From the NCBI GenBank assembly GCA_945956935.1, contig CAMFJD010000001.1:62001-126000 (forward strand): DNA of 64,000 nt. The letters are read 5' to 3'. The notes under the pieces were generated by a model, which was not told the origin of the DNA, ran no database searches, and worked only from the letters and a program-made list of their open reading frames with translations. Positions 1 through 64,000 of this stretch are shown here, one piece after another. The first letter of the stretch is position 1. Every line of letters begins with the position of its first letter. A program made the translations under genes and the position numbers. The DNA is from an uncultured Bacillota bacterium (GTDB lineage: Bacteria > Bacillota_I > Bacilli_A > Culicoidibacterales > ZOR0006).

Positions 1-609
1 GGCAGTGCCTGTCTGTCCGTAAAGGTGTTCAATCAGATAGCCGAAGTCGTCCTTATCTAACCTGCGGATTTTGAAACGACGAGAGATTTTATTTTCTAAG
101 AGCTTTTCCATCTTCTGAAAACGCAGGATTTCATCATTACTCATACTAACAAAATCGCCCATCAGCTTATGGTTCACATCATAGACAAAATCAGACAAAG
201 CATTTTTTGCTTCAACGGTAAGACTTTTCATAGAAAACTCCTGATCGTTGAGAAGCAACTTAAAGCCGATAAAGAAACGGTAGTTCACTTGATTTTCGCC
301 AATCATGGATATTAAAGCGTCTGTCTGTTGGTCGATTTTGTCATAGGCAACCGCTTTGAGCTTGCCAGTGACTTCATTTTTGGAACGCTCTTGTGCAGAA
401 CGTATGCTGGATTCTGTACTGATTTGTAAAGCATGAATTTTGCCATCACGATTTTGTGCGATAAGCTGTCTGAAAGAATCATGCACTTGTATTTTCTGTT
501 CTGGACTTAGAAATGAGTAATTGTAAGGAACAAGCTCATAGTAAGCATAACATTCCCCGTCTTTATTCCAGACGAGATTGTTTTCAATGTATTTAATTGG
601 ATATGCCAT
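1..609 (-). CDS. Tn916 Orf16-like VirB4-type conjugation ATPase TcpF, N-terminal part
   Basis: Only the first 203 codons are present; the gene runs off the left edge. The visible protein starts with MAYPIKYIENN and matches the N-terminal domain of the VirB4/TcpF-type ATPase of Tn916 (Orf16, usually about 800 residues). That family powers mating-channel assembly at the membrane. The Walker motifs lie downstream of the visible part, so the ATPase assignment rests on position and on recognition of the N-terminus. The ATG at 609 overlaps the end of orf17 by 17 bases, indicating translational coupling. Truncation is by the window, not by mutation. Confidence 0.9.
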   Translation of the reverse strand, partial: MAYPIKYIENNLVWNKDGECYAYYELVPYNYSFLSPEQKIQVHDSFRQLIAQNRDGKIHALQISTESSIRSAQERSKNEVTGKLKAVAYDKIDQQTDALISMIGENQVNYRFFIGFKLLLNDQEFSMKSLTVEAKNALSDFVYDVNHKLMGDFVSMSNDEILRFQKMEKLLENKISRRFKIRRLDKDDFGYLIEHLYGQTGTA

Positions 610-985
610 AAAATTCACTCCTAACTGCTGTAATGGCTTCTTGTGGCTGGTTTCTGCCAAGCGTTACTTTTTTTCCTGCATAGGTCAGCTTTGGTCGCAG
701 TGCATAAGCAATGACAGACTTCAAAAATCCATAAGGCTTTTTACCATCAAAAGTTTTTGTAGACATAAACCATGTGAAAGCCACAGGAATCCCAAAGTAT
801 TTGAGAAATGCTCCCTCTATCATGGAAAGAGGGGGCAAGTTGCCAAGTATCATCACTGCAAAGAGTGACACGACAAACCATGTCATTTGCGTAAAGGTTA
901 TGGGAAACGGAAGTCTAAAATCATTGATAGAATACAGTACCTTTTCCACAGACCAGATACTGGTATAGCTTCGTATTTTCTTCAT
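593..985 (-). CDS. Tn916 Orf17-like conjugal transfer membrane protein TcpE
   Basis: A 130-residue protein with two hydrophobic segments (about residues 34-52 and 57-75) flanked by basic ends, as in the TcpE family of Gram-positive conjugation channels. I chose the ATG at 985 because AAAGGA stands 8 bases upstream. A longer reading from 1099 would overlap ardA, lacks a ribosome site and adds an unrelated leader. It sits between ArdA and the VirB4-like ATPase, as in Tn916. Known role: integral membrane component of the mating channel; the exact function is not visible in the sequence. Confidence 0.88.
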   Translation of the reverse strand: MKKIRSYTSIWSVEKVLYSINDFRLPFPITFTQMTWFVVSLFAVMILGNLPPLSMIEGAFLKYFGIPVAFTWFMSTKTFDGKKPYGFLKSVIAYALRPKLTYAGKKVTLGRNQPQEAITAVRSEFYGISN

Positions 986-1073
986 GTAATCAATCCTTTC
1001 ATAAAAAATAGGGGTAGCTGATTGAGCCACCCCGTAAAATAGAAAATCTGCCAGTAGTAATGTACCGACAGAT

Positions 1074-1571
1074 TTAATAGACGATTTCAAAAATCCCATG
1101 ATTGGTTGAGATAAACGTTCCTGAAAGGTCTAAATCCCGACCATAGGCTTGATAATCAATATAGTTTTGAAGACTAGCTGGTACTTCGCCTAAAGCACCC
1201 GTTTCTTCAATGTAGTAGCGTGCCACGTCATACATATCATCACAATCGGAATGAATGATAATATCCTCTTGATGTTCGCTTAGTTCTTCAATGCTTGAAA
1301 AATGAGTGAGCAGAGCAGATAGCTCCGATTGTAATTCTTCGGGTAATTCCGATACCATTTCCCATAGTCGATTGAGTTCGCCAATGGAAGTGTATTCGTC
1401 AACCGTAAAGGGTAACTCGTAGTCATGAATGGCGTATTCCTCATATTCATCATTCAAGCCGATTTTCTCTTTGACTTCCTCAAAGTCAATGGGAAAGGTA
1501 AACCACGCACCGACCAATTCGCCCTCATTGTATTTGCCTAAATTCGCAATATAGACTTGCATATCGTCCAT
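1074..1571 (-). CDS. ardA: Antirestriction protein ArdA (Tn916 Orf18)
   Basis: A 165-residue, strongly acidic protein (runs such as EELSEHQEDIIIHSD) starting MDDMQVYIANLGKYNEG, typical of ArdA. ArdA is an elongated dimer that mimics B-form DNA and occupies type I restriction-modification enzymes. In an ICE it protects the incoming element in a new host. Family length is about 165 residues, so this copy is complete. The spacer to orf19 (1572-1687) holds no gene. Confidence 0.95.
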   Translation of the reverse strand: MDDMQVYIANLGKYNEGELVGAWFTFPIDFEEVKEKIGLNDEYEEYAIHDYELPFTVDEYTSIGELNRLWEMVSELPEELQSELSALLTHFSSIEELSEHQEDIIIHSDCDDMYDVARYYIEETGALGEVPASLQNYIDYQAYGRDLDLSGTFISTNHGIFEIVY

Positions 1572-1687
1572 ATATTCACGTCCTTTCTTTGTAGAGATTC
1601 AAAAATCCCTACCGCACTTCGTTTGGTGTACCATTCCTTTGCGGAACATAAGAAAACCACTTATATTCCACAAAAGAACGGTTTTAT

Positions 1688-1909
1688 TTAAGCACCAATA
1701 ATGCGATTGAATAGCTCTAGTAAAATGTCTTTTACTCCAGCAGCGTTGAAGACTAAGCCAACCGCAATAATCGCAATAATTAAAAAGCCAATCAGTTTGC
1801 TAAACTCACGCTTGAAGCCAAGATACAAGCCAATCACAACGATTGCTAAAAGCACCAGTGATTGAGCGTTTGATAGAAACCAGTTATAAAGGTTTTGTCC
1901 AAAATTCAT
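1688..1909 (-). CDS. Tn916 Orf19-like small membrane protein (TcpD-type)
   Basis: A 73-residue protein with two hydrophobic helices (about residues 16-30 and 37-54) and a short polar C-terminus. It occupies the orf19 position between relaxase and ArdA genes and resembles the TcpD family of small membrane proteins found in Tn916- and pCW3-type conjugation modules. Its role is presumed to be structural within the mating channel. The call rests on position, size and topology. Confidence 0.8.
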   Translation of the reverse strand: MNFGQNLYNWFLSNAQSLVLLAIVVIGLYLGFKREFSKLIGFLIIAIIAVGLVFNAAGVKDILLELFNRIIGA

Positions 1910-1951
1910 AAAAATGTTCTCCTCTCTATATTCAATGAATTTGTATTTGAG

Positions 1952-3157
1952 TTATTTTTTTGTTGTTATCACGTCCTGTTCTTTTACTGACTGTTGCTTC
2001 AAAATCTGCTTGTGTCGGTCTGTCAGTTTCGCATGGTCGAGAATGTCTTTTACAACCTGCGTCTGGTTGATTTCATCAAGTTTAATCGCAACCTTTAAGG
2101 TCGGGGCAACTTGATGAGATAGCCAGTTCAGCGTCCTTTGGAAGGAGTAAGGCTCTGGTTTTGTGGTTAGTTTTAATCGTTCACGATTGTTCCCAATAAA
2201 CCAAGCCCATTCTTCATTCAGTTTCCAATCAGAACGAGGTTTGGAATCGTCTTTATCTACAAAACGGATATACCGATTGATAATTTTAAAGGCGGTATGC
2301 TCTGGATTGTCATAGACGAGTAAATCACGGACTGCATAATAGGCACGCTCATTTTTCAATCGAATCTCAAAACGGTTTTTTACTTCTGCGTCTTCAATGG
2401 GAATATCATTTTTCTTGTACTGCTCGTAGTCCTTTTCATAGATACAGAAATAAACTTCACTTTGTAATGAACCGATATAGAGGGTGTTTCCCATACATTC
2501 CTTTTCCTCTTTGCGTACCAGTTCGCCACTGCGATAGCTTTTAAAACTGCGGAAGACGGAGATACATTCTTCCTGTTGGCACTTTTCAGTGAGTACAGGG
2601 ATATTTAAAATCCCTGTCTTATCGTTAATGGCAAGGTCAAGGCGTTTCATCACACCGCCAGCCACCAAAACGTCCATAAAGAACTCATACCAGCTTCTTT
2701 GTTGTGCCAGAAGATAGCTTTCAAATTGTCTGCACCCACGACCTTTCAATTCCACCAGAACTCCTTTGTCCAGTTCATGGGAGCAAAGGACGAATATGTC
2801 GCCTAAAGCATAATGCTCTGAATAAGAATAGAAACCATAGTCCTCATGAAGAAAATAGGACAGTTTCAGTTGTAAGATGTTTTCGACCACCTGCTGTACG
2901 TCTGTTGTCGGAAAGCGAATTCTTACATAATCAAACAGCATTTCAAGGGGAGCGTCGGGATTGAAGCGTTCCAGAGCTTCCCAAAGGGACTGCTGTAAAT
3001 CCTCTGATGGCTTGACTTTTCCTGTTTCAATATCGCTTAGATACTGCCTTGTAATACCAGTCGCAACAGCTAAACGGTTTTGAGATAGTCCATAAGCCAA
3101 GCGTTTTTCTTTTAAATGCTGTAACCAAGTTTGTTCATTCAGTAAAAATCCCTCCAA
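1952..3157 (-). CDS. Conjugative relaxase MobT (Tn916 Orf20), Rep_trans family with N-terminal HTH
   Basis: A protein of about 400 residues. Residues about 12-60 form a Cro/C1-type helix-turn-helix (RLAYGLSQNRLAVATGITRQ...). The remainder is the replication-initiation-factor fold of MobT relaxases, which nick oriT and also start rolling-circle replication of the excised circle. It lies next to the oriT-like region at 3160-3334. The start is unusual: the first in-frame start-like codon is TTG at 3157, but this overlaps the GGAGGG ribosome site, and a CTG at 3140-3142 stands 7 bases after that site. True initiation may therefore be at 3142. Confidence 0.92.
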   Translation of the reverse strand: MEGFLLNEQTWLQHLKEKRLAYGLSQNRLAVATGITRQYLSDIETGKVKPSEDLQQSLWEALERFNPDAPLEMLFDYVRIRFPTTDVQQVVENILQLKLSYFLHEDYGFYSYSEHYALGDIFVLCSHELDKGVLVELKGRGCRQFESYLLAQQRSWYEFFMDVLVAGGVMKRLDLAINDKTGILNIPVLTEKCQQEECISVFRSFKSYRSGELVRKEEKECMGNTLYIGSLQSEVYFCIYEKDYEQYKKNDIPIEDAEVKNRFEIRLKNERAYYAVRDLLVYDNPEHTAFKIINRYIRFVDKDDSKPRSDWKLNEEWAWFIGNNRERLKLTTKPEPYSFQRTLNWLSHQVAPTLKVAIKLDEINQTQVVKDILDHAKLTDRHKQILKQQSVKEQDVITTKK

Positions 3158-3159
3158 TC

Positions 3160-3334
3160 AAAAAGGCGTATGTCAACTTTTAAAGCCCATTTGACATACG
3201 CTGAAATTTTGTAAATCCCTTGTAACCAAAGGATTTTCTAATGTTTTTTTGACTGTTTCCTGTCGATTTGTACCCCCCTGTTAGATACGGGGGGTTAAGT
3301 GCTGGCGTGGCTATTGCCACACCAGCCAGCAAGA
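3160..3334. other. Tn916-type origin of transfer (oriT) region
   Basis: The non-coding stretch between the relaxase gene and the coupling ATPase gene is where Tn916 carries oriT. It contains two prominent inverted repeats: ACCCCCC/GGGGGGT around 3272-3295 and GCTGG(c)GTGGC/GCCAC(a)CCAGC at 3301-3326. GC-rich dyads like these contrast with the AT-rich surroundings and fit a relaxase binding and nicking region. The nick site itself cannot be read off with certainty. A 61-codon open frame across it is treated as spurious. Confidence 0.75.
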
Positions 3335-4720
3335 TCAGTCCACACCTGCGACTTCCGCTTCGCACGTCGCCTGCGTGGACTGTCTGCTGTTGGATAACTT
3401 TTTAATTTCCTCCAAGAAATCATATCCTTTTGGTACAAGGGGAGTATAAAACTCTGATATGACACTTGTTCCTACATCAACATAGCCACGACCTTTGATT
3501 CGCTTTAAGAAGAAATCCTTTTGTACGTCACTGCCAAACATCATGCCATAGCCCATTTCAGACATACGACCTAAAGCCACTCTGAAATTAAACTGATCAC
3601 GGATTCCGTCGCCTAAATATTTTGCGTCTGGACGTTGACAAGCCAGTATTAGAAAGAAGCCAGCTTGACGACCTAACATGACAATCTGTTTCAGCTTATT
3701 CATAACTGCGGTGTTTTCTTTTGTTCCCAGCATTTCCATGAAAGCGACGTATTCATCAAAGATTAAGAAGTGTGCCGGGAGACCTAAGTAAGCATAATTT
3801 TTGCCAGTCTTATAGTTCTTCATCTGCTTCATTTCCTCACTACGTTTCATCATTTCTTCATAGAATGTTTCAATGCAAGAAAGCAAGTCTTCTTTTCTAT
3901 AGTAGACATTTGCCATCACAGAACCTAAGTCCGCAAGATCAGCATTTTTCGGGTCAAGAATATACAGTTTTGAATCTGTATGAAGCAAGGCTTCAATCAG
4001 TGTCAGTATAAAGTAAGTTTTACCGCCACCTGTACCACCAGCAATCAACATATGAGGGAGCTTATCATATTCCCACCATACGTTTTTCATTAAGCGAAGT
4101 TTACCATCTTTAGCTTCTACTTCATCAATAGAAATACGACTGGCTATGGTGTCATAGAGCAAAGTATATTCCACATAGGAATCCTTTAACTCTTTATCCG
4201 TCAGCTCACAGTACAAGCCACTCTCTAATTTCTTTTCCAAGTGTAAGAGTTGGTCTTGATATTTTCCCAGCGTGATTTCCACCCGTATCTGTATCAAGCC
4301 ATTTTTAAGTCGATAATACATTTTAGGGAAGTAGGTTATCTTTTCCTTTGTACGACCAGCACTATCTTTAAAGAAACCCTCTGTTTTGACCTGTTCAGAT
4401 TCATACCACTTGTTTTCAAGTATCATCTTTGCCAGTTTTTGACGGTGGTAAAGTTGTTTAACCGTATCATAGCGAACCCGTTTGAATACAAACGCTACCA
4501 GCAAGCAGATAAGAATTGCGACACTGAAACTGATAATTAAATAGGGAATGTCAATCTTATCTGCTTGTGATAGGTTAAAATCCTGCCAGTTGATCTGCTG
4601 GATTGTCTTCACATGAAACAGTCCGACAACCAGCAGGAAAACAGGCAGGAGTGACGCTATCGTAAAATGAAAGACTAAATCTTTACCAGATGGGCGAATC
4701 CTTTTACCACGCTGTTTCAT
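3335..4720 (-). CDS. Conjugative coupling ATPase TcpA (Tn916 Orf21), FtsK/SpoIIIE type
   Basis: A 461-residue membrane ATPase. Two N-terminal transmembrane helices (about residues 16-35 and 59-80) are followed by an FtsK/SpoIIIE domain with Walker A GGTGGGKT near residue 228 and Walker B FLIFDEY near residue 318. The family couples the relaxase-DNA complex to the mating channel and pumps DNA to the recipient. Length and gene position equal Orf21 of Tn916. Its ATG at 4720 has GAAAGGAG upstream. No damage is visible. Confidence 0.94.
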   Translation of the reverse strand: MKQRGKRIRPSGKDLVFHFTIASLLPVFLLVVGLFHVKTIQQINWQDFNLSQADKIDIPYLIISFSVAILICLLVAFVFKRVRYDTVKQLYHRQKLAKMILENKWYESEQVKTEGFFKDSAGRTKEKITYFPKMYYRLKNGLIQIRVEITLGKYQDQLLHLEKKLESGLYCELTDKELKDSYVEYTLLYDTIASRISIDEVEAKDGKLRLMKNVWWEYDKLPHMLIAGGTGGGKTYFILTLIEALLHTDSKLYILDPKNADLADLGSVMANVYYRKEDLLSCIETFYEEMMKRSEEMKQMKNYKTGKNYAYLGLPAHFLIFDEYVAFMEMLGTKENTAVMNKLKQIVMLGRQAGFFLILACQRPDAKYLGDGIRDQFNFRVALGRMSEMGYGMMFGSDVQKDFFLKRIKGRGYVDVGTSVISEFYTPLVPKGYDFLEEIKKLSNSRQSTQATCEAEVAGVD

Positions 4721-4748
4721 GCGAAAAAGTCTCCTTTCTACCTAGCGA

Positions 4749-5135
4749 CTATTTGTCTTGTGTCGGTTCTTTCTTTGCTTGTGGTTGAGCTTTGAATGAA
4801 CTAGAATCCTTTGTCAGCACAATATCGTCTGCCTTGATATACCAGTCAACATCTGCTCCTTGATAGGTGGCAGTAGCAACGGTGTCCGCAATGGGATTGA
4901 TAAGTTCCACCCGTGCGTTATAATCAAACTCTTTCAAAGGCACGCTGGCAGGAATACTTACTTGAATCATGCGTCCTTGTCCTTTGGATTTTAAGTCATA
5001 GGTACGTTCCTTGATTTCATCTGAAACCGACCCGTCTTCATTTTGGATTCTCACTTCACGACGTAGAGCAGAGAATTTCAATTCTCCAAAAGTCGTGTCT
5101 TTATCTAATACAATGCCATTTGCTAATCTCATCAT
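4749..5135 (-). CDS. Tn916 Orf22-like DUF961 protein
   Basis: A 128-residue soluble protein of the DUF961 family with a lysine- and glutamine-rich tail (AKKEPTQDK). It shares the pattern FGELKFS...R...SYDL...VSIPA...VELINP with the neighbouring Orf23 homologue, so the two are tandem paralogues. DUF961 proteins lie at the start of Tn916-type transfer operons; their biochemical role is not established. It is separated from orf23 by 15 bases, indicating a common transcript. Confidence 0.88.
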   Translation of the reverse strand: MMRLANGIVLDKDTTFGELKFSALRREVRIQNEDGSVSDEIKERTYDLKSKGQGRMIQVSIPASVPLKEFDYNARVELINPIADTVATATYQGADVDWYIKADDIVLTKDSSSFKAQPQAKKEPTQDK

Positions 5136-5150
5136 TTTTCCTCTCTTTCT

Positions 5151-5465
5151 TTATTCTTTTATCATGTCGTCAGCATGTAAAAGGTAATTTGTAAAACCAC
5201 GAGTGCCGATTTTGTAGCCCTCTGCGGTAATACGTGGATTGACTAACTTCACACGTTCCTCAAAGCCGAAATGTTTTTCGCCAGCTTCAGCAGGAAGCAC
5301 CACCACAATATCATCTGCTCTTTGAACATCAGAATAGAGATTATAGCTTCTTGATAAGACAGTTAGCCGTCCGTTGATTCTTCGCTGAACGACTTTATCC
5401 TCGCCAGCAAATTCTAAATTGCCGAATGTTTTTTCCATGTTGGGAATCACAAATTTAAGTTCCAT
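5151..5465 (-). CDS. Tn916 Orf23-like DUF961 protein
   Basis: A 104-residue DUF961 protein beginning MELKFVIPNMEKTFGNLEF, the paralogue of the next gene (orf22). It is the first full-size gene of the transfer operon, reading away from the ICE end. AAAGGAT lies about 7 bases before its ATG. In Tn916 the transfer genes are transcribed mainly after excision, from promoters that read across the joined ends; here, in the integrated state, they would be largely silent. Confidence 0.88.
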   Translation of the reverse strand: MELKFVIPNMEKTFGNLEFAGEDKVVQRRINGRLTVLSRSYNLYSDVQRADDIVVVLPAEAGEKHFGFEERVKLVNPRITAEGYKIGTRGFTNYLLHADDMIKE

Positions 5466-5487
5466 ATTTTTACCTATCCTTTCTTTT

Positions 5488-5562
5488 TTATTGGCTGAAT
5501 GAATGTTTGATGGTCTTAAAGAGTGGGGAACGACCTTTTGATTCTTGATTTTTTGTTTTCAT
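5488..5562 (-). CDS. Short basic leader peptide at the orf24 position of the ICE
   Basis: A 24-residue basic peptide, MKTKNQESKGRSPLFKTIKH plus SFSQ, preceded by a good ribosome site (GAAAGGAAG, 6 bases before the ATG) and followed 22 bases later by orf23. Its size, position and strong ribosome site suggest a real small protein or a leader controlling the transfer operon. No function is known to me. Confidence 0.55.
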   Translation of the reverse strand: MKTKNQESKGRSPLFKTIKHSFSQ

Positions 5563-5587
5563 AAGTTCACTTCCTTTCAAAATCGGG

Positions 5588-5624
5588 TAAAAAAATAGAC
5601 ACCTCATTTTTTGAAGTGTCTACC
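5588..5624 (-). terminator. Hairpin with U-run reading into the ICE transfer operon
   Basis: TAGACACCTC (5596-5605) pairs with GAAGTGTCTA (5613-5622). On the minus strand the hairpin is followed by a run of seven T. It would stop or attenuate transcription entering the transfer operon from the ICE end, upstream of the leader peptide. Confidence 0.7.
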
Positions 5625-5706
5625 TATTAAATATTCAAATTTTATTGGAAGTATCTTTATATCTTCACTTTTCAAGGATAAATCGTCGTATCAAAGCTCA
5701 TTCATA

Positions 5707-5728
5707 AGTAGTAAATTAGTAGTAAATT
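5707..5728. repeat. Tandem 11-bp repeats, integrase arm-type sites near the ICE end
   Basis: The sequence agtagtaaatt occurs twice without a gap (5707-5717 and 5718-5728), about 75-95 bp from the element terminus. Tn916 carries short direct repeats (DR-2) near its ends that bind the N-terminal domain of its tyrosine integrase; these copies fit in spacing and composition. Confidence 0.75.
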
Positions 5729-5789
5729 GAGTGGTTTTGACCTTGATAAAGTGTGATAAGTCCCGTTTTTATGCGGATAACTAGATTTT

Positions 5790-5812
5790 TATGCTATTTT
5801 TAATGTAAAAAA
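5790..5812. other. ICE-chromosome junction (attachment site)
   Basis: The Tn916-like terminal sequence ends around the bases atgctattttt (5791-5801) and is followed by T/A-rich sequence, as expected for a Tn916 target (T-rich, bend, A-rich). The boundary is accurate to about 6 bases because the coupling sequence cannot be told apart from the target. Confidence 0.65.
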
Positions 5813-5816
5813 AGTA

Positions 5817-5845
5817 TTGTTTTTTTAAAAGGAATAGTATATAAT
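5817..5845 (+). promoter_or_regulatory. Promoter of the infC-rpmI-rplT operon
   Basis: TTGTTT (5817-5822), a 17-bp spacer and TATAAT (5840-5845) form a near-consensus vegetative promoter. The ICE terminus lies about 15-20 bp upstream, so the core promoter was left intact but everything upstream of it has been replaced by ICE sequence. Confidence 0.8.
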
Positions 5846-5849
5846 CAAA

Positions 5850-6010
5850 TACGTGGTTTAAACCATAAGAAAAGTGAATACAAAATACGTAGTGGAAAGC
5901 AGAACAATTGTTCTCACCTGATTTGGCTTTTGCTGATAGGTTCGATGTCATTACTAGAACATACAATTTGTAAGTTCTTTCCGTACGTATATTTGGAAAG
6001 AGCTTTTTTT
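5850..6010 (+). promoter_or_regulatory. L20-type leader with attenuator of the infC operon
   Basis: About 200 bases separate the promoter from infC. This leader ends in an intrinsic terminator, GTTCTTTCC (5974-5982) paired with GGAAAGAGC (5995-6003) plus eight T. Firmicutes carry an L20 leader here, in which excess ribosomal protein L20 binds an RNA fold mimicking its 23S rRNA site and promotes termination. Position and the terminator support this; the L20-binding fold was not modelled. Confidence 0.7.
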
Positions 6011-6051
6011 GTTGCTTAGATGCAACTACTAATTTTTTGGAGGTGCTCGCT

Positions 6052-6591
6052 ATAAAACGTGCTACTAATAATCAGCAACAGGATAAAACACTTTTAAACG
6101 AAAAAATTCGTTTCCGTGAAGTGCGTGTAATTGATGGTGAAGGTGAACAATTAGGGATTTTATCACGTGATGAAGCATTAGCTTTAGCCACTGAACGAAA
6201 TCTCGACCTAGTGTGTGTGTCTCCAGACGCGAAACCCCCAGTTTGTCGTGTGATGGACTATGGGAAGTACCGTTTTGAGCAACAACGTAAGCAAAAATTG
6301 GCGAAAAAAAATCAAAAAGTTGTTACGATCAAAGAAGTGCGTTTGAGTCCTACAATTGATACTCATGATTTTGAAACGAAGTTACGAAATGCAATGAAGT
6401 TCCTTGAAAAAGGTGACAAAGTAAAAGTTTCAATTCGTTTCCGCGGGCGTGCAATCGCCCACACTAGCATCGGACGAGACGTGTTAATTCGCTTCTCAGA
6501 AGCATGCGAAGAAATCGCGACGGTTGAAGGACAAATCAAACTTGATGGTCGAAATATGTTTATGACATTAACGCCGAAAAAAGCGAATTAG
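6052..6591 (+). CDS. infC: Translation initiation factor IF-3
   Basis: IF-3 binds the 30S subunit, rejects mismatched start codons and prevents premature 50S joining. The 180-codon protein shows the N-domain ([20 protein letters not shown]), the lysine-rich linker (residues about 80-95) and the C-domain ([14 protein letters not shown]). The likely start is ATA at 6052: GGAGG (6039-6043) stands 8 bases upstream, whereas the TTG at 6037 overlaps and the GTG at 6043 abuts that ribosome site. infC classically uses a rare start codon (AUU in E. coli and B. subtilis), which lets IF-3 repress its own translation. It is followed by rpmI and rplT in one operon. Confidence 0.95.
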
Positions 6592-6614
6592 TAAGAGCAA
6601 AGGAGAATACGACA

Positions 6615-6809
6615 ATGCCGAAAATGAAATCTCACAGCGGTTTAGCTAAACGTGTAAAACGCACAGGAAGCGGTAAATTAAAGCGTGGACGCGCTTATAC
6701 AAGCCACTTAGCTGCTAACAAATCTCAAAAACAAAAACGTCACTTACGTCACGCAGCATTAGTTTCTGCAGGTGACTTTAAACGTATTAAACAAATGTTA
6801 CAAAAATAA
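6615..6809 (+). CDS. rpmI: 50S ribosomal protein L35
   Basis: A 64-residue, highly basic protein starting [20 protein letters not shown], the bL35 signature. It is a component of the large ribosomal subunit, placed between infC (23 bases upstream) and rplT as in nearly all Firmicutes. AAAGGAG precedes the ATG. Length is standard. Confidence 0.98.
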
Positions 6810-6849
6810 GAAATATTGCGCTTTTTAAAAGCACAAGGAGGTAATCACT

Positions 6850-7344
6850 ATGCCACGTGTTAAAGGTGGAACAGTTGCGCGTCGTCGTCGCAAAAAGATT
6901 TTAAAATTAGCTAAAGGTTACTTTGGTTCAAAACATACGTTATACAAAACAGCTCATGAGCAAGTCATGAAATCATTCATGTACTCATACCGTGATCGTC
7001 GTCAAAAGAAACGTGATTTCCGTAAATTATGGATTACACGTATCAATGCGGCTGCACGTTTAAATGGAATGAGCTACAGCACATTAATTAACGGATTAAA
7101 CTTAGCGAACATTGATGTAAACCGTAAAATGTTAGCTGAATTAGCTGTTAATGATGCTGAATCATTTGCTGCAATTGCTGCACAAGCAAAAGCGGCTTTA
7201 GAAAAAAAAAAGCCTAATTTAACTCAAACAGATGATTTAAGCAAATTAACTGTTGTTCAGTTAAAGGAGTTAGCTGTTGAACGCGATGTTAAAATCCCAT
7301 CAACAGCAAAAAAAGCAGACATCATCGAGTTATTACAAGCTTAA
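6850..7344 (+). CDS. rplT: 50S ribosomal protein L20 with C-terminal SAP/Rho_N-like extension
   Basis: Residues 1-118 are a normal bL20 ([20 protein letters not shown], ending near KAALEKK); L20 is needed for early 50S assembly and represses its own operon. The family is normally about 118 residues, but here the frame continues to 164. After a short linker, residues about 129-163 ([20 protein letters not shown] and on to IIELLQA) resemble the helix-extended-loop-helix of SAP or Rho N-terminal domains, which bind nucleic acid. AAGGAGG precedes the ATG and a terminator follows. The tail is an in-frame extension, not a frameshift. Confidence 0.97.
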
Positions 7345-7354
7345 TGACATCGAG

Positions 7355-7385
7355 AAAAAACCGACTATATAGGTCGGTTTTTTTG
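7355..7385 (+). terminator. Terminator of the infC operon
   Basis: AAAAAACCGAC and GTCGGTTTTTT form a stem with a short A/T loop, followed by T residues, directly after rplT. Confidence 0.9.
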
Positions 7386-7464
7386 TTTATTACAACGGAT
7401 TTTTTGGTATTTCGTAAAGAAATATGCTATGATAGTAGAAAAATAAAATAAAGGAGAAATGATA

Positions 7465-8538
7465 ATGGATTGGAATATGCTATACGAATTAACAATGGCA
7501 GATGGTGTGCCAGGGAATGAAAAAGAAGCAAGAGATGTGATGGAAAAATATATTACACCTGTTTCAGACACTGTAACGACGGATCGTTTAGGGAGCTTAA
7601 TTGCAGAAAAAAAAGGATCAGTCGATGGTCCGAAGATTGTTGTAGCTGGACATTTAGATGAAATTGGATTAATGGTTACACGTATTGATGACAGTGGGTA
7701 TATTCGTTTTCAAACGTTAGGGGGATGGTGGAGTCAAGTCATGCTCAGCCAGCGTTTCACAATTACAACACGTGAAGGGAAAAAAGTAACGGGTGTTATT
7801 GGAAGTAAGCCACCACATGTATTAACAGTAGAGGCACGTAATAAACCAGCAGATATTAAGGATATGTTTATTGATTTAGGTGTAGCTTCGAAAGAAGAGG
7901 TACTCGCACTAGGAGTACGACCTGGTGATATGATTGCACCTTATTTTGAGTCAATGCGTATGAATAACGAAAAATACTTATTAGCAAAAGCATGGGATAA
8001 TCGAATTGGATGTGCAATTGCTATTGATGTATTGGCTAATTTGCAAGATATTGAACATAAGAATACTGTTTTTGGTGTTGGAACTGCTCAAGAAGAAGTT
8101 GGGTTGCGTGGAGCACGTACTTCTGCAAATGCAATTAAACCAGATATTGCATTTGCACTAGATGTGACAATTGCAGGAGATACACCTGGCATGACGACAA
8201 ATGAAGCAAGTGTAAAAATGGGAGATGGACCATGTATCATGTTGTATGATGCATCGATGGTTGCACATAAAGGATTACGGGATTTTGTGGTAAGTATTGC
8301 AGAAGAGCTAGAAATTCCATTTCAATTCGATGCTTTAGCAGGTGGAGGAACTGACTCAGGTGCATATCATTTAAATGGTGAAGGTGTGCCGTCACTTTCA
8401 ATCTGTTTAGCTTCACGTTATATTCACTCTCATGCAAGTATGATTCATGAAGATGATTATTTAAATGCAACACGCTTAATTACAGAGGTAATTAAACGTT
8501 TAGATAAAGAAACAGTTGATGCAATTATCTACGGATAA
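7465..8538 (+). CDS. M42-family metallo-aminopeptidase (glutamyl aminopeptidase type)
   Basis: A 357-residue cytosolic di-metal peptidase that forms large tetrahedral complexes and trims peptide N-termini. Visible metal and catalytic residues: AGHLDEIG (H63, D65), KAWDNRIG (D178), QEEVGLRGA (E210/E211), a later ALDV aspartate, and a histidine near the C-terminus. The gene resembles PepA of lactic acid bacteria and the FrvX/YsdC group. The ATG at 7465 was chosen because AAGGAG lies 8 bases upstream; the ATG at 7459 is too close to it. A TATGAT -10 box is present at 7428. It appears to be a single-gene unit. Confidence 0.92.
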
Positions 8539-8701
8539 AACCTAAGCATTTGAGTACCATGAAAAAGTCAAGGACTGGGATTTTTCATCAGTGTGGCTGA
8601 AAATAAAAGAATAATATATTGAGATGGAATGTCAAAAAAATGAACATTGATAGTAGGCCGAGACTACAATCATTAATTTGCATTTAAAGGAGTGTTGCAC
8701 T

Positions 8702-8929
8702 ATGGAACAGCCAACAAATAGTCAGACAGCAAAGACAATGAGTATTTTCCATGAACCGTTAGTAGCAAATAATCATGGATCAAATATTAAAATTTATGTA
8801 AATTCCGATAAAAGACAGGGCTGGAAAATTGCAGCAGCGACAGCAGTTGTGACAACAGCAGTACTTGTTATTGGATATAAAAAATGGTATGCAAAGCAAT
8901 CGCAACCAGGAGTATGCATTGAAGAATAA
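8702..8929 (+). CDS. Small single-pass membrane protein, unrecognised
   Basis: A 75-residue protein with a polar N-terminus, one hydrophobic helix at about residues 42-60 (WKIAAATAVVTTAVLVIGY) and a short basic-then-acidic tail ending CIEE. AAAGGAG stands 9 bases before the ATG and a strong terminator follows, so it looks like a real monocistronic gene. I do not recognise a family. The cysteine near the C-terminus does not sit in a lipobox. Confidence 0.7.
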   Translation: MEQPTNSQTAKTMSIFHEPLVANNHGSNIKIYVNSDKRQGWKIAAATAVVTTAVLVIGYKKWYAKQSQPGVCIEE

Positions 8930-8960
8930 AAAGGAGCTTCATTATGAAGCTCCTTTTTTA
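8928..8960 (+). terminator. Terminator after the small membrane protein gene
   Basis: AAAAGGAGCTTC and GAAGCTCCTTTT pair around an ATTAT loop and are followed by a T run. Confidence 0.92.
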
Positions 8961-8996
8961 TTCTCCTCTATTTAATTTCACATCAGACATTAAATA

Positions 8997-9022
8997 TTGT
9001 TTAAACAAAAAAATGGTATACT
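8997..9022 (+). promoter_or_regulatory. Palindrome and -10 box upstream of the LTA-synthase-like gene
   Basis: A perfect 12-bp palindrome TTGTTTAAACAA (8997-9008) lies just upstream of a TATACT -10 box (9017-9022), roughly where the -35 element belongs. It could be an operator; no regulator is identified. Confidence 0.4.
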
Positions 9023-9064
9023 AAGACGGCATTTATTAGATGAAAAAATTGGAGAATGGATGAA

Positions 9065-10876
9065 ATGAAGAATAGAAATATTTTGAAAGAAGTAAGTATT
9101 ATCGTTGGATATGCACTCTTTCTCGTAATGATAAGTGAGTGTGTGAGTCGTGCAAGTATGATTAGTACGATGATGTGGACAATTACACATCCGGGGTTAT
9201 TATTAAGCAGCATAGCATTAGTTGCAGGAATAATAGCTATAATTACGTGGTTAACAAAGAAGATGAGTATTGCTATATGGAGTGTGAGTATTCCATTTAC
9301 GGTATTATCTATTGTTAACTACTATAAAATACTGATGAATAGTAAGCCACTGACTATTTGGGATTTTGGTTTAATCGATGAATTGTTGAAAATTCAAGGC
9401 GATATGAGTTTCACTATTGCATGGCATGCTGTTATCTTGGCAGGAGTAGTGATTGGTGTAAATATAATTTTGGTGCGAATTATTAATCGAACTCAAGTCG
9501 TGAGTTTAACAGTAAGAAGCCGCTGGTTAAAATTATCTGGAGCTATTATCGTAACAGGGTTAATCGTAAGCGGCATTTATTTAAATCCAACAGTATTTGA
9601 TTTTCTTGGATTCGATGATACTCCATTTAATCAAGTCACTTTCTATGAAAACAATGGATTTTTAAATGCACTCATTTATGGAATTAATGATAAATTAGCC
9701 TTAACGAATGTTGATTCGACCGAAGAAGGTGAACAAATTGCACAAGCACAAGCACAGTTTTACGAAGAAACAACAGTTGGCATACAACGACCGAATATTA
9801 TTTTATTATTGAATGAGTCATTTATGGACGTGACACAAATAGAAAATGTAACCTTTAATCAAGATCCATTACCGACGTATAGAGCATTGCAAAATGAAAC
9901 AATTACTGGAACGTTTGTATCATCACAATTTGGTGGTGGTACATCAAATGTAGAATATGATGTACTGACTGCAAATACGAGTTTCGATTTACCAAAAGGT
10001 ATGGTTCCATACACACAACTTATTCACCAAGAAATTGAATCATTACCACAATTACTTGCGTCATATGGGTATCAAAACACATCTATTCATAGCTATACTG
10101 GATGGTATTGGAATCGCGAATCTGTTCATCAAAGTTTAGGTTTTGAACGTTTTTTAGATGAAACAACATTTGAAAATCCAACATATATTGGACCGTATAT
10201 AAGTGATGCTGACTTTATGACTAAAATAATTGATACATTTGAAGAAAATAAAGCAAGTGATCCAAATCGGCCACAATTTATTTTTGGTATTTCGATGCAA
10301 AACCATGCGCCGTATGGTGGAAGTGAGAAGTCAATTGGTACTGAAGTTCCAATTGAAATTACAAGTTCGGAAGGATTGAGTCCTGAAAATGAAGAGATAT
10401 TGGAAGACTATGCTCAATCAACATACTTAAGTGATCAGGCATTGGGACAGTTGTTAACATACTTTGCTTCGGTTGATGAACCAACAATCGTCTTACAATT
10501 TGGTGATCATTTACCATCAATGGCAACATTACTTACGGAAGCAGGATATTTACAAAATGAAGCTCAGACACCATTAGAACAAGCGTTAACAAAGTATACG
10601 ACACCTATGCTTGTGTGGGACAATCAAAATCGCCTACCGTCTGAGAATATTGGTTATATTGGTGCGAATTTTATTGCACCATTCTTGTTAGAACAAGCAC
10701 AGCTACCACTGTCACCGTATTATCAATTTTTACAAACAATGAAAGAAATGTATGGAATGCCTTTCTTTGAGTATATACTTCAAGCAGATGGAAGCGAGGT
10801 CAATCAAATAGAAACTACGATTGATTGGCAAGCAACATATGAATATTTACAGTATACTTTTTTAGGTGTACGCTAG
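9065..10876 (+). CDS. Lipoteichoic acid synthase-like phosphoglycerol transferase
   Basis: A polytopic membrane enzyme of about 603 residues. Five hydrophobic helices (about residues 11-29, 45-63, 68-88, 119-140 and 158-175) precede an extracellular sulfatase-like domain. Typical residues are seen: LNESFMD (N250, E251), the nucleophile threonine in FGGGTSNVEYDVLT (about T293), SMQNHAPY and FGDHLPS. The family (LtaS/YfnI/YvgJ) moves glycerol phosphate from phosphatidylglycerol onto teichoic acid chains or primers. The ATG at 9065 is favoured because the one at 9056 nearly abuts its GGAG. Whether this is the main LtaS or an accessory paralogue cannot be decided here. Confidence 0.88.
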   Translation: MKNRNILKEVSIIVGYALFLVMISECVSRASMISTMMWTITHPGLLLSSIALVAGIIAIITWLTKKMSIAIWSVSIPFTVLSIVNYYKILMNSKPLTIWDFGLIDELLKIQGDMSFTIAWHAVILAGVVIGVNIILVRIINRTQVVSLTVRSRWLKLSGAIIVTGLIVSGIYLNPTVFDFLGFDDTPFNQVTFYENNGFLNALIYGINDKLALTNVDSTEEGEQIAQAQAQFYEETTVGIQRPNIILLLNESFMDVTQIENVTFNQDPLPTYRALQNETITGTFVSSQFGGGTSNVEYDVLTANTSFDLPKGMVPYTQLIHQEIESLPQLLASYGYQNTSIHSYTGWYWNRESVHQSLGFERFLDETTFENPTYIGPYISDADFMTKIIDTFEENKASDPNRPQFIFGISMQNHAPYGGSEKSIGTEVPIEITSSEGLSPENEEILEDYAQSTYLSDQALGQLLTYFASVDEPTIVLQFGDHLPSMATLLTEAGYLQNEAQTPLEQALTKYTTPMLVWDNQNRLPSENIGYIGANFIAPFLLEQAQLPLSPYYQFLQTMKEMYGMPFFEYILQADGSEVNQIETTIDWQATYEYLQYTFLGVR

Positions 10877-10884
10877 CATCAAAG

Positions 10885-10916
10885 AAAAAAATACCGCAAT
10901 CTTGCGGTATTTTTTT
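10885..10916 (+). terminator. Terminator after the LTA-synthase-like gene
   Basis: AAAAATACCGCAA and TTGCGGTATTTTT form a stem with a 2-base loop plus a T run. The A run on the left would also allow termination from the other strand. Confidence 0.92.
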
Positions 10917-10948
10917 CTGAATTTTTTTATTAAAGGTGGGCTGTCGTT

Positions 10949-10974
10949 TCACATTGCGTGAAATGTGATATAAT
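10949..10974 (+). promoter_or_regulatory. Palindrome inside the promoter of the HisJ-type phosphatase gene
   Basis: TCACATT (10949-10955) and AATGTGA (10962-10968) are perfect inverted arms separated by 6 bp, directly upstream of a TATAAT -10 box (10969-10974). A protein bound here would cover the promoter spacer, so it is a candidate operator. No cognate regulator is evident nearby. Confidence 0.5.
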
Positions 10975-11012
10975 AACGGTAAAATAAGCAAAGTTGATTG
11001 AGGTGGATAGAA

Positions 11013-11792
11013 ATGGAACGAGTGAATTATCACACACATACTAAACGTTGTAAACATGCAACAGGTGAAGATGAGCAATATGTACAAGCAGCTATTGATA
11101 AAGGACTCATTCGCTTAGGGTTTAGCGATCATGCACCATTTCGTGACGGTCGTTGGGCATTTTCACGAATGGATTACAAGCAGTTACCAACATATTGTGA
11201 AGATATCCGTGCGTTAGCGAAGCAATATGAAGATGAAATTGAAATTATTTTAGGGTTAGAAATAGAATATGATTATGATCAATTAGGTTATTATGATGAA
11301 TTATTGACTGTATATGATTTAGATTATCTTATTTTGGCACAACATTATTTCATTAATATGGATGATCAAGAGCACAGTAGTTTTCAAATTACGAGACCAA
11401 AAGATTTAGTATTATATGGAGAAAGTTTAATTGAAGCGATGGAAACCGGCATCTTTGCTTTTGTTGCTCATCCTGATGTCATGTTTAATATGTATCCTGC
11501 TTGGGATCCAATTTGTGAACGTGTAAGTCGATCAATCTTGGAAGCAGCACAAACTTTGCAAATACCCATTGAATTTAATGCAAATGGATTAAGAAAAGGA
11601 TTACAGCCATTTATAGATGAACAGCGGTATCCGTATCCTCATCTTCGTTTTTGGCAATTAGCAACGGAGTATGATGTGTCGGTTATTATTAATTCTGATT
11701 GTCATCATTATGATGAGATATATGATGCTGCTGTTGAAAAGGCATATAGCATTGCACGGCAGCTAGGATTAAGGACTGTTACACAGTTCTAG
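11013..11792 (+). CDS. PHP-domain histidinol-phosphatase (HisJ/HisK type)
   Basis: A 259-residue PHP-fold phosphoesterase: YHTHTKRCKHATG at residues about 5-17, LGFSDHAPF near residue 36, HPDVMFN and NSDCHHY supply the metal ligands. The family removes phosphate from histidinol phosphate, the penultimate step of histidine synthesis. GAGGTGG lies 6 bases before the ATG at 11013. No other his gene is in the window, so it may serve a dispersed pathway or act on another sugar or amino-alcohol phosphate. The downstream methyltransferase follows after 32 bases. Confidence 0.85.
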   Translation: MERVNYHTHTKRCKHATGEDEQYVQAAIDKGLIRLGFSDHAPFRDGRWAFSRMDYKQLPTYCEDIRALAKQYEDEIEIILGLEIEYDYDQLGYYDELLTVYDLDYLILAQHYFINMDDQEHSSFQITRPKDLVLYGESLIEAMETGIFAFVAHPDVMFNMYPAWDPICERVSRSILEAAQTLQIPIEFNANGLRKGLQPFIDEQRYPYPHLRFWQLATEYDVSVIINSDCHHYDEIYDAAVEKAYSIARQLGLRTVTQF

Positions 11793-11824
11793 TGTAGCGT
11801 GTAGATGGAAAGGAATAAAAAATA

Positions 11825-12562
11825 ATGGAAATAGTGATTGAATCTGTTCAAAATCCTAAAGTAAAGGAATGGACCAAATTAAAACAAAAAAAATATCGAC
11901 AACAACATCAACGTTTTATTGTTGAAGGGGAACATTTAGTAGAGGAAGCTTTGGCAGCTAGAGCAGTAGAAGTTATTATAACTACTCGCAGTATGTTAAC
12001 TGCTGATGTACCTGTATACCGTGTGACCGAAGCAATATTGGCAAAATTGACAGCTACTCCAGCACATCAAGACATTATGGCGATTTGCACAATGCCACAG
12101 TTGAGTAATGTGGATGGGAACCGTTTATTGTTGCTTGATACAGTACAAGACCCTGGAAATGTTGGAACACTTATTCGGAGTGCTCTTGCTTTTGGAATAG
12201 AAGCAGTTGTATTAGGAGAAGGAAGTGTGGATATCTATAATGAAAAAGTGTTACGTGCGACACAGGGAGCTATTTTTCATTTACCAATTGTCACAAAGGA
12301 TTTAAAGATATATATCCCTACACTGCAAGCTCGGGGGGTTGCTGTGATTGGAACGAGTTTTTCACATGCAACGAATTTAAGTCACTTAGCAATTCCGCAT
12401 AAGTGGGCAATTTTGTTAGGAAATGAAGGTCAAGGTGTATCAGAACAATTGTTACAAATGACGAATGAAAATGTATATATTGAAATGAATGATCAAGCAG
12501 AGAGTCTGAATGTTGGAGTAGCAGGAAGTATTTTAATGTATACATTTTCTCAAAAAGCATAA
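11825..12562 (+). CDS. TrmH/SpoU-family RNA 2'-O-methyltransferase (YsgA type)
   Basis: A 245-residue SPOUT methyltransferase. An N-terminal substrate-binding domain (VQNPKVKEWTKLKQKKYRQQ) precedes the knotted catalytic domain with motif 1 DPGNVGTLIRSA, motif 2 ILLGNEGQGVS and motif 3 ESLNVGVAGSILMY. The enzyme methylates ribose 2'-OH in rRNA (23S in characterised relatives). It often stands directly upstream of pheST in Firmicutes, as here, though separated by a long structured spacer. Confidence 0.92.
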   Translation: MEIVIESVQNPKVKEWTKLKQKKYRQQHQRFIVEGEHLVEEALAARAVEVIITTRSMLTADVPVYRVTEAILAKLTATPAHQDIMAICTMPQLSNVDGNRLLLLDTVQDPGNVGTLIRSALAFGIEAVVLGEGSVDIYNEKVLRATQGAIFHLPIVTKDLKIYIPTLQARGVAVIGTSFSHATNLSHLAIPHKWAILLGNEGQGVSEQLLQMTNENVYIEMNDQAESLNVGVAGSILMYTFSQKA

Positions 12563-12567
12563 TAAAA

Positions 12568-12742
12568 AACGATGTTTGCCAACAAAACATCGTTATAAAG
12601 TAGTCGGTTATATATAAAGGAAAGAAAAACGGTTTGAGAGAAATGAACATGAAATGACAACGATATGTTCATGACTAATTATGAAGGGTACACAATTAGC
12701 TCTCTAATCTTATAGTTATGTTGGCAAATAACTGTAAGATTA
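12568..12742. other. Gene-free stretch with successive stem-loops; two have complementary loops
   Basis: Stem H1: AACGATGTTT (12568-12577) with AAACATCGTT (12585-12594), loop gccaaca. H2: ATGAACAT (12643-12650) with ATGTTCAT (12665-12672). H3: CTAATT (12675-12680) with AATTAG (12694-12699). H4: 15 bp, 12705-12719 with 12728-12742, one G-U pair, loop gttggcaa. Loops of H1 and H4 are complementary (GCCAAC/GTTGGC; TTTGCCAAC and GTTGGCAAA if the flanks are counted). H1 could serve as a terminator but has no T run. The region may be an undescribed structured RNA or a decayed element. The following bases 12743-12950 are very AT-rich with no gene. Confidence 0.45.
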
Positions 12743-12989
12743 TATTTATTATACCTATTTTCTGATCATGAAAAATAAAAACATTCAGTAATTTTTTCTT
12801 TTTATTTAATTAATAATGATAATTTATTTTTATGATAATAAAATGATGAAAAAATATTGGATTCTAGTATAGGTAGTAGAAGATTTATTTGCATTTTTTG
12901 ATTAAATCGTCTAGAATAGTTAAGAAGCTACAAATTGGTAGAGATACCGTAGTGGATATAGTTAAAAACGTTGAAAAAGAAGTAGTAAC

Positions 12990-13227
12990 AATTTTAGTTA
13001 TGCAAAGAGAGAAATGTCTGTGGCTGTGAGCATTTTCATAATAGTAATTGTGAATTCGTCTTTTGAGTTATTCATTGTAAAGCTAAAGATTTTTAGGCGA
13101 AAATGGATCGGCATGCTTCCGTTATCAAGCAATAGAGCGTATTGTCTTATAAAAAGATAATAAACTTGGGTGGTACCGCGATTTTAATCGTCCCTTGAAT
13201 TTTTCAAGGGACGTTTTTTGTTTTTTG
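12990..13227 (+). promoter_or_regulatory. Phenylalanine T-box leader of pheST
   Basis: The T-box core gggtggtaccgcg is at 13168-13180. It is followed by a terminator, CGTCCCTTGA (13189-13198) paired with TCAAGGGACG (13204-13213), plus a T run. A Phe codon TTC (13055-13057, in gaattcg) sits where the specifier loop is expected, after an AGAGAG-type stem I start near 13006. Uncharged tRNA-Phe would stabilise the antiterminator and switch pheST on. The specifier choice is inferred from position and the genes downstream. Confidence 0.88.
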
Positions 13228-13265
13228 CGTTACGATAAATGAAAATAGAATATTTGGAGGGTACT

Positions 13266-14306
13266 ATGAGCGAACAAAATACAGTATTAGAACAATTGTT
13301 AGCCCAAGCGTTAACGGAAGTAAAAACAGATGATTTGAAAACATTGAATGATGTCCGTGTAAAATACTTGGGAAAAAAAGGACCGATTCAAGAAGCTATG
13401 AAAGCTATGAAAGATTTAGCACCTGAAGAACGTAAAGCGTTTGGTCAATTAGTGAATACGGTCAAAAGTGAAATTGCGGAGGCAGTCGAAGCACAAACTA
13501 CAGCATTAGAACAAGCAGCGATTGTGCAACGTTTAGCGAATGAAACAATTGATATTACGTTACCAGCACGTCATTTACATACGGGTGGAGTTCATCCTTT
13601 GCAGCAAGTTGTTGATGATATTACACAATTTTTCCGTTCAATGGGGTATGAAGCTGCTGAGGGACCGGAAGTAGAGACAGACTTTTATAATTTTGAAATG
13701 CTAAATTTACCACACGATCATCCTGCACGAGACATGCAAGATAGTTTTTATGTCGATCCGCATCGCTTATTACGTACACATACATCTGGTGTTCAAGCGA
13801 GAACATTTGAAGCACGTGGCGAAGATCAGTTGCCGATTAAAGTTATTTGTCCTGGAAAAGTGTATCGTCGTGACGATGATGATGCGACACATTCACATCA
13901 ATTTATGCAAATTGAAGCATTTATTGTTGATGAAAATGTTTCGATGGCGAACTTAAAAGGAACGCTACAAGCATTAGCACGTCATTTATTTGGTTCTGAT
14001 CGTGAAATTCGTCTGCGTCCATCATTCTTTCCCTTTACTGAACCTAGTGTGGAAGTTGACGTATCGTGTGCAAAATGTAATGGTACGGGATGCAATGTTT
14101 GTAAACAAACAGGATGGATTGAAATTTTAGGTGCTGGATTAATTCATCCAAATGTTTTAACAATGACAGGTTTTGATACGGAAAAAGTGAGTGGATTCGC
14201 ATTGGGAATGGGTGTAGAGCGAATTGCTATGTTAAAATATGGAATCGAAGATATTCGCCATTTCTATGTGAATGATGTACGATTTTTACAGCAATTTAAA
14301 CGTTAA
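13266..14306 (+). CDS. pheS: Phenylalanine-tRNA ligase alpha subunit
   Basis: A 346-residue class II aminoacyl-tRNA synthetase subunit; with PheT it forms an alpha2-beta2 enzyme charging tRNA-Phe. The N-terminal coiled coil (residues about 1-85) binds tRNA. The catalytic core shows [39 protein letters not shown] and the motif 3 sequence [13 protein letters not shown]. An internal [12 protein letters not shown] insert is visible near residue 270. GGAGGG precedes the ATG at 13266 and pheT follows after 11 bases. Expression is governed by the upstream T-box. Confidence 0.98.
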
Positions 14307-14317
14307 GGAGTGAAAAA

Positions 14318-16738
14318 ATGTTAGTTTCATTGAATTGGTTAAAAGATTATTTAGATGTAGAAACATTACCGACAGCTGAAGATTTAGCTCATCAGTTATC
14401 AGTACGTGGTGGATTAGAAGTTGAAGGAATAGAGGAAACTGGACATTTTGACAATGTTGTTGTTGGGTATGTTATAAGTAAAGAGCAGCACCCGCAAGCA
14501 GATCGTTTAAATGTGTGTATTGTTGAGGTTGGTGAAGAACAACCATTGCAGATTGTATGCGGAGCGCCAAATGTGCAAGCAGATCAAAAAGTGATCGTGG
14601 CTAAGATTGGTGCTGTATTACCAGGTAATTTTAAAATTAAAAAAGCGAAATTACGCGGTGTTGAATCACAAGGGATGATTTGTTCATTAGAAGAACTAGG
14701 GTTTGATGCAAAGTATATTGCTGATGAATTTAAAGATGGGATTCAAGTGTTAGCAGAAGATGCACCAATTGGTAAGAATGCATTGGAATATTTACACTTA
14801 CGTGATACAATTCTTGAATTGAGCATCACACCTGATCGTGCTGATGCATTAAGTATTCAAGGTGTTGCTTATGAGGTGTCGGCATTATATGGATTTGATC
14901 CAATGGAGCCAGTAGCAACATATCCTGGGGCACAATCTAACCAAGAAATTATTCAAAAAATTGAATTAGAGACTGAAAATTGTTATCAATATTTAGCAAA
15001 AGTAATCAATGATGTTCAAGTTGGTTCGTCACCACAATTTATCCAAGCACGGTTAATTGCAAGCGGTATTCGTCCAATTAACAACATTGTTGATATTACG
15101 AATTATGTTATGTTAGAGACGGGGCAACCGTTACACGCTTTTGATTTAGCCACATTTGCGCAACCACAAGTTATTGTCCGACAAGCAAAAGATAAGGAAA
15201 TAATTGTGACATTGGATGATAAAACACGTGAGTTAACTAAAGAAGATATTGTTGTGACTGATGGTGAAAAAGTAGTGGCATTAGCAGGTGTCATGGGTGG
15301 TGCGAATAGTGAAGTGACGAATACAACCACAACTGTTTTATTGGAATCAGCTATTTTTGCAGCAACAAATGTTCGTCGTACATCAAATCGATTAGCATTA
15401 AGAAGTGATTCAAGTGCTCGTTTTGAAAAAGGACTTGATCCAGAGATGACGATTCAAGCAATTGAGCGAGCAGCTCAATTACTTGCACTTTATGCAGGTG
15501 CAACACCGACAAAAGATATTATGGCAAATATTCAAAAAGAAATTGTAAATCCAACAATTGATGTGACGTTAACACAAATTTCAATGAAATTAGGTGTTGA
15601 ATTAAAACAGGATGAAGTTGAGACAATTTTGGATAATTTAGGCTTTGAATATACGGTTGAGAATCAAGTTTTCTCAGTATGTGCACCGACACGCCGTCGT
15701 GATATCCATATTGTTGAGGATGTAATTGAAGAAATTGGTCGTATTTACGGGTTTGATAATATTCCCGCTGTATTACCGACAGTAGAAATTACACCGGTAC
15801 AGCCGACATTATTACAATCATTACGTCAAGAAGCACAAGCAACGTTAACTGGTATAGGTTTACAGCAAGTTGTGACATATTCATTGACATCACAAAAGTA
15901 TGTACATACTTTTGTACAAGAGAATCGTCAGTTAGCCGCAGTGTCACTTATGATGCCAATGAGTGAAGAACGTTCATTTATGCGTCAGTCAATTGTTCCA
16001 AGCTTAATTGAAACGATTGCGTATAACCAGGCACGTACACAGAAAAATGTCGCGATTTTTGAAGTGAGTCGTGTATATGGACAAGATGAATCGACAGCAT
16101 TAATTGAAAAAGAACACATTGCAATTGCTGCAACAGGTCAATGGCAGTCATCGATGCATGAACATCAAACAGTTGATTTTTATACGATGAAGGCAATGGT
16201 AGAAGCACTATTAGCAAATTATGGTGTATTGAATCAAATTACATATACTCGTTCAAAAATGAATGATTTACATCCAGGGCGTAGTGCTGATATTTTCTTG
16301 AACGATACATACTTAGGGATGATTGGACAAATTCACCCACAAACTGCAAATAGTTTTGATGTTGATCCTACAATGTACGTTGCCGAAATTGATTTATCAT
16401 TGTTATCAACAACAGTTACTTCAGGTATGGATCGTATTACATATGAGCAAGTTTCAAAATTCCCATCAATGACACGTGATTTATCAGTTGTTGTCGATAA
16501 ACAAGTATTATCACAAGAGCTCGTTCAAGTAGCAAAAGCAGCTGGTGGAAAATACTTAATAGATGCACAAGTCTTCGATGTATATGAAGGTGAACATATG
16601 GAAACTGGGAAAAAATCAGTCAGTATTTCATTAACATTCAATAACAAAGAACAAACACTGGAAACAGAAGTGATTCAAGTAGCGACAGAACAAGTATTGG
16701 AATCCTTATCAACAAAACTGTCAGCAAAATTACGTTAA
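14318..16738 (+). CDS. pheT: Phenylalanine-tRNA ligase beta subunit
   Basis: An 806-residue beta subunit of normal length. Domains in order: an EMAP/tRNA-binding OB fold (about residues 40-150, VVGYVISKEQHPQADRLNVC), the B3/B4 editing domain (about 210-385), B5 (about 400-475), the catalytic-like core, and a C-terminal anticodon-binding FDX-ACB domain (about 712-805, KFPSMTRDLSVVVD). It completes the PheRS tetramer and hydrolyses mischarged Tyr-tRNA-Phe. It is cotranscribed with pheS and ends at a long terminator hairpin. Confidence 0.98.
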   Translation: MLVSLNWLKDYLDVETLPTAEDLAHQLSVRGGLEVEGIEETGHFDNVVVGYVISKEQHPQADRLNVCIVEVGEEQPLQIVCGAPNVQADQKVIVAKIGAVLPGNFKIKKAKLRGVESQGMICSLEELGFDAKYIADEFKDGIQVLAEDAPIGKNALEYLHLRDTILELSITPDRADALSIQGVAYEVSALYGFDPMEPVATYPGAQSNQEIIQKIELETENCYQYLAKVINDVQVGSSPQFIQARLIASGIRPINNIVDITNYVMLETGQPLHAFDLATFAQPQVIVRQAKDKEIIVTLDDKTRELTKEDIVVTDGEKVVALAGVMGGANSEVTNTTTTVLLESAIFAATNVRRTSNRLALRSDSSARFEKGLDPEMTIQAIERAAQLLALYAGATPTKDIMANIQKEIVNPTIDVTLTQISMKLGVELKQDEVETILDNLGFEYTVENQVFSVCAPTRRRDIHIVEDVIEEIGRIYGFDNIPAVLPTVEITPVQPTLLQSLRQEAQATLTGIGLQQVVTYSLTSQKYVHTFVQENRQLAAVSLMMPMSEERSFMRQSIVPSLIETIAYNQARTQKNVAIFEVSRVYGQDESTALIEKEHIAIAATGQWQSSMHEHQTVDFYTMKAMVEALLANYGVLNQITYTRSKMNDLHPGRSADIFLNDTYLGMIGQIHPQTANSFDVDPTMYVAEIDLSLLSTTVTSGMDRITYEQVSKFPSMTRDLSVVVDKQVLSQELVQVAKAAGGKYLIDAQVFDVYEGEHMETGKKSVSISLTFNNKEQTLETEVIQVATEQVLESLSTKLSAKLR

Positions 16739-16744
16739 TAAATT

Positions 16745-16799
16745 AAAAAAGAATGATAATAAATAAGAAGTGACACTTATTTATACCATTCTTTTTTTT
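16745..16799 (+). terminator. Terminator of pheST
   Basis: A long stem pairs about 16745-16768 with 16776-16799 (AAGAATGATAATAAATAAG against CTTATTTATACCATTCTT), followed by a T run. Confidence 0.9.
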
Positions 16800-16811
16800 A
16801 TTGTAATTTTT

Positions 16812-16825
16812 TGTTAACGTTATCA
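16812..16825 (+). promoter_or_regulatory. Candidate catabolite-response element (cre) for the sugar ABC operon
   Basis: TGTTAACGTTATCA matches the CcpA cre consensus TGWAANCGNTNWCA at 13 of 14 positions (T instead of A at position 4). It lies about 130 bp before the binding-protein gene. A LacI-family sugar regulator could also use it. Confidence 0.6.
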
Positions 16826-16954
16826 AAATGAGTAATAGTCTGATTTCTTTCTTAAATAGTATCAAATTCATCCATAATTAATTCAAATGAACGAGTAAAC
16901 TCAGTAAAATAGCTAGTGTAAGGGTTTTCAATTTATGAATAGGAGGAATTTTTT

Positions 16955-18241
16955 ATGAAAAAGATTTTAGGAATGAGTACAGCGGCACTAGTGTTGAGTA
17001 CATTACTTGTTGGATGTGGAAGTACAGGGGACTCGAATTCAGAACAAATAACAAGTAATAAAACATTGAAAGTATTTCAATTGAAAGTAGAAATTAATGA
17101 TGCACTTGTACAATTAGCGAAGGAATATGAGGCAGAAACAGGTATAAAAGTAGAAATTACATCTGTAGGTGGTGGAGCGGATTACGGGGCTGCATTAAAA
17201 GCGGAGTTTTCTAAAGGTGCTGATGCGGAACCTGATATTTTTATGGTAAACGGAGCAGGAGATATTGCAACATGGGCACATAAAGTAGATGATCTTGCTT
17301 CCGAAGCGTGGGTATCAGATGCTGTTAATGGGACACTTGACGCAGTGACTGTTGATGGGAAAATTCAAGGGATGCCAGTGGCTACTGAAGGTTATGGATT
17401 GATTTATAATAAGGAACTTTTTGAATCAGCGGGAATTGATGCTGAAGCAATTGATACATATAGTGAACTAGAAGCAGCGTTCAAAGTACTGGACAGCAAA
17501 AAAACAGAACTTGGGTTAGATAATGTAGTATCGTATACAACAAAGGAAACATGGGTAACGGGAAATCATACGTTTAATATTCCGTTTGCCGTACAAGATA
17601 ATCCTGTAGAAGCAGTTTCAACATATATCGCAGGTGATTTTGACATTGTTGGCAATCAGTTATTTCAAGATTGGACAAATTTAGTAGAGCTTTTGATTAG
17701 CTACGGTGGTGGAGCAACGTTAGAAACAGTTGATTACAGTACACAAGTTGGTAATTTTGTATTAGGAAAAACAGCAGTTATGCAACAGGGGAATTGGACT
17801 GCAGGAGACATGAAAGATTTAGGTATTGATTTTGAGGTTGGAATTTTACCGTTGGCAATTAATGAAGATTCTGGAGTAAGCGGAAGCATTCCTGTTGGTG
17901 TACCTATGTATTGGAGTGTGAATAAAGACTCAAGTGAAAATACCGAAGCTCGTGCATTTTTAGACTGGATGGTAACAAGTGATACAGGTCAAAAAGCACT
18001 AGTCAATGATATGAATATGATTCCTGCATTTACTAATTTTAGTGTGACAAGCGATGATGAGCTAGCATCAGCAGTTAGTAAGTATAATAATGATGGAAAA
18101 ACATTACCGTGGGTATTTACTATGTTCCCAGATGGATTCACAATGGAAAAAGTAGGTCCTATTTTTGCAAAATTAGCAAAAGGTGAAATTACAAAAACGC
18201 AAATGTTGGAAGAAATTCAAGCATTAACACCGTTAAATTAA
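16955..18241 (+). CDS. Sugar ABC transporter substrate-binding lipoprotein (family 1)
   Basis: A 428-residue extracellular binding protein of the CUT1 (MalE/MsmE-like) group. The signal peptide MKKILGMSTAALVLSTLLVG ends at a lipobox with C21, so the mature protein is lipid-anchored. The body has the family features GGGADYGAAL near residue 72, VATEGYGLIYNKELF near 150 and NWTAGDMKDLG near 287. AGGAGG precedes the ATG. It heads a three-gene importer operon; the sugar cannot be named from sequence. A terminator-like hairpin separates it from the permeases, which should give it higher expression. Confidence 0.92.
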   Translation: MKKILGMSTAALVLSTLLVGCGSTGDSNSEQITSNKTLKVFQLKVEINDALVQLAKEYEAETGIKVEITSVGGGADYGAALKAEFSKGADAEPDIFMVNGAGDIATWAHKVDDLASEAWVSDAVNGTLDAVTVDGKIQGMPVATEGYGLIYNKELFESAGIDAEAIDTYSELEAAFKVLDSKKTELGLDNVVSYTTKETWVTGNHTFNIPFAVQDNPVEAVSTYIAGDFDIVGNQLFQDWTNLVELLISYGGGATLETVDYSTQVGNFVLGKTAVMQQGNWTAGDMKDLGIDFEVGILPLAINEDSGVSGSIPVGVPMYWSVNKDSSENTEARAFLDWMVTSDTGQKALVNDMNMIPAFTNFSVTSDDELASAVSKYNNDGKTLPWVFTMFPDGFTMEKVGPIFAKLAKGEITKTQMLEEIQALTPLN

Positions 18242-18250
18242 TGATGATGA

Positions 18251-18277
18251 AGAGTCGGTGCTACACTGACTCTTTTT
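18251..18277 (+). terminator. Intercistronic terminator between binding protein and permeases
   Basis: AGAGTCGGTG (18251-18260) pairs with CACTGACTCT (18264-18273), giving 10 bp with one G-U and a 3-base loop, followed by TTTT. Partial readthrough would yield more binding protein than permease. Confidence 0.8.
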
Positions 18278-18297
18278 CAAAAAAAGGAGGAATATAT

Positions 18298-19164
18298 ATG
18301 ACGAAAAAAATGAAAGATACTATGACATTTTGGGCATTTGTTGGACCAGCAGTCTTTTTTCTCATGTTAGTAGTTGGGATTCCATTTTTAATGGGAATTT
18401 ATTATACATTTACAAATTGGAATGGTGCAAATCCAGTCTATGATTTTGTCGGTATTCAAAATTATCTCGGATTAATTCGAGATTCGCAGTTTCACTATTC
18501 ATTTATGATTACGCTTGTATACACATTTTTGAGTGTCATCTCCATTAATGTTATCGGTTTTAGTTTAGCCTATATCGTTACAAGGAATTTAAAAACAAAA
18601 AATTTCTTACGGACAGGATTTTTTTTACCAAACTTAATAGGTGGTCTTATTTTAGGGTTTATCTGGCAATTTTTGTTTAATTCTGTTTTTACTTCAATAG
18701 GAACAATGACTGGAATTGAAAGCTTGGGTGTATCAATGTTGCAAAATGGAAATACCGCTATTATTGCTATGGTTATTGTTTCAGCATGGCAATATGCAGG
18801 CTATATTATGGTTATTTATGTTGCTGCATTGGAGAATGTTCCACAGGATCTCATAGAGGCTAGCACGATTGATGGTGCTTCTAAATGGAATGTTTTTCGT
18901 CATATTACTTTACCGATGGTATCACCAGCAATTACAGTTAGTTTGTTTTTGACACTAGCTAATTCATTTAAAATGTTTGACTTAAATTTTTCACTAGCAT
19001 CAGGAAAAACAACTGAAATGCTGGCATTGAATATTTATAAAGAAGCATTTGTGATGAACAATATGGGTATAGGTCAAGCAAAAGCGGTTATTTTCTTTAT
19101 TGTTGTAGCAGCAATTGCACTTGTTCAAGTGTATTTTAATAAGAAACGTGAGGTGGAAATGTAA
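18298..19164 (+). CDS. Sugar ABC transporter permease (MalF/MsmF type)
   Basis: A 288-residue integral membrane protein with six predicted helices; the first is at about residues 12-35 (FWAFVGPAVFFLMLVVGIPF). The EAA loop that contacts the ATPase is at about residues 186-205 (EASTIDGASKWNVFRHITLP). AAAAGGAGG precedes the ATG at 18298. It pairs with the next permease, and its stop overlaps that gene's start by one base. Confidence 0.93.
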   Translation: MTKKMKDTMTFWAFVGPAVFFLMLVVGIPFLMGIYYTFTNWNGANPVYDFVGIQNYLGLIRDSQFHYSFMITLVYTFLSVISINVIGFSLAYIVTRNLKTKNFLRTGFFLPNLIGGLILGFIWQFLFNSVFTSIGTMTGIESLGVSMLQNGNTAIIAMVIVSAWQYAGYIMVIYVAALENVPQDLIEASTIDGASKWNVFRHITLPMVSPAITVSLFLTLANSFKMFDLNFSLASGKTTEMLALNIYKEAFVMNNMGIGQAKAVIFFIVVAAIALVQVYFNKKREVEM

Positions 19165-20111
19165 TGGCACAAACAAATGAGGCGAATATGCAAAAAATAG
19201 GTAATTATAGACAAGATATAGAAATAAAAAAGCATGTCCGACGATTAGGGAAAAGTAGACTGCGGACAGTGAATGGGTATTCTTGGCAAACAGGTGTACT
19301 AGAGTTTTTGGGTATTTCAATGCTAATATTGTATTTGTTGCCATTTTATCTGATGGTAGTAAATTCATTAAAAACGCGTCGTGAGATTTTTGATAATACA
19401 ACTGGATTTCCGGAAGTTTTCGCATTTGAGAATTATGTGCAAGCAATGGAACGTATGGGTATATTTGATGCGTTTTCAAACTCGCTTATTATTACAATTG
19501 GATCAGTCTCACTCATAATAATTGTTTCATCATTGGCTGCGTGGATGTTAGTGCGAAATCAATCGAAAAAAAGTAAAATTATTTTTTATATTTTTGTAGC
19601 AGCGATGATTATCCCATTTCAAGCAGTGATGCTTCCGCTAGTAAAATGGATGGGTATGCTAAAAATTGATGTATTAAATTTTCAAATGATTGGGACACAT
19701 TACGGATTGATGTTGATGTATCTAGGTTTTGGAACGAGTATGAGTATTTTCTTATATCATGGTTTTATAAAAAGTATTCCGATTGAAATTGAAGAAGCAG
19801 CACGAATAGACGGGTGCAATAAATGGCAAACTTTTTGGCATATTATTTTTCCAATATTAAAACCTATTACAGTAACAGTTATGGTATTAAATGCGATTTG
19901 GATTTGGAATGATTTCTTATTACCCTTTTTAACAATTGGCGGTAAAATTAATACAATTCCACTGGCAATGAATAATTTCTTTGGAGCATTTACAAAACAG
20001 TGGGAATTAGCAATGGCAGGATTGATTTTAGCAATTATACCAATTATGATTTTCTACTTCTTTATGCAAAAACATATTATTAAAGGAATTACTCAAGGAG
20101 CAGTTAAATAA
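19164..20111 (+). CDS. Sugar ABC transporter permease (MalG/MsmG type)
   Basis: A 315-residue permease with an extended, basic N-terminus (about 45 residues) and six helices. The EAA loop reads EEAARIDGCNKWQTFWHIIF near residue 211. It forms a heterodimeric channel with the upstream permease. No ATP-binding subunit gene follows: a terminator comes directly after, and the next gene is on the other strand. A shared MsmK/MsmX-type ATPase encoded elsewhere is therefore expected. Confidence 0.93.
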   Translation: MAQTNEANMQKIGNYRQDIEIKKHVRRLGKSRLRTVNGYSWQTGVLEFLGISMLILYLLPFYLMVVNSLKTRREIFDNTTGFPEVFAFENYVQAMERMGIFDAFSNSLIITIGSVSLIIIVSSLAAWMLVRNQSKKSKIIFYIFVAAMIIPFQAVMLPLVKWMGMLKIDVLNFQMIGTHYGLMLMYLGFGTSMSIFLYHGFIKSIPIEIEEAARIDGCNKWQTFWHIIFPILKPITVTVMVLNAIWIWNDFLLPFLTIGGKINTIPLAMNNFFGAFTKQWELAMAGLILAIIPIMIFYFFMQKHIIKGITQGAVK

Positions 20112-20139
20112 AAAGATCGGCAAATATGCCGATCTTTTT
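20110..20139 (+). terminator. Terminator of the sugar ABC operon
   Basis: AAAAAGATCGGCA and TGCCGATCTTTTT pair around a 4-base loop. The symmetric A and T runs could also stop the convergent mrp gene. Confidence 0.92.
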
Positions 20140-20172
20140 ATCATTTTATATATGTGTCTTACAATGAAAAAA

Positions 20173-21162
20173 TTACTTAATGAGTTGTATAGCGAGTGCT
20201 TGGAAATGTGAGGTGAGATTTGTTTTTTCATTTTGAAGTGGAATTTTAGCAAGCACAGTTGATTGTAACGTAGAAGCGACGTGCTCCCCACCATCTCGTC
20301 CAAAAATATACTGTGGTTGACCACAATCAGTACATGTATAATAGGCCATATTTTCGATGATTCCAAGTAGTGGGTGTCCCATATCAATAGCAGCCACACC
20401 AGCACGAATTGCGACATGAGCTGCATCAGATTGTGGAGTAGTGACAAGTAATACTTCGGTTTGAGGGATTACTTGTTGAATTGTCATCGGTACATCACCG
20501 GTCCCTGGTGGTAGGTCGATGAGAACAATATCAATATTTTGTTCCCATGCAACGTCAGTAAAAAATTGTTGGATAAGTTTTCCAAGCATTGGACCACGCC
20601 AAAGAATAGGATCGTTTGTTCCATTCAATAAATCAATTCCAATGATGCTAATATTATGGACATTTAAAGGGATGATTTTTCCATTTGAAATTTTAATAGT
20701 TTCGTTTTGGGCACCGAGAATTTTCGCAATGCTTGCACCGTACACATCAGTATCGACAATTGCCACTTTTTTACCAATTAATTGAAATGCTTTTGCTAAT
20801 TCGACAGTAATTGTTGATTTTCCAACGCCACCTTTTCCAGAGGCAATTGCAATATAGCGAGCATTCTTAGGACCAGTAAAGAGAAGTGAGGGAGCATTCG
20901 TTGTTGATTGTGTTTGCTGTGTGTTTGGTTGAGCATAGTGAATTTTGACACCTTTGATGCCTAGTTCAATTTTTAACGTTTTGAGCAGATATTTTTGAAA
21001 TGCTGCGAATTCTGGAGTGTTTTGCCGTTCGAAAGCGAATGTTAATTCTGCTCGGCCATCAGTATAGGTTAAATCTAGGAGTGTTTTACTTTCTATTAGA
21101 GGGAGTTTAGTAATTGGATCAATGATATTTTGAATTGCTTGCGCAATAGTTTGTACATTCAT
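20173..21162 (-). CDS. Mrp/ApbC-family iron-sulfur cluster carrier ATPase
   Basis: A 329-residue P-loop protein of the Mrp/NBP35 family, which carries Fe-S clusters to apoproteins. Residues about 1-80 form a MIP18/DUF59 domain. The deviant Walker A GKGGVGKSTI is near residue 115, and DLPPGTGDVPM follows near 201. A CTDCGQ pair near residue 275 is the expected bridging-cluster ligand site. AAAGGAT precedes the ATG. It lies 32 bases downstream of tmcAL on the same strand, so the two are probably cotranscribed. Confidence 0.92.
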   Translation of the reverse strand: MNVQTIAQAIQNIIDPITKLPLIESKTLLDLTYTDGRAELTFAFERQNTPEFAAFQKYLLKTLKIELGIKGVKIHYAQPNTQQTQSTTNAPSLLFTGPKNARYIAIASGKGGVGKSTITVELAKAFQLIGKKVAIVDTDVYGASIAKILGAQNETIKISNGKIIPLNVHNISIIGIDLLNGTNDPILWRGPMLGKLIQQFFTDVAWEQNIDIVLIDLPPGTGDVPMTIQQVIPQTEVLLVTTPQSDAAHVAIRAGVAAIDMGHPLLGIIENMAYYTCTDCGQPQYIFGRDGGEHVASTLQSTVLAKIPLQNEKTNLTSHFQALAIQLIK

Positions 21163-21194
21163 AAGTGTGATATCCTTTCTCAGGTACAGAAATT

Positions 21195-22313
21195 TTATTC
21201 AATAGAGAGACATGGTTTTCGTTGAAATTCATTAAGATGTGTTTCAACGTCATACGCAAGTGTTGCTGTATATTCGATTGTTGCTAGCAGAGAATCTGTT
21301 TGTTTCAGACTAGTAACGATAGGTAATGGGCATGTTTTGCGAATAGTGCGTAGATATTTGAAGCCACAAGGTGAACTACCAAGTAAACGCAAATAGCTGA
21401 GTGATTGACAGTTATCTAAATCTATTTGTGTTGTTTGTGTTAGGATGTGTGCGCATATTCGTTGGAGATGTGTGAGTGAATAACGTTTGGTTTTTACAAG
21501 CTTTAAAAAATCCTCAAATGTATGTGCGCTTAAGGCAGCAGTTTGTAATCGATGTTCAATTCCTTCACTGACCAGCCCAAATAAAGAGATTTGCTGTGTT
21601 GGGGTTGTAAGGAGTATGTGCCGAAGTTTAGGATACAAGTGTTCCCAGGTTATATGTGTTTGAGTAGAGAGTGCCTCAGCTGTATAAAATGGTACAACCA
21701 TAGTATAATCTGTGTTCCGAGATAAACTCTGTCTAATTGCGGTTGCACTAGCAATTGTACCATGAAAATTATCATCGTGGTAGTCGGCTGCTTTTCGTTG
21801 GATAGTGTCAATGATAACGGGCGAATTTTGTTGTTTTGCTGCATAATAATACCAGAATCCAAGTGTATTGTTCGGTGAAGCAAAGACGGGATTATGTGTT
21901 TTGTTATGTAACAATTTCATGCGCTCAAGTGGACGGAGTGTATGATCTATATCGCATGACATCCACTGTTGGTATGCTTTAGAAAATGGTTTGATTGAAC
22001 CAATTTCACTGCCGAAAATGATTGCTTTCACATTTAGTGCTGTTAATAGTTTAACACTGTGCCAAGCAAATTGATCAGCTTTTTGTACTGCATGAGCATA
22101 TGGGAGTTCGAATATTAAATCGATACCAGCATCGAGCGCAAGCTTTGTACGCACCCATTTATTTAAAAGTGCTGGTTCTCCACGTTGTAAAAAATTACCA
22201 CTCATGACAGCGATAATTTTTGTATTAGGATATGAGAGCTTCGCTTGCTCAATATGGTATAGGTGTCCATTGTGTAAAGGGTTATATTCAACAATTAGAC
22301 CGATTGCGTCCAT
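21195..22313 (-). CDS. tmcAL: tRNA(Met) cytidine acetate ligase TmcAL
   Basis: A 372-residue nucleotidyltransferase-fold enzyme. The N-terminus MDAIGLIVEYNPLHNGHLYH contains the HNGH motif typical of TmcAL (formerly YlbM), which makes ac4C at the wobble position of elongator tRNA-Met from acetate and ATP. GSEIGSI and SATAIRQSL further support the family. Length is close to the usual 370-400. It is divergent from the DUF177-rpmF pair, the arrangement seen around B. subtilis ylbM. Confidence 0.92.
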   Translation of the reverse strand: MDAIGLIVEYNPLHNGHLYHIEQAKLSYPNTKIIAVMSGNFLQRGEPALLNKWVRTKLALDAGIDLIFELPYAHAVQKADQFAWHSVKLLTALNVKAIIFGSEIGSIKPFSKAYQQWMSCDIDHTLRPLERMKLLHNKTHNPVFASPNNTLGFWYYYAAKQQNSPVIIDTIQRKAADYHDDNFHGTIASATAIRQSLSRNTDYTMVVPFYTAEALSTQTHITWEHLYPKLRHILLTTPTQQISLFGLVSEGIEHRLQTAALSAHTFEDFLKLVKTKRYSLTHLQRICAHILTQTTQIDLDNCQSLSYLRLLGSSPCGFKYLRTIRKTCPLPIVTSLKQTDSLLATIEYTATLAYDVETHLNEFQRKPCLSIE

Positions 22314-22434
22314 AAAATCACCTCGTAGTATATATTTTTTTCACTTCCCTTTAAATATACCATTAAAGCGATTGACAATAAATGATTATCTCTATATAAT
22401 AGGTTATGCTTGTTTTAAGTTGAGGTGATAAGTG

Positions 22435-22947
22435 ATGCGCTGGAATTTAACGAAACTAACAGCAATGGAAGAACCGTTGCAGTTTGCCGAGCAAGTTATT
22501 TTTGACGATTTTGCGAACGTTCGTTATGATGTGCGTGGGTTATCAAAGATAGCGATTAACGGAACGGCAGAGGTAATCAAAAGTCGCAAAGAAATCGTGT
22601 TTCATTTAACAGTAAGTGGAACATTTGAAATGGCGTGTGCAGTTTCTTTAAAGTCAGTTTCATATCCATTTAGCGTTGAAACCGTTGAAACGATGACGTA
22701 TGATCAATATGCAGCAAAAGATGCATATGGTGATTATCATTACATCAAAGGAACAGACGTGGATATTCGACCACTCGTTTGGGAACTTATCTTTTTAGAA
22801 ATTCCGTCACGAGTTGTTTGTGAAAACTTAGCTCAAAATGAAATCCCTCAATCTGGTAGTGGATGGAAAGTGATTGATCCGGAAGCTCCGAAAAAAGATG
22901 AACGGTTTTCAAAGTTAAGAGAACTACTAAATAATCAAAATAAATAA
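22435..22947 (+). CDS. DUF177 (YceD/YlbN) protein
   Basis: A 170-residue DUF177 protein, nearly always encoded just before rpmF and linked in other organisms to 23S rRNA accumulation. The conserved tail is visible: PLVWELIFLEIPSRVVCE and the region after it. Unlike many homologues, no CPxC motif remains there. GAGGTG lies 7 bases before the ATG at 22435; the GTG at 22432 is an alternative. rpmF follows after 28 bases. Confidence 0.9.
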   Translation: MRWNLTKLTAMEEPLQFAEQVIFDDFANVRYDVRGLSKIAINGTAEVIKSRKEIVFHLTVSGTFEMACAVSLKSVSYPFSVETVETMTYDQYAAKDAYGDYHYIKGTDVDIRPLVWELIFLEIPSRVVCENLAQNEIPQSGSGWKVIDPEAPKKDERFSKLRELLNNQNK

Positions 22948-22975
22948 TTAGTCCCATTTGTAAGGAGGTGGAACC

Positions 22976-23149
22976 ATGGCAGTACCATTTCGTCGTACTT
23001 CGAAAACAGTGAAGCGTAAGCGTCGTACACACTTTAAGTTAACAGCTCCAGGAATCGCAGCATGTCCAAACTGTGGAGAAATGAAATTATCACACCGTGC
23101 TTGCCGCAATTGCGGTCAGTACAAAGGACGCGTCGTAATCGAAGCGTAA
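22976..23149 (+). CDS. rpmF: 50S ribosomal protein L32 (zinc-binding form)
   Basis: A 57-residue bL32 beginning [20 protein letters not shown]. Two cysteine pairs, CPNC and CRNC (residues about 30-46), form a zinc ribbon, so this is the zinc-dependent type. AAGGAGGTGG precedes the ATG. A clear terminator follows. Confidence 0.98.
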
Positions 23150-23152
23150 TTT

Positions 23153-23184
23153 AAAGCTCTTGCTATTTAGCAAGGGCTTTTTTT
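23153..23184 (+). terminator. Terminator after rpmF
   Basis: AAAGCTCTTGCT pairs with AGCAAGGGCTTT and is followed by T residues. Confidence 0.92.
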
Positions 23185-23288
23185 GTTTTCTGAATGATTG
23201 GCTGTAGTGGATTTGAGTGAGAATAAATAAACACTGAAAATGTCACACTAATTTTACGGTTTTGTCCGTATCATTGGAATGAATATGA

Positions 23289-23432
23289 TATAATGAAAAA
23301 GATTATTGCAAAAATAAATAGCCGAACAAAACAGACTCAGTGAGTTGAAAATAGACGATGAATAATCAATAAAAATCGTAAGTTTGAGCACCTACTGAAA
23401 TAGTGTACACATGTATGTGTATCAGTAGTGGA
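23289..23432 (+). promoter_or_regulatory. Leader of the division/cell-wall cluster with nested palindrome
   Basis: The 260-base gap before rsmH holds no gene. A TATAAT box lies at 23289-23294. Just before rsmH a nested inverted repeat is visible: CCTACTGA (23391-23398) with TCAGTAGT (23422-23429) outside, and TACACAT (23406-23412) with ATGTGTA (23415-23421) inside, separated by 2 bases. It could be a hairpin in the leader or a repressor site. MraZ sites normally found here (repeated GTGGG-type motifs) were not seen. Confidence 0.5.
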
Positions 23433-23447
23433 AAAAGGAGTATAAAA

Positions 23448-24383
23448 ATGAAACATGAAAGTGTCTTATTACAAGAATGTTTAGATGGATTAGCAATTAA
23501 ACCTAATGGAATTTATGTCGATGCAACACTTGGGGCGGCTGGACATAGTAGTGAAATTTTAAAACGATTGACGAATGGCGGACATCTGTATAGTTTTGAT
23601 CAAGATGCAACTGTTATCGAACATGCACATACACGTTTGTCAGCTATTGGTGAAAATTATACGATTATTCAATCGAATTTTGTACATTTAAAATCTGAAT
23701 TAGCTCAGTTAGGTGTACATGAAATAGATGGTATTTTATTTGATTTAGGGGTCTCATCAATGCAATTTGACACACCTGAACGTGGATTTAGTTATAACTA
23801 TGATGCACGTTTAGACATGCGTATGGATCCGATGTCACCATTAAGTGCATGGGAAGTCGTTAATGAATGGAAATTCAATGATTTAATGCGCATCTTTACA
23901 CGTTATGGAGAAGAGAAGTTTTCCAAGCAAATTGCGCGTAAAATTGAACAACGTCGCGAAATTACACCAATTAATACGACGTTTGAATTAGTAGATATTA
24001 TTAAAGAAGCAATTCCAGCTCCGGCGAGACGTAAAGGTGGACACCCCGCTAAACGTATTTTTCAAGCAATTCGTATTGCGGTGAATGATGAATTACGTGT
24101 TTTTGAAGATGCTTTGAAAGATTCAATAAGTATTACTAAAATTGAAGGGCGTATTGCAGTGATTACGTTTCATTCGCTAGAAGATCGGATTTGTAAACAT
24201 GTATTTAAAGACGAAAGTACTGTCGAGCAACCAAGTATTCTTCTTCCAATGATGCCACAAGATTTACCAAAAGCAAAGTTGAAATTGATTACGCGTAAAC
24301 CACTAGTAGCTAGTGAAGAAGAATTAGAAGCAAATAATCGTGCGCACTCGGCAAAATTACGAGTTGCGGAAGTACAGATTTAG
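23448..24383 (+). CDS. rsmH: 16S rRNA m4C1402 methyltransferase RsmH (MraW)
   Basis: A 311-residue SAM-dependent methyltransferase that modifies C1402 N4 in the 16S decoding centre. Visible: [13 protein letters not shown] at the N-terminus, the SAM loop [14 protein letters not shown] (about 22-35), [12 protein letters not shown] near 102 and [17 protein letters not shown] near 236. The ATG at 23448 has AAAAAGGAG before it; a longer reading from 23403 has none. It opens the dcw cluster without a preceding mraZ. Confidence 0.96.
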
Positions 24384-24401
24384 TGATTGTGAGGTGAGAA
24401 A

Positions 24402-24686
24402 ATGAACTTTCTCAAACAAATTACAAAAGTAGAATTAGGTATCGGAATTCTAACGATTTTATTTCTTGTTATGACAAACTTCATGATGTTAACGATTACG
24501 GCTCAAAAGTTAGCAATAGATGATCAAACACTCGATCTAGAAGCGGATGTGAAACAATTAATTGTTCAAAATAAAGAAATTGAATTGAAAATAAATGAAC
24601 TTACGACGTATGATCGAATTATTGCACAAGCAAATGAGGCAGGTATGGGGCCAAATCAACAGAATATTCGAACAGTTGAAGAATAA
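24402..24686 (+). CDS. ftsL: Cell division protein FtsL
   Basis: A 94-residue bitopic protein: short cytosolic N-terminus, one helix at about residues 13-34 (IGILTILFLVMTNFMMLTIT) and an extracellular heptad-like coiled coil (residues about 40-80). FtsL with DivIB and DivIC (FtsB) activates septal peptidoglycan synthesis. Sequence conservation is low; the call rests on topology and its place between rsmH and the PBP2X gene. Confidence 0.9.
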   Translation: MNFLKQITKVELGIGILTILFLVMTNFMMLTITAQKLAIDDQTLDLEADVKQLIVQNKEIELKINELTTYDRIIAQANEAGMGPNQQNIRTVEE

Positions 24687-24703
24687 AGAAGGGAGGGAAT
24701 AGT

Positions 24704-26893
24704 GTGAAGAAACAACAACGCCAAAATCGACAAGGAACTAGTCAACAACAAATGAATCGCAGTTTGAAATTATGGAAAGGTTTTTTTGCAGCATTATTAC
24801 TGCTTGTTTTTATACGATTCAGCTCAATTGCATTAACAGGAAAAGTGACAAGTGTTAGTGGCGAAGTGACGGATTTATTGGCTTTTGCTCAAAAGAGAGG
24901 ATACTATCGTGAAGATATTTTGGCTGAACGTGGTGAAATCTATGATCATAAAGGTGAGGTTGTTGCACAAAATATAAATACATATACTTTATATGCAGTT
25001 GTGCATAAAGGACAAGTTGATCCAGCAACAAACGAACCGTTGTATGTTAGTGACCCACAGGCAACAGCAGAGAAGTTAGCACCTATCATTGGAGCACCAG
25101 TGGATTATTTAGTGAGTCAATTATCACCTGAGAATGAAGAAGTATTTCAAGTGTATTTTGGGAATTATGGAAAAGATTTAACGCAAACGCAAAAAGAAGC
25201 AATTGATGCGTTAAATGTAGCAGGTCTAAAATTTGATGTTGTTTCAACACGTCACTATCCGCAAGGGATGTTTGCTGCACATACGTTAGGATATGCTGTA
25301 AAAAATGAAGATACAGGTGTTATTGAAGGGCAAATGGGTCTTGAAGCAACGTATGATGAGCAATTATCTGGAACAAACGGATATCGTGAACAGCAAATTA
25401 ATACACACGGACAGCAATTGCCAGATACGAAAGAAGAATATGTTGCGCCTGAGAATGGTGACGATATTTATTTGACACTTGACTTAACAATTCAAACATT
25501 TGTTGAAGATGCTCTAAATCAAGCAATGGCAAAATACGAACCTGAATACGCAATGGCTATTGTAGCTGAAGCAAAAACAGGAAAAATTTTAGCAATGGGT
25601 AGTCGCCCATCGTTTGATCCAAATATTCGTAATATTGAATCGTACATGAATCCACTGACAGAATTAACGTATGAACCAGGTTCGGTTATGAAAGATATTA
25701 CCTATGCAGCAGCAATTGATTTAGGGAAATATAGTGGTCAAAGTACGCTTGAGTCGGGAAGTTTTGAAGTTGATGGTTTTACAATTTATGATCATAATAA
25801 GAGTGGTTGGGGAACAATTACATATGATGAAGGACTTTGTCGTTCTTCGAATACAGCAATTGCTAATTTGTTGAGTCACAACTTAACTGAAGCAGAATTT
25901 AGCGATTATTTACAGCGGTTTGGTTTTGGATCATCAACAAATGTTGGCTTACCTAATGAAAATCCAGGTATTATTGAGTTGAATTCAGATGCACAATATA
26001 TCACTGCTGGTTTTGGACAAGGTATTACAGCAACAGCTATGCAAATGTTACAATCACATTTAGCAATTGCAAATGATGGAAAAATGATGAAACCATATTT
26101 TATCGAAAAAATAGTTGATCATGATAGCGGGGAGACTATTCAAGAGTATGGACCAACTGTTGTCTCTGAACCAATTAGTTCAGAGACCGCGAAGCATATT
26201 CGTGAATTGATGAAAGATGTTATTTATAACGAAGATTGTGCAACGGGTGCACGTTTTGCTATCGATGGATATGAAGTGGCTGGAAAAACTGGAACATCGC
26301 AAATGCCAGGCCCTGATGGAAGCTATTTAAGCGGTGATGCAAATTATCTCTATTCGTTTATGGGGATGGCACCGGCAGATAATCCAGAACTAGTTGTTTA
26401 TGCAGTAGTATCAAAACCAAAATCTGATTTTATCAATGCAACAACATCTATTTTTAATCCTGTTATGGAAAAAAGTCTGAAATATTTACAAATACAACCA
26501 GATGATGGTGCTATTTCACAAGTATCACCAGAGCTTCAAGTACAATCAGGAACAATGCCATCACTGATTAACCAACAGGTATCAACGGCACAACAAAAAT
26601 TGATGAATATTGGAATAACACCAATTATATTAGGATCGGGTTCACAGATTATTCACCAATCACATCCGGCAAATGATACTGTTCGCTCCAATGAACGTGT
26701 TATTTTGATGACGAATAGCCAAGAATTTCAAATGCCTGATTTAAGTGGCTGGTCATATAGTGATGTACAGGCTTTAGCAATGGTAGCAAATGTTGATATT
26801 GAAATTCAAGGAAATGGATCAGTTAAAGCTCAATCTATTACACCAGGTAATTTATTATCAAGTGGAGAAAGTTTTACGGTTACGCTTGAATAA
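24704..26893 (+). CDS. Division transpeptidase PBP2X/FtsI with PASTA domains
   Basis: A 729-residue class B penicillin-binding protein for septal crosslinking. A basic N-terminus and one membrane anchor (about 25-45) precede a dimerisation domain (about 60-230) and the transpeptidase domain. The catalytic motifs SVMK (near residue 325), SSN (near 382) and KTGT (near 528) are intact. Two C-terminal PASTA repeats (about 615-675 and 680-729) bind peptidoglycan. The start is GTG at 24704 with GGGAGGG upstream. Nothing suggests beta-lactam-resistant remodelling, though no comparison could be made. Confidence 0.96.
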   Translation: MKKQQRQNRQGTSQQQMNRSLKLWKGFFAALLLLVFIRFSSIALTGKVTSVSGEVTDLLAFAQKRGYYREDILAERGEIYDHKGEVVAQNINTYTLYAVVHKGQVDPATNEPLYVSDPQATAEKLAPIIGAPVDYLVSQLSPENEEVFQVYFGNYGKDLTQTQKEAIDALNVAGLKFDVVSTRHYPQGMFAAHTLGYAVKNEDTGVIEGQMGLEATYDEQLSGTNGYREQQINTHGQQLPDTKEEYVAPENGDDIYLTLDLTIQTFVEDALNQAMAKYEPEYAMAIVAEAKTGKILAMGSRPSFDPNIRNIESYMNPLTELTYEPGSVMKDITYAAAIDLGKYSGQSTLESGSFEVDGFTIYDHNKSGWGTITYDEGLCRSSNTAIANLLSHNLTEAEFSDYLQRFGFGSSTNVGLPNENPGIIELNSDAQYITAGFGQGITATAMQMLQSHLAIANDGKMMKPYFIEKIVDHDSGETIQEYGPTVVSEPISSETAKHIRELMKDVIYNEDCATGARFAIDGYEVAGKTGTSQMPGPDGSYLSGDANYLYSFMGMAPADNPELVVYAVVSKPKSDFINATTSIFNPVMEKSLKYLQIQPDDGAISQVSPELQVQSGTMPSLINQQVSTAQQKLMNIGITPIILGSGSQIIHQSHPANDTVRSNERVILMTNSQEFQMPDLSGWSYSDVQALAMVANVDIEIQGNGSVKAQSITPGNLLSSGESFTVTLE

Positions 26894-26931
26894 GACATTC
26901 AGATAAAGTCTAACAATAAAGGAGATTATTT

Positions 26932-27894
26932 ATGGAATTAACAGTCGTTTTAGTAGCATTACTTCTAACGCTTATTTTAGGAAAGTACGGGATTCCGTAC
27001 TTGCGCAAATTAAAAGCAGGTCAGTCAATACGTGAAGAAGGACCTCAATCACACATGACAAAAGCAGGAACACCAACAATGGGTGGATTATTCTTCATGA
27101 TTGCAAGTATTGTAGCAACAATAATTTATATGATTGTATTCCAGCTATATAATATTGAATTGTATTTATTATTAGTAGTATTTATCGCATACATGGGGAT
27201 TGGTTTTTTTGATGATTATATAAAAGTAATGGCAAAACAAAATCTAGGGCTAACAGCAATGCAAAAATTATGTATTCAAGTGACAGTCGGAACAATATTC
27301 ACAGTTGTGTTGATGCAATTAGGATTAACTACGACTATAAATCTTGGATTTGCTACAATTGATTTAGGATGGTTATACCCAATTTTAACAACGATTTTGC
27401 TTGTTGGTTTTTCAAATGCAACGAACTTAACTGATGGACTTGATGGATTACTTGGTGGGACAGGAGCAATTGCATTTTTTGCATTTGGATTTCTAGCTTT
27501 ATTCATGGGACGTGTAGATGTTGCTATTCTTTGTTTTGCAGTATTTGGTAGTTTGCTTGGATTCCTTGTGTTCAATTTTAATCCGGCACAAGTATTTATG
27601 GGTGATACAGGATCACTTGCATTAGGTGGACTATTGGCTGCAGTAGCGATTGTACTAAAATTAGAACTTGTTTTATTAGTGATTGGATTGGTGTTTGTGA
27701 TTGAAACGGCATCTGTGATGCTACAAGTCAGTTATTTTAAAGCAACTAAAGGAAAACGTTTATTTAAAATGAGTCCAATTCATCATCATTTTGAATTATC
27801 TGGTTGGAGCGAAGTGAAAGTTGTGACTATTTTTTACAGTGTTGCTTTCTTTTGTGCAATCGTAGGGATTATTTTAGGAATAGGAATGTATTAA
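26932..27894 (+). CDS. mraY: Phospho-MurNAc-pentapeptide transferase MraY
   Basis: A 320-residue polytopic enzyme that forms lipid I from UDP-MurNAc-pentapeptide and undecaprenyl phosphate. Diagnostic segments: GTPTMGGLFF (about 48-57), FFDDYIKV with the catalytic Asp pair (about 97-104), NLTDGLDGLLGG (about 164-175), FMGDTGSLALGG and the HHHFELSG loop near 285. Ten helices are expected. It is two bases from murD. Confidence 0.97.
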   Translation: MELTVVLVALLLTLILGKYGIPYLRKLKAGQSIREEGPQSHMTKAGTPTMGGLFFMIASIVATIIYMIVFQLYNIELYLLLVVFIAYMGIGFFDDYIKVMAKQNLGLTAMQKLCIQVTVGTIFTVVLMQLGLTTTINLGFATIDLGWLYPILTTILLVGFSNATNLTDGLDGLLGGTGAIAFFAFGFLALFMGRVDVAILCFAVFGSLLGFLVFNFNPAQVFMGDTGSLALGGLLAAVAIVLKLELVLLVIGLVFVIETASVMLQVSYFKATKGKRLFKMSPIHHHFELSGWSEVKVVTIFYSVAFFCAIVGIILGIGMY

Positions 27895-27895
27895 T

Positions 27896-29251
27896 ATGAA
27901 ATATACAACAGCATATGAAAATAAACGTATTCTTGTATTAGGATTGGCGAAGAGTGGCTTTGCTGCAGCTAAATTATTGCATCGTTTAGGGGCACAAGTA
28001 ATTGTCAACGAATATCGCGAACTACCAACTGATGATATGCACAAATGTGCATTAGAAGCACTAGGAGTATGTGTGATTGATGGAGGGCACCCCGATAACG
28101 TATTAGATGCAGTAGAACTTATTGTGAAAAACCCAGGAATTCCGTACAGTAATCCTGTGTTAGTAAAAGCGAAAGAGCGTCATATTCCAATTGTTGTCGA
28201 GACGGATATTGCTGCACAAGTGAGTGAAGCTCCAATGATTGCAATTACAGGAACAAATGGAAAAACAACGACAACAACTTTAATTCATGCAATGTTAGAA
28301 GCAGATGAACAAGCACCGCTTTTTGCTGGAAATATTGGTGAAGTTGTCAGTGAAGTTGTGCTTGATGCAACAAGAAATAATGTGTTAGTAACTGAGTTGT
28401 CATCATTTCAATTAATGGCATCACCACATTTGCATCCGCAAATTAGTTTGCTGCTGAATTTTGATGAAGCACATCTTGATTATCACACCGATTTGGCAGA
28501 ATATCATCAGGCAAAAGCTCAAATTTTTGCGAATCAAACAGCGGATGACATTTGTGTTTATAATGCAGATGATTTGAAAATTGTTGCTGCTGTGAGACAG
28601 GCGCATGCAAGTTTAGTTGGATTTTCTCAAACAGAAAAGACGAATGGTGCATACGTCAACAATGGGACAATATATTATCAAAATGAGGCAATTATTGCAA
28701 TTGCAGACGTTGTATTGCCTGGGAAACATAATATTGAGAATATTCTAGCAGCTATTAGTATTGCTAAATTACGTGAAGTCTCAACAGCGGCAATTGTGTC
28801 GGTCTTAAAAACATTTGCTGGAGTAAAGCATCGTTTACAATTCGTGACGAAAAAACAAAATCATTATTTTTATAATGATTCAAAAGCAACAAATATTCAA
28901 GCAGCTAAAACAGCGCTTGCCTCATTCCAAAGACCAATTGTTTGGCTAGCTGGTGGACTTGATCGTGGTGTTGATTTTGAAACTTTACGACCATACTGTG
29001 AACGAGTTCAAGCGATTGTAACGTTCGGTGAAACAGCACCAAAATTTATGGCACTAGCTGAACAATTGCAGGTGAGTGCAGCACATGTTGAGACGATGGA
29101 TGAGGCTGTGTCAGTTGCAAATAACTTTGCAATCGATGAATCTGTTATTTTATTATCACCTGCTTGTGCGAGTTGGGACCAATACCCATCATTTGAGGTG
29201 CGTGGTGATGCTTTTTTAACGGCTGTAAATCAATTGCCTGAAGTGGAGTGA
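27896..29251 (+). CDS. murD: UDP-MurNAc-L-alanine:D-glutamate ligase MurD
   Basis: A 451-residue Mur ligase adding D-glutamate to UDP-MurNAc-L-Ala. The N-terminal Rossmann domain begins RILVLGLAKSGFAAAKLLHR; the ATP loop ITGTNGKTTTTTLIHA is near residue 115; LNFDEAHLDYH and NDSKATNIQAAKTAL mark the central and C-terminal domains. Length is standard. In most Firmicutes murG and divIB follow; here a sugar transferase gene starts five bases after the stop. Confidence 0.97.
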   Translation: MKYTTAYENKRILVLGLAKSGFAAAKLLHRLGAQVIVNEYRELPTDDMHKCALEALGVCVIDGGHPDNVLDAVELIVKNPGIPYSNPVLVKAKERHIPIVVETDIAAQVSEAPMIAITGTNGKTTTTTLIHAMLEADEQAPLFAGNIGEVVSEVVLDATRNNVLVTELSSFQLMASPHLHPQISLLLNFDEAHLDYHTDLAEYHQAKAQIFANQTADDICVYNADDLKIVAAVRQAHASLVGFSQTEKTNGAYVNNGTIYYQNEAIIAIADVVLPGKHNIENILAAISIAKLREVSTAAIVSVLKTFAGVKHRLQFVTKKQNHYFYNDSKATNIQAAKTALASFQRPIVWLAGGLDRGVDFETLRPYCERVQAIVTFGETAPKFMALAEQLQVSAAHVETMDEAVSVANNFAIDESVILLSPACASWDQYPSFEVRGDAFLTAVNQLPEVE

Positions 29252-29256
29252 TATAA

Positions 29257-29958
29257 ATGAAACAAAAGCTTTTTTACTGTTGGTTTGGCGAGACTGAGTT
29301 GCCAGAATCAGCGAGAACATATATTCAAACATGGAAAATGAAAATGCCAACAGCATCTATTGTAGAAGTAAATGAGCAGAATTTTGATGTTACGTCCCAT
29401 CCATATGTAATGCAAGCATATCGAGCAAAGAAATTTGCTTTTGTGAGTGATTACGCACGGTTACAGCATTTATATAAATATGGTGGTATTTATTTGGATA
29501 CTGATGTTGAAATGTGTCAATCGCTAAGCGAATTGTATTCGCAAACTGATGTTGTTTTATCAATGGAGTATTTTGAATGGGAACTCACAGGAGTAAATAC
29601 AGGGACAATTATAGCACCACCCAAACACCCGTTTATCGCTGAGATTTTGGCAACGTATGATGATCAAGAATTTGTCGATTGTGGAGAAGCAACACAAACA
29701 ATTAATGAGCGAATTACACAAATACTGATTGATAAGGGAATGGAACTGAAAAATGAAGTGCAGTATATTGAACAGGTTAAGCTATATCCTCATCAATATT
29801 TTTGTACAAAAAATAAGTCATCATATACAATTCATCATTACGCTAGTTCATGGCATGATCAGCAGTCATTGTATCGTTTGATTCGTCGTCGGATAGGTAA
29901 ATTATTGAAAAAAATTGTTGGCCCGACAGTATTTGTGAAAATTTGGCCAAAAAGATAA
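29257..29958 (+). CDS. DXD glycosyltransferase (GT32-like, capsule/wall polysaccharide type)
   Basis: A 233-residue cytosolic transferase with IPKIIH-like opening (KLFYCWFGETELPES), AFVSDYARLQHLYKYGGIYL and a DTD metal-binding motif near residue 89, the hallmark of GT32/Gly_transf_sug enzymes that add hexoses to polysaccharide repeat units or glycolipids. A basic patch near the C-terminus could touch the membrane. It follows murD within 5 bases and precedes the Alg14/Alg13 pair. Donor and acceptor are unknown. Confidence 0.82.
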   Translation: MKQKLFYCWFGETELPESARTYIQTWKMKMPTASIVEVNEQNFDVTSHPYVMQAYRAKKFAFVSDYARLQHLYKYGGIYLDTDVEMCQSLSELYSQTDVVLSMEYFEWELTGVNTGTIIAPPKHPFIAEILATYDDQEFVDCGEATQTINERITQILIDKGMELKNEVQYIEQVKLYPHQYFCTKNKSSYTIHHYASSWHDQQSLYRLIRRRIGKLLKKIVGPTVFVKIWPKR

Positions 29959-29983
29959 ATGAGTCAGGAAGAGAGAAATACAT

Positions 29984-30475
29984 ATGTCAAACCACAAAAA
30001 AAGAGTGATTTTTATTGCCTCAACAGGTGGTCATTTAAGTGAGTTGTTACGGCTGTCACCATTATTTGAACGGTATACAAGCATTGTTATAACAGAAAAA
30101 ACGGCAACGACAGATAACCTTGAAATAAGTTGTCCGATAAAATATCTTGTTGCAGGTACATACTATCAAGGAAAATTACAGTATTTGTTGAAACTGGCTT
30201 GGAATACGATGGTTTCATTTTGCTATTTTTGCTTATTTCGACCAGACGTAATTGTTACGACAGGGAGTCATACGGCAGTACCGATGTGCCTGATTGCTAA
30301 AATATTTCGTAAAAAAGTTATCTATATTGAATCAATTGCAAAAGTTCATGGTCAGTCTTGGGCAGGAAAAATCATATATCCACATAGTGATGCTTTTATT
30401 GTGCAATGGCCTGAAAATAAGTTAGATTACCCAGGATCACAGTATGCAGGACAGTTACTAGGAGCGAAAAAATGA
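29984..30475 (+). CDS. Alg14-like membrane-anchor subunit of a split glycosyltransferase (EpsE/CpsF type)
   Basis: A 163-residue protein with the Alg14/EpsF start VIFIASTGGHLSELLRLSPL, a hydrophobic patch near 60-75 and VTTGSHTAVPMCLIAK. This family recruits the catalytic Alg13-like partner to the membrane and is common in capsule operons, where the pair adds the second sugar to a lipid-linked primer. Its stop overlaps the next start by four bases, indicating a stoichiometric complex. Confidence 0.87.
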   Translation: MSNHKKRVIFIASTGGHLSELLRLSPLFERYTSIVITEKTATTDNLEISCPIKYLVAGTYYQGKLQYLLKLAWNTMVSFCYFCLFRPDVIVTTGSHTAVPMCLIAKIFRKKVIYIESIAKVHGQSWAGKIIYPHSDAFIVQWPENKLDYPGSQYAGQLLGAKK

Positions 30476-30963
30476 AAATATTTGTTTTATTAGGAACACA
30501 AGATGCACCTTTTCCACGTTTGATCCAATATGTTGAGAATGGTGTGAAACAATTAAATATTATATGTGAAATAATCGTACAAGCTGGTCATACTTCATAT
30601 GAAAGCGAGAGCTCATGGATGAAAATTGTTGATTTCTTACAACCTGCTGCGTTTGAATCAGCGATTATGCAAGCTGATGTTGTTATTTGCCACGGCGGTG
30701 CTGGAACGATGTTAACAGCATTAAAGCACCAAAAACCGACGATAGCAATGGCGCGAAAACTAGCGTTTGCCGAACATAATAATGATCACCAATGTGAACT
30801 TGTTGATAAACTTGCCGATGATGGTTATTTACAAGGAGTTCAAACTGAATCAGAGTTAGTAGATGCTTTACAAAAAATTATGATGCATACACATCCAGTA
30901 CGTGAGTTTGATTTAGTAAATGGTGTTACTGATGCAGTAGCAAAGGTAATTGATAGTTTTTAG
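30472..30963 (+). CDS. Alg13-like catalytic subunit of a split glycosyltransferase (GT28 C-domain)
   Basis: A 163-residue protein equal to the C-terminal half of GT28 enzymes: IFVLLGTQDAPFPRLIQYVE at the start, VVICHGGAGTMLTALKHQKP (UDP-sugar site, near 77-96) and NNDHQCELVDKLAD. With the upstream Alg14-like protein it should transfer a sugar from a UDP donor to a lipid-linked acceptor on the inner membrane face. MurG belongs to the same superfamily but is a single chain of about 360 residues, so this is not murG. Confidence 0.87.
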   Translation: MKIFVLLGTQDAPFPRLIQYVENGVKQLNIICEIIVQAGHTSYESESSWMKIVDFLQPAAFESAIMQADVVICHGGAGTMLTALKHQKPTIAMARKLAFAEHNNDHQCELVDKLADDGYLQGVQTESELVDALQKIMMHTHPVREFDLVNGVTDAVAKVIDSF

Positions 30964-30974
30964 GGAGTAATAGT

Positions 30975-32000
30975 ATGGACGAACAATTGAAATACTCTCG
31001 AGAATTTCAAAAAAAAATGGCAACAGCAGGTTATGTCTATAATGAAAAAACAAAACAGTTTGAGCAACAACCAGTGGAGCAAGCGAGTCGTATTACACGG
31101 CGGAAGCACAAAAATAAAAAAAAGCAAAAACATCAACTAATAAAAGTACGAAAACCAAGAGTGAAAATCAAAAAAATTGTATTGATGATTATATGTATGT
31201 TTTTATTTGTGACAACAGTATTTGATCAGGCCTTTTGGCGTTTTGGTAGCACATATAGCGTTTTGTTTGTTGGAAGTGATACAAGCAATGAACGGGATGA
31301 ATGGAAAGAAGAAAACTATGCGGATGCAATTTTTTATGTTGTTGTCGAACCTTGGAAACGAGAGTTAACGATTTTACCAATTAATCGCGATATGCGCGTG
31401 AGTATTGCATGTACTGGAACAAATGAAAATATAAATCATGCGTACAATGAAGGAAGAATGAAGTGCCTTCGTGAGACAGTTGAGCAAGAATTTTCATTAC
31501 CAGTCGATTACTATGTAGAAACGAATTTTAACGGATTTGTTGAAGTTGTCGATGCTTTAGGCGGTATTGAATTGACAGCAGAGAAAAGTTTTTGCGAACA
31601 AAATACGACAGATGATAGTGATGCGATTTGTTTCAATGCTGGTGAATTTTATCACATGAGTGGTGAACAAGCATTAGCATATGCAAGGCATCGAAAAAGT
31701 GATAATCTTGATGGTAGACAACGGAGACAACAACAAGTTATTCAGGCAATAGTAAGTCAAGTATTTCAACCAATTACACTTATCCGTGGACCATTGGTAT
31801 TGGCAAGTGTTGTGCGAAATGTGGCAACAAATGTTACACCATTTGGAGCAGTTGTAACATTGATAGCATTGTTGCAGAGTCCTGAAAAAACAACACTTGA
31901 TTATTCAGGTTTGTATGAAATAACAGATAATTACCACTTTTATCCAGATCAACGATTTTGGAATCATATAGAACAATTGAAAATAAAATTTGATAAATAA
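30975..32000 (+). CDS. LytR-CpsA-Psr (LCP) family wall-glycopolymer ligase
   Basis: A 341-residue type II membrane protein. A long, very basic cytosolic tail (about 70 residues) precedes one helix (about 72-88) and the extracellular LCP domain: LFVGSDTSNERDE, the arginine motif ILPINRDMRVSI, VEVVDALGGIELTAE and YARHRKSDNLDGRQRRQQQV. LCP enzymes move polysaccharides or teichoic acids from undecaprenyl carriers to peptidoglycan or proteins. Placement behind three transferase genes suggests it attaches the glycan they make. A hairpin with a T run follows near 32020-32058. Confidence 0.93.
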   Translation: MDEQLKYSREFQKKMATAGYVYNEKTKQFEQQPVEQASRITRRKHKNKKKQKHQLIKVRKPRVKIKKIVLMIICMFLFVTTVFDQAFWRFGSTYSVLFVGSDTSNERDEWKEENYADAIFYVVVEPWKRELTILPINRDMRVSIACTGTNENINHAYNEGRMKCLRETVEQEFSLPVDYYVETNFNGFVEVVDALGGIELTAEKSFCEQNTTDDSDAICFNAGEFYHMSGEQALAYARHRKSDNLDGRQRRQQQVIQAIVSQVFQPITLIRGPLVLASVVRNVATNVTPFGAVVTLIALLQSPEKTTLDYSGLYEITDNYHFYPDQRFWNHIEQLKIKFDK

Positions 32001-32019
32001 TTCAAAAGTTAGAATAGAA

Positions 32020-32058
32020 GGGGGACGAAGTAGCGATTGATACAATACGTCCTCTTTT
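32020..32058 (+). terminator. Probable terminator after the LCP gene
   Basis: GGGGGACG and CGTCCTC (with a long loop) pair before a five-T run. The remainder of the 320-base gap (32059-32320) contains a TATAAT box at 32093-32098 and no gene. Confidence 0.65.
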
Positions 32059-32320
32059 TCAATTTTCCAATCCCCTTTTACAAATAACTTGGTATAATAA
32101 AAAAGAGCGTTTGAGCACTATGTAAAATAAAAGTCAAAAATTATATTTAGACGAGTTATCAAAAAAAGAATATGAGTAGTTTGTTGCTACGTCATTTAGG
32201 AATAACTGAGTTTTTTTGAATGTTGATATGCGAGCATAACTTGATTCTGATTTTGTACGTATAGTGCACAGAAAAAGTCTTTGGATAAGTGAAATTTGAT
32301 AATTTGAAGGAGTAAAACAC

Positions 32321-32893
32321 ATGAAAAATTTAAATCTACCGACAAAAATAACATTAGCACGTATTGTCTTAATTCCGGTATTCTTAATACTTATGTATGT
32401 ACCAGGTCCTGAAGTAACATGGCTTGGAGTGAGTGATAATAGTTTTCAACTAGCAGCAGCGATTTTATTTATCGTCTTGGCATTAACAGATTGGTTAGAT
32501 GGATATTTAGCCCGTAAAAACAACCAAGTTACAGCACTCGGTAAATTTTTGGATCCTATTGCGGATAAGGTACTTGTATTTAGTGCGTTTTTAGTATTGA
32601 TTGAACAAAATTTGGTCTGGTCATTACCAATTATTTTGATGCTTACACGTGAATTCATTGTAGCAACAGTTCGGATGATGGCAGCTAAAGAAGGATTCGT
32701 TATGGCGGCAGATACACTTGGAAAATGGAAAACAGTAACACAAATGATAGCACTCATCATTTTTTTATTTCATTTAACAGGTAATCCAATTTGGGCAGTG
32801 ATTGGGCACGGATGTTTATGGATATCAGTAGTATTATCAACAATATCAGGTGTGCAGTATACAGTGAGTGGATTCCAACATATGAAGGAGTAG
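32321..32893 (+). CDS. pgsA: CDP-diacylglycerol-glycerol-3-phosphate 3-phosphatidyltransferase
   Basis: A 190-residue CDP-alcohol phosphatidyltransferase making phosphatidylglycerol phosphate, the precursor of PG and of LTA glycerol phosphate units. The full catalytic motif is present near residue 63-85 (D..DG..AR..., then G...D...D in ALGKFLDPIADK). About five helices. GAAGGAG precedes the ATG. Its product feeds the glycolipid and LTA enzymes also found here. Confidence 0.96.
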   Translation: MKNLNLPTKITLARIVLIPVFLILMYVPGPEVTWLGVSDNSFQLAAAILFIVLALTDWLDGYLARKNNQVTALGKFLDPIADKVLVFSAFLVLIEQNLVWSLPIILMLTREFIVATVRMMAAKEGFVMAADTLGKWKTVTQMIALIIFLFHLTGNPIWAVIGHGCLWISVVLSTISGVQYTVSGFQHMKE

Positions 32894-32899
32894 ACAAGT

Positions 32900-34006
32900 A
32901 TGAAAAAAATTATGATTGTCAGTGCACCGTATGGGAACGGTCATCATCAAGCAGCTATGACACTTGTATCAGCATTTGAGCAAACAGGAGCGATAGTTGA
33001 ACATTTTGATATTATTGCTGATGAATATCCGACAATTGCTAAAGTAACAACGGATATTTATAAACTTTCATTTAAGCCTGCTATGCATCGTGTGTACAAG
33101 TTTGGATATGATACCGTTGAAAAAATGGCAGAAACAAAATTATATAATCAATTAAGTGGGTTACTAGGACGGTCGAAGGCATATGAACGAATTATGGAAT
33201 TTGAACCGGATGCTATCGTTGTGACGTTCCCTGTCCCAGTTATTTCCGCTATGAAGCAACAAGGAAAGATTACACAGCCATTGTATGAAGTGATTACTGA
33301 TTATACAGCACATCGTTCATGGTTTCATTCAGCTATCGATCATTATTTTGTTGCTGATGAAATTGTCCAACAAATAGGAATGAACAAAGCAATGGTTGAG
33401 GAAGATAAGTTTACTATTTCTGGTATACCAGTAAGAGCGATGTTTGAACGGAAACCAGGCGTTGATTTACATACACAATATGGACTAGATAAAGAAAAGC
33501 GAACTGTACTATTTATTGCTGGTGCAGCAGGAGTCGTAACTAACGTAGAGCAATCTTTACATGATTTATTAGCAGATAGTAATATACAAGTTATTTTTGT
33601 AGCTGGAAAAAATGAAAAATTACAGCAACAACTCGAGCTACTATGCCGTGAATACAGTAATCGTTTTATTGTTTTTGGCTACGTTGAAGAGATTGCTGAT
33701 CTTTATCATGTTGCTGATATTGTATTGACAAAACCAGGAGGAATCACAGTTAGTGAATTAGCTATGACACAAACACCCGCAATATTTATTGACCCAATGC
33801 CAGGTCAAGAACTCGATAATGCACTTTTATTTTCTGCCTGTCAAGCTGCAATTATTATTGATCATATTGATGAATTGGCAGTAACAGTGCATAGAATATT
33901 AAACCAACCAAATGAACTGTTCGTGATGCGAACAGGGTATGAGCGATTAAGGCATCCAAAAGCAGCTCAAGCTATTGTTGAGAAGGTGCTAAACAATGAA
34001 AATTAG
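32900..34006 (+). CDS. Diacylglycerol glucosyltransferase-like enzyme (MGDG synthase/UgtP family, GT28)
   Basis: A 368-residue GT28 enzyme. The N-domain opens KKIMIVSAPYGNGHHQAAMT, the MGDG-synthase pattern with its lipid-binding HH, and the C-domain has VLTKPGGITVSELAMTQTPA for the UDP-sugar. Relatives add one or more hexoses to diacylglycerol, giving the glycolipid anchor of LTA. It lies six bases after pgsA, so the two lipid genes are cotranscribed. Its stop overlaps recX. Confidence 0.9.
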   Translation: MKKIMIVSAPYGNGHHQAAMTLVSAFEQTGAIVEHFDIIADEYPTIAKVTTDIYKLSFKPAMHRVYKFGYDTVEKMAETKLYNQLSGLLGRSKAYERIMEFEPDAIVVTFPVPVISAMKQQGKITQPLYEVITDYTAHRSWFHSAIDHYFVADEIVQQIGMNKAMVEEDKFTISGIPVRAMFERKPGVDLHTQYGLDKEKRTVLFIAGAAGVVTNVEQSLHDLLADSNIQVIFVAGKNEKLQQQLELLCREYSNRFIVFGYVEEIADLYHVADIVLTKPGGITVSELAMTQTPAIFIDPMPGQELDNALLFSACQAAIIIDHIDELAVTVHRILNQPNELFVMRTGYERLRHPKAAQAIVEKVLNNEN

Positions 34007-34793
34007 TAGCATTGAAAAATTAACTGACTTAGAATATCAAGTACAAATTGTCGATAATGACTTGATAGAAACATTTATTGTACTTGAAGATACATTGCTC
34101 AGTATGCAGATTGTAAAACCACAGCCGATTGAACGTTGGCAGTATGAGCAATTAAAGACTAATGATGCACATATTTATCGTATGGCAATTCATTACTTGA
34201 GTTTTCGCATCCGTAGTCGGTATGAATTAGAGCACTATCTGTTGAAAAAAGAAGCTACAGCCGACCAAACAAACAATGTTATCCAAAAATTAATTGCACA
34301 AGGATATATCAATGATTTTGTTTTTGCTCAAGCGTATGTGAAAACAGCAATGATAGATTATAAACAAGGACCAAAAAAAATTGAGCAAGTATTAAAGCAA
34401 AAACATCGAATTGATGAAGATGCCTTAAGTGATGCAATGCAATGCTATTCACATGACCAACAGTACGAAAATTGTGAAAAATTATATAATAGACTGATTC
34501 GTACAAATAAGAAATATACAGGATATATGTTAAGGCAACAAATACAACAAAAATTACAACTTGCAGGTTACAGTGCACAAATAATTCAATCTATATTACA
34601 ACAATTTGAATCCGAGCAAAATAATGAGCTATTTGAACAAATATCACTACGTGTGTATCGACGATTGATTCGTGAAACAGATCCGTATAAGAAACGTCAA
34701 AAATTTCAACAAAAAATGTATCAATACGGCTTTAGCAGTGAATGTAGTCGAGTTCGGTTTGAACAAATGGAGGAAGACAATGAAGAAAATTAA
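33996..34793 (+). CDS. recX: Regulatory protein RecX
   Basis: A 265-residue RecX with three helical repeats (about residues 60-100, 105-150 and 155-260); AIHYLSFRIRSRYELEHYL and YQYGFSSECSRV are family features. RecX binds RecA filaments and limits recombination and the SOS response. Its start overlaps the upstream glycolipid gene by 11 bases and its end overlaps wecB by 14, so its expression is tied to envelope genes. Confidence 0.92.
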   Translation: MKISSIEKLTDLEYQVQIVDNDLIETFIVLEDTLLSMQIVKPQPIERWQYEQLKTNDAHIYRMAIHYLSFRIRSRYELEHYLLKKEATADQTNNVIQKLIAQGYINDFVFAQAYVKTAMIDYKQGPKKIEQVLKQKHRIDEDALSDAMQCYSHDQQYENCEKLYNRLIRTNKKYTGYMLRQQIQQKLQLAGYSAQIIQSILQQFESEQNNELFEQISLRVYRRLIRETDPYKKRQKFQQKMYQYGFSSECSRVRFEQMEEDNEEN

Positions 34794-35907
34794 AGTATTG
34801 CTTGCGTTTGGAACACGTCCGGAAGCAATTAAAATGGCGCCATTAGTAAAAGTATTACAAGCAAAAAATGAACGATTTGAAACAGTTGTTACTGTTACGG
34901 GTCAACATCGACAAATGTTAGACCAAGTATTACAAGCCTTTGATATTGTACCTGATATTGATTTGTCCGTGATGAAGCCAGGACAAACCTTGTATGATGT
35001 AACGAGTAATGTTTTATTAGGAATGAAAGAAGTGTTAGAGCAAGAAAAACCTCAGATTGTATTAGTACATGGTGATACAACAACGACATTTGCTACAGCT
35101 TTAGCAGCGTTTTATCAACAAATTCCAGTTGGTCATGTTGAAGCGGGATTACGTACATATGATATATATTCGCCGTTTCCTGAAGAATTCAATCGCCAGG
35201 CAACAGGCAATATTGCGACATTACATTTTGCGCCAACGAAAGTTGCAAAGGCGCATTTAATGCAAGAGCAAAAAGCAGAAGAAACGATTTTTGTCACGGG
35301 AAATACAGCAATCGATGCATTACGAACAACAGTAAAATCAGCATATAGCCATCCAATTATCGATTGGGTTGGTAGTGATAAAATGATTTTATTAACAGCA
35401 CATCGACGCGAAAATCTAGGTGAACCTATGCGTCATATGTTTCAAGCAATTCGCCGAATTATTGATGAACACGATGATTTGAAAGTTGTTTATCCAGTGC
35501 ACTTAAATCCGCTTGTACAAGCGGCAGCAGCGGATATTTTAGGAAATCATGAGCGTATTCGTTTGATTGAACCATTAGAAGTATTAGATTTCCATAATTT
35601 TTTAAATAAGGCTCATATTATCTTAACTGATAGTGGTGGAATTCAAGAAGAGGCACCATCACTTGGTAAACCAGTTTTAGTTATGCGTGATACAACTGAG
35701 CGGCCGGAAGGTGTTGAAGCGGGTACATTAAAATTAGTTGGGACAGATGAAGAGGTTATTTATCGAGAGTTTAAAACATTATTGATGAACGAGGAAGCTT
35801 ATACAGCTATGGCACAAGCAGCGAATCCATATGGTGATGGAACAGCGAGTGAACAAATAGCAGTAGCCATTAGTAATTATTACGCTTCATTGTCAAATGA
35901 AAACTAA
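34780..35907 (+). CDS. wecB: UDP-N-acetylglucosamine 2-epimerase (non-hydrolysing)
   Basis: A 375-residue WecB/MnaA enzyme interconverting UDP-GlcNAc and UDP-ManNAc. Visible: AFGTRPEAIKMAPLVK at residues about 7-22, HGDTTTTFATALAAF near 94, AGLRTYDIYSPFPEE, and LTDSGGIQEEAPSLGKP near 286. The ATG at 34780 follows GGAGGAAG; an upstream reading from 34672 would run through recX. UDP-ManNAc points to wall teichoic acid linkage or a ManNAc-containing capsule, consistent with the TagO-like gene downstream. Confidence 0.95.
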   Translation: MKKIKVLLAFGTRPEAIKMAPLVKVLQAKNERFETVVTVTGQHRQMLDQVLQAFDIVPDIDLSVMKPGQTLYDVTSNVLLGMKEVLEQEKPQIVLVHGDTTTTFATALAAFYQQIPVGHVEAGLRTYDIYSPFPEEFNRQATGNIATLHFAPTKVAKAHLMQEQKAEETIFVTGNTAIDALRTTVKSAYSHPIIDWVGSDKMILLTAHRRENLGEPMRHMFQAIRRIIDEHDDLKVVYPVHLNPLVQAAAADILGNHERIRLIEPLEVLDFHNFLNKAHIILTDSGGIQEEAPSLGKPVLVMRDTTERPEGVEAGTLKLVGTDEEVIYREFKTLLMNEEAYTAMAQAANPYGDGTASEQIAVAISNYYASLSNEN

Positions 35908-35954
35908 TTTGTTATACTAAAAATTGTATGATGATAAAAAAAGGAGATTTATAT

Positions 35955-36875
35955 ATGCAAAAAATGAAACGAGTACGTAAAGCAGTTATTCCAGCAGCAG
36001 GAATGGGAACACGCTTTTTGCCAGCAACAAAAGCACAGCCAAAAGAAATGTTGCCAATAGTTGATAAACCGACAATTCAGTACATTATTGAAGAAGCAGT
36101 CGCATCAGGAATAGAAGAAATACTAATCATTACGAGTGGAACAAAACGCTCAATTGAAGATCATTTTGATAAGTCGTATGAGTTGGAAGATACATTAGCC
36201 AAAAAAGGAAAAAAAGAAATGTTAGAAATGGTACAAGGAATTTCTAACATGGTTAACATTCATTATATTCGTCAAAAAGAAGCTTTAGGATTAGGACATG
36301 CTGTTTTGCAAGCAAAAGCATTTATTCAAAATGAACCATTTGCGGTGTTACTTGGTGATGATGTAGTTGTTAATAAAGAAGGACAACCAGCATTGAAACA
36401 ATTAATCAATGCATACGACGAAAAGCAAGCATCAGTTCTTGGAGTACAAACAGTTGCATTAAGCGATGTAGATAAATATGGAATCGTGGCACCAAGTCAG
36501 TCAGTACCACAAAAGGGGCGTCTCGTAAAGCTTGCTGATATGGTGGAAAAGCCGAAACAAGCAAATGCACCAAGTCAAATGGCGGTATTAGGACGGTATG
36601 TTTTAACACCAGAAATTTTTGAACTATTAGCAAATCAAACGCCAGGAGCAGGAAATGAAATTCAATTAACGGATGCCATCAAACGTTTAATGGATCGCCA
36701 AGCAGTATATGCATATGATTTTGAAGGACAGCGCTATGATTTAGGTGATAAATTTGGCTTTATTAAAGCAACAATTGATTTTGCACTTGATCGTCCTGAA
36801 TTGCACGATGATGTATATGCATATTTACAGCAACTTGTCCAAACGAATACTGTTGATACAAGTAACGAAAAGTAA
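35955..36875 (+). CDS. galU: UTP-glucose-1-phosphate uridylyltransferase
   Basis: A 306-residue nucleotidyltransferase making UDP-glucose. Signature AVIPAAGMGTRFLPATKAQP near residue 12, and GDDVVVN near 132 coordinates metal. UDP-glucose feeds the diacylglycerol glucosyltransferase and probably the glycosyltransferases upstream. AAAAAAAGGAG lies 8 bases before the ATG. The neighbours wecB and tagO-like suggest one sugar-nucleotide module. Confidence 0.96.
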   Translation: MQKMKRVRKAVIPAAGMGTRFLPATKAQPKEMLPIVDKPTIQYIIEEAVASGIEEILIITSGTKRSIEDHFDKSYELEDTLAKKGKKEMLEMVQGISNMVNIHYIRQKEALGLGHAVLQAKAFIQNEPFAVLLGDDVVVNKEGQPALKQLINAYDEKQASVLGVQTVALSDVDKYGIVAPSQSVPQKGRLVKLADMVEKPKQANAPSQMAVLGRYVLTPEIFELLANQTPGAGNEIQLTDAIKRLMDRQAVYAYDFEGQRYDLGDKFGFIKATIDFALDRPELHDDVYAYLQQLVQTNTVDTSNEK

Positions 36876-36888
36876 TAGGTAAGAGTTC

Positions 36889-37956
36889 ATGACAGGTATT
36901 GAAATTTTTACTATTCTTTTGACGTGCTTTGCAATTAGTTGGTGTAGTATGCCTTTTGTGAAGCGAATGGCTATACAAATTAAAGCTGTGGATCATCCAG
37001 ATCAAAAAAGAAAATTTCACAAAGGTGTGATTCCACGGCTTGGGGGGCTTGCTATCTATTTATCATTTATCATTGGATATGTGTTATTTGGTAGCGAATT
37101 TAAAGGATTAGATCACGTACTTGTTGGCTCATTTATTATTATTTTGATCGGTATATATGATGATATCACACCGATAAAACCATTAGTAAAATTTGGTGGA
37201 CAACTCTTGGCAGCTATTATCGTCGTCTATAGTGGTCAGTTTATGATTAATGAATTTGTCCTGATACCAGGATTTACAATTGAATTTCCACTATGGTTCT
37301 CACCAATTTTCACATTGCTTTGGATTGTTGGAATTACAAATGCTGTGAATTTAATTGATGGTCTTGATGGATTAGCAAGTGGAATTTCAGCGATTACATT
37401 AATGACGCTCGCGTTTTTAGCTGTATTTGATGGAAGTCATTTTGCTGCAACTGTAACACTTATTTTGCTTGGATCAACATTAGGTTTTATTGTCTTTAAT
37501 TTTCCACCGGCAACTATTTTCATGGGAGATACAGGCTCGAATTTTCTTGGTTTTATGATTGCAGTTCTTTCAATTTTAGGTTATAAACAAGCAGCTTTTG
37601 CTTCGTTTCTCATGCCGATTGTAATGCTGGGTGTACCAATTTTGGATACCTTTGTTGCAATTATTCGTCGTAGGCTAAGAGGGCAGTCAATTGGAGAACC
37701 AGACCGCGAACATTTACACCATAAACTCCTTGATTCAACAGCTTCATCCACAAAAACACTCCTTATTATTTATGGGATTTCAGCATTGTTTTCTGTGACG
37801 GCAGTTGTCTATGGAATTCGTAAGACATGGGGGCTGATCTTACTAGCTCTTTTACTTGTGTGTGTGGAGATATTTATTGAACGATTTGAGTTGATTGGAC
37901 CAAAATATAAACCGTTGTCAAGTTTATACCAGCTATTTACACAGCGAAAACAATAA
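36889..37956 (+). CDS. Undecaprenyl-phosphate GlcNAc-1-phosphate transferase (TagO/WecA type)
   Basis: A 355-residue polytopic enzyme of the MraY/WecA superfamily: DHPDQKRKFHKGVIPRLGGL (about 26-45), GIYDDITPI, NLIDGLDGLASG (about 154-165), FMGDTGSNFLGF and DREHLHHKLL. It starts lipid-linked wall polymer synthesis by placing GlcNAc-1-P on undecaprenyl phosphate. It lacks the MurNAc-pentapeptide signature of MraY. With wecB, galU, the transferases and the LCP ligase it could complete a glycan assembly route. A terminator follows. Confidence 0.93.
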   Translation: MTGIEIFTILLTCFAISWCSMPFVKRMAIQIKAVDHPDQKRKFHKGVIPRLGGLAIYLSFIIGYVLFGSEFKGLDHVLVGSFIIILIGIYDDITPIKPLVKFGGQLLAAIIVVYSGQFMINEFVLIPGFTIEFPLWFSPIFTLLWIVGITNAVNLIDGLDGLASGISAITLMTLAFLAVFDGSHFAATVTLILLGSTLGFIVFNFPPATIFMGDTGSNFLGFMIAVLSILGYKQAAFASFLMPIVMLGVPILDTFVAIIRRRLRGQSIGEPDREHLHHKLLDSTASSTKTLLIIYGISALFSVTAVVYGIRKTWGLILLALLLVCVEIFIERFELIGPKYKPLSSLYQLFTQRKQ

Positions 37957-37961
37957 AAATG

Positions 37962-37996
37962 AACGCTAGCTCATCATGAAGAGTTAGCGTTTTTTG
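37962..37996 (+). terminator. Terminator of the wecB-galU-tagO-like genes
   Basis: AACGCTAGCTC pairs with GAGTTAGCGTT and is followed by T residues. Confidence 0.92.
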
Positions 37997-38052
37997 TTAC
38001 AGAGTAAGGTGAGAAGTTTTTTGGTCCTTACTATAATAAATAGGTGCATGAG

Positions 38053-38081
38053 TTGATTTTTCACTGCTTTTACACTATACT
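38053..38081 (+). promoter_or_regulatory. Promoter of yhaM
   Basis: TTGATT (38053-38058), a 17-bp spacer and TATACT (38076-38081) resemble a vegetative promoter about 90 bases before the gene. Confidence 0.65.
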
Positions 38082-38170
38082 TTTGTGTGAAGAGAAAGTT
38101 TCTGGCAGATTAAGAACGTAAGTAAACAGGACTTTAACACTGAATGAAATCACTTATGAGGATGATAAAA

Positions 38171-39133
38171 ATGAAAGTAGTCGAAATACATAAATTGACA
38201 GATGGAACAACTGTCGAACAAGCACCATATTTATTAAGTGGACTTACACATGGTACTGCAAATAATGGACAGTTATATTTAAATTTAGAGTTTCAAGATA
38301 GTACCGGTACGATTAGTGGTAAATTATGGCAAGCAAACCAAGAAATTTTACAACAAGTATCAGAATTAGTAGGGACTATTATTGAAGCAAGTTTTGTTAA
38401 AAATACATATCGTAATCAAACACAGTTAAAGGTAATTAAATTACAACGAGCAGAAAATGTTGCATTGGAGCAATTTATTGAAACAGCTCCGATGGCTAGT
38501 GATGCAATGCAACAAGAAGTTGCTAACTATATCCAAGCGATTATTAATTCTGACGTACAAATACTAGTGCAATCATTAATGACAAAGTATCATGAGTCTT
38601 TTTATCGTTTTCCAGCAGCAAGTAAGAATCATCATGATTACATGGGCGGATTGGCATACCATACAATCTGTATGCTCCGACTTGCTAAAATGATGAAAGA
38701 ATTATACCCAATTTTAAATAGTGACTATTTATATGCTGGTGTGTTATTACATGACTTAGGGAAAGTTGTTGAATTATCAGGCCCAATTGCAACGGAGTAT
38801 ACGACAAAGGGGAAACTCATAGGTCATATCAATATTATGGTAAGTGAAATTGAGGTCATGTCACAACGATTACAGATGCATAGCGAAACTCAACAAGAAG
38901 TAGTGATGATTTTACAACATCTTGTGTTGAGCCATCACGGAAAACTCGAATATGGATCACCAAAACTTCCAATGATGATGGAAGCAGAAATGCTCACATA
39001 TATTGATAATATCGATGCTAAAATGATGATGATGGAACGAGCACTTCAAGGGATTGAACCAGGTGAGTTCTCACAACGTGTTTTTGCACTAGAGAATCGT
39101 CAATTATATCAACCAAAATCAGATAAACAATAA
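38171..39133 (+). CDS. yhaM: 3'-5' exoribonuclease YhaM family
   Basis: A 320-residue protein with an N-terminal OB fold (residues about 10-95) and an HD domain: YHTICMLRLAKMMKE near residue 166 and LLHDLGKVVELSG near 198, with a later LSHHGKLEYGSP. YhaM trims RNA and DNA 3' ends in Firmicutes and contributes to mRNA decay and repair. GAGGATG stands before the ATG at 38171; upstream in-frame ATG codons are less well placed. Confidence 0.92.
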   Translation: MKVVEIHKLTDGTTVEQAPYLLSGLTHGTANNGQLYLNLEFQDSTGTISGKLWQANQEILQQVSELVGTIIEASFVKNTYRNQTQLKVIKLQRAENVALEQFIETAPMASDAMQQEVANYIQAIINSDVQILVQSLMTKYHESFYRFPAASKNHHDYMGGLAYHTICMLRLAKMMKELYPILNSDYLYAGVLLHDLGKVVELSGPIATEYTTKGKLIGHINIMVSEIEVMSQRLQMHSETQQEVVMILQHLVLSHHGKLEYGSPKLPMMMEAEMLTYIDNIDAKMMMMERALQGIEPGEFSQRVFALENRQLYQPKSDKQ

Positions 39134-39199
39134 AAACAAAGGTAATAATATGTAAAAGTATGTTACAATATAAAAGATATTGTAAACTAAGGTGAGAGT

Positions 39200-39673
39200 A
39201 TGAAGCGTTGGATTTTATATATGATTACAGTGAGTGTGATTATTATTGACCAAATAACAAAGTATTTTGTGGCAAATTATATGGAGCTAGGCCAACGAAT
39301 TGAAGTGATTCCTAACTTTTTCACGATTACGTCGCATCGTAATACTGGGGCAGCATTTAGTATTTTAGAGGGAAAGCTTGATTTTTTATTAATTGTTACT
39401 ATTTTTGCCCTTGGATTTTTTATTTATTTGATTGAGAAATATCGTAAAACAGACAAGTGGCTCGTTATTACAGTAGCATTTATGCTTGGTGGGGCAATTG
39501 GAAACTTTGTTGATCGAGTATTATTTGGTGAAGTTGTTGATTTTTTTGCTTTTCAATTTGGTAGCTATCATTTTGCAATTTTCAATGTTGCTGATATTGC
39601 TTTATCGGTTGGTATGGTTGCGTTTGCAACCTGCTTAGTATTTGCTGATTATGTAGCAACAAAAACAGAATAA
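39200..39673 (+). CDS. lspA: Lipoprotein signal peptidase II
   Basis: A 157-residue membrane aspartyl protease with four helices that removes signal peptides from diacylated prolipoproteins. The conserved blocks NTGAAFSIL (near 49), GGAIGNFVDRV (near 98) and VVDFFAF with the catalytic aspartates are present. It should process the sugar-binding lipoprotein encoded at 16.9 kb. AAGGTGAGAGT precedes the ATG. Confidence 0.97.
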   Translation: MKRWILYMITVSVIIIDQITKYFVANYMELGQRIEVIPNFFTITSHRNTGAAFSILEGKLDFLLIVTIFALGFFIYLIEKYRKTDKWLVITVAFMLGGAIGNFVDRVLFGEVVDFFAFQFGSYHFAIFNVADIALSVGMVAFATCLVFADYVATKTE

Positions 39674-39715
39674 AAAGGGCCGATGTTCTTTGTAAGTAAG
39701 AACACCGGCTCTTTT
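39673..39715 (+). terminator. Terminator after lspA
   Basis: AAAAGGGCCGATGTTCTT pairs with AAGAACACCGGCTCTTTT, with two G-U type pairs, around a short loop. Confidence 0.9.
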
Positions 39716-39852
39716 GACTGTAAAAATGATAATTTGATAGGAAAATAGCTAAGGCTAGTTTTTATAATCGAAAAATGGTAAAATTTGAAAGAAAAAAATT
39801 TACATGCTCGCTAGCGACAAAAATTTGCAATGAGTAATGAAAGGTGATTATA

Positions 39853-40776
39853 ATGAGAATAACAGTTAAGCAAGAGCAAAATGGTGCTCGTGTTGATAAA
39901 TTAGTGAGTGATATGATAGCTGAGGTATCACGCTCACAGGTACAACAGTTAGTGAAAGATGGACATTTATTAGTAAATGATCAACCAGTAAAAACGAATT
40001 ATAAATTACGTACTGGAGATGTGATTATTTTTGAAATTCCTGCACCAGTTCCACTAGAAGTGAAACCAGTACAAATGGATCTTGATATTTATTATGAGGA
40101 TGCTGATGTCATTGTTGTCAACAAACCAACAGGGATGGTTGTGCATCCGGCTGCTGGACATCAAGATGATACATTAGTAAATGGTCTTGTTGCACAAGTA
40201 ACTGATTTATCAGGAATTAACGGTGTCATGCGTCCGGGAATTGTGCATCGTATTGATAAAGATACATCTGGATTACTTATGGTAGCCAAAAATGATCAGG
40301 CTCATGAAGGTCTTGTGAAACAATTACAAAATAAAAGTGTTACACGTCGTTATATCGCGTTAGTGCATGGTGTCATTAATCACCAACGCGGTAAAATTGA
40401 TGCGCCAATTGGTCGTGATGTGACGGATCGCTTAAAAATGACAACAACGCATATTAATTCAAAAGAAGCTGTTACTCATTTTCAAGTGATAGAACGATAT
40501 AAAAATTATACTTTGGTGGAATGTCGTCTTGAAACAGGACGGACACACCAAATCCGTGTGCATATGAATTATATTGGCTTTCCATTAGTTGGTGATCCAT
40601 TATATGGTCCACAAAAAACGATTACACGTAAACATGGCCAGTTTTTACATGCGCAAACGCTCGGATTTATGCATCCACGCACTGATGAATACATTGAGTT
40701 TAGTGCACCACTACCAACGTATTTTACGGAAGTGATTGAGTCATTACGTCAACAAGTTCAAGATGATGAAAGATAA
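39853..40776 (+). CDS. RluD-family 23S rRNA pseudouridine synthase
   Basis: A 307-residue enzyme: an N-terminal S4 RNA-binding domain (residues about 10-70, DKLVSDMIAEVSRSQVQQLV), then the RluD catalytic domain with RPGIVHRIDKDTSGLLMVAK near residue 126, whose Asp is the nucleophile, and GRTHQIRVHM near 228. It isomerises uridines in 23S rRNA (RluD acts at helix 69). lspA-rluD adjacency is standard in Firmicutes, though here a terminator separates them. Confidence 0.94.
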   Translation: MRITVKQEQNGARVDKLVSDMIAEVSRSQVQQLVKDGHLLVNDQPVKTNYKLRTGDVIIFEIPAPVPLEVKPVQMDLDIYYEDADVIVVNKPTGMVVHPAAGHQDDTLVNGLVAQVTDLSGINGVMRPGIVHRIDKDTSGLLMVAKNDQAHEGLVKQLQNKSVTRRYIALVHGVINHQRGKIDAPIGRDVTDRLKMTTTHINSKEAVTHFQVIERYKNYTLVECRLETGRTHQIRVHMNYIGFPLVGDPLYGPQKTITRKHGQFLHAQTLGFMHPRTDEYIEFSAPLPTYFTEVIESLRQQVQDDER

Positions 40777-40795
40777 TGATAGGTGAAGCAGCAAA

Positions 40796-41950
40796 ATGAA
40801 AATTAAAAATATAAAATCTGCAGTGCGTAGTGTTCGTTTTTTCTATTTATTTTATTTAGTTGGTGTTGGTCTATTTTATAATTTATTACCACTTTATTTA
40901 CAAGAGAATCTTGGTTTTGACGCAACAAGTATTGGTGTGATTATGTCAGTTGCATCCATTATGTCGATTGGAGTTGCTACATTTTGGGGGATTGCGGCAG
41001 ATGTGACGAAAAATCCAAAACTGATATTAACAATTGTTTTAGGTTGCTCTGGACTGATTGTTTTGTTATCGGGTAAGGCAACAACATTTGTAGCAATGCT
41101 CATAATGATGATTTTATTTGAATTTTTCCGCTCAGGTATTTTTCCGTTAATTGATAGTACAGCAACTACGATTGCTATGCGATCAGATGTTGCTTTTAGT
41201 CAAATGAGATGGTGTGGATCGCTAGGATATGCAGTCAGTATCTTAGCATTTGCTCCTTTGCTTGAATCAATAGGATTAAACTTAATTTTTATCTTATTTA
41301 TGTTTTTCTTGGCCTTGCCAATTTTATTTGTTCGACAATTACCGAATCCAGCTACAAAGGAGCAAATAAATTTTAAGATTGATATGAAGTATCTTTTTAC
41401 CAATAAATTGTATTGGTTTATCTTATTTATTGGTGCTTTTAATTTTGGATCGATGAATGCTTCATCAAATTATTTAGCACTACATGTTCAAACATTAGGA
41501 GGTGGAGTGCTGGCTGTCGGTATTTGTACATTAATAGCGGCAGGAATTTCAGAAGTACCTGCATTGATGTATGTCGAACGAATTTATCATCGACTAGGGA
41601 TGGAACGGACATTACTAATCGGGTTAGGTGTAACGTTATTTCGTTGGATCGTTGCATTCTTTGCACCTAACCTAGCAATATTTTTCTTGACAGCATTTTG
41701 TCACGGAATTGCATTTGCCTTTGTTCAACCGGCAGTATTTACTCTTATTCGGCGGCATGTATCAGAATCGGTAAGTGGGACAGCTATCGCATTAAATGCT
41801 GCAATCAGTGGAGGAGTACTAACAATTATTAATGTCATTACTGGTAATATTATTGATGCAACAGGAAGTACAGCAATGATGTTTATAATTTTTATGATTG
41901 CATCGCTTATTTCAATAGGATTGATGCTTCAATATCGTAAAAAAGTTTAA
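40796..41950 (+). CDS. Major facilitator superfamily transporter (MFS_1-like/PPP type)
   Basis: A 384-residue permease with about 12 hydrophobic helices. The segment GVGLFYNLLPLYLQENLGFD in helices 1-2 resembles the PPP/nucleoside-symporter-like MFS group. The substrate cannot be inferred. It lies 20 bases after rluD and 22 before the rhomboid gene, so the three may be one transcript. Confidence 0.82.
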   Translation: MKIKNIKSAVRSVRFFYLFYLVGVGLFYNLLPLYLQENLGFDATSIGVIMSVASIMSIGVATFWGIAADVTKNPKLILTIVLGCSGLIVLLSGKATTFVAMLIMMILFEFFRSGIFPLIDSTATTIAMRSDVAFSQMRWCGSLGYAVSILAFAPLLESIGLNLIFILFMFFLALPILFVRQLPNPATKEQINFKIDMKYLFTNKLYWFILFIGAFNFGSMNASSNYLALHVQTLGGGVLAVGICTLIAAGISEVPALMYVERIYHRLGMERTLLIGLGVTLFRWIVAFFAPNLAIFFLTAFCHGIAFAFVQPAVFTLIRRHVSESVSGTAIALNAAISGGVLTIINVITGNIIDATGSTAMMFIIFMIASLISIGLMLQYRKKV

Positions 41951-41971
41951 TAGAGTTGTGGAGGAATAAAA

Positions 41972-42553
41972 ATGAATACATGGAGTAAGTGGTCGATTAC
42001 AAATGGTATTATTGTTTTATGTGTGCTGATTTTCATAGCAATGACATTTGCTGGCGGAAGTGAACAGGTATCTGTGCTCTTATCATTTGGTGCAATGCAA
42101 AATCAGTTTGTGCAACATGGTGAAGTATGGCGCTTAATAACGGCTAATTTTTTACATATTGGTATTTTTCATTTATTGATGAATATGGTAATTTATTATC
42201 AATTTGGTAATTTATTGGAATCTGTGCTAAAACGTTGGCAATATGTAATAGTTATTGTATGTGCTATGGTTATGACAACAACAGTAAGTTACTTTTTTGC
42301 GGATAATTATGCTGTATCAGCAGGGTGGAGTGGAGTACTGTTTGGAATTATGGGTGCTTTTATTGTGCTATCATTATTTTTCCCTCAACGTTTTCAGCAT
42401 TATGCTAAAAATATTATTATTCCAATTTTAGTCATTAATGTTATTATTGGTTTTTTGAATTCTGGTGTAAATTGGATTGGCCATTTTGGTGGATTTGTTG
42501 GTGGTTTTATCTCAATGTTTTTTATAGCAGCAGTTATCAGAAATAAAAAATAA
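41972..42553 (+). CDS. Rhomboid-family intramembrane serine protease
   Basis: A 193-residue polytopic protein with six helices. The catalytic serine motif GWSGVLFG is near residue 115 and the partner histidine WIGHFGGFVGG near 169, with HLLMNMVIYYQFG between. These define the rhomboid fold, which cuts membrane proteins within or next to a helix. The compact size suggests a minimal core. Substrates are unknown. A bidirectional terminator follows. Confidence 0.92.
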   Translation: MNTWSKWSITNGIIVLCVLIFIAMTFAGGSEQVSVLLSFGAMQNQFVQHGEVWRLITANFLHIGIFHLLMNMVIYYQFGNLLESVLKRWQYVIVIVCAMVMTTTVSYFFADNYAVSAGWSGVLFGIMGAFIVLSLFFPQRFQHYAKNIIIPILVINVIIGFLNSGVNWIGHFGGFVGGFISMFFIAAVIRNKK

Positions 42554-42580
42554 AAAACAGATAGTATGTATCTGTTTTTT
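42552..42580. terminator. Bidirectional terminator between rhomboid and RNase HIII genes
   Basis: AAAAACAGATA and TATCTGTTTTT pair, with A and T runs on both sides, between the two convergent genes. Confidence 0.88.
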
Positions 42581-43511
42581 ATTTTGATGATAATTGTGCT
42601 AAATCACGCATGAGAGAATCATGTTTAATTTGTTCTTTTGCTTTATTTGTATTGATAAAGTGTACTTTTGCAACTTGTGATAAAAGCTCGGGTTGTTGTT
42701 GGATGAGTTTAGCTGCTTGACTTGTTGCCATGTGATTTGATCCTCGTGAAAGTGAGAGACCAGTTAAATTTTCAAGTTTTTGCATTTCTTTCAAGAACAT
42801 GTATCGAGCAATAATTGACGAAAGAGCAATAGACATGTGATAATGACTATGTGCTGGTGAAAAATAAATATTATCGACAACATTTTTTTGAATTTTGAGA
42901 TAGTTAAAATAATGTTTCTCACTAACAAATTTATCGACAATAATTTTATCCGGTTTAAAGCCAATCTTTTCAATTGTTTTTGTTAGTGCTTGATTATGTA
43001 AAATTGCTTTCAGTTGATTCAGATTTAGACCTTTATTGATAAGCTCATTATATTTTGTATTATTTAAAATAATTGCACTATAAACAATGTCGGTTTGATC
43101 TTTAATTTTGATGAACTGTGGCACAATTTCTAAGATTTTTTCATCTGTTAATTTGCTTGACTTTCGAATCCCAATTTGTTCAAGAATTGCAATGTTATTT
43201 TTGGGAACATATGCAGAGACAATTGTTAATGGACCAAAGTAGTCACCGGCACCCGATTCATCAGATCCAAGTGCAGTTTCGAAATAGAGGGGTTCATGCG
43301 TATTGTCATGTCTGTTAGACCATAACTCATATGCTTGGCGGGCATTCGTCCCCTTAAAATAAACAGTATTATCTTCAATAATGATTTGTAGTCCTCGGTG
43401 TTCAATACAGAGCGTACACGATTGCGTGGAACATTCACCAAACGTATGGTAATAATCTTTAATTTCTTGGATAATAATAGTGTTTGTTGTGAGTGTGAAT
43501 GTTTGTGGCAT
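42579..43511 (-). CDS. RNase HIII, divergent copy 1
   Basis: A 310-residue RNase HIII homologue, the family that cuts RNA in RNA-DNA hybrids. The N-terminal substrate-binding domain carries an odd CSTQSCTLC cysteine cluster (residues about 28-36). The catalytic domain has SDESGAGDYFGP (D and E present) and IIVDKFV (third acid present), but where copy 2 reads PKAEGHS this copy reads PAHSHYH, so the fourth acidic metal ligand appears absent. GGAGGG precedes the ATG at 43511. It may be altered in metal binding or inactive, yet the frame is fully open. Confidence 0.87.
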   Translation of the reverse strand: MPQTFTLTTNTIIIQEIKDYYHTFGECSTQSCTLCIEHRGLQIIIEDNTVYFKGTNARQAYELWSNRHDNTHEPLYFETALGSDESGAGDYFGPLTIVSAYVPKNNIAILEQIGIRKSSKLTDEKILEIVPQFIKIKDQTDIVYSAIILNNTKYNELINKGLNLNQLKAILHNQALTKTIEKIGFKPDKIIVDKFVSEKHYFNYLKIQKNVVDNIYFSPAHSHYHMSIALSSIIARYMFLKEMQKLENLTGLSLSRGSNHMATSQAAKLIQQQPELLSQVAKVHFINTNKAKEQIKHDSLMRDLAQLSSK

Positions 43512-43620
43512 AGAAACTCCCTCCTTATCTACTTTCAGTCTAACGAAAATAAAACGGGACTTCAATAAAAAGTTAAGTGAAAAGGATAATATTATAGTTT
43601 TAAAAAAAGGAGGTAAAAAT

Positions 43621-44103
43621 ATGGTAATTGAGCTCTTTTTTATTGCATTATTCATTTTTTATGGTACTCGAGGGTACCGTAAGGGGGTTATGCTTCAACT
43701 TGTTTGGTTATTAGCACTTGTTTGTTTTATCCTGTTTGCGAATAGTTTCACAGGATATATCAATCATTTATTTATAATTATGAATGTTCAAACAGATTCT
43801 TTCCTATTTTCACCGTGGATTAAAATAATTATAGGGTATTTTTTAATTTATATTATTTTCAAATTGATATTATTGGCAACAAAAGACTTGAAAATACCAG
43901 GTATATCATTATTGAATAGAGTATTAGGCGCGTGTTTAGGAGTACTAAAAGCAAGTTTATTTTGTGTTTTTATAGGAAAGTTGTTAATCACTATTTGGCC
44001 AAATATGTCACCAGTATTCGAACAAAACTCAGTATATATGGTAAGTGCAGATTTTTGGACTGCTATTTTTACTTCAGTAATTCAAGGGCTTTTTGTGTCG
44101 TAG
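43621..44103 (+). CDS. CvpA-family membrane protein
   Basis: A 160-residue protein with four hydrophobic helices and the CvpA opening VIELFFIALFIFYGTRGYRK. CvpA family members were first linked to colicin V production; in Firmicutes the gene typically lies between rnhC (and zapA) and mutS2. AAAAGGAGG precedes the ATG at 43621. Its 3' end overlaps the convergent RNase HIII copy 2 by 35 bases. No zapA is seen beside it. Confidence 0.9.
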   Translation: MVIELFFIALFIFYGTRGYRKGVMLQLVWLLALVCFILFANSFTGYINHLFIIMNVQTDSFLFSPWIKIIIGYFLIYIIFKLILLATKDLKIPGISLLNRVLGACLGVLKASLFCVFIGKLLITIWPNMSPVFEQNSVYMVSADFWTAIFTSVIQGLFVS

Positions 44104-44980
44104 CAAAATGTACTTTTGCATATATTTGTAAGCATGATTCACCGTGTGTATGAATGATTTCAGCAGCGAAATGATCAACTGTCTTACTTGCACCTTTTGG
44201 TAGTGTTTTTCCATACTTACTAGCTAATTTATCCATTGCTTTTACATATGTGTAACGCGCTAAAACGGAAGCAGCAGCAACAGCAATACTATGTCCCTCG
44301 GCTTTAGGTATAAAAGTTAACCCTGTAATAGGCGATATTTGAAGTGTTTTAAAATAACGATAATAAGTGGATTCATTAACAAATTGGTCCATGATAATAT
44401 AATCAAAAGTGAACGTTTGATCATTGAGTAATTTCTGAAGTGCTTGGTTATGTAGTAAAGCTTTCATCATGTGACCATTGATACCTTTGGCTTGAAGTTG
44501 ATTGTATTTTTCATTTGGTAAAATAGTGATTGCATGGTAGCAACTTTTCATAATTGTTGGTGCTATTTTACAAATATATTCATCAGTCATTTGCTTTGAA
44601 TCCATGATGCCTAATTGCTTGAGTTTATCAGTTTGTTGTTTTGGAACATAGACGCAAGCAGCAGTTAGTGGACCAAAATAATCACCAACACCTGATTCAT
44701 CACAACCAATACAGTCAAAGTTATCAAAGTGAGTTAGGTGTGGCACTTGTTTAGTTTTCATTTGTTTTACTGGTTGTTGTAATGCTTGCCAAAGTGTAAT
44801 TTCTTTCTCGGCATTCTTACCTTGAAATACAACTTTTTTCGAATTGTATGCAGTAATTGTACAACCGGTTATTTTTGCTTGAAATTTAGCATGTGATGGT
44901 GTTTTGACAGTATAGTCTTGATAAAAATCTGCCATAGTATCGAGCGTTTTTTGATCGACAAGAAGTGTATAAACTGACAT
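44069..44980 (-). CDS. rnhC: RNase HIII, copy 2 with complete active site
   Basis: A 303-residue RNase HIII with all expected acids: CDESGVGDYFGP, IIMDQFVNES and IPKAEGHSIAVAAASVLARY. The N-terminal TBP-like substrate-binding domain (residues about 1-80) is followed by the catalytic RNase H fold. The enzyme removes RNA-DNA hybrids during replication and transcription. It is only moderately similar to copy 1 on the other side of cvpA, so the pair is an old duplication or one copy was acquired. AAAGGAATG precedes the ATG at 44980. Confidence 0.93.
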   Translation of the reverse strand: MSVYTLLVDQKTLDTMADFYQDYTVKTPSHAKFQAKITGCTITAYNSKKVVFQGKNAEKEITLWQALQQPVKQMKTKQVPHLTHFDNFDCIGCDESGVGDYFGPLTAACVYVPKQQTDKLKQLGIMDSKQMTDEYICKIAPTIMKSCYHAITILPNEKYNQLQAKGINGHMMKALLHNQALQKLLNDQTFTFDYIIMDQFVNESTYYRYFKTLQISPITGLTFIPKAEGHSIAVAAASVLARYTYVKAMDKLASKYGKTLPKGASKTVDHFAAEIIHTHGESCLQIYAKVHFATTQKALELLK

Positions 44981-45097
44981 TAAATCATTCCTTTCATTCC
45001 ATATAATCATACGCAATTTTATCATTATGTACAAATGTTAATGTGCAAATAATAAAAAATACGATAGAATAAGAGTAATCGAAGAAAGGGTGGTATG

Positions 45098-45502
45098 ATG
45101 CAACCAGAAGTGCAAGAACGTGTAACAGCAATTTTTGAAAGTTATTTTGAAGATGAATTAAAACCATATTTAGCAGATACACAAGCGTTAGCGCTATTTT
45201 CAGAAGTAGATCCAGTTGATTCGTGTGAAGTATCGATAGCTACAATTGATATTGAACAAACAGAAGAAACAGAAGAAGGCATGATTGGCAAAGTTGAGAT
45301 GATGGCACAATTGCTCGTTAATGAGCAATACTCAATGCATCTTGGGTTACGATTTGAAGAAATTGATTTGCTGGAATCGAATGAAGATCCGCTTTACCCA
45401 GTAATTAAAAAAGCGGTTAATCAAAATTTATTTGAGAGTGTCTTACAAGGGTTGAAGAAACTTGATAGCCACATAAAAGAAAAACCTCAAATTGTTCACT
45501 AG
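45098..45502 (+). CDS. Acidic protein of unknown function
   Basis: A soluble protein of about 134 residues, rich in Glu and Asp (EQTEETEEG near residue 49), without membrane segments or motifs I recognise. AAAGGG lies 7 bases before the ATG at 45098; an adjacent ATG at 45095 is possible. It is divergent from RNase HIII copy 2 and ends in a strong terminator, so it is monocistronic. The composition suggests a cytosolic protein-interaction role, but this is only an impression. Confidence 0.65.
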   Translation: MQPEVQERVTAIFESYFEDELKPYLADTQALALFSEVDPVDSCEVSIATIDIEQTEETEEGMIGKVEMMAQLLVNEQYSMHLGLRFEEIDLLESNEDPLYPVIKKAVNQNLFESVLQGLKKLDSHIKEKPQIVH

Positions 45503-45512
45503 TTTTGCGCTG

Positions 45513-45550
45513 GACCTCATTATTTGGATAAAAATAATGAGGTGTTTTTT
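45513..45550 (+). terminator. Terminator after the acidic protein gene
   Basis: ACCTCATTATTT pairs with AAATAATGAGGT and is followed by a T run. Confidence 0.92.
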
Positions 45551-45679
45551 TGTACGACAAAACTACTAATTGAAATGTATAGATGATGTAAATCAGGAGA
45601 ATCAATAAGTGAAATAAATCTTGAGTATAAATTTGACAGTAGCAACATTAGGTATTTCATGCAGTTACTGTATTGTCAT

Positions 45680-46035
45680 GGGGTTAATATTTTGGACAAA
45701 GGAGACAATGTTGCATGAACTTTTGAAAAGTATTCAAAGTAAGCTAACTTAATTTTCCAATCAATGTTTGCGATACACAGTGCGTCCATATCGCGAAGCA
45801 CTACAACAACTTGGAAGTATCCAGCCAATGTCTCGGAAAGGAAAATTCTTAGAAAATTCACCAATGAAAAACGTCTGTAACTTGTTAAAACATTGGAAGA
45901 TTTATAAAGTAGGCAACTGAAACATACATCGAGTATTATACTGCCAAATGTATTTCGATAAAATTAAAAAGAGTGGTCCTGTTCAATGTAGAATTGTGTA
46001 AAAAATTTATATTGTCCAGATTATTGGTTTCACCT
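45680..46035 (+). mobile_element. Decayed IS3-family insertion sequence remnant
   Basis: About 355 bp bounded by related inverted ends: TGGACAA at 45693-45699 and TTGTCCA at 46012-46018, each with similar AT-rich flanks. Between them lies only the C-terminal part of an IS3-type transposase, broken by stops and frameshifts. Most of the element, including orfA, has been lost by internal deletion. Ends are approximate. Confidence 0.7.
45753..46001 (+). pseudogene. IS3-family transposase (orfB) C-terminal fragment, frameshifted
   Basis: The frame from 45753 reads FSNQCLRYTVRPYREALQQL followed by GSIQPMSRKGKFLENSPMKN, matching the IS3 OrfB block around HSDQG...Y...L...G...SMSRKGN..DNA.MEN. The catalytic glutamate of MEN has become Lys. 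It stops near 45920. Frames at 45922-45975 (YIEYYTAKCISIKLKR) and 45972-46001 (SGPVQCRIV) continue the same family C-terminus (YI.YYN..R...KLK..SPVQYR). At least two frame breaks make it non-functional. Confidence 0.85.
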
Positions 46036-46062
46036 TAGGTTGTATTTTTTTTGTTTTAGGTA

Positions 46063-46095
46063 TTGTGTAATGCGAAGTACTGTGTTATAGTACTT
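46063..46095 (+). promoter_or_regulatory. PadR operon promoter with overlapping palindromic operator
   Basis: TTGTGT (46063-46068), a 17-bp spacer and TATAGT (46086-46091) form the promoter. The palindrome AAGTACT-N7-AGTACTT (46075-46095) covers the spacer and the -10 box, and a third AAGTACT is at 46122-46128. Autoregulation by the PadR protein encoded next is the simplest reading. Confidence 0.75.
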
Positions 46096-46154
46096 TGTGA
46101 AGCCAGTTACTATGCAATGCAAAGTACTATTGAAAACGAAATAGAGGTGAAGAT

Positions 46155-46469
46155 ATGCAAACTCAATTTAAAAAAGGCGTTTTAGACATTTGTGTTATGG
46201 CATTAATTGCCAAAAAGGATATGTATGGATATGAAATTGTGAGTGAGTTATTGTCGTATATTGACGTGACGGAAAGTACAGTATATCCAATTTTACGGCG
46301 ATTAACAAAAGAAGGATTTTTTACGACTTATATTCAAGAGTCAAGTGAAGGACCTGCAAGAAAATATTATCAGTTAACACAAGAAGGTATTGCACATTAT
46401 CAAGCTGTTGCAACCGAATGGCAAGCATTTACAGTAGCCGTACAAAAATTATTACAGGAGGTACAATAA
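46155..46469 (+). CDS. PadR-family transcriptional regulator
   Basis: A 104-residue PadR-type winged-helix repressor: DMYGYEIVSELLSYIDVTES, TVYPILRRLTKEGFFTTYI and GPARKYYQLTQEG are the typical helix, recognition and wing segments. Small PadR proteins dimerise through the C-terminal helix. Its stop codon overlaps the start of the DUF1700 gene by one base, the standard PadR-DUF1700-DUF4097 operon. It is likely to repress its own promoter through the AAGTACT palindrome. Confidence 0.95.
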   Translation: MQTQFKKGVLDICVMALIAKKDMYGYEIVSELLSYIDVTESTVYPILRRLTKEGFFTTYIQESSEGPARKYYQLTQEGIAHYQAVATEWQAFTVAVQKLLQEVQ

Positions 46470-47122
46470 TGAATCGAGCAGAGTATTTAGAATTGTTACG
46501 TGATTATGTATCACAACGATTTTCATTAGTAGAAACAGAAGATATTATTCGTGATTATGAAGAGTTTTTTGTAGAAGGCATGGCAAATGGGAAAACAGAA
46601 GCAGAAGTAATTCAAGGATTAGGATCACCAAAATTATTAGTTGAACAATTGGTGGAAGAACTTCAGCCTCCAAAACAACAATCCAAAACAACGGATGTAC
46701 TTCAGACAGGGAATCGATATATTAAAAAACTACAGAAAAAATTAACTCATACACTCCAAATAAAATCAACAACAAAACAACTAGGTTGCATGACACGAAT
46801 ATTACGATTGATGACACAATGTATTGCATTAGGATTAACAGTCGTAGCAATAGCAGTTATTTTATTTATTATTATGAACATGGTATGGACAGGTCTAGGA
46901 ATGGTTGGATTATTCATTGTAGGAGGGTACTTCTTAACAGCAAATGTAGGGTTAGGAATGGTATTCTTTAGTGGTGCAAGTATTTGTCTGGGGTTCTTTT
47001 TGCTTGGCCTTGTCTGTGTGCGCAGTTTGAGTAATTATGTAATTGCTTATATCAAGCGAGCACAAACATGGTGGCACTATCATGTAAATCAAGCACCAAA
47101 GGAGGAAATTGACCATGAATAA
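46469..47122 (+). CDS. DUF1700 (HAAS domain) membrane protein
   Basis: A 217-residue protein. The N-terminal HAAS-type helical domain (about residues 1-65, NRAEYLELLRDYVSQ then DIIRDYEEFFVEGMANGKTE) is followed by three hydrophobic segments between about 115 and 195. HAAS proteins are thought to act as sensors or adaptors partnered with PadR regulators. AGGAGGT precedes the ATG. Its end overlaps the next gene by 8 bases. Confidence 0.9.
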   Translation: MNRAEYLELLRDYVSQRFSLVETEDIIRDYEEFFVEGMANGKTEAEVIQGLGSPKLLVEQLVEELQPPKQQSKTTDVLQTGNRYIKKLQKKLTHTLQIKSTTKQLGCMTRILRLMTQCIALGLTVVAIAVILFIIMNMVWTGLGMVGLFIVGGYFLTANVGLGMVFFSGASICLGFFLLGLVCVRSLSNYVIAYIKRAQTWWHYHVNQAPKEEIDHE

Positions 47123-48242
47123 AACAAATAAGAAATTATTAATTGTAGCTATGGTTGCAATTATGTTTGGTATTGTGGCTATTATTCCAAGTGTTTTTGC
47201 CACGTTACCATACGTTGAACAGGTAGTAACACAGGTGCGCAGTGAAGGAAAAAAAGAACTAGTTCAATCATTAAATGAACCAGTAAAAGAAGTGGTAATT
47301 CATACTGAAAATATCGATGTTAAAATTGTGAAAAGCTTAACAGATAATGTGGAAATATATCAAACAAATTCACTGATTCAAAAAGTTAATGTGGATACAA
47401 AAATTGTTGATGGAATATTAACAATTAACTCAACAAGTGGTTGGCAATTTCCAGAAATGATTGGGAATGCCCAACGTTTCATAGAGCAAGTAACGGCAGT
47501 GATTGTAAATGCTGAAGTACCAGCGGTAATTGTTGCAGTACCTGATAATACGTCAATCGATACGAACATTCAAACATATAGTAGTGTTTTTGTAGAAGAT
47601 GGGTCATTACTTGGGGCTGAGAATACGATATCAGCATGGAATTTCGGAATTGAATCAGAACAGATTCCAACGTCGGACCGTAAACTGACATATACACCAA
47701 ACAATTCACATGCTGATCTTGATTATCGTACATTAAACAATTTTAGCGATGTTGTGATTGACTCATATTATGTGAATTTAGCTAATTATTCACGGATTAG
47801 TTCGTTGAAAACACAAAATGTAATAGTAGAAGCGGATAGCGTAAATATAGCGTATATTCCATTTGAAGGAACGATTCAAATTAATGAAAAAGGTTATGGT
47901 AATGGGTATGTTAATATCGATATGAATCGTATGCCAAATATTGATTGGGAAATTAAAGTTGATGAGTTTGTGCTGAGTGATGATAAATATGATGATGAGT
48001 CTGGCTATAATGATGATGTACACGGTGATGATGGTTGGGATTTTTCAGGATATTTTTGGCCTGAAACACAAGTTGAGAGTGGAAAAATGATTATTACAAG
48101 CAGTGATTTGCGTTTTGATGTAAACGGATCAATTGATGCCTTTAAATCATTTGTCAAAACGCAACCAACACTTCAAATTATTCAATCAGAAATGTATTAT
48201 GATACTGAAGATAGCGATGAAGAAGCAATATATGGTTATTAA
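47115..48242 (+). CDS. DUF4097-type membrane-anchored beta-repeat protein
   Basis: A 375-residue protein with one N-terminal membrane helix (about 8-28) and an extracellular part of short beta-strand repeats typical of DUF4097/DUF4098 proteins that form the third gene of PadR-HAAS operons. A strongly acidic, glycine- and aromatic-rich stretch (about residues 290-325) could bind cations or contact wall polymer. The ATG at 47115 follows GGAGG by 9 bases. The function is unproven; related operons are linked to envelope stress. Confidence 0.82.
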   Translation: MNKTNKKLLIVAMVAIMFGIVAIIPSVFATLPYVEQVVTQVRSEGKKELVQSLNEPVKEVVIHTENIDVKIVKSLTDNVEIYQTNSLIQKVNVDTKIVDGILTINSTSGWQFPEMIGNAQRFIEQVTAVIVNAEVPAVIVAVPDNTSIDTNIQTYSSVFVEDGSLLGAENTISAWNFGIESEQIPTSDRKLTYTPNNSHADLDYRTLNNFSDVVIDSYYVNLANYSRISSLKTQNVIVEADSVNIAYIPFEGTIQINEKGYGNGYVNIDMNRMPNIDWEIKVDEFVLSDDKYDDESGYNDDVHGDDGWDFSGYFWPETQVESGKMIITSSDLRFDVNGSIDAFKSFVKTQPTLQIIQSEMYYDTEDSDEEAIYGY

Positions 48243-48247
48243 TTAAG

Positions 48248-48297
48248 AAGAAGTGAGTAAAGGAGCAACAGTTATATGCTCGTTACTCACTTTTTCT
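48248..48297 (+). terminator. Terminator of the PadR operon
   Basis: AGAAGTGAGTAA pairs with TTACTCACTTTTTCT, with an inner GAGCA/GCTC stem, and ends in T residues. Confidence 0.88.
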
Positions 48298-48403
48298 AGT
48301 TATGTATAGTAGATGAAATATGGGGAGGGTATTCTGAAAAGAAATGCAGAATATATAAAGAAATGATATAATAGTGATAGTATTTATAGAAAGGAATGTA
48401 ACT

Positions 48404-50734
48404 ATGGAGCATTCATTACAAACATTGGAATTTTATCGTGTAATTGAGCAGCTCGCCCCGTATGCTGCTACAAGCCTTGGTAAAGAGCAAGTGATGCAAT
48501 TACAGCCGAGCACGAATTATGATACAGTTAAAAATTGGCAGCAAATAACAGAAGAAGCAGTGCGTATTTGTTTAGCAAAAGATAGTGCGCCACTTGGAGG
48601 AGTATATAATATCAAGCAGTCGCTTTTACGTTCAAAAGCTGATGCAATTTTAAGTGCTGCTGAAATCTTAGAAGTCGGTGCACATTTATATGCAGTGGTA
48701 CAAATGAAAAGTTTTATGCGTGAACTGCAAGAGCTTGGTGAATACTCACAATTTTATCAATTAGTTGAACAGTTAGAACATCAACCAGATTTGTATCGTA
48801 CAATTCAAAGTACAATTGATGAAACCGGAAAGGTTGCTGATACAGCATCGGTTGTTTTGCGTCAAATTCGTGCACAAATGAAAATTACGGAAAATTCAGT
48901 TCGTGAAAAATTAAATCGCTTAGTACAAACTCAACGTGACAAATTGACGGACGGGATTGTAACAATTCGTAATAACCGTTACGTTATTCCAGTGCGTATT
49001 GATCACAAGAATACGTTTGGTGGAATGATTCATGACCAATCATCATCGGGAACGACTGTATTTGTTGAGCCGGAAGCAGTAGTTGCGTTGAATAATAAAT
49101 TAGCTCAATTATTTTCAAATGAACAAACTGAAATTGAACGTATTTTACGTGATTTGACATTACGAATTAAAGTAGAATCGGATAGCTTACTTGAAAATTT
49201 GATCGTTTTTGCTGATATTGATTTTATGTTTGCAAAAGCACGCTATGCATTAGCGATACAGGCAACAAGACCGGTGTTAAATACGACAGGCTATATTAAC
49301 CTATTGCAAGCGAGGCATCCACTTATTGCCTGTGAACAAGTAGTACCGAATGATATTACTTTAGGAAAGCACTACACAGCAATTGTAATTACTGGACCGA
49401 ATACAGGTGGAAAAACGGTTACATTAAAAACAGTCGGATTATTAACACTGATGGCACAGGCAGGGTTACATATTCCTGCAGCAGAGAAAAGTGAAATTGC
49501 GGTGTTTAACCATGTATTTGCTGATATTGGTGATGAACAATCAATTGAACAAAGTTTATCAACATTTTCATCACATATGACGAATATTGTCAAAATTATT
49601 GATCAGCTATCATACAATTCACTTGTGTTATTTGATGAGTTAGGAAGTGGGACAGACCCAAAAGAAGGATCATCACTAGCAATTGAAATTTTAGAGTATA
49701 TGAATAAAAAGGAAGCACGTGTGATTGCGACCACACATTATCCAGAATTGAAAGCATATGGATATGAAAATGAGACAGTAATCAATGCGAGCGTTGAGTT
49801 TGATATCGATACATTACGTCCTACATATAAGTTATTACTTGGAGTGCCAGGGCGTTCAAATGCATTTGAAATTTCTAAACGACTTGGATTACCAGAGTTT
49901 ATAATCGAACGAGCCCGTGAACATGCAAAACTTGAATCGACAGAAATGACAGAAACAATTAAACGTTTAGAATCTGAAAGCACACGGTTACAGCAAGCCC
50001 GTGAAATTGCAGAACATCATCAAGCACAAGCACAAGCATTACGTGAAGAATTGAAACTACAAAAGCAATCATATGAACGCCAAAAACAACAAATGGTTGA
50101 AAAAGCAAAAAGAGAAGCAAATGAATATTTGAAAAAAGCACAGCAACAAGCTGATAAAATTATTAGTGATTTAAAAATTGTACATGCTGAAAATGTGAAA
50201 GAACATGAGTTGATTGCTGCACGCACAGCATTAAAAAATGCACGTTATGATGAACAAAGAGGAATTGTACGCCCAAAAACTCGTGTAGATTTACAAGTAG
50301 GTGATCTTGTTAAAGTTGCTACACTTGGTAGTAACGGTGAAATCATACGCGAATTGAAACCAGGGTTATGGGAAGTGAAAATTGGTCGAATGACGATGAA
50401 AGTTAAAGATGAAGACTTATTATTTGAAAAACGTCGATCGACAAAAGAAAAGCCAATGAAAAAAATCGGTTTGAGTGGCGAAAGAAAAGTTGTAGGGATG
50501 AAACTTGATTTACGTGGCAAACGATTTGAGGAAGCAATGATTGAACTTGATCATTATTTAGATAAAGCTGTGTTGATGAATTATCCAAGCGTCTCAATTA
50601 TTCATGGACATGGCACGGGAGCAATACGTAAAGGTGTGCATGAACATTTGAAAATGAGTAAAATTGTTAAAACATATCGTTTAGGTGGTGCTGGCGAAGG
50701 TGGCGTAGGTGCAACAATTGTTGAGTTTAAATAA
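48404..50734 (+). CDS. mutS2: Endonuclease MutS2
   Basis: A 776-residue MutS2: a core/clamp region, the ABC-type ATPase (Walker A ITGPNTGGKTVTLKTVG near residue 332; LFDELGSGTDP near 410; TTHYPELKAYG), a coiled coil (about 520-610) and a C-terminal Smr nuclease domain (DLRGKRFEEAM, HGHGTGAIRKG). MutS2 suppresses homologous recombination and, in B. subtilis, acts in ribosome-collision rescue. A TATAAT box lies at 48367-48372 and AAAGGAATG precedes the ATG at 48404. It is normally adjacent to cvpA; here about 4.3 kb of extra genes intervene. Confidence 0.96.
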   Translation: MEHSLQTLEFYRVIEQLAPYAATSLGKEQVMQLQPSTNYDTVKNWQQITEEAVRICLAKDSAPLGGVYNIKQSLLRSKADAILSAAEILEVGAHLYAVVQMKSFMRELQELGEYSQFYQLVEQLEHQPDLYRTIQSTIDETGKVADTASVVLRQIRAQMKITENSVREKLNRLVQTQRDKLTDGIVTIRNNRYVIPVRIDHKNTFGGMIHDQSSSGTTVFVEPEAVVALNNKLAQLFSNEQTEIERILRDLTLRIKVESDSLLENLIVFADIDFMFAKARYALAIQATRPVLNTTGYINLLQARHPLIACEQVVPNDITLGKHYTAIVITGPNTGGKTVTLKTVGLLTLMAQAGLHIPAAEKSEIAVFNHVFADIGDEQSIEQSLSTFSSHMTNIVKIIDQLSYNSLVLFDELGSGTDPKEGSSLAIEILEYMNKKEARVIATTHYPELKAYGYENETVINASVEFDIDTLRPTYKLLLGVPGRSNAFEISKRLGLPEFIIERAREHAKLESTEMTETIKRLESESTRLQQAREIAEHHQAQAQALREELKLQKQSYERQKQQMVEKAKREANEYLKKAQQQADKIISDLKIVHAENVKEHELIAARTALKNARYDEQRGIVRPKTRVDLQVGDLVKVATLGSNGEIIRELKPGLWEVKIGRMTMKVKDEDLLFEKRRSTKEKPMKKIGLSGERKVVGMKLDLRGKRFEEAMIELDHYLDKAVLMNYPSVSIIHGHGTGAIRKGVHEHLKMSKIVKTYRLGGAGEGGVGATIVEFK

Positions 50735-50909
50735 TCATCGGAATAGGTTGTAACATTCAAAGTGAGAAACATAGCAAACATAAAAGCATCTCAAACAAGT
50801 GAATTGTGATCAAAAGAAATAGAGAAATTAGGTTTTACTAACAATTTTTTAGTGTTATGTGTACTTTATATATTTTATTTGTAATTTAAAGTAATAGGGT
50901 GGAAAAATC

Positions 50910-50938
50910 TTGTATTTTAGTATAACATTCTCTATAAT
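50910..50938 (+). promoter_or_regulatory. Promoter of trxA
   Basis: TTGTAT (50910-50915), a 17-bp spacer and TATAAT (50933-50938). The resulting leader is about 100 bases. The rest of the 309-base gap after mutS2 shows nothing recognisable. Confidence 0.75.
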
Positions 50939-51043
50939 AATAACAACCAAACAAAAATTGGTGCATTCTATTCGACAAATGTCAGTAGCAAGCGTATAAT
51001 TCAAAACATAGATAAATATCTATTTAATTTAGGAGGGACTTAT

Positions 51044-51364
51044 ATGTCAACAGTAGTTACAACAGTAGAAGAATTCGAAGCAAAAATTACAAGCGGAAAA
51101 TATTTAGTTGATTTTTATGCAACTTGGTGTGGACCATGCCAAATGCTATTACCAGTATTAGAAGAAGTAACACCAACATTAGAGCAATCAACAGTTGAAA
51201 TTTTAAAAGTAAATGTTGATGAATTACCACAATTAGCACAAAAATTTGGAGTTATGAGTGTTCCAACATTATTCGTTATTGAAGATGGTGCAATCAAAAA
51301 TAGTGAAGCAGGATTTAAACCAGCTGACGCATTAGTCGATTGGGTAACGACAAGTTTAGCATAA
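51044..51364 (+). CDS. trxA: Thioredoxin
   Basis: A 106-residue thioredoxin with the WCGPC active site at about residues 28-32 (FYATWCGPCQMLLPVLEEV) and the cis-proline segment SVPTLFVIEDG. It reduces disulfides of ribonucleotide reductase and other cytosolic proteins. AGGAGGG precedes the ATG, and it lies downstream of mutS2 as usual in Firmicutes but with its own promoter. Confidence 0.97.
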   Translation: MSTVVTTVEEFEAKITSGKYLVDFYATWCGPCQMLLPVLEEVTPTLEQSTVEILKVNVDELPQLAQKFGVMSVPTLFVIEDGAIKNSEAGFKPADALVDWVTTSLA

Positions 51365-51368
51365 TATG

Positions 51369-51405
51369 AAAAAGAATTCGACGACAATAGTGCGAATTCT
51401 TTTTT
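51369..51405 (+). terminator. Terminator after trxA
   Basis: AAAAAGAATTCG pairs with CGAATTCTTTTT; T residues follow. Confidence 0.92.
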
Positions 51406-51656
51406 AGTATACAATTACATAAAACGATATCTACAAGAGAAATAAAACCAAGTAGAGAAAACATCTGTATACATTTGAGTATTGAAATAAACTATGGAAA
51501 TAGAGAGAATAAAAAATGATTTTTATTTTTATATAGTACATCAAAGGAAACGATTTTCTTTTACGACTTCTTTTTAAATGACTATATTTTTAATGTTGAA
51601 TCTGCTATACTAGTAAAGCACAAAAATTGTCGAGAAGATAATAGGAGGAATTTAAA

Positions 51657-52394
51657 ATGGCAGAACGTTTACAAAAAGTAATTGCAAATGCAGGTTTTTG
51701 CTCGCGACGTAAAGCAGAGCAATTAATCTTAGATGGGAAAGTAACAGTTGATGGCAAAGTTGTTCGTGAACTTGGAACGAAAGTTGAGGGACATGAATAC
51801 ATTGAAGTTGGTGGTGTGCCAGTTGAAAGTGAATCAAAAGTATATTTATTATTAAATAAACCAAAAAATATGATTTCAGCTGTAAGCGATGATCGTGAAC
51901 GGGAAGTTGTGACTGATTGTATTTCTAGTAGTGATGTACCACAGCGCATCTATCCAGTAGGACGTTTAGATTATGATACATCAGGGGCGTTATTATTAAC
52001 AAACGATGGTGAGTTTGCGAACTTAATGATGCATCCAAGTGGTGAAATCGAAAAAGTATATGTAGCTAAAGTACGTGGTCGTGTAACAAATAATGAAGTA
52101 TTTAAACTTGAAAAAGGAGTAAATATTGATGGACGTTTAACTGCACCAGCAAAAGCGCGTGTTTTATCGTATGATAGTCGTTCAGATGTTTCAACAGTTC
52201 GTCTCGTCATTCATGAGGGACGTTACCATCAAGTAAAACGGATGTTCGAAAATTTAGGATTTCCAATGCGTAAATTACGCCGTACACATTTTTCATTTTT
52301 AACAGTTGATGATTTACAACCAGGACAATGGCGACGATTATCAAATAACGAAGTAAGTCAATTGCGCAACCTAGCAACAGAAAAAAACGTGTAA
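51657..52394 (+). CDS. RsuA/RluB-family rRNA pseudouridine synthase
   Basis: A 245-residue enzyme with an N-terminal S4 domain (LQKVIANAGFCSRRKAEQLI, residues about 4-23) and the RluB/RsuA catalytic core (YPVGRLDYDTSGALLLTNDG near residue 100, and HEGRYHQVKRMFENLGFPM near 183). It most likely modifies 23S rRNA (RluB type), because a 16S-type RsuA usually lacks such a C-terminal region. AGGAGG precedes the ATG. A TATACT box lies at 51606-51611. Confidence 0.92.
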   Translation: MAERLQKVIANAGFCSRRKAEQLILDGKVTVDGKVVRELGTKVEGHEYIEVGGVPVESESKVYLLLNKPKNMISAVSDDREREVVTDCISSSDVPQRIYPVGRLDYDTSGALLLTNDGEFANLMMHPSGEIEKVYVAKVRGRVTNNEVFKLEKGVNIDGRLTAPAKARVLSYDSRSDVSTVRLVIHEGRYHQVKRMFENLGFPMRKLRRTHFSFLTVDDLQPGQWRRLSNNEVSQLRNLATEKNV

Positions 52395-52443
52395 AACGAG
52401 GAATATGTTGAAATAGTTGAGTAATAAAGTATAAGAACCAATC

Positions 52444-52482
52444 AAAACTAGAATTATCAATCAATTGATAATTCTAGTTTTT
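52444..52482 (+). terminator. Terminator after the pseudouridine synthase gene
   Basis: AAAACTAGAATTATCAA pairs with TTGATAATTCTAGTTTT around a 3-5 base loop and is followed by T residues. Confidence 0.92.
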
Positions 52483-52588
52483 TACTTTATGTAGTTATCA
52501 GTAAAAATGGATAAATGTATCGATGCTTATACTGACTTTTATGACGTTTAATTTAGAAGTAATAATTATGGAATTTTAGTTTAACTAC

Positions 52589-52648
52589 TGGTATAATGAG
52601 CGAAATATAGTGAGCATAGGGGGATATAGAGTACTTGTACCTCTATAG
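52589..52648 (+). promoter_or_regulatory. Extended -10 promoter and leader hairpin before the MBL hydrolase gene
   Basis: TGGTATAAT (52589-52597) is an extended -10 box. The leader then carries TATAGAGTAC/TACCTCTATA around 52625-52648, a hairpin just upstream of the ribosome site. Confidence 0.5.
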
Positions 52649-52670
52649 CTTTTGAATGGGGAGAGAATCT

Positions 52671-53381
52671 ATGTTTTTAACATATTTAGGTCATTCGACA
52701 GTATACTTTGGTAACGGTGAAGAAAATATTATCATTGATCCATTTATTCGTAATAATCCAGAATGTCACCTTGACTTCACTCAAATTCAGGTTACATATG
52801 TATTTGTGACACATGGTCATGTAGACTATTTAAGTGATGCAATTGAACTTTGTAAGAGAGAAAACGCTGTACTAGTTGCGAATGTTGAAATTTGTCATTA
52901 TGCAATGCAACAAGGTATTGTAAAAATATTACCTATGAATATAGGTGGGGAAATTGTATTGCCATTTGGTCATGTTAAAATGGTACCTGCATTACACAGT
53001 TCTACAATTGTAACCGAATTAGGTCAGTTACTACCCGGAGGATTAGCTTGTGGGTATGTTATCGAATTTTATCATCGTAAATTTTATCATGCAGGAGATA
53101 CAGCACTAACATATGATTTAAAATTATTAAAGGATAAAAAAAATCGATTTGATATTGCTTTTTTACCAGTAGGCGGAAGATATACGATGAATGTTAACGA
53201 GGTTATCAAAGCTGTAAAATGGCTAAAACCAAAAGTTATTATTCCAATGTATTATGGTCCATTTCCAGAAATGAAAACGTCACTTAAAGTGTTGCAAAAA
53301 CATTTTTCAAAAGGAAAGACACTTTGTAAAGTAATGAAACCAGTGACAACAATCCGTGGCTCATATGAAAAGCACCGATAA
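52671..53381 (+). CDS. UPF0173-family metallo-beta-lactamase-fold hydrolase
   Basis: A 236-residue MBL-fold protein of the UlaG-like UPF0173 group: LTYLGHSTVYFG, DPFIRNNPE, the metal motif VTHGHVDYLSD (the usual HxHxDH with Tyr instead of the final His), GDTALTYDLKLL and VIIPMYYGPFP. Substrate unknown. The ATG at 52671 follows GGGGAGAG by 5 bases. The His-to-Tyr change in the metal motif is worth noting. Confidence 0.88.
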   Translation: MFLTYLGHSTVYFGNGEENIIIDPFIRNNPECHLDFTQIQVTYVFVTHGHVDYLSDAIELCKRENAVLVANVEICHYAMQQGIVKILPMNIGGEIVLPFGHVKMVPALHSSTIVTELGQLLPGGLACGYVIEFYHRKFYHAGDTALTYDLKLLKDKKNRFDIAFLPVGGRYTMNVNEVIKAVKWLKPKVIIPMYYGPFPEMKTSLKVLQKHFSKGKTLCKVMKPVTTIRGSYEKHR

Positions 53382-53392
53382 TATAACATAAT

Positions 53393-53413
53393 GGCACGAA
53401 ATCGTGCCTTTTT
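53393..53413 (+). terminator. Terminator after the MBL hydrolase gene
   Basis: GGCACGA (53393-53399) and TCGTGCC (53402-53408) pair and are followed by five T. Confidence 0.9.
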
Positions 53414-53446
53414 ATGATATTATTAATACGTGAAAGGGTGAAAAAA

Positions 53447-54328
53447 ATGGAAGAAAAGAAGAAACATTTATTAACTGATTTGGGTTCATATGTGAGCATT
53501 GTGATTTATCTTGTAACGGCAGTAGCAAAAATTGGATTTGCGAATGTATTTCAATCAACTGCATTACTAGCTGATGGATTAAATAGTGCATCTGATGTTG
53601 TGTCAACTATTATTATTTTAGTAGGAGCGAAAATGTCACGTCGACCAAAAGATGAGCATCATCGCTATGGGCATAAAAGAATTGAACAAATTGCAGCTAT
53701 TATTGCATCATTTGTAATGTTTTACATTGGAATTGAAGCAGCATTAAGTGGTGTGAGAAAGATTGTTTCACCACAATTAGAGGCACCAAGTACATTAGCA
53801 GCTGGTGTTGCATTTATTTCAGCACTACTTATTTTTGGTTCTGCTATTTTAAACTTTCAATTACATAAAAAAACGAAAATGATGTCGAATAAAGTCATTG
53901 CTAAACATAATTTATCAGATGCAATGACTGCTTTGGGAGCAGTCATTGCCATTATTGCTTCACAATTGCAAATGCCTTGGATTGATCCAGTTGCCTCATT
54001 AATAATCGCGTGGTTCATCTTACAAACAGCATATGAAATTTTTATGGAGGCCAGCAATCAACTTATTGATGGATTTGATACAAAAGATTTACAAGTATTA
54101 CAAGAACTTATTTTGAATGTTGATGGTGTGCAAGGAGTGGATCAATTGCGGGGAAGAACATTAGGGGATACTATCAATGTTGAAGTGACAATTCATGTCG
54201 ATGGAAACCTCAGTGTATCGAATGGTCATATGATTGCAGATGCAGTAGAAGAGGTGTTGATGACACAAACTGATGTTCAACATGTAAATGTGCATGTTGA
54301 ACCTATACTTGTTTCCAATTTAAAATGA
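53447..54328 (+). CDS. Cation diffusion facilitator (CDF) transporter
   Basis: A 293-residue CDF protein with six helices and a C-terminal cytosolic metal-binding domain (about 210-290). Conserved metal-site residues are visible: LLADGLNSASDVVST (about 36-50) and HNLSDAMTALG (about 154-164). CDF proteins export zinc, manganese or iron in exchange for protons. The metal cannot be stated. AAAGGGTG lies 6 bases before the ATG at 53447. Confidence 0.93.
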   Translation: MEEKKKHLLTDLGSYVSIVIYLVTAVAKIGFANVFQSTALLADGLNSASDVVSTIIILVGAKMSRRPKDEHHRYGHKRIEQIAAIIASFVMFYIGIEAALSGVRKIVSPQLEAPSTLAAGVAFISALLIFGSAILNFQLHKKTKMMSNKVIAKHNLSDAMTALGAVIAIIASQLQMPWIDPVASLIIAWFILQTAYEIFMEASNQLIDGFDTKDLQVLQELILNVDGVQGVDQLRGRTLGDTINVEVTIHVDGNLSVSNGHMIADAVEEVLMTQTDVQHVNVHVEPILVSNLK

Positions 54329-54467
54329 TAAAAGGAGGAGAAAACACTTATTAAATAAAAACATTATTTACAAAAATGCAATTAATTCAGTGAATATTAA
54401 GGCTTATTTTGAAAAAATGGTGTATGATAAATGAAAGAGAGAACTATTTAAAAAGGAGATATTTATT

Positions 54468-55145
54468 ATGACAAAGATTTTAATTGTTGAAGATGAAAAG
54501 GATATCGCTCGATTCATGGAATTAGAACTAAAATACAATGGATACGAAGTGACAGTAGCAAATGATGGGGCACAGGGGTTAGCTCTTGCATTAAAAGAAG
54601 AATTTAGTTTGATTTTATTAGATTTAATGTTACCTGAAATTGATGGAATGGAAATTTGTCGTCAAATTCGTGAATTAAAATCAACACCAATTATTATGGT
54701 GACAGCGAAACATTCAATTGAAGAACGTGTAGCAGGACTTGATTTTGGGGCAGATGATTACTTGGCAAAACCATTCGATATGGAAGAATTATTAGCACGT
54801 GTACGAGCAACATTACGTCGTGTAGAAAAATCACCACAACAGCGAGACAATGCTTTAAAATGTGGTGCACTCATGATGAATCTTGATGCACATGAAGTAT
54901 TGCAAAATGATCAATTAATCGAATTAACAAAAACAGAATTTTCATTATTACGATTGTTTTTGGAAAATGTGAATCGTGTACAAACACGCGATGATATTTT
55001 GAAGTTTGTATGGGGAGACACGAATTTTGTTGAACACCAAATTATCGATGTATACATTAAGCATTTACGAGATAAAATTGGGCGCGAGTCAATCCAAACG
55101 GTGCGTGGCGTTGGGTATATTATGAAAGAACAAATTCAAGCGTAA
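54468..55145 (+). CDS. OmpR/PhoB-family response regulator
   Basis: A 225-residue regulator: receiver domain (residues about 1-118) with LILLDLMLPEIDG (phospho-acceptor D51), TAKHS and LAKPF lysine, then a winged-helix DNA-binding domain (about 130-225, LTKTEFSLLRLFLE, VRGVGYIMKE). It is followed after 8 bases by its histidine kinase. The ArlR-like arrangement is reminiscent of the ArlRS system of Gram-positives, but orthology was not tested. Confidence 0.95.
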   Translation: MTKILIVEDEKDIARFMELELKYNGYEVTVANDGAQGLALALKEEFSLILLDLMLPEIDGMEICRQIRELKSTPIIMVTAKHSIEERVAGLDFGADDYLAKPFDMEELLARVRATLRRVEKSPQQRDNALKCGALMMNLDAHEVLQNDQLIELTKTEFSLLRLFLENVNRVQTRDDILKFVWGDTNFVEHQIIDVYIKHLRDKIGRESIQTVRGVGYIMKEQIQA

Positions 55146-55153
55146 AAAGATAA

Positions 55154-56521
55154 ATGAGAGAAACTTTTTATCAAAAAATTAGTAAACGCGTACAGACATT
55201 ATCAATTTTATCAAAATTTACAATTGTGATAACTGTTGTCTTTCTTATTTGTTTTTTAGCATTGACGTCATTAGCAAAGCCAGTAGCGACTAACTTAGCA
55301 ATTGAATATGCACATCGAAGTATGACACAACGATTAAAGGTTATGAAAATAGACGGATTCTCAAACGAGGGGATTGACGAATCATATTTGCGATCGCTTG
55401 TTCAAAATGGAGAGTTTCTCATCGTAAGAAATATAACAACGAAGACTGAAGTTTTTCGTTTGAATGAAATGACTGACTATATTGTTGATGAAGATTTGGT
55501 CAATTTGGCTGATCAACAAGTTATACGAATCGAGACACAAACACCGGAAATTGACGGGAATACATATGAAATTATGTTATATGCTGATATTAATAAAGCG
55601 ATTGAACCATATTTGGATGCGTACTATCGCTACGTAATTCCACTGATTACCACAAATGGTATTTTGTTAACATTAGCTGGAGTATTTACGGTTATGTATT
55701 TGACGCGACGAATACAAACATTTACTGAAAAAATGAGATTGATTCGTGCAAATGGGTATCAAGAAGAATTACCAGCAGTGTATACAAAAGATGAAGTTGG
55801 TGAAATGATTCAAGTATTTAATGAAATGATTGGCCATTTTCATGAATTACATGAAGCTCAGAAACAATTCGTGAGCGATGCATCTCATGAATTGAAGACA
55901 CCACTCGCAATCATTGAAGGCAATGCACAACTGATTGAAAAATGGGGAAAACGTGATCCGGAGATACTGGATGAATCAATTCCAGCACTAAGAAGAGGTG
56001 TTGATCGAGCAAAAATGTTAATTGATGATTTGCTTGCATTAACAAGAACATCTGTAGTTGTAGATGGACCAATTCCAGCATTATCGATGGAAGAATCAGT
56101 CTTACAATATGTAAGAGATTTACAAGTGATTCATCCAGAAGTAATATTTGAATTACACTTAGAACCAGTATCATATCCGATTCTCCCAGTTGATTTTAAT
56201 AAGTTGATGAATATTTTTATTGAAAATGGAATTAAATACAGTAACGATGCAGCGAAAATTACAATTCACCTCACTGAACAGGCGGAAAGTGTAGAAATTC
56301 GCGTGAGTGACTGTGGTGTAGGTATTTCACAAGAGCATCAGCAACGAATTTTTGAACGTTTTTACCGAGTAGATTCATCACGAAGCAGAGATACAGGTGG
56401 AAATGGTATTGGGTTAGCAGTTGCCAAAAAAATTGTGATGAAGTATAACGGTGATATTTCAGTGGAAAGTGAACTAGATATAGGTTCTACTTTTATAGCT
56501 GTTTTTAAAAAAAGCAATTAG
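55154..56521 (+). CDS. Sensor histidine kinase
   Basis: A 455-residue membrane kinase: helix 1 (about 22-42), an extracytoplasmic sensor of about 120 residues, helix 2 (about 162-185), a HAMP linker, the dimerisation/phosphorylation helix FVSDASHELKTPLAIIEGNA (near residue 239) and an ATPase domain with NGIKYSNDA, DCGVGIS and GGNGIGLAVAK. It forms a pair with the preceding response regulator and resembles ArlS by layout. The signal is unknown. A terminator follows. Confidence 0.95.
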   Translation: MRETFYQKISKRVQTLSILSKFTIVITVVFLICFLALTSLAKPVATNLAIEYAHRSMTQRLKVMKIDGFSNEGIDESYLRSLVQNGEFLIVRNITTKTEVFRLNEMTDYIVDEDLVNLADQQVIRIETQTPEIDGNTYEIMLYADINKAIEPYLDAYYRYVIPLITTNGILLTLAGVFTVMYLTRRIQTFTEKMRLIRANGYQEELPAVYTKDEVGEMIQVFNEMIGHFHELHEAQKQFVSDASHELKTPLAIIEGNAQLIEKWGKRDPEILDESIPALRRGVDRAKMLIDDLLALTRTSVVVDGPIPALSMEESVLQYVRDLQVIHPEVIFELHLEPVSYPILPVDFNKLMNIFIENGIKYSNDAAKITIHLTEQAESVEIRVSDCGVGISQEHQQRIFERFYRVDSSRSRDTGGNGIGLAVAKKIVMKYNGDISVESELDIGSTFIAVFKKSN

Positions 56522-56571
56522 AAAACGCATAGGTAACTCCTACTTCTAGTAAAGTGCCTCATGCGTTTTTT
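56522..56571 (+). terminator. Terminator after the two-component genes
   Basis: AAAACGCAT and ATGCGTTTT, plus inner GG/CC and AGT/ACT pairs, form a long stem followed by T residues. Confidence 0.88.
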
Positions 56572-56668
56572 GAATTGATTGGATAATCTACACAAAAAAA
56601 TGAATTTATCGTCCTTTTTTTCAAAAAAAACAGTATAATAGAGTAAATGTGGAAAAGGAAGATGAAAA

Positions 56669-57850
56669 ATGAACAAACAAGCCAAATTTATATTAATTAT
56701 GCAACTCGTATTGCTAGCACTTTACAATTTGGCCCATCCAATTACACCAACATTTTTAGAAGTGATACAAGCACCAGTATACGTTTTTGGAATACTGTTG
56801 GCAATTATGTCGTTGATGCAATTATTTTTTGCGCCGGTATGGGGACGTGTTTCAGATCGTTTCGGCCGGCGAATTATGTTTTTAGGACCGCTTGGTTATG
56901 CATGTGGTCAATTATGTTTTGCTTTTGCAACAACGCCAATGATGCTATTTATCGCAAGATCATTAGCAGGAAGTTTTGCTGTTATTACATTTACGGTAAA
57001 TATGGCTTATTTAGCTGATCAAACACCAATGAATGAGCGTGGAAAAGCGATGACCTTGTTAGCAATGATGGGTGCACTTGGAACATCGGTTGGATACTTT
57101 TTAGGTGGGCAAATTGGTACGTTTAATTACCAATATCCATTTTTTACCCAATTTGTGGGCGGTATCATAATTGCAGCTATATTATATTGGCAAACACGAG
57201 ATGAAAAAGGACAGAACGTCCAGTTTAATCGACAAGTTGAAAAACAGACATGGCAAATTGTGTATCGCCAGTATGAAAAAACACCACTCTTCTTATTATT
57301 AGGTATTACGTTTTTTGGTGTGTTAGCATATGTTTCATACAACAGTAGTATTCCATATTATTTAACAGTACAATATGGGGCTAATTCAGCAAATGTCGGA
57401 ACATTTGTTTCGCTTATCAATTTAGTAGCAGTGGCTGTAAACTTCGGCTTATTACCAATACTAAAAAAATATGTGAGCGATCAAGTTGCATTAGTAGGAG
57501 CACTTGGTTTATCATTTATTGTTATTGTAAGTATACTAATTCCAACAAAATTAAGTGTGTTCTTTGGGTTGGGTACACTTTATATTGCAGGATATACGTT
57601 AATGCTTGCAATGAGTCAAGCACTCGTGTCTAAATTAGCAGCAACGAACCAAGGAACAGTACTTGGTATGCGTCAATCGTTCCAAGCATTTGGACAAGTA
57701 CTCGGTTCGCTGGCAGCGGGTGCTCTCTTTGCCATTCATGTGTACTTTCCATTTATGTTAACATTAATTGCATTATTTATCGCTAGTATATTAAGTATTT
57801 GTGTTGTAAATAAAATGAGGAAACAAAAGGAGTGTGGAGATATATGTTAG
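56669..57850 (+). CDS. Major facilitator superfamily drug/metabolite exporter-like protein
   Basis: A 393-residue MFS permease with 12 helices and the motif A loop WGRVSDRFGRRIMFLGPLGY near residue 58, typical of DHA1 multidrug exporters (TetA/NorA-like). The ATG at 56669 has GAAGATG upstream. Its end overlaps the FUSC gene by seven bases, so the two are translationally coupled and lead into murT-gatD. The substrate is unknown. Confidence 0.88.
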   Translation: MNKQAKFILIMQLVLLALYNLAHPITPTFLEVIQAPVYVFGILLAIMSLMQLFFAPVWGRVSDRFGRRIMFLGPLGYACGQLCFAFATTPMMLFIARSLAGSFAVITFTVNMAYLADQTPMNERGKAMTLLAMMGALGTSVGYFLGGQIGTFNYQYPFFTQFVGGIIIAAILYWQTRDEKGQNVQFNRQVEKQTWQIVYRQYEKTPLFLLLGITFFGVLAYVSYNSSIPYYLTVQYGANSANVGTFVSLINLVAVAVNFGLLPILKKYVSDQVALVGALGLSFIVIVSILIPTKLSVFFGLGTLYIAGYTLMLAMSQALVSKLAATNQGTVLGMRQSFQAFGQVLGSLAAGALFAIHVYFPFMLTLIALFIASILSICVVNKMRKQKECGDIC

Positions 57851-58881
57851 AAAAATTAGATTATCGAGTACGTGAAATGTTGCCTTTACGAGTAATTAAA
57901 ACAAGTTTATCTGTTTTCTTAGCAGCTGTCATTGCGGAACTCTTATATTTTGATAATATTTTCTTTGCCGGACTTGGTGCAGTGAAAAGTATGGGATTTT
58001 CCGTCCAAGAGTCATTTGAAACAATGAAAAATCAAATTATTGCGAACGCATCAGCAGCAGCAGTAAGTATTGCCGTAGTTTTTACGATTGGCATCTCACC
58101 ATTTTCAGCAGCCGTTGGAATTTTTATCATTTTAAGTGCACTGAATTTCTTTAGATTGAAAGGAACACAAGTGATGGCAGGAATTACGTTGTGTTCAATT
58201 ATTCTCGGATCAGATACAACAGCATTAGTTCTTGAACGTGCATACGAGCGTTTTATGCTCATGACAATTGGTCTTATTGTGTCTTTCTTGGTAAATATTT
58301 TAATTTTCCGCCCGAATTATCAAATTAAGGTAGATGAGTATTTACAGGGACTAGTGCAGAAAACGACAACTTTTTTTGAAAATGCGCAACAAGGTATATT
58401 AGATCAACAATTACTACAAGCAATTAAAAAAGAATATCAACTACTTCAACGGTATGTATTTGCTGCAAAAAGTGATGAGCAAATTGCTGAGCGTTTTCGT
58501 TATGAACATGTTCAACAATTATCCGGTCTTGAAGTTTATTTAGTTGAAACAGATATTAAAATTAAATTACTCGATCGTTTGTCAAAACTCGATTGGGTGG
58601 AACCGCATGTGTATCGTGATTTACAGCAGTTGTTTGCAATTGAAGTTATTGTTGAGCAAGGTTTGATTGAAGCAAAAGGTAACCATGAGCCAGATGCAGA
58701 AGTGCCAGTAGGGTTTCAAGCAGCATACGAGCATTTATTTGCATATTTTCAGCCATATATTCAATACAATGGCCAACATGCACAAGAAGCGATTCGTATT
58801 CTTGATTTAATAACGATGTATAAAATAAAAACGGAGCAACTATTTACAATGATTGCTGATGAACAAGGAGAGAAAAAGTAA
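57844..58881 (+). CDS. FUSC/aromatic acid exporter (ArAE_1, DUF939-like) membrane protein
   Basis: A 345-residue protein: four to five N-terminal helices (about residues 18-155) and a long cytosolic helical C-terminus, as in the ArAE_1 family of Gram-positive bacteria. The MFS stop codon lies inside its first codons, and its own stop shares one base with the murT start. It may be an efflux component or a membrane scaffold; experimental data for this branch are scarce. Confidence 0.85.
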   Translation: MLEKLDYRVREMLPLRVIKTSLSVFLAAVIAELLYFDNIFFAGLGAVKSMGFSVQESFETMKNQIIANASAAAVSIAVVFTIGISPFSAAVGIFIILSALNFFRLKGTQVMAGITLCSIILGSDTTALVLERAYERFMLMTIGLIVSFLVNILIFRPNYQIKVDEYLQGLVQKTTTFFENAQQGILDQQLLQAIKKEYQLLQRYVFAAKSDEQIAERFRYEHVQQLSGLEVYLVETDIKIKLLDRLSKLDWVEPHVYRDLQQLFAIEVIVEQGLIEAKGNHEPDAEVPVGFQAAYEHLFAYFQPYIQYNGQHAQEAIRILDLITMYKIKTEQLFTMIADEQGEKK

Positions 58882-60179
58882 TGAAAACACTTGCTATTAT
58901 TGCTGGGAAAAGTGCAGGATACATAGGTAATAAGCTTGGACGTGGGTCAAGTTTACCAGGGATGATTGCACGTAAAATCGATCGTGATTTATTCCATAAA
59001 ATTAAGTTGCCACAACAAACTATTGTTGTAACAGGAACAAATGGAAAAACAACAACAGCAAATATGTTACGACATGTTTTTGAAACAGCAGGATTATCGG
59101 TAGTTCAAAATACAAAAGGTGCGAACCTTTTGTCGGGGTTATTAACGACATTGATTGATGCGACAAATTTGAATGGAAAAGTCAATGCGGATGTTGTTGT
59201 TTTAGAAGTTGATGAACAAACGATCCCGCAATTTTTCAAGTCTGTTACACCAACACACTTTGTGATTCATAATTTTTTCCGTGATCAACTCGATCGGTAT
59301 GGTGAGATTGATATTCTAATTGATAAGATTGAAGAAGTGATTGATTCAAAAACGAAGTTAGTTTTAAATGCAGATGATCCACTTGTGTATCAAATTGCAT
59401 TTGATACGCACCGTGATGCCTTGTACTATGGTGTTGAACAAACAAAATATAGTGTGTTAGAAATGAATCAAGTGCGAGAAGCAAAGTTTTGTCCAAATTG
59501 TAATAAGAAATTAGTATATGATTTTTTTCACTATAGTCAATTAGGTGGATATGATTGTACATGTGGTTTTAAAAAACCAGTATGTCAGTATTCAGCACAC
59601 GATGTTGACCTAAAAAAAGGTACATTTATAGTAGCTGGTACAACGTATACGATTCAATATCGGAATCTCTATTTCATTTTTAATGCTATGGCGGTTGTCG
59701 CAATCGCTAAGGAATATGGAATTGATGATGAAACGATTCAAAAAGGACTTTCAACGTTTAAAATTGATGATGGTCGGATGGAGACTTTTACATTCGGTAC
59801 ACATGAATTATTGTTGAATTTAGTCAAAAATCCAACTGGAGTAAATCAAACACTCGATTTTATCAAGAATGAAGCAGATGAACGTGTAGCGTTTATGATG
59901 ACTTTAAATAATTTGTCTGCGGATGGTCAAGATACATCATGGATTTGGGATGCAGATTTTGAACAATTAACACAATTCCCATTAGAAAAATTTATTTGTT
60001 CAGGAATTCGTGCGTATGACTTAGCAGTTCGTTTGAAGTATGCAGGTATAGATGAAGATAAAATAATGGTGATTGAGGATGTTGCACAAGCACTTGCAAC
60101 ATTAAAAGAAACAACAAGCCAACCGTATCTATTATCAACATATACAGCATTACAAAAAACGAGAGCATTATTGAAGTAG
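58881..60179 (+). CDS. murT: Lipid II isoglutaminyl synthase subunit MurT
   Basis: A 432-residue Mur-ligase-like protein. The ATP loop VVTGTNGKTTTANML is near residue 48, and a zinc-ribbon insert (CPNC...CTC, about 204-231) distinguishes MurT from MurC-F. The C-terminal DUF1727 region (about 300-430) contacts GatD. MurT/GatD amidates the D-glutamate of the lipid II stem peptide to D-isoglutamine. The start overlaps the upstream stop (TAATG). gatD follows after 13 bases. Confidence 0.96.
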   Translation: MKTLAIIAGKSAGYIGNKLGRGSSLPGMIARKIDRDLFHKIKLPQQTIVVTGTNGKTTTANMLRHVFETAGLSVVQNTKGANLLSGLLTTLIDATNLNGKVNADVVVLEVDEQTIPQFFKSVTPTHFVIHNFFRDQLDRYGEIDILIDKIEEVIDSKTKLVLNADDPLVYQIAFDTHRDALYYGVEQTKYSVLEMNQVREAKFCPNCNKKLVYDFFHYSQLGGYDCTCGFKKPVCQYSAHDVDLKKGTFIVAGTTYTIQYRNLYFIFNAMAVVAIAKEYGIDDETIQKGLSTFKIDDGRMETFTFGTHELLLNLVKNPTGVNQTLDFIKNEADERVAFMMTLNNLSADGQDTSWIWDADFEQLTQFPLEKFICSGIRAYDLAVRLKYAGIDEDKIMVIEDVAQALATLKETTSQPYLLSTYTALQKTRALLK

Positions 60180-60192
60180 GATGGTGGTAGAG

Positions 60193-60924
60193 ATGGAATT
60201 ACATGTAGCATGGTTGTACGATGATTTATTGGAATTATATGGTGATCGTGGAAATATGAGCGTTTTAAAGATGCGGTGTGAGAAACGAGGAATTACATTA
60301 CATATTCACCAATATTCTGTAGGTGATCAATTTGATTTGACTGTTATGGATATGATTTTTATAGGTGGTGGGAGTGACCGTGAGCAAAATATTATCTATG
60401 AAGACTTATTAGCACGTCGAGATGATTTTGTAACAGCAATTGAAAATGATGTTGTAGTGTTATTAATTTGTGGTGGGTATCAGTTAATGGGCCAATATTA
60501 TAAGGACTTGGATGGGAATATGTTAAAAGGGCTCGGTATTTTTGATTATTATACAGAGTCAAGTCGTGATCGAATGGTTGGTTATATTGGTATTGATTGT
60601 GAAATTGATGGTAGAACGTTCCAACTCATCGGATTTGAAAATCACGGTGGAAAAACAAAAAACGTTACACAAACACTCGGAAAAGTCTTTGCAGGACATG
60701 GAAATAATGGTGAAGATGGACATGAAGGCGTTCTGTATAAAAATGTATTTGGAACGTATTTACATGGCCCATTATTAACACGTAATCCAGAGTTAGCGGA
60801 TGTATTTATTGAGAAGATGGTTCGTCGTCATCACACAGATTTTATGATAACACCTTTAGATGATACGCTTGAGTTAGGTGCAAAGCAACAAGTGATTACA
60901 GAGTTGAAATCAGAGAATAAATAA
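60193..60924 (+). CDS. gatD: Lipid II isoglutaminyl synthase glutaminase subunit GatD
   Basis: A 243-residue class I glutamine amidotransferase of the CobB/CobQ type. The catalytic cysteine lies in LLICGGYQLMG (near residue 94) and the histidine in GTYLHGPLL (near 190). It releases ammonia from glutamine for MurT. GGATGGTGG precedes the ATG at 60193; the ATG at 60181 is too close to the upstream stop to have a ribosome site. A terminator ends the operon. Confidence 0.96.
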   Translation: MELHVAWLYDDLLELYGDRGNMSVLKMRCEKRGITLHIHQYSVGDQFDLTVMDMIFIGGGSDREQNIIYEDLLARRDDFVTAIENDVVVLLICGGYQLMGQYYKDLDGNMLKGLGIFDYYTESSRDRMVGYIGIDCEIDGRTFQLIGFENHGGKTKNVTQTLGKVFAGHGNNGEDGHEGVLYKNVFGTYLHGPLLTRNPELADVFIEKMVRRHHTDFMITPLDDTLELGAKQQVITELKSENK

Positions 60925-60926
60925 TT

Positions 60927-60969
60927 AAAGTGTCGAAAATGAACAATATGTTTATTTTCGACACTTTTT
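60927..60969 (+). terminator. Terminator of the MFS-FUSC-murT-gatD operon
   Basis: AAGTGTCGAAAAT pairs with ATTTTCGACACTT and is followed by T residues. Confidence 0.92.
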
Positions 60970-61110
60970 GCTTGATGCAGGATTATAAATTAAGGTATGG
61001 AAATGATAAAGTATGCAGCTGATGATAGATATATGGATATGTATCACGGTTCACAAAAATGAAAATTTAGCGTATAATGGAAAAGAAACCAGTGAATGGA
61101 GGAAGAGGAA

Positions 61111-62502
61111 ATGGCAAAAAATTTAGATTTTCAAGCGTTAATTGAAGCGAAAAGAGACGAGATTTTAGCAGATACGCAAGCATTTGTGGCAATCCCAAGT
61201 GTAAAAGATATGACAACGGCGAATGATGCAGCACCATTCGGTACAAATGTTCAAAAAGCATTGGATTGGATGATTGCGAAAGTACAGACGGATGGGTATA
61301 CATATAAAAATGTTGATAATCATGCAATGCACATTGAATTCGGACAAGGTGAAGAATTAATCGGTATTTTAGGGCATTTAGATGTTGTACCTGAAGGAGA
61401 AGGTTGGACATATAAACCATTTGGAGGTGAAATTGCCAATGGAAAAATGTACGGTCGTGGGACATCTGATGACAAAGGCCCAATTATTGCAACGTATTAT
61501 GCAATTAAAGCATTGATTGATGCTGGAGTAACATTTAATAAACGTGTACGCATTATTATTGGATGTGATGAAGAAACAACATGGAAATGTATGGATCGCT
61601 ACTTTCAAACAGAAGAACAACCAACATTTGGATTCTCGCCAGATGCAAATTTTCCAATTGTAAATGCTGAAAAAGGTATTACAATGATTGAAGTAACAAA
61701 AAAATTTACAGCTAAGACAACAGCAACGCATACATTAGTATCAATTAAAACTGGAACTGCACTAAATGTTGTACCAGAATATACAGTGTTAACATTTAAA
61801 ACAAGTGATAAAGATGAACTAGTTACTGCATTTGCACAAGCACATGAAGTCGTTGTTGACACAGATGTAGTTACGGTAACGTTTAAAGGGAAACCATATC
61901 ATGCTAAAGACCCTCACAAAGGAATAAATTCTTTTGATTTGGCGTTGAAATCATTGGCTAATGTAACGTTAGATGAGAATGCTGAAGCAATAAAAGCACT
62001 ATTCACAACATATTTATCAGAAGATCCATTCGGGAAAAAAATTGGCATTTTTGCTGACGATGAATTTTTAGGATCGACGACAAATAACGTTGGAGTCATT
62101 GCTTATGATGGAGAAAACCTCACAATTGGTATGAATATTCGTTATCCCAAAATTGTTGATTTTGATCAGGAAATCTATCCAAAAGTTATATCAGCAATGG
62201 AATCATACGGAGCAAAAGTTATTTTGAAAAAACATACACCAGCAACGTATGTTGATCACAATGAACCATTTATCCAAACTTTATTTAAAGTATATGAAAA
62301 GCATACTGGCCAGATTGCTAAGCCGAAGGCAATTGGCGGTGGAACATACGCAAAAGTATTAGCAAAAGGTGTATGTTTTGGACCAAATTTCCCTGAAGAT
62401 GGTGATACACGCATTCATCAAGCAGATGAATTTATTCCAGTAGAAAGTTTAATCAAAGCAGCGACAATCTACGCAGAAGCAATCTATGAATTAACGCGTT
62501 AA
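61111..62502 (+). CDS. pepV: Dipeptidase PepV (M20 family)
   Basis: A 463-residue di-zinc peptidase hydrolysing dipeptides and some beta-alanyl dipeptides, common in lactic acid bacteria. Metal and catalytic residues are visible: LGHLDVVPEG (H and D near residue 89), GRGTSDDKGP (near 121), the DEETTW pair (near 156) and SPDANFP; a C-terminal histidine lies in TRIHQADE. The lid domain is at about 190-390. GGAGG stands 8 bases before the ATG at 61111. Confidence 0.95.
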   Translation: MAKNLDFQALIEAKRDEILADTQAFVAIPSVKDMTTANDAAPFGTNVQKALDWMIAKVQTDGYTYKNVDNHAMHIEFGQGEELIGILGHLDVVPEGEGWTYKPFGGEIANGKMYGRGTSDDKGPIIATYYAIKALIDAGVTFNKRVRIIIGCDEETTWKCMDRYFQTEEQPTFGFSPDANFPIVNAEKGITMIEVTKKFTAKTTATHTLVSIKTGTALNVVPEYTVLTFKTSDKDELVTAFAQAHEVVVDTDVVTVTFKGKPYHAKDPHKGINSFDLALKSLANVTLDENAEAIKALFTTYLSEDPFGKKIGIFADDEFLGSTTNNVGVIAYDGENLTIGMNIRYPKIVDFDQEIYPKVISAMESYGAKVILKKHTPATYVDHNEPFIQTLFKVYEKHTGQIAKPKAIGGGTYAKVLAKGVCFGPNFPEDGDTRIHQADEFIPVESLIKAATIYAEAIYELTR

Positions 62503-62506
62503 TAAG

Positions 62507-62537
62507 AAAAAGCAGCGAATATCTTCGCTGCTTTTTA
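62507..62537. terminator. Bidirectional terminator between pepV and ribU
   Basis: AAAAAGCAGCGAA and TTCGCTGCTTTTT pair and serve both convergent genes. Confidence 0.9.
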
Positions 62538-62546
62538 ATTTTAATT

Positions 62547-63140
62547 TTAGAAGTAACGTTTGACACGTTGTAAAAATGTTCGCTCAAGAGCTTTAAAAGC
62601 AATAAGAATGAGTGACATTTTTAATAAGTTAAATGGAATATAGACAAGCAAAGTTGCTGTTAAATAAGGATTGAGTAACACAGATGTTTCACCAAGTCCA
62701 AAATTAACTAAGCTCACTGATTCAAGTGCAGTTGTAAAGTCCATCCCAAAATAAATTGGTGTAATAAAGAAGTAATTGAGTGATGTGATGGTTAAAGTAA
62801 ATACGAGTGATGTGATAATCAAACTTTTTAATGTTGATAAATTTGTTTTTTTGATGAGTAATGCATAAGTGAGCGCGATAATCGTTCCTGAAAGAAAGAG
62901 AGCCACTTGCCCAATCCCAAATGGACCAACTGGACCTAGGATAAGAAAGTTTAAAATTGCAGTAATTAAAGCTATAAAAATTGCAGGGATAACACCGATA
63001 CTACTGACTGCGATTAGAACAACAAGTTCACTTAAGTCAAATTTTAAAAATGGAACGAGTGGATAAGGAATTGCGATGAATGATAATACGACAGCTAGTG
63101 CTGCGAAGATTCCGATAAAAGTGATTTTTTTTGCATGCAT
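62547..63140 (-). CDS. ribU: Riboflavin ECF transporter substrate-binding component RibU
   Basis: A 197-residue S-component with six helices and the N-terminal motif that docks with the ECF module (KKITFIGIFAALAVVLSF). KFDLSELVVLIA is a typical RibU segment that lines the flavin site. It takes up riboflavin with the EcfA-EcfA'-EcfT module encoded elsewhere. AAAGGAG lies 10 bases before the ATG at 63140. The FMN riboswitch in its leader fixes the assignment strongly. Confidence 0.95.
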   Translation of the reverse strand: MHAKKITFIGIFAALAVVLSFIAIPYPLVPFLKFDLSELVVLIAVSSIGVIPAIFIALITAILNFLILGPVGPFGIGQVALFLSGTIIALTYALLIKKTNLSTLKSLIITSLVFTLTITSLNYFFITPIYFGMDFTTALESVSLVNFGLGETSVLLNPYLTATLLVYIPFNLLKMSLILIAFKALERTFLQRVKRYF

Positions 63141-63182
63141 GATGAAGATTCTCCTTTGAAAATGAAGTGTGTCTTCAGGAAA

Positions 63183-63213
63183 TAAAAAAACCTTGAACAA
63201 TCTGTTCAAGGCA
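63183..63213 (-). terminator. FMN riboswitch expression-platform terminator
   Basis: On the minus strand CCTTGAACA and TGTTCAAGG pair around a 3-base loop and are followed by seven T. It lies between the riboswitch and ribU. Confidence 0.9.
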
Positions 63214-63249
63214 TATAGACGTACAAGAAAAAACGTATGGATACGTTCT

Positions 63250-63366
63250 TTTTCTTCTCCCATCCAGACTGTACTGTCGGTACTTGAATTACACAAGTTC
63301 AACCATTGCCTAAGCACCGGTTCGCGGACTATAACCGCCGGTCGGGAATTTCACCCTGCCCTGAAG
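63250..63366 (-). promoter_or_regulatory. FMN riboswitch (RFN element)
   Basis: Read on the minus strand, the RFN core elements are all present: GGGCAGGGTGAAATTCCCGA, CCGGCGGTTATAGTCCGCGA, then CCGACAGTACAGTCTGGATG and GGAGAAG. Bound FMN would favour the downstream terminator and switch off ribU. Confidence 0.97.
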
Positions 63367-63418
63367 AAATATTTAATTATAGTATCAATATAAAAAAAAT
63401 TATGTTATTTGTCAAATA

Positions 63419-63766
63419 TTATGATAATTTTTGACGTTCTTGCATCGAATAATACTCCAAATTTAGATCACCATCGCTCCAAATGAGTGGTGCTTCGGTC
63501 ATTGCATCTGCAAAGAAGAATTTGAAGAAGGACTCACCGTCTAAGCGAATAATTACAAATAGTGGTGCACCAGTTTCTTGTGGATTTAATTGTAATGAAT
63601 TTGAGAGTAGTACTTCTTGAATACCTTTACGAGCCTGTTCAATTACTTGTTGATTAAACTGTTGTAGTTGTGTTTCACGTGCATCTTCTGGTGCTTCGAA
63701 TGTATAATTTAATTTAGCTTCACCAACTTGAAAGTGAATTTCGATAACTAATTGGTATGTATGCAT
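63419..63766 (-). CDS. Conserved-looking protein of unknown function
   Basis: A 115-residue soluble protein starting MHTYQLVIEIHFQVGEAKLN. A central helical region rich in Gln (about 45-65) is followed by SFFKFFFADAMTEAPLIWSD. AGGGGGA lies 5 bases before the ATG at 63766. I do not recognise a family. It lies upstream of the FMN riboswitch on the same strand, but the riboswitch leader separates it from ribU. Confidence 0.7.
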   Translation of the reverse strand: MHTYQLVIEIHFQVGEAKLNYTFEAPEDARETQLQQFNQQVIEQARKGIQEVLLSNSLQLNPQETGAPLFVIIRLDGESFFKFFFADAMTEAPLIWSDGDLNLEYYSMQERQKLS

Positions 63767-63912
63767 AAAAATCCCCCTAATTACTTTTTTATAATCATAG
63801 CAAAGCTTCATTTGTTTTGAAAGTCTAAAAGACAAAAAAGTTTTAATTTCAAGAAATTTTTACTATGAAAGTACGAGTTGATAGCCTATGATAAAAGAAA
63901 AGGGAGGGATTA

Positions 63913-64000
63913 ATGATGATTTATGGATATTTTCGAATAAGTACGAAAAAAAAGCGTTACTTATATAGTCTAGAATTAGGGTGTGATGCTTGTATTATTA
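63913..64000 (+). CDS. Serine recombinase-like protein, N-terminal start only (partial)
   Basis: Only 29 codons are visible. MMIYGYFRISTKKKRYLYSL followed by ELGCDACII resembles the resolvase/invertase N-terminus (YGY.R.ST, carrying the catalytic serine). The stretch between the catalytic loop and LGCD is shorter than in typical family members, so it may be a variant or degenerate copy. AGGGAGGG precedes the ATG codons at 63913 and 63916. The gene runs off the window; it may mark another mobile element. Confidence 0.55.
   Translation, partial: MMIYGYFRISTKKKRYLYSLELGCDACII

Follow-up and report, generated by a model that had tools for sequence, protein, structure and literature searches.

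A conserved structured RNA whose kissing loops covary, beside the pheST T-box in the ZOR0006 lineage

Introduction

Purine and lysine riboswitches contain intramolecular kissing loops, in which loop-loop base pairing locks distant hairpins, as it would in the element described here; in our element, however, the two hairpins sit at the ends of the RNA, one on either side of a three-way junction, and no riboswitch family matches. Among the trans-acting small RNAs (sRNAs) of Gram-positive bacteria, the Rsa RNAs of Staphylococcus aureus carry a C-rich loop with a UCCC motif (PMC5826253). If it lies on the minus strand, our element would resemble them as an independent gene of ~175 nt with an intrinsic terminator at its end, and in displaying a conserved C-rich hairpin loop together with an unpaired pyrimidine tract, whereas it differs in that the loop reads ACCCUU rather than UCCC, the terminator kisses the 5′ hairpin, and no sequence relation was found. 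Comparative genomics has described lineage-specific candidate structured RNAs, e.g. 104 motifs (PMC2864571), and the evidence presented here is of the same type, conserved loops and covariation, although our element has two representatives only, both of one genus. The ‘ZOR0006’ lineage to which they belong has been reported from fish, crustaceans and insects in amplicon surveys, and a literature search for its RNA biology found none.

Results

Locus and predicted fold

We analysed a 64,000-nucleotide stretch of an uncultured Bacillota genome (contig CAMFJD010000001.1, positions 62,001 to 126,000; hereafter the window), in which the interval 12563-12961 is flanked by a gene for a TrmH/SpoU-type rRNA methyltransferase (11825-12562) and by the pheS-pheT T-box (12962-13198), the same neighbours between which the initial annotation had placed the element. 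Its coordinates for four stems, H1 to H4, were all correct; its description of them as a simple array was not, as the stretch is predicted to fold into two hairpins, H1 and H4, with a three-way junction between them. The junction is created by an overlooked helix, P1 (GAGAG/CUCUC, 12636-12640/12700-12704), that encloses H2 and H3. The segment 12560-12760 folds with a predicted energy of −43.5 kcal/mol (z = −4.5), a value that none of 200 dinucleotide shuffles reached. A weak outer helix, P0 (12604-12616/12746-12756), consists mostly of A-U and G-U pairs and was left out of the pair count given below. The features of the locus, in window coordinates, are as follows.

12561-12567, minus strand: T run following H1 (an A run on the plus strand), also in ZOR0006: TTTTTATTTG
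12568-12594: H1, a 10-bp hairpin with the 7-nt loop GCCAACA (12578-12584, plus sense)
12616-12630: unpaired tract, AAAGGAAAGAAAAAC on the plus strand and GUUUUUCUUUCCUUU on the minus strand, 14/15 identical in ZOR0006
12636-12640: 5′ strand of P1, GAGAG (GAGGG in ZOR0006)
12643-12672: hairpin H2 (P2), loop TGACAAC (12655-12661) unchanged in ZOR0006, 2 of 6 counted pairs compensatory
12675-12699: hairpin H3 (P3), loop AAGGGT (12684-12689) unchanged in ZOR0006
12700-12704: 3′ strand of P1, CTCTC
12705-12742: hairpin H4 (P4), whose TGTTGGC (12719-12725; CGTTGGT in ZOR0006) pairs with the H1 loop
12739-12744, minus strand: TATAAT, −10-like
12743-12862: AT-rich block, ~73% of alignment columns identical with ZOR0006, no conserved structure
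12888-12917: likely separate T-box promoter, TTTGCA-18-TAGAAT
12962-13198: T-box leader of pheST (RF00230, 119 bits)
13189-13213: terminator of the pheST T-box leader

Compensatory changes in the nearest relative

The nearest available relative is Firmicutes bacterium ZOR0006 (L039/L010, together G001), of the same genus as the genome of the window (G000), with which it shares 65% identity in the methyltransferase and 89% in PheS. Its interval between methyltransferase and T-box has the same neighbours and aligns with that of the window, and H1, the junction and H4 are retained despite about half of the paired bases differing. The initial annotation had proposed compensatory changes in homologues as the test of a structured RNA, and the outcome in ZOR0006 favours one: in an alignment of the two sequences, padded to hold the structural columns in register, 17 of 43 pairs are compensatory on both sides and 97.7% of cells are standard pairs, whereas shifting the 3′ partners out of register by 1-3 columns left 0-4 compensatory pairs and 34-47% paired. 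As there are two sequences only and structure informed the alignment, these counts are descriptive. All six helices, the kissing contact included, are preserved. The clearest case is H1 (homologue at L039:3730-3757), in which 8 of 10 pairs have changed on both sides with pairing kept, while the exposed sequences are nearly letter-for-letter the same in the plus sense, namely the loops UGACAAC and AAGGGU and the tract AAAGAAAGAAAAAC, i.e. AAA(G/A)GAAAGAAAAAC.

The loop-loop complement of H1 and H4 that had been proposed initially holds for the 6 bases strictly within the loops; the extension with closing bases is 10 rather than 9 (TTTGCCAACA/TGTTGGCAAA). The contact itself, as part of a structured RNA, is borne out in ZOR0006, where both loops are 7 nt long and complementary throughout: GCCAACA/TGTTGGC in the window has become ACCAACG/CGTTGGT, five pairs being constant and both outer pairs covarying. 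In the one close relative available, stems and end loops have thus changed in concert, which indicates a genuine folded RNA. On this comparative evidence we regard the ~175-base stretch as a real and conserved structured RNA that had not been listed before and whose kissing contact covaries.

Known classes and distribution

That no known leader type fits, as had been noted, agrees with a search of Rfam 15, in which no family reached its gathering score over the element and no weak match was plausible; only the neighbouring T-box was found and the weak matches were irrelevant. A divergent 6S, SRP or RNase P RNA was rejected, all three being found elsewhere in both genomes, as was a T-box leader, whose AGAGA-Stem I, specifier loop and TGGNACCGCG antiterminator occur only at 12962-13198. 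The RF00230 leader is thus the immediate neighbour of the element, which is separate, has a separate promoter and shows no T-box features. An sRNA of the C-rich-loop (UCCC) type was also considered; the unpaired UCCC motif is absent and the loop is ACCCUU in both species.

The pattern TGACAAC..AAGGGT..ACAA had real matches only in G000 and G001 among 395 genomes of the class, other matches being about as frequent as those of the reversed control, and its many matches in viral contigs arose by chance. A covariance model built from the window alone (R1) was too specific. A second model (R2), made from the two sequences and N-padded so that stem columns keep register, gave credible matches only in the same two genomes when run against 149 relatives, 395 genomes of the class and 392 of the phylum (overlapping samples, with stricter filters for searches over 40 genomes). 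Its weak matches in L218, L095 and L096 were rejected, P2/P3 being absent or broken. Two further members of the order lack the element before pheS (G002 and G003), and in G002 it is also absent after the methyltransferase; phage gave no match and plasmids AT-rich chance matches only. With no credible members beyond the two genomes, the family is, within the genomes sampled, confined to this lineage.

Strand of the element

The initial annotation had held that H1 lacks a T run and that readthrough on the plus strand is likely, which ignores that H1 and its T run form an apparent minus-strand terminator in both species. A terminator scan scored H1 and its T run in the window as a minus-strand intrinsic terminator; the scan of ZOR0006 did not list its H1, probably because of a one-base bulge. 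At the opposite end of the element the minus-strand TATAAT lies within a stretch of 15 bases that the two species share without change (TAAATATAATCTTAC, 12748-12734 on the minus strand), and the start of transcription is estimated near 12733. The RNAalifold covariation term is slightly larger on the minus strand (−8.5, 36 pairs) than on the plus strand (−7.25, 31 pairs), and just two pairs fail on the minus strand (columns 169 and 170), both at the expected start site. Against this strand, the paired CTTA(C/T)/GTAAG at the foot of H4 would fall outside a transcript starting at 12733.

The ~115 bp from TATAAT on are conserved in sequence, fold no better than chance and end before the pheST promoter, 12863-12934 not being conserved with ZOR0006. 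Conservation of sequence yet not of structure is expected of promoter DNA and favours the minus strand, so that the block 12743-12862 is likely promoter or regulatory DNA of a minus-strand RNA; it could also be regulatory DNA common to divergent promoters. An A:U hairpin at 12768-12806, considered as a plus-strand terminator, folds no better than shuffles. A search of viral contigs with a pattern from this block, for which only the ZOR0006 form was used, was a weak negative. Within the block, AATAATGATAA resembles half of a Fur-type box.

The same structured RNA may instead be read from the plus strand, lying in the 3′ end of the methyltransferase mRNA or being processed from it, and would then be a compact RNA of scaffold- or ligand-binding type in which the kiss fixes H1 to H4; we consider this a credible reading that falls short of even odds. 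On this strand its unpaired bases are rich in A (0.49) and G (0.22), as they are on the sense strand of the RNase P, SRP, T-box and FMN RNAs of these genomes, and only mildly in 6S, the minus version resembling an antisense strand. The U.G pair of the window H4 is good on the plus strand only, RNAfold draws P0 for either species when given the plus sequence, and the TATAAT of the minus strand has no recognisable −35 partner in either. However, the plus strand has neither a conserved promoter nor a terminator, H1 is followed by its T run on the minus strand in each of the two species, and an A.C mismatch in P3 of the window is a G.U pair on the minus strand. We lean to the minus strand, at somewhat better than even odds, because C/U-rich unpaired bases would be natural for an antisense-type sRNA.

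Discussion

The main reading, to which we give a probability of roughly 0.52, is that the stretch is an independent minus-strand sRNA gene of ~175 nt, with a start near 12733 and a terminator, H1, that would kiss the 5′ hairpin. The conserved stems, the kissing contact, the exposed sequences, the T run and the TATAAT motif of this model are computed features. From them we infer that transcription would start behind TATAAT (12744-12739) and end at H1 (12594-12568) as an intrinsic terminator, the transcript folding in 5′ to 3′ order into hairpin H4, the three-way junction (P1, H3, H2), the pyrimidine tract, which stays unpaired, and finally the terminator hairpin. The loop of the terminator would kiss that of the 5′ hairpin over 6-7 base pairs and tie the two ends, which would compact the RNA and could slow exonucleases. 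The RNA is probably a trans-acting regulator with pyrimidine-rich seeds, for which the ACCCUU loop, the GUUGUCA loop and the GUUUUUCUUUC tract are the candidates, and these may pair with purine-rich sites in mRNAs, e.g. ribosome-binding sites.

Most likely the element is a small RNA with a regulatory role in a single lineage of gut bacteria, to which it adds a well-supported unlisted RNA; the RNA itself is new, the kind of RNA is already known. Its covarying kiss between the 5′ hairpin and the apparent terminator hairpin offers a clean example, open to direct testing, of a small RNA closed end to end. We consider it unlikely that the element instead represents a new compact RNA class of the ZOR0006 lineage, in which the kiss would close a ring-like fold that protects the ends, shows two invariant loops and, unlike antisense sRNAs, binds a protein or ligand.

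In both genomes the element precedes the pheST T-box, and it might be a cis-acting extension of that leader, acting with the T-box. This is very improbable, as the T-box has a likely promoter of its own 3′ of the element in both genomes (TTGACG-17-TATACT in ZOR0006), which splits the element from the leader; the intervening 12863-12934 is not conserved, and other members of the order with a T-box-type leader before pheS lack the element there. Even less probable are chance hairpins in ordinary intergenic DNA with no RNA. AT-rich DNA is hairpin-prone, and under loose limits some 6-nt loop pair occurred in 1140 of 1500 shuffles of the AT-rich window, which is not significant, so that complementary loops alone are weak evidence where DNA has this composition. 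Under strict limits (both stems at least 10 bp, at least 4 G/C in the 6-nt contact) it was seen in 0 of 3000 shuffles of the window, and a hairpin of at least 8 bp and another of at least 4 bp with a 7-nt loop match arose at the homologous places of ZOR0006 in 2 of 20000, to which are added the compensatory pairs and the six helices kept. Least probable of all is a small open-reading frame as the selected feature: both genomes have, at matching positions, an ATG preceded by a purine stretch, and in ZOR0006 a frame of 28 codons with a perfect AGGAGG lies inside the junction (L039:3803-3899, plus strand), but the frame in the window is only four codons long (MNMK*), the lengths of the indels are not divisible by three and the changes in stems are compensatory.

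Two further features were recorded in the window. A minus-strand open-reading frame of 110 codons (12318-12650) overlaps the element and the methyltransferase gene; its codons are T-rich and it is probably due to chance. At the right edge of the window, an FMN riboswitch (121 bits) lies on the minus strand at 63248-63372.
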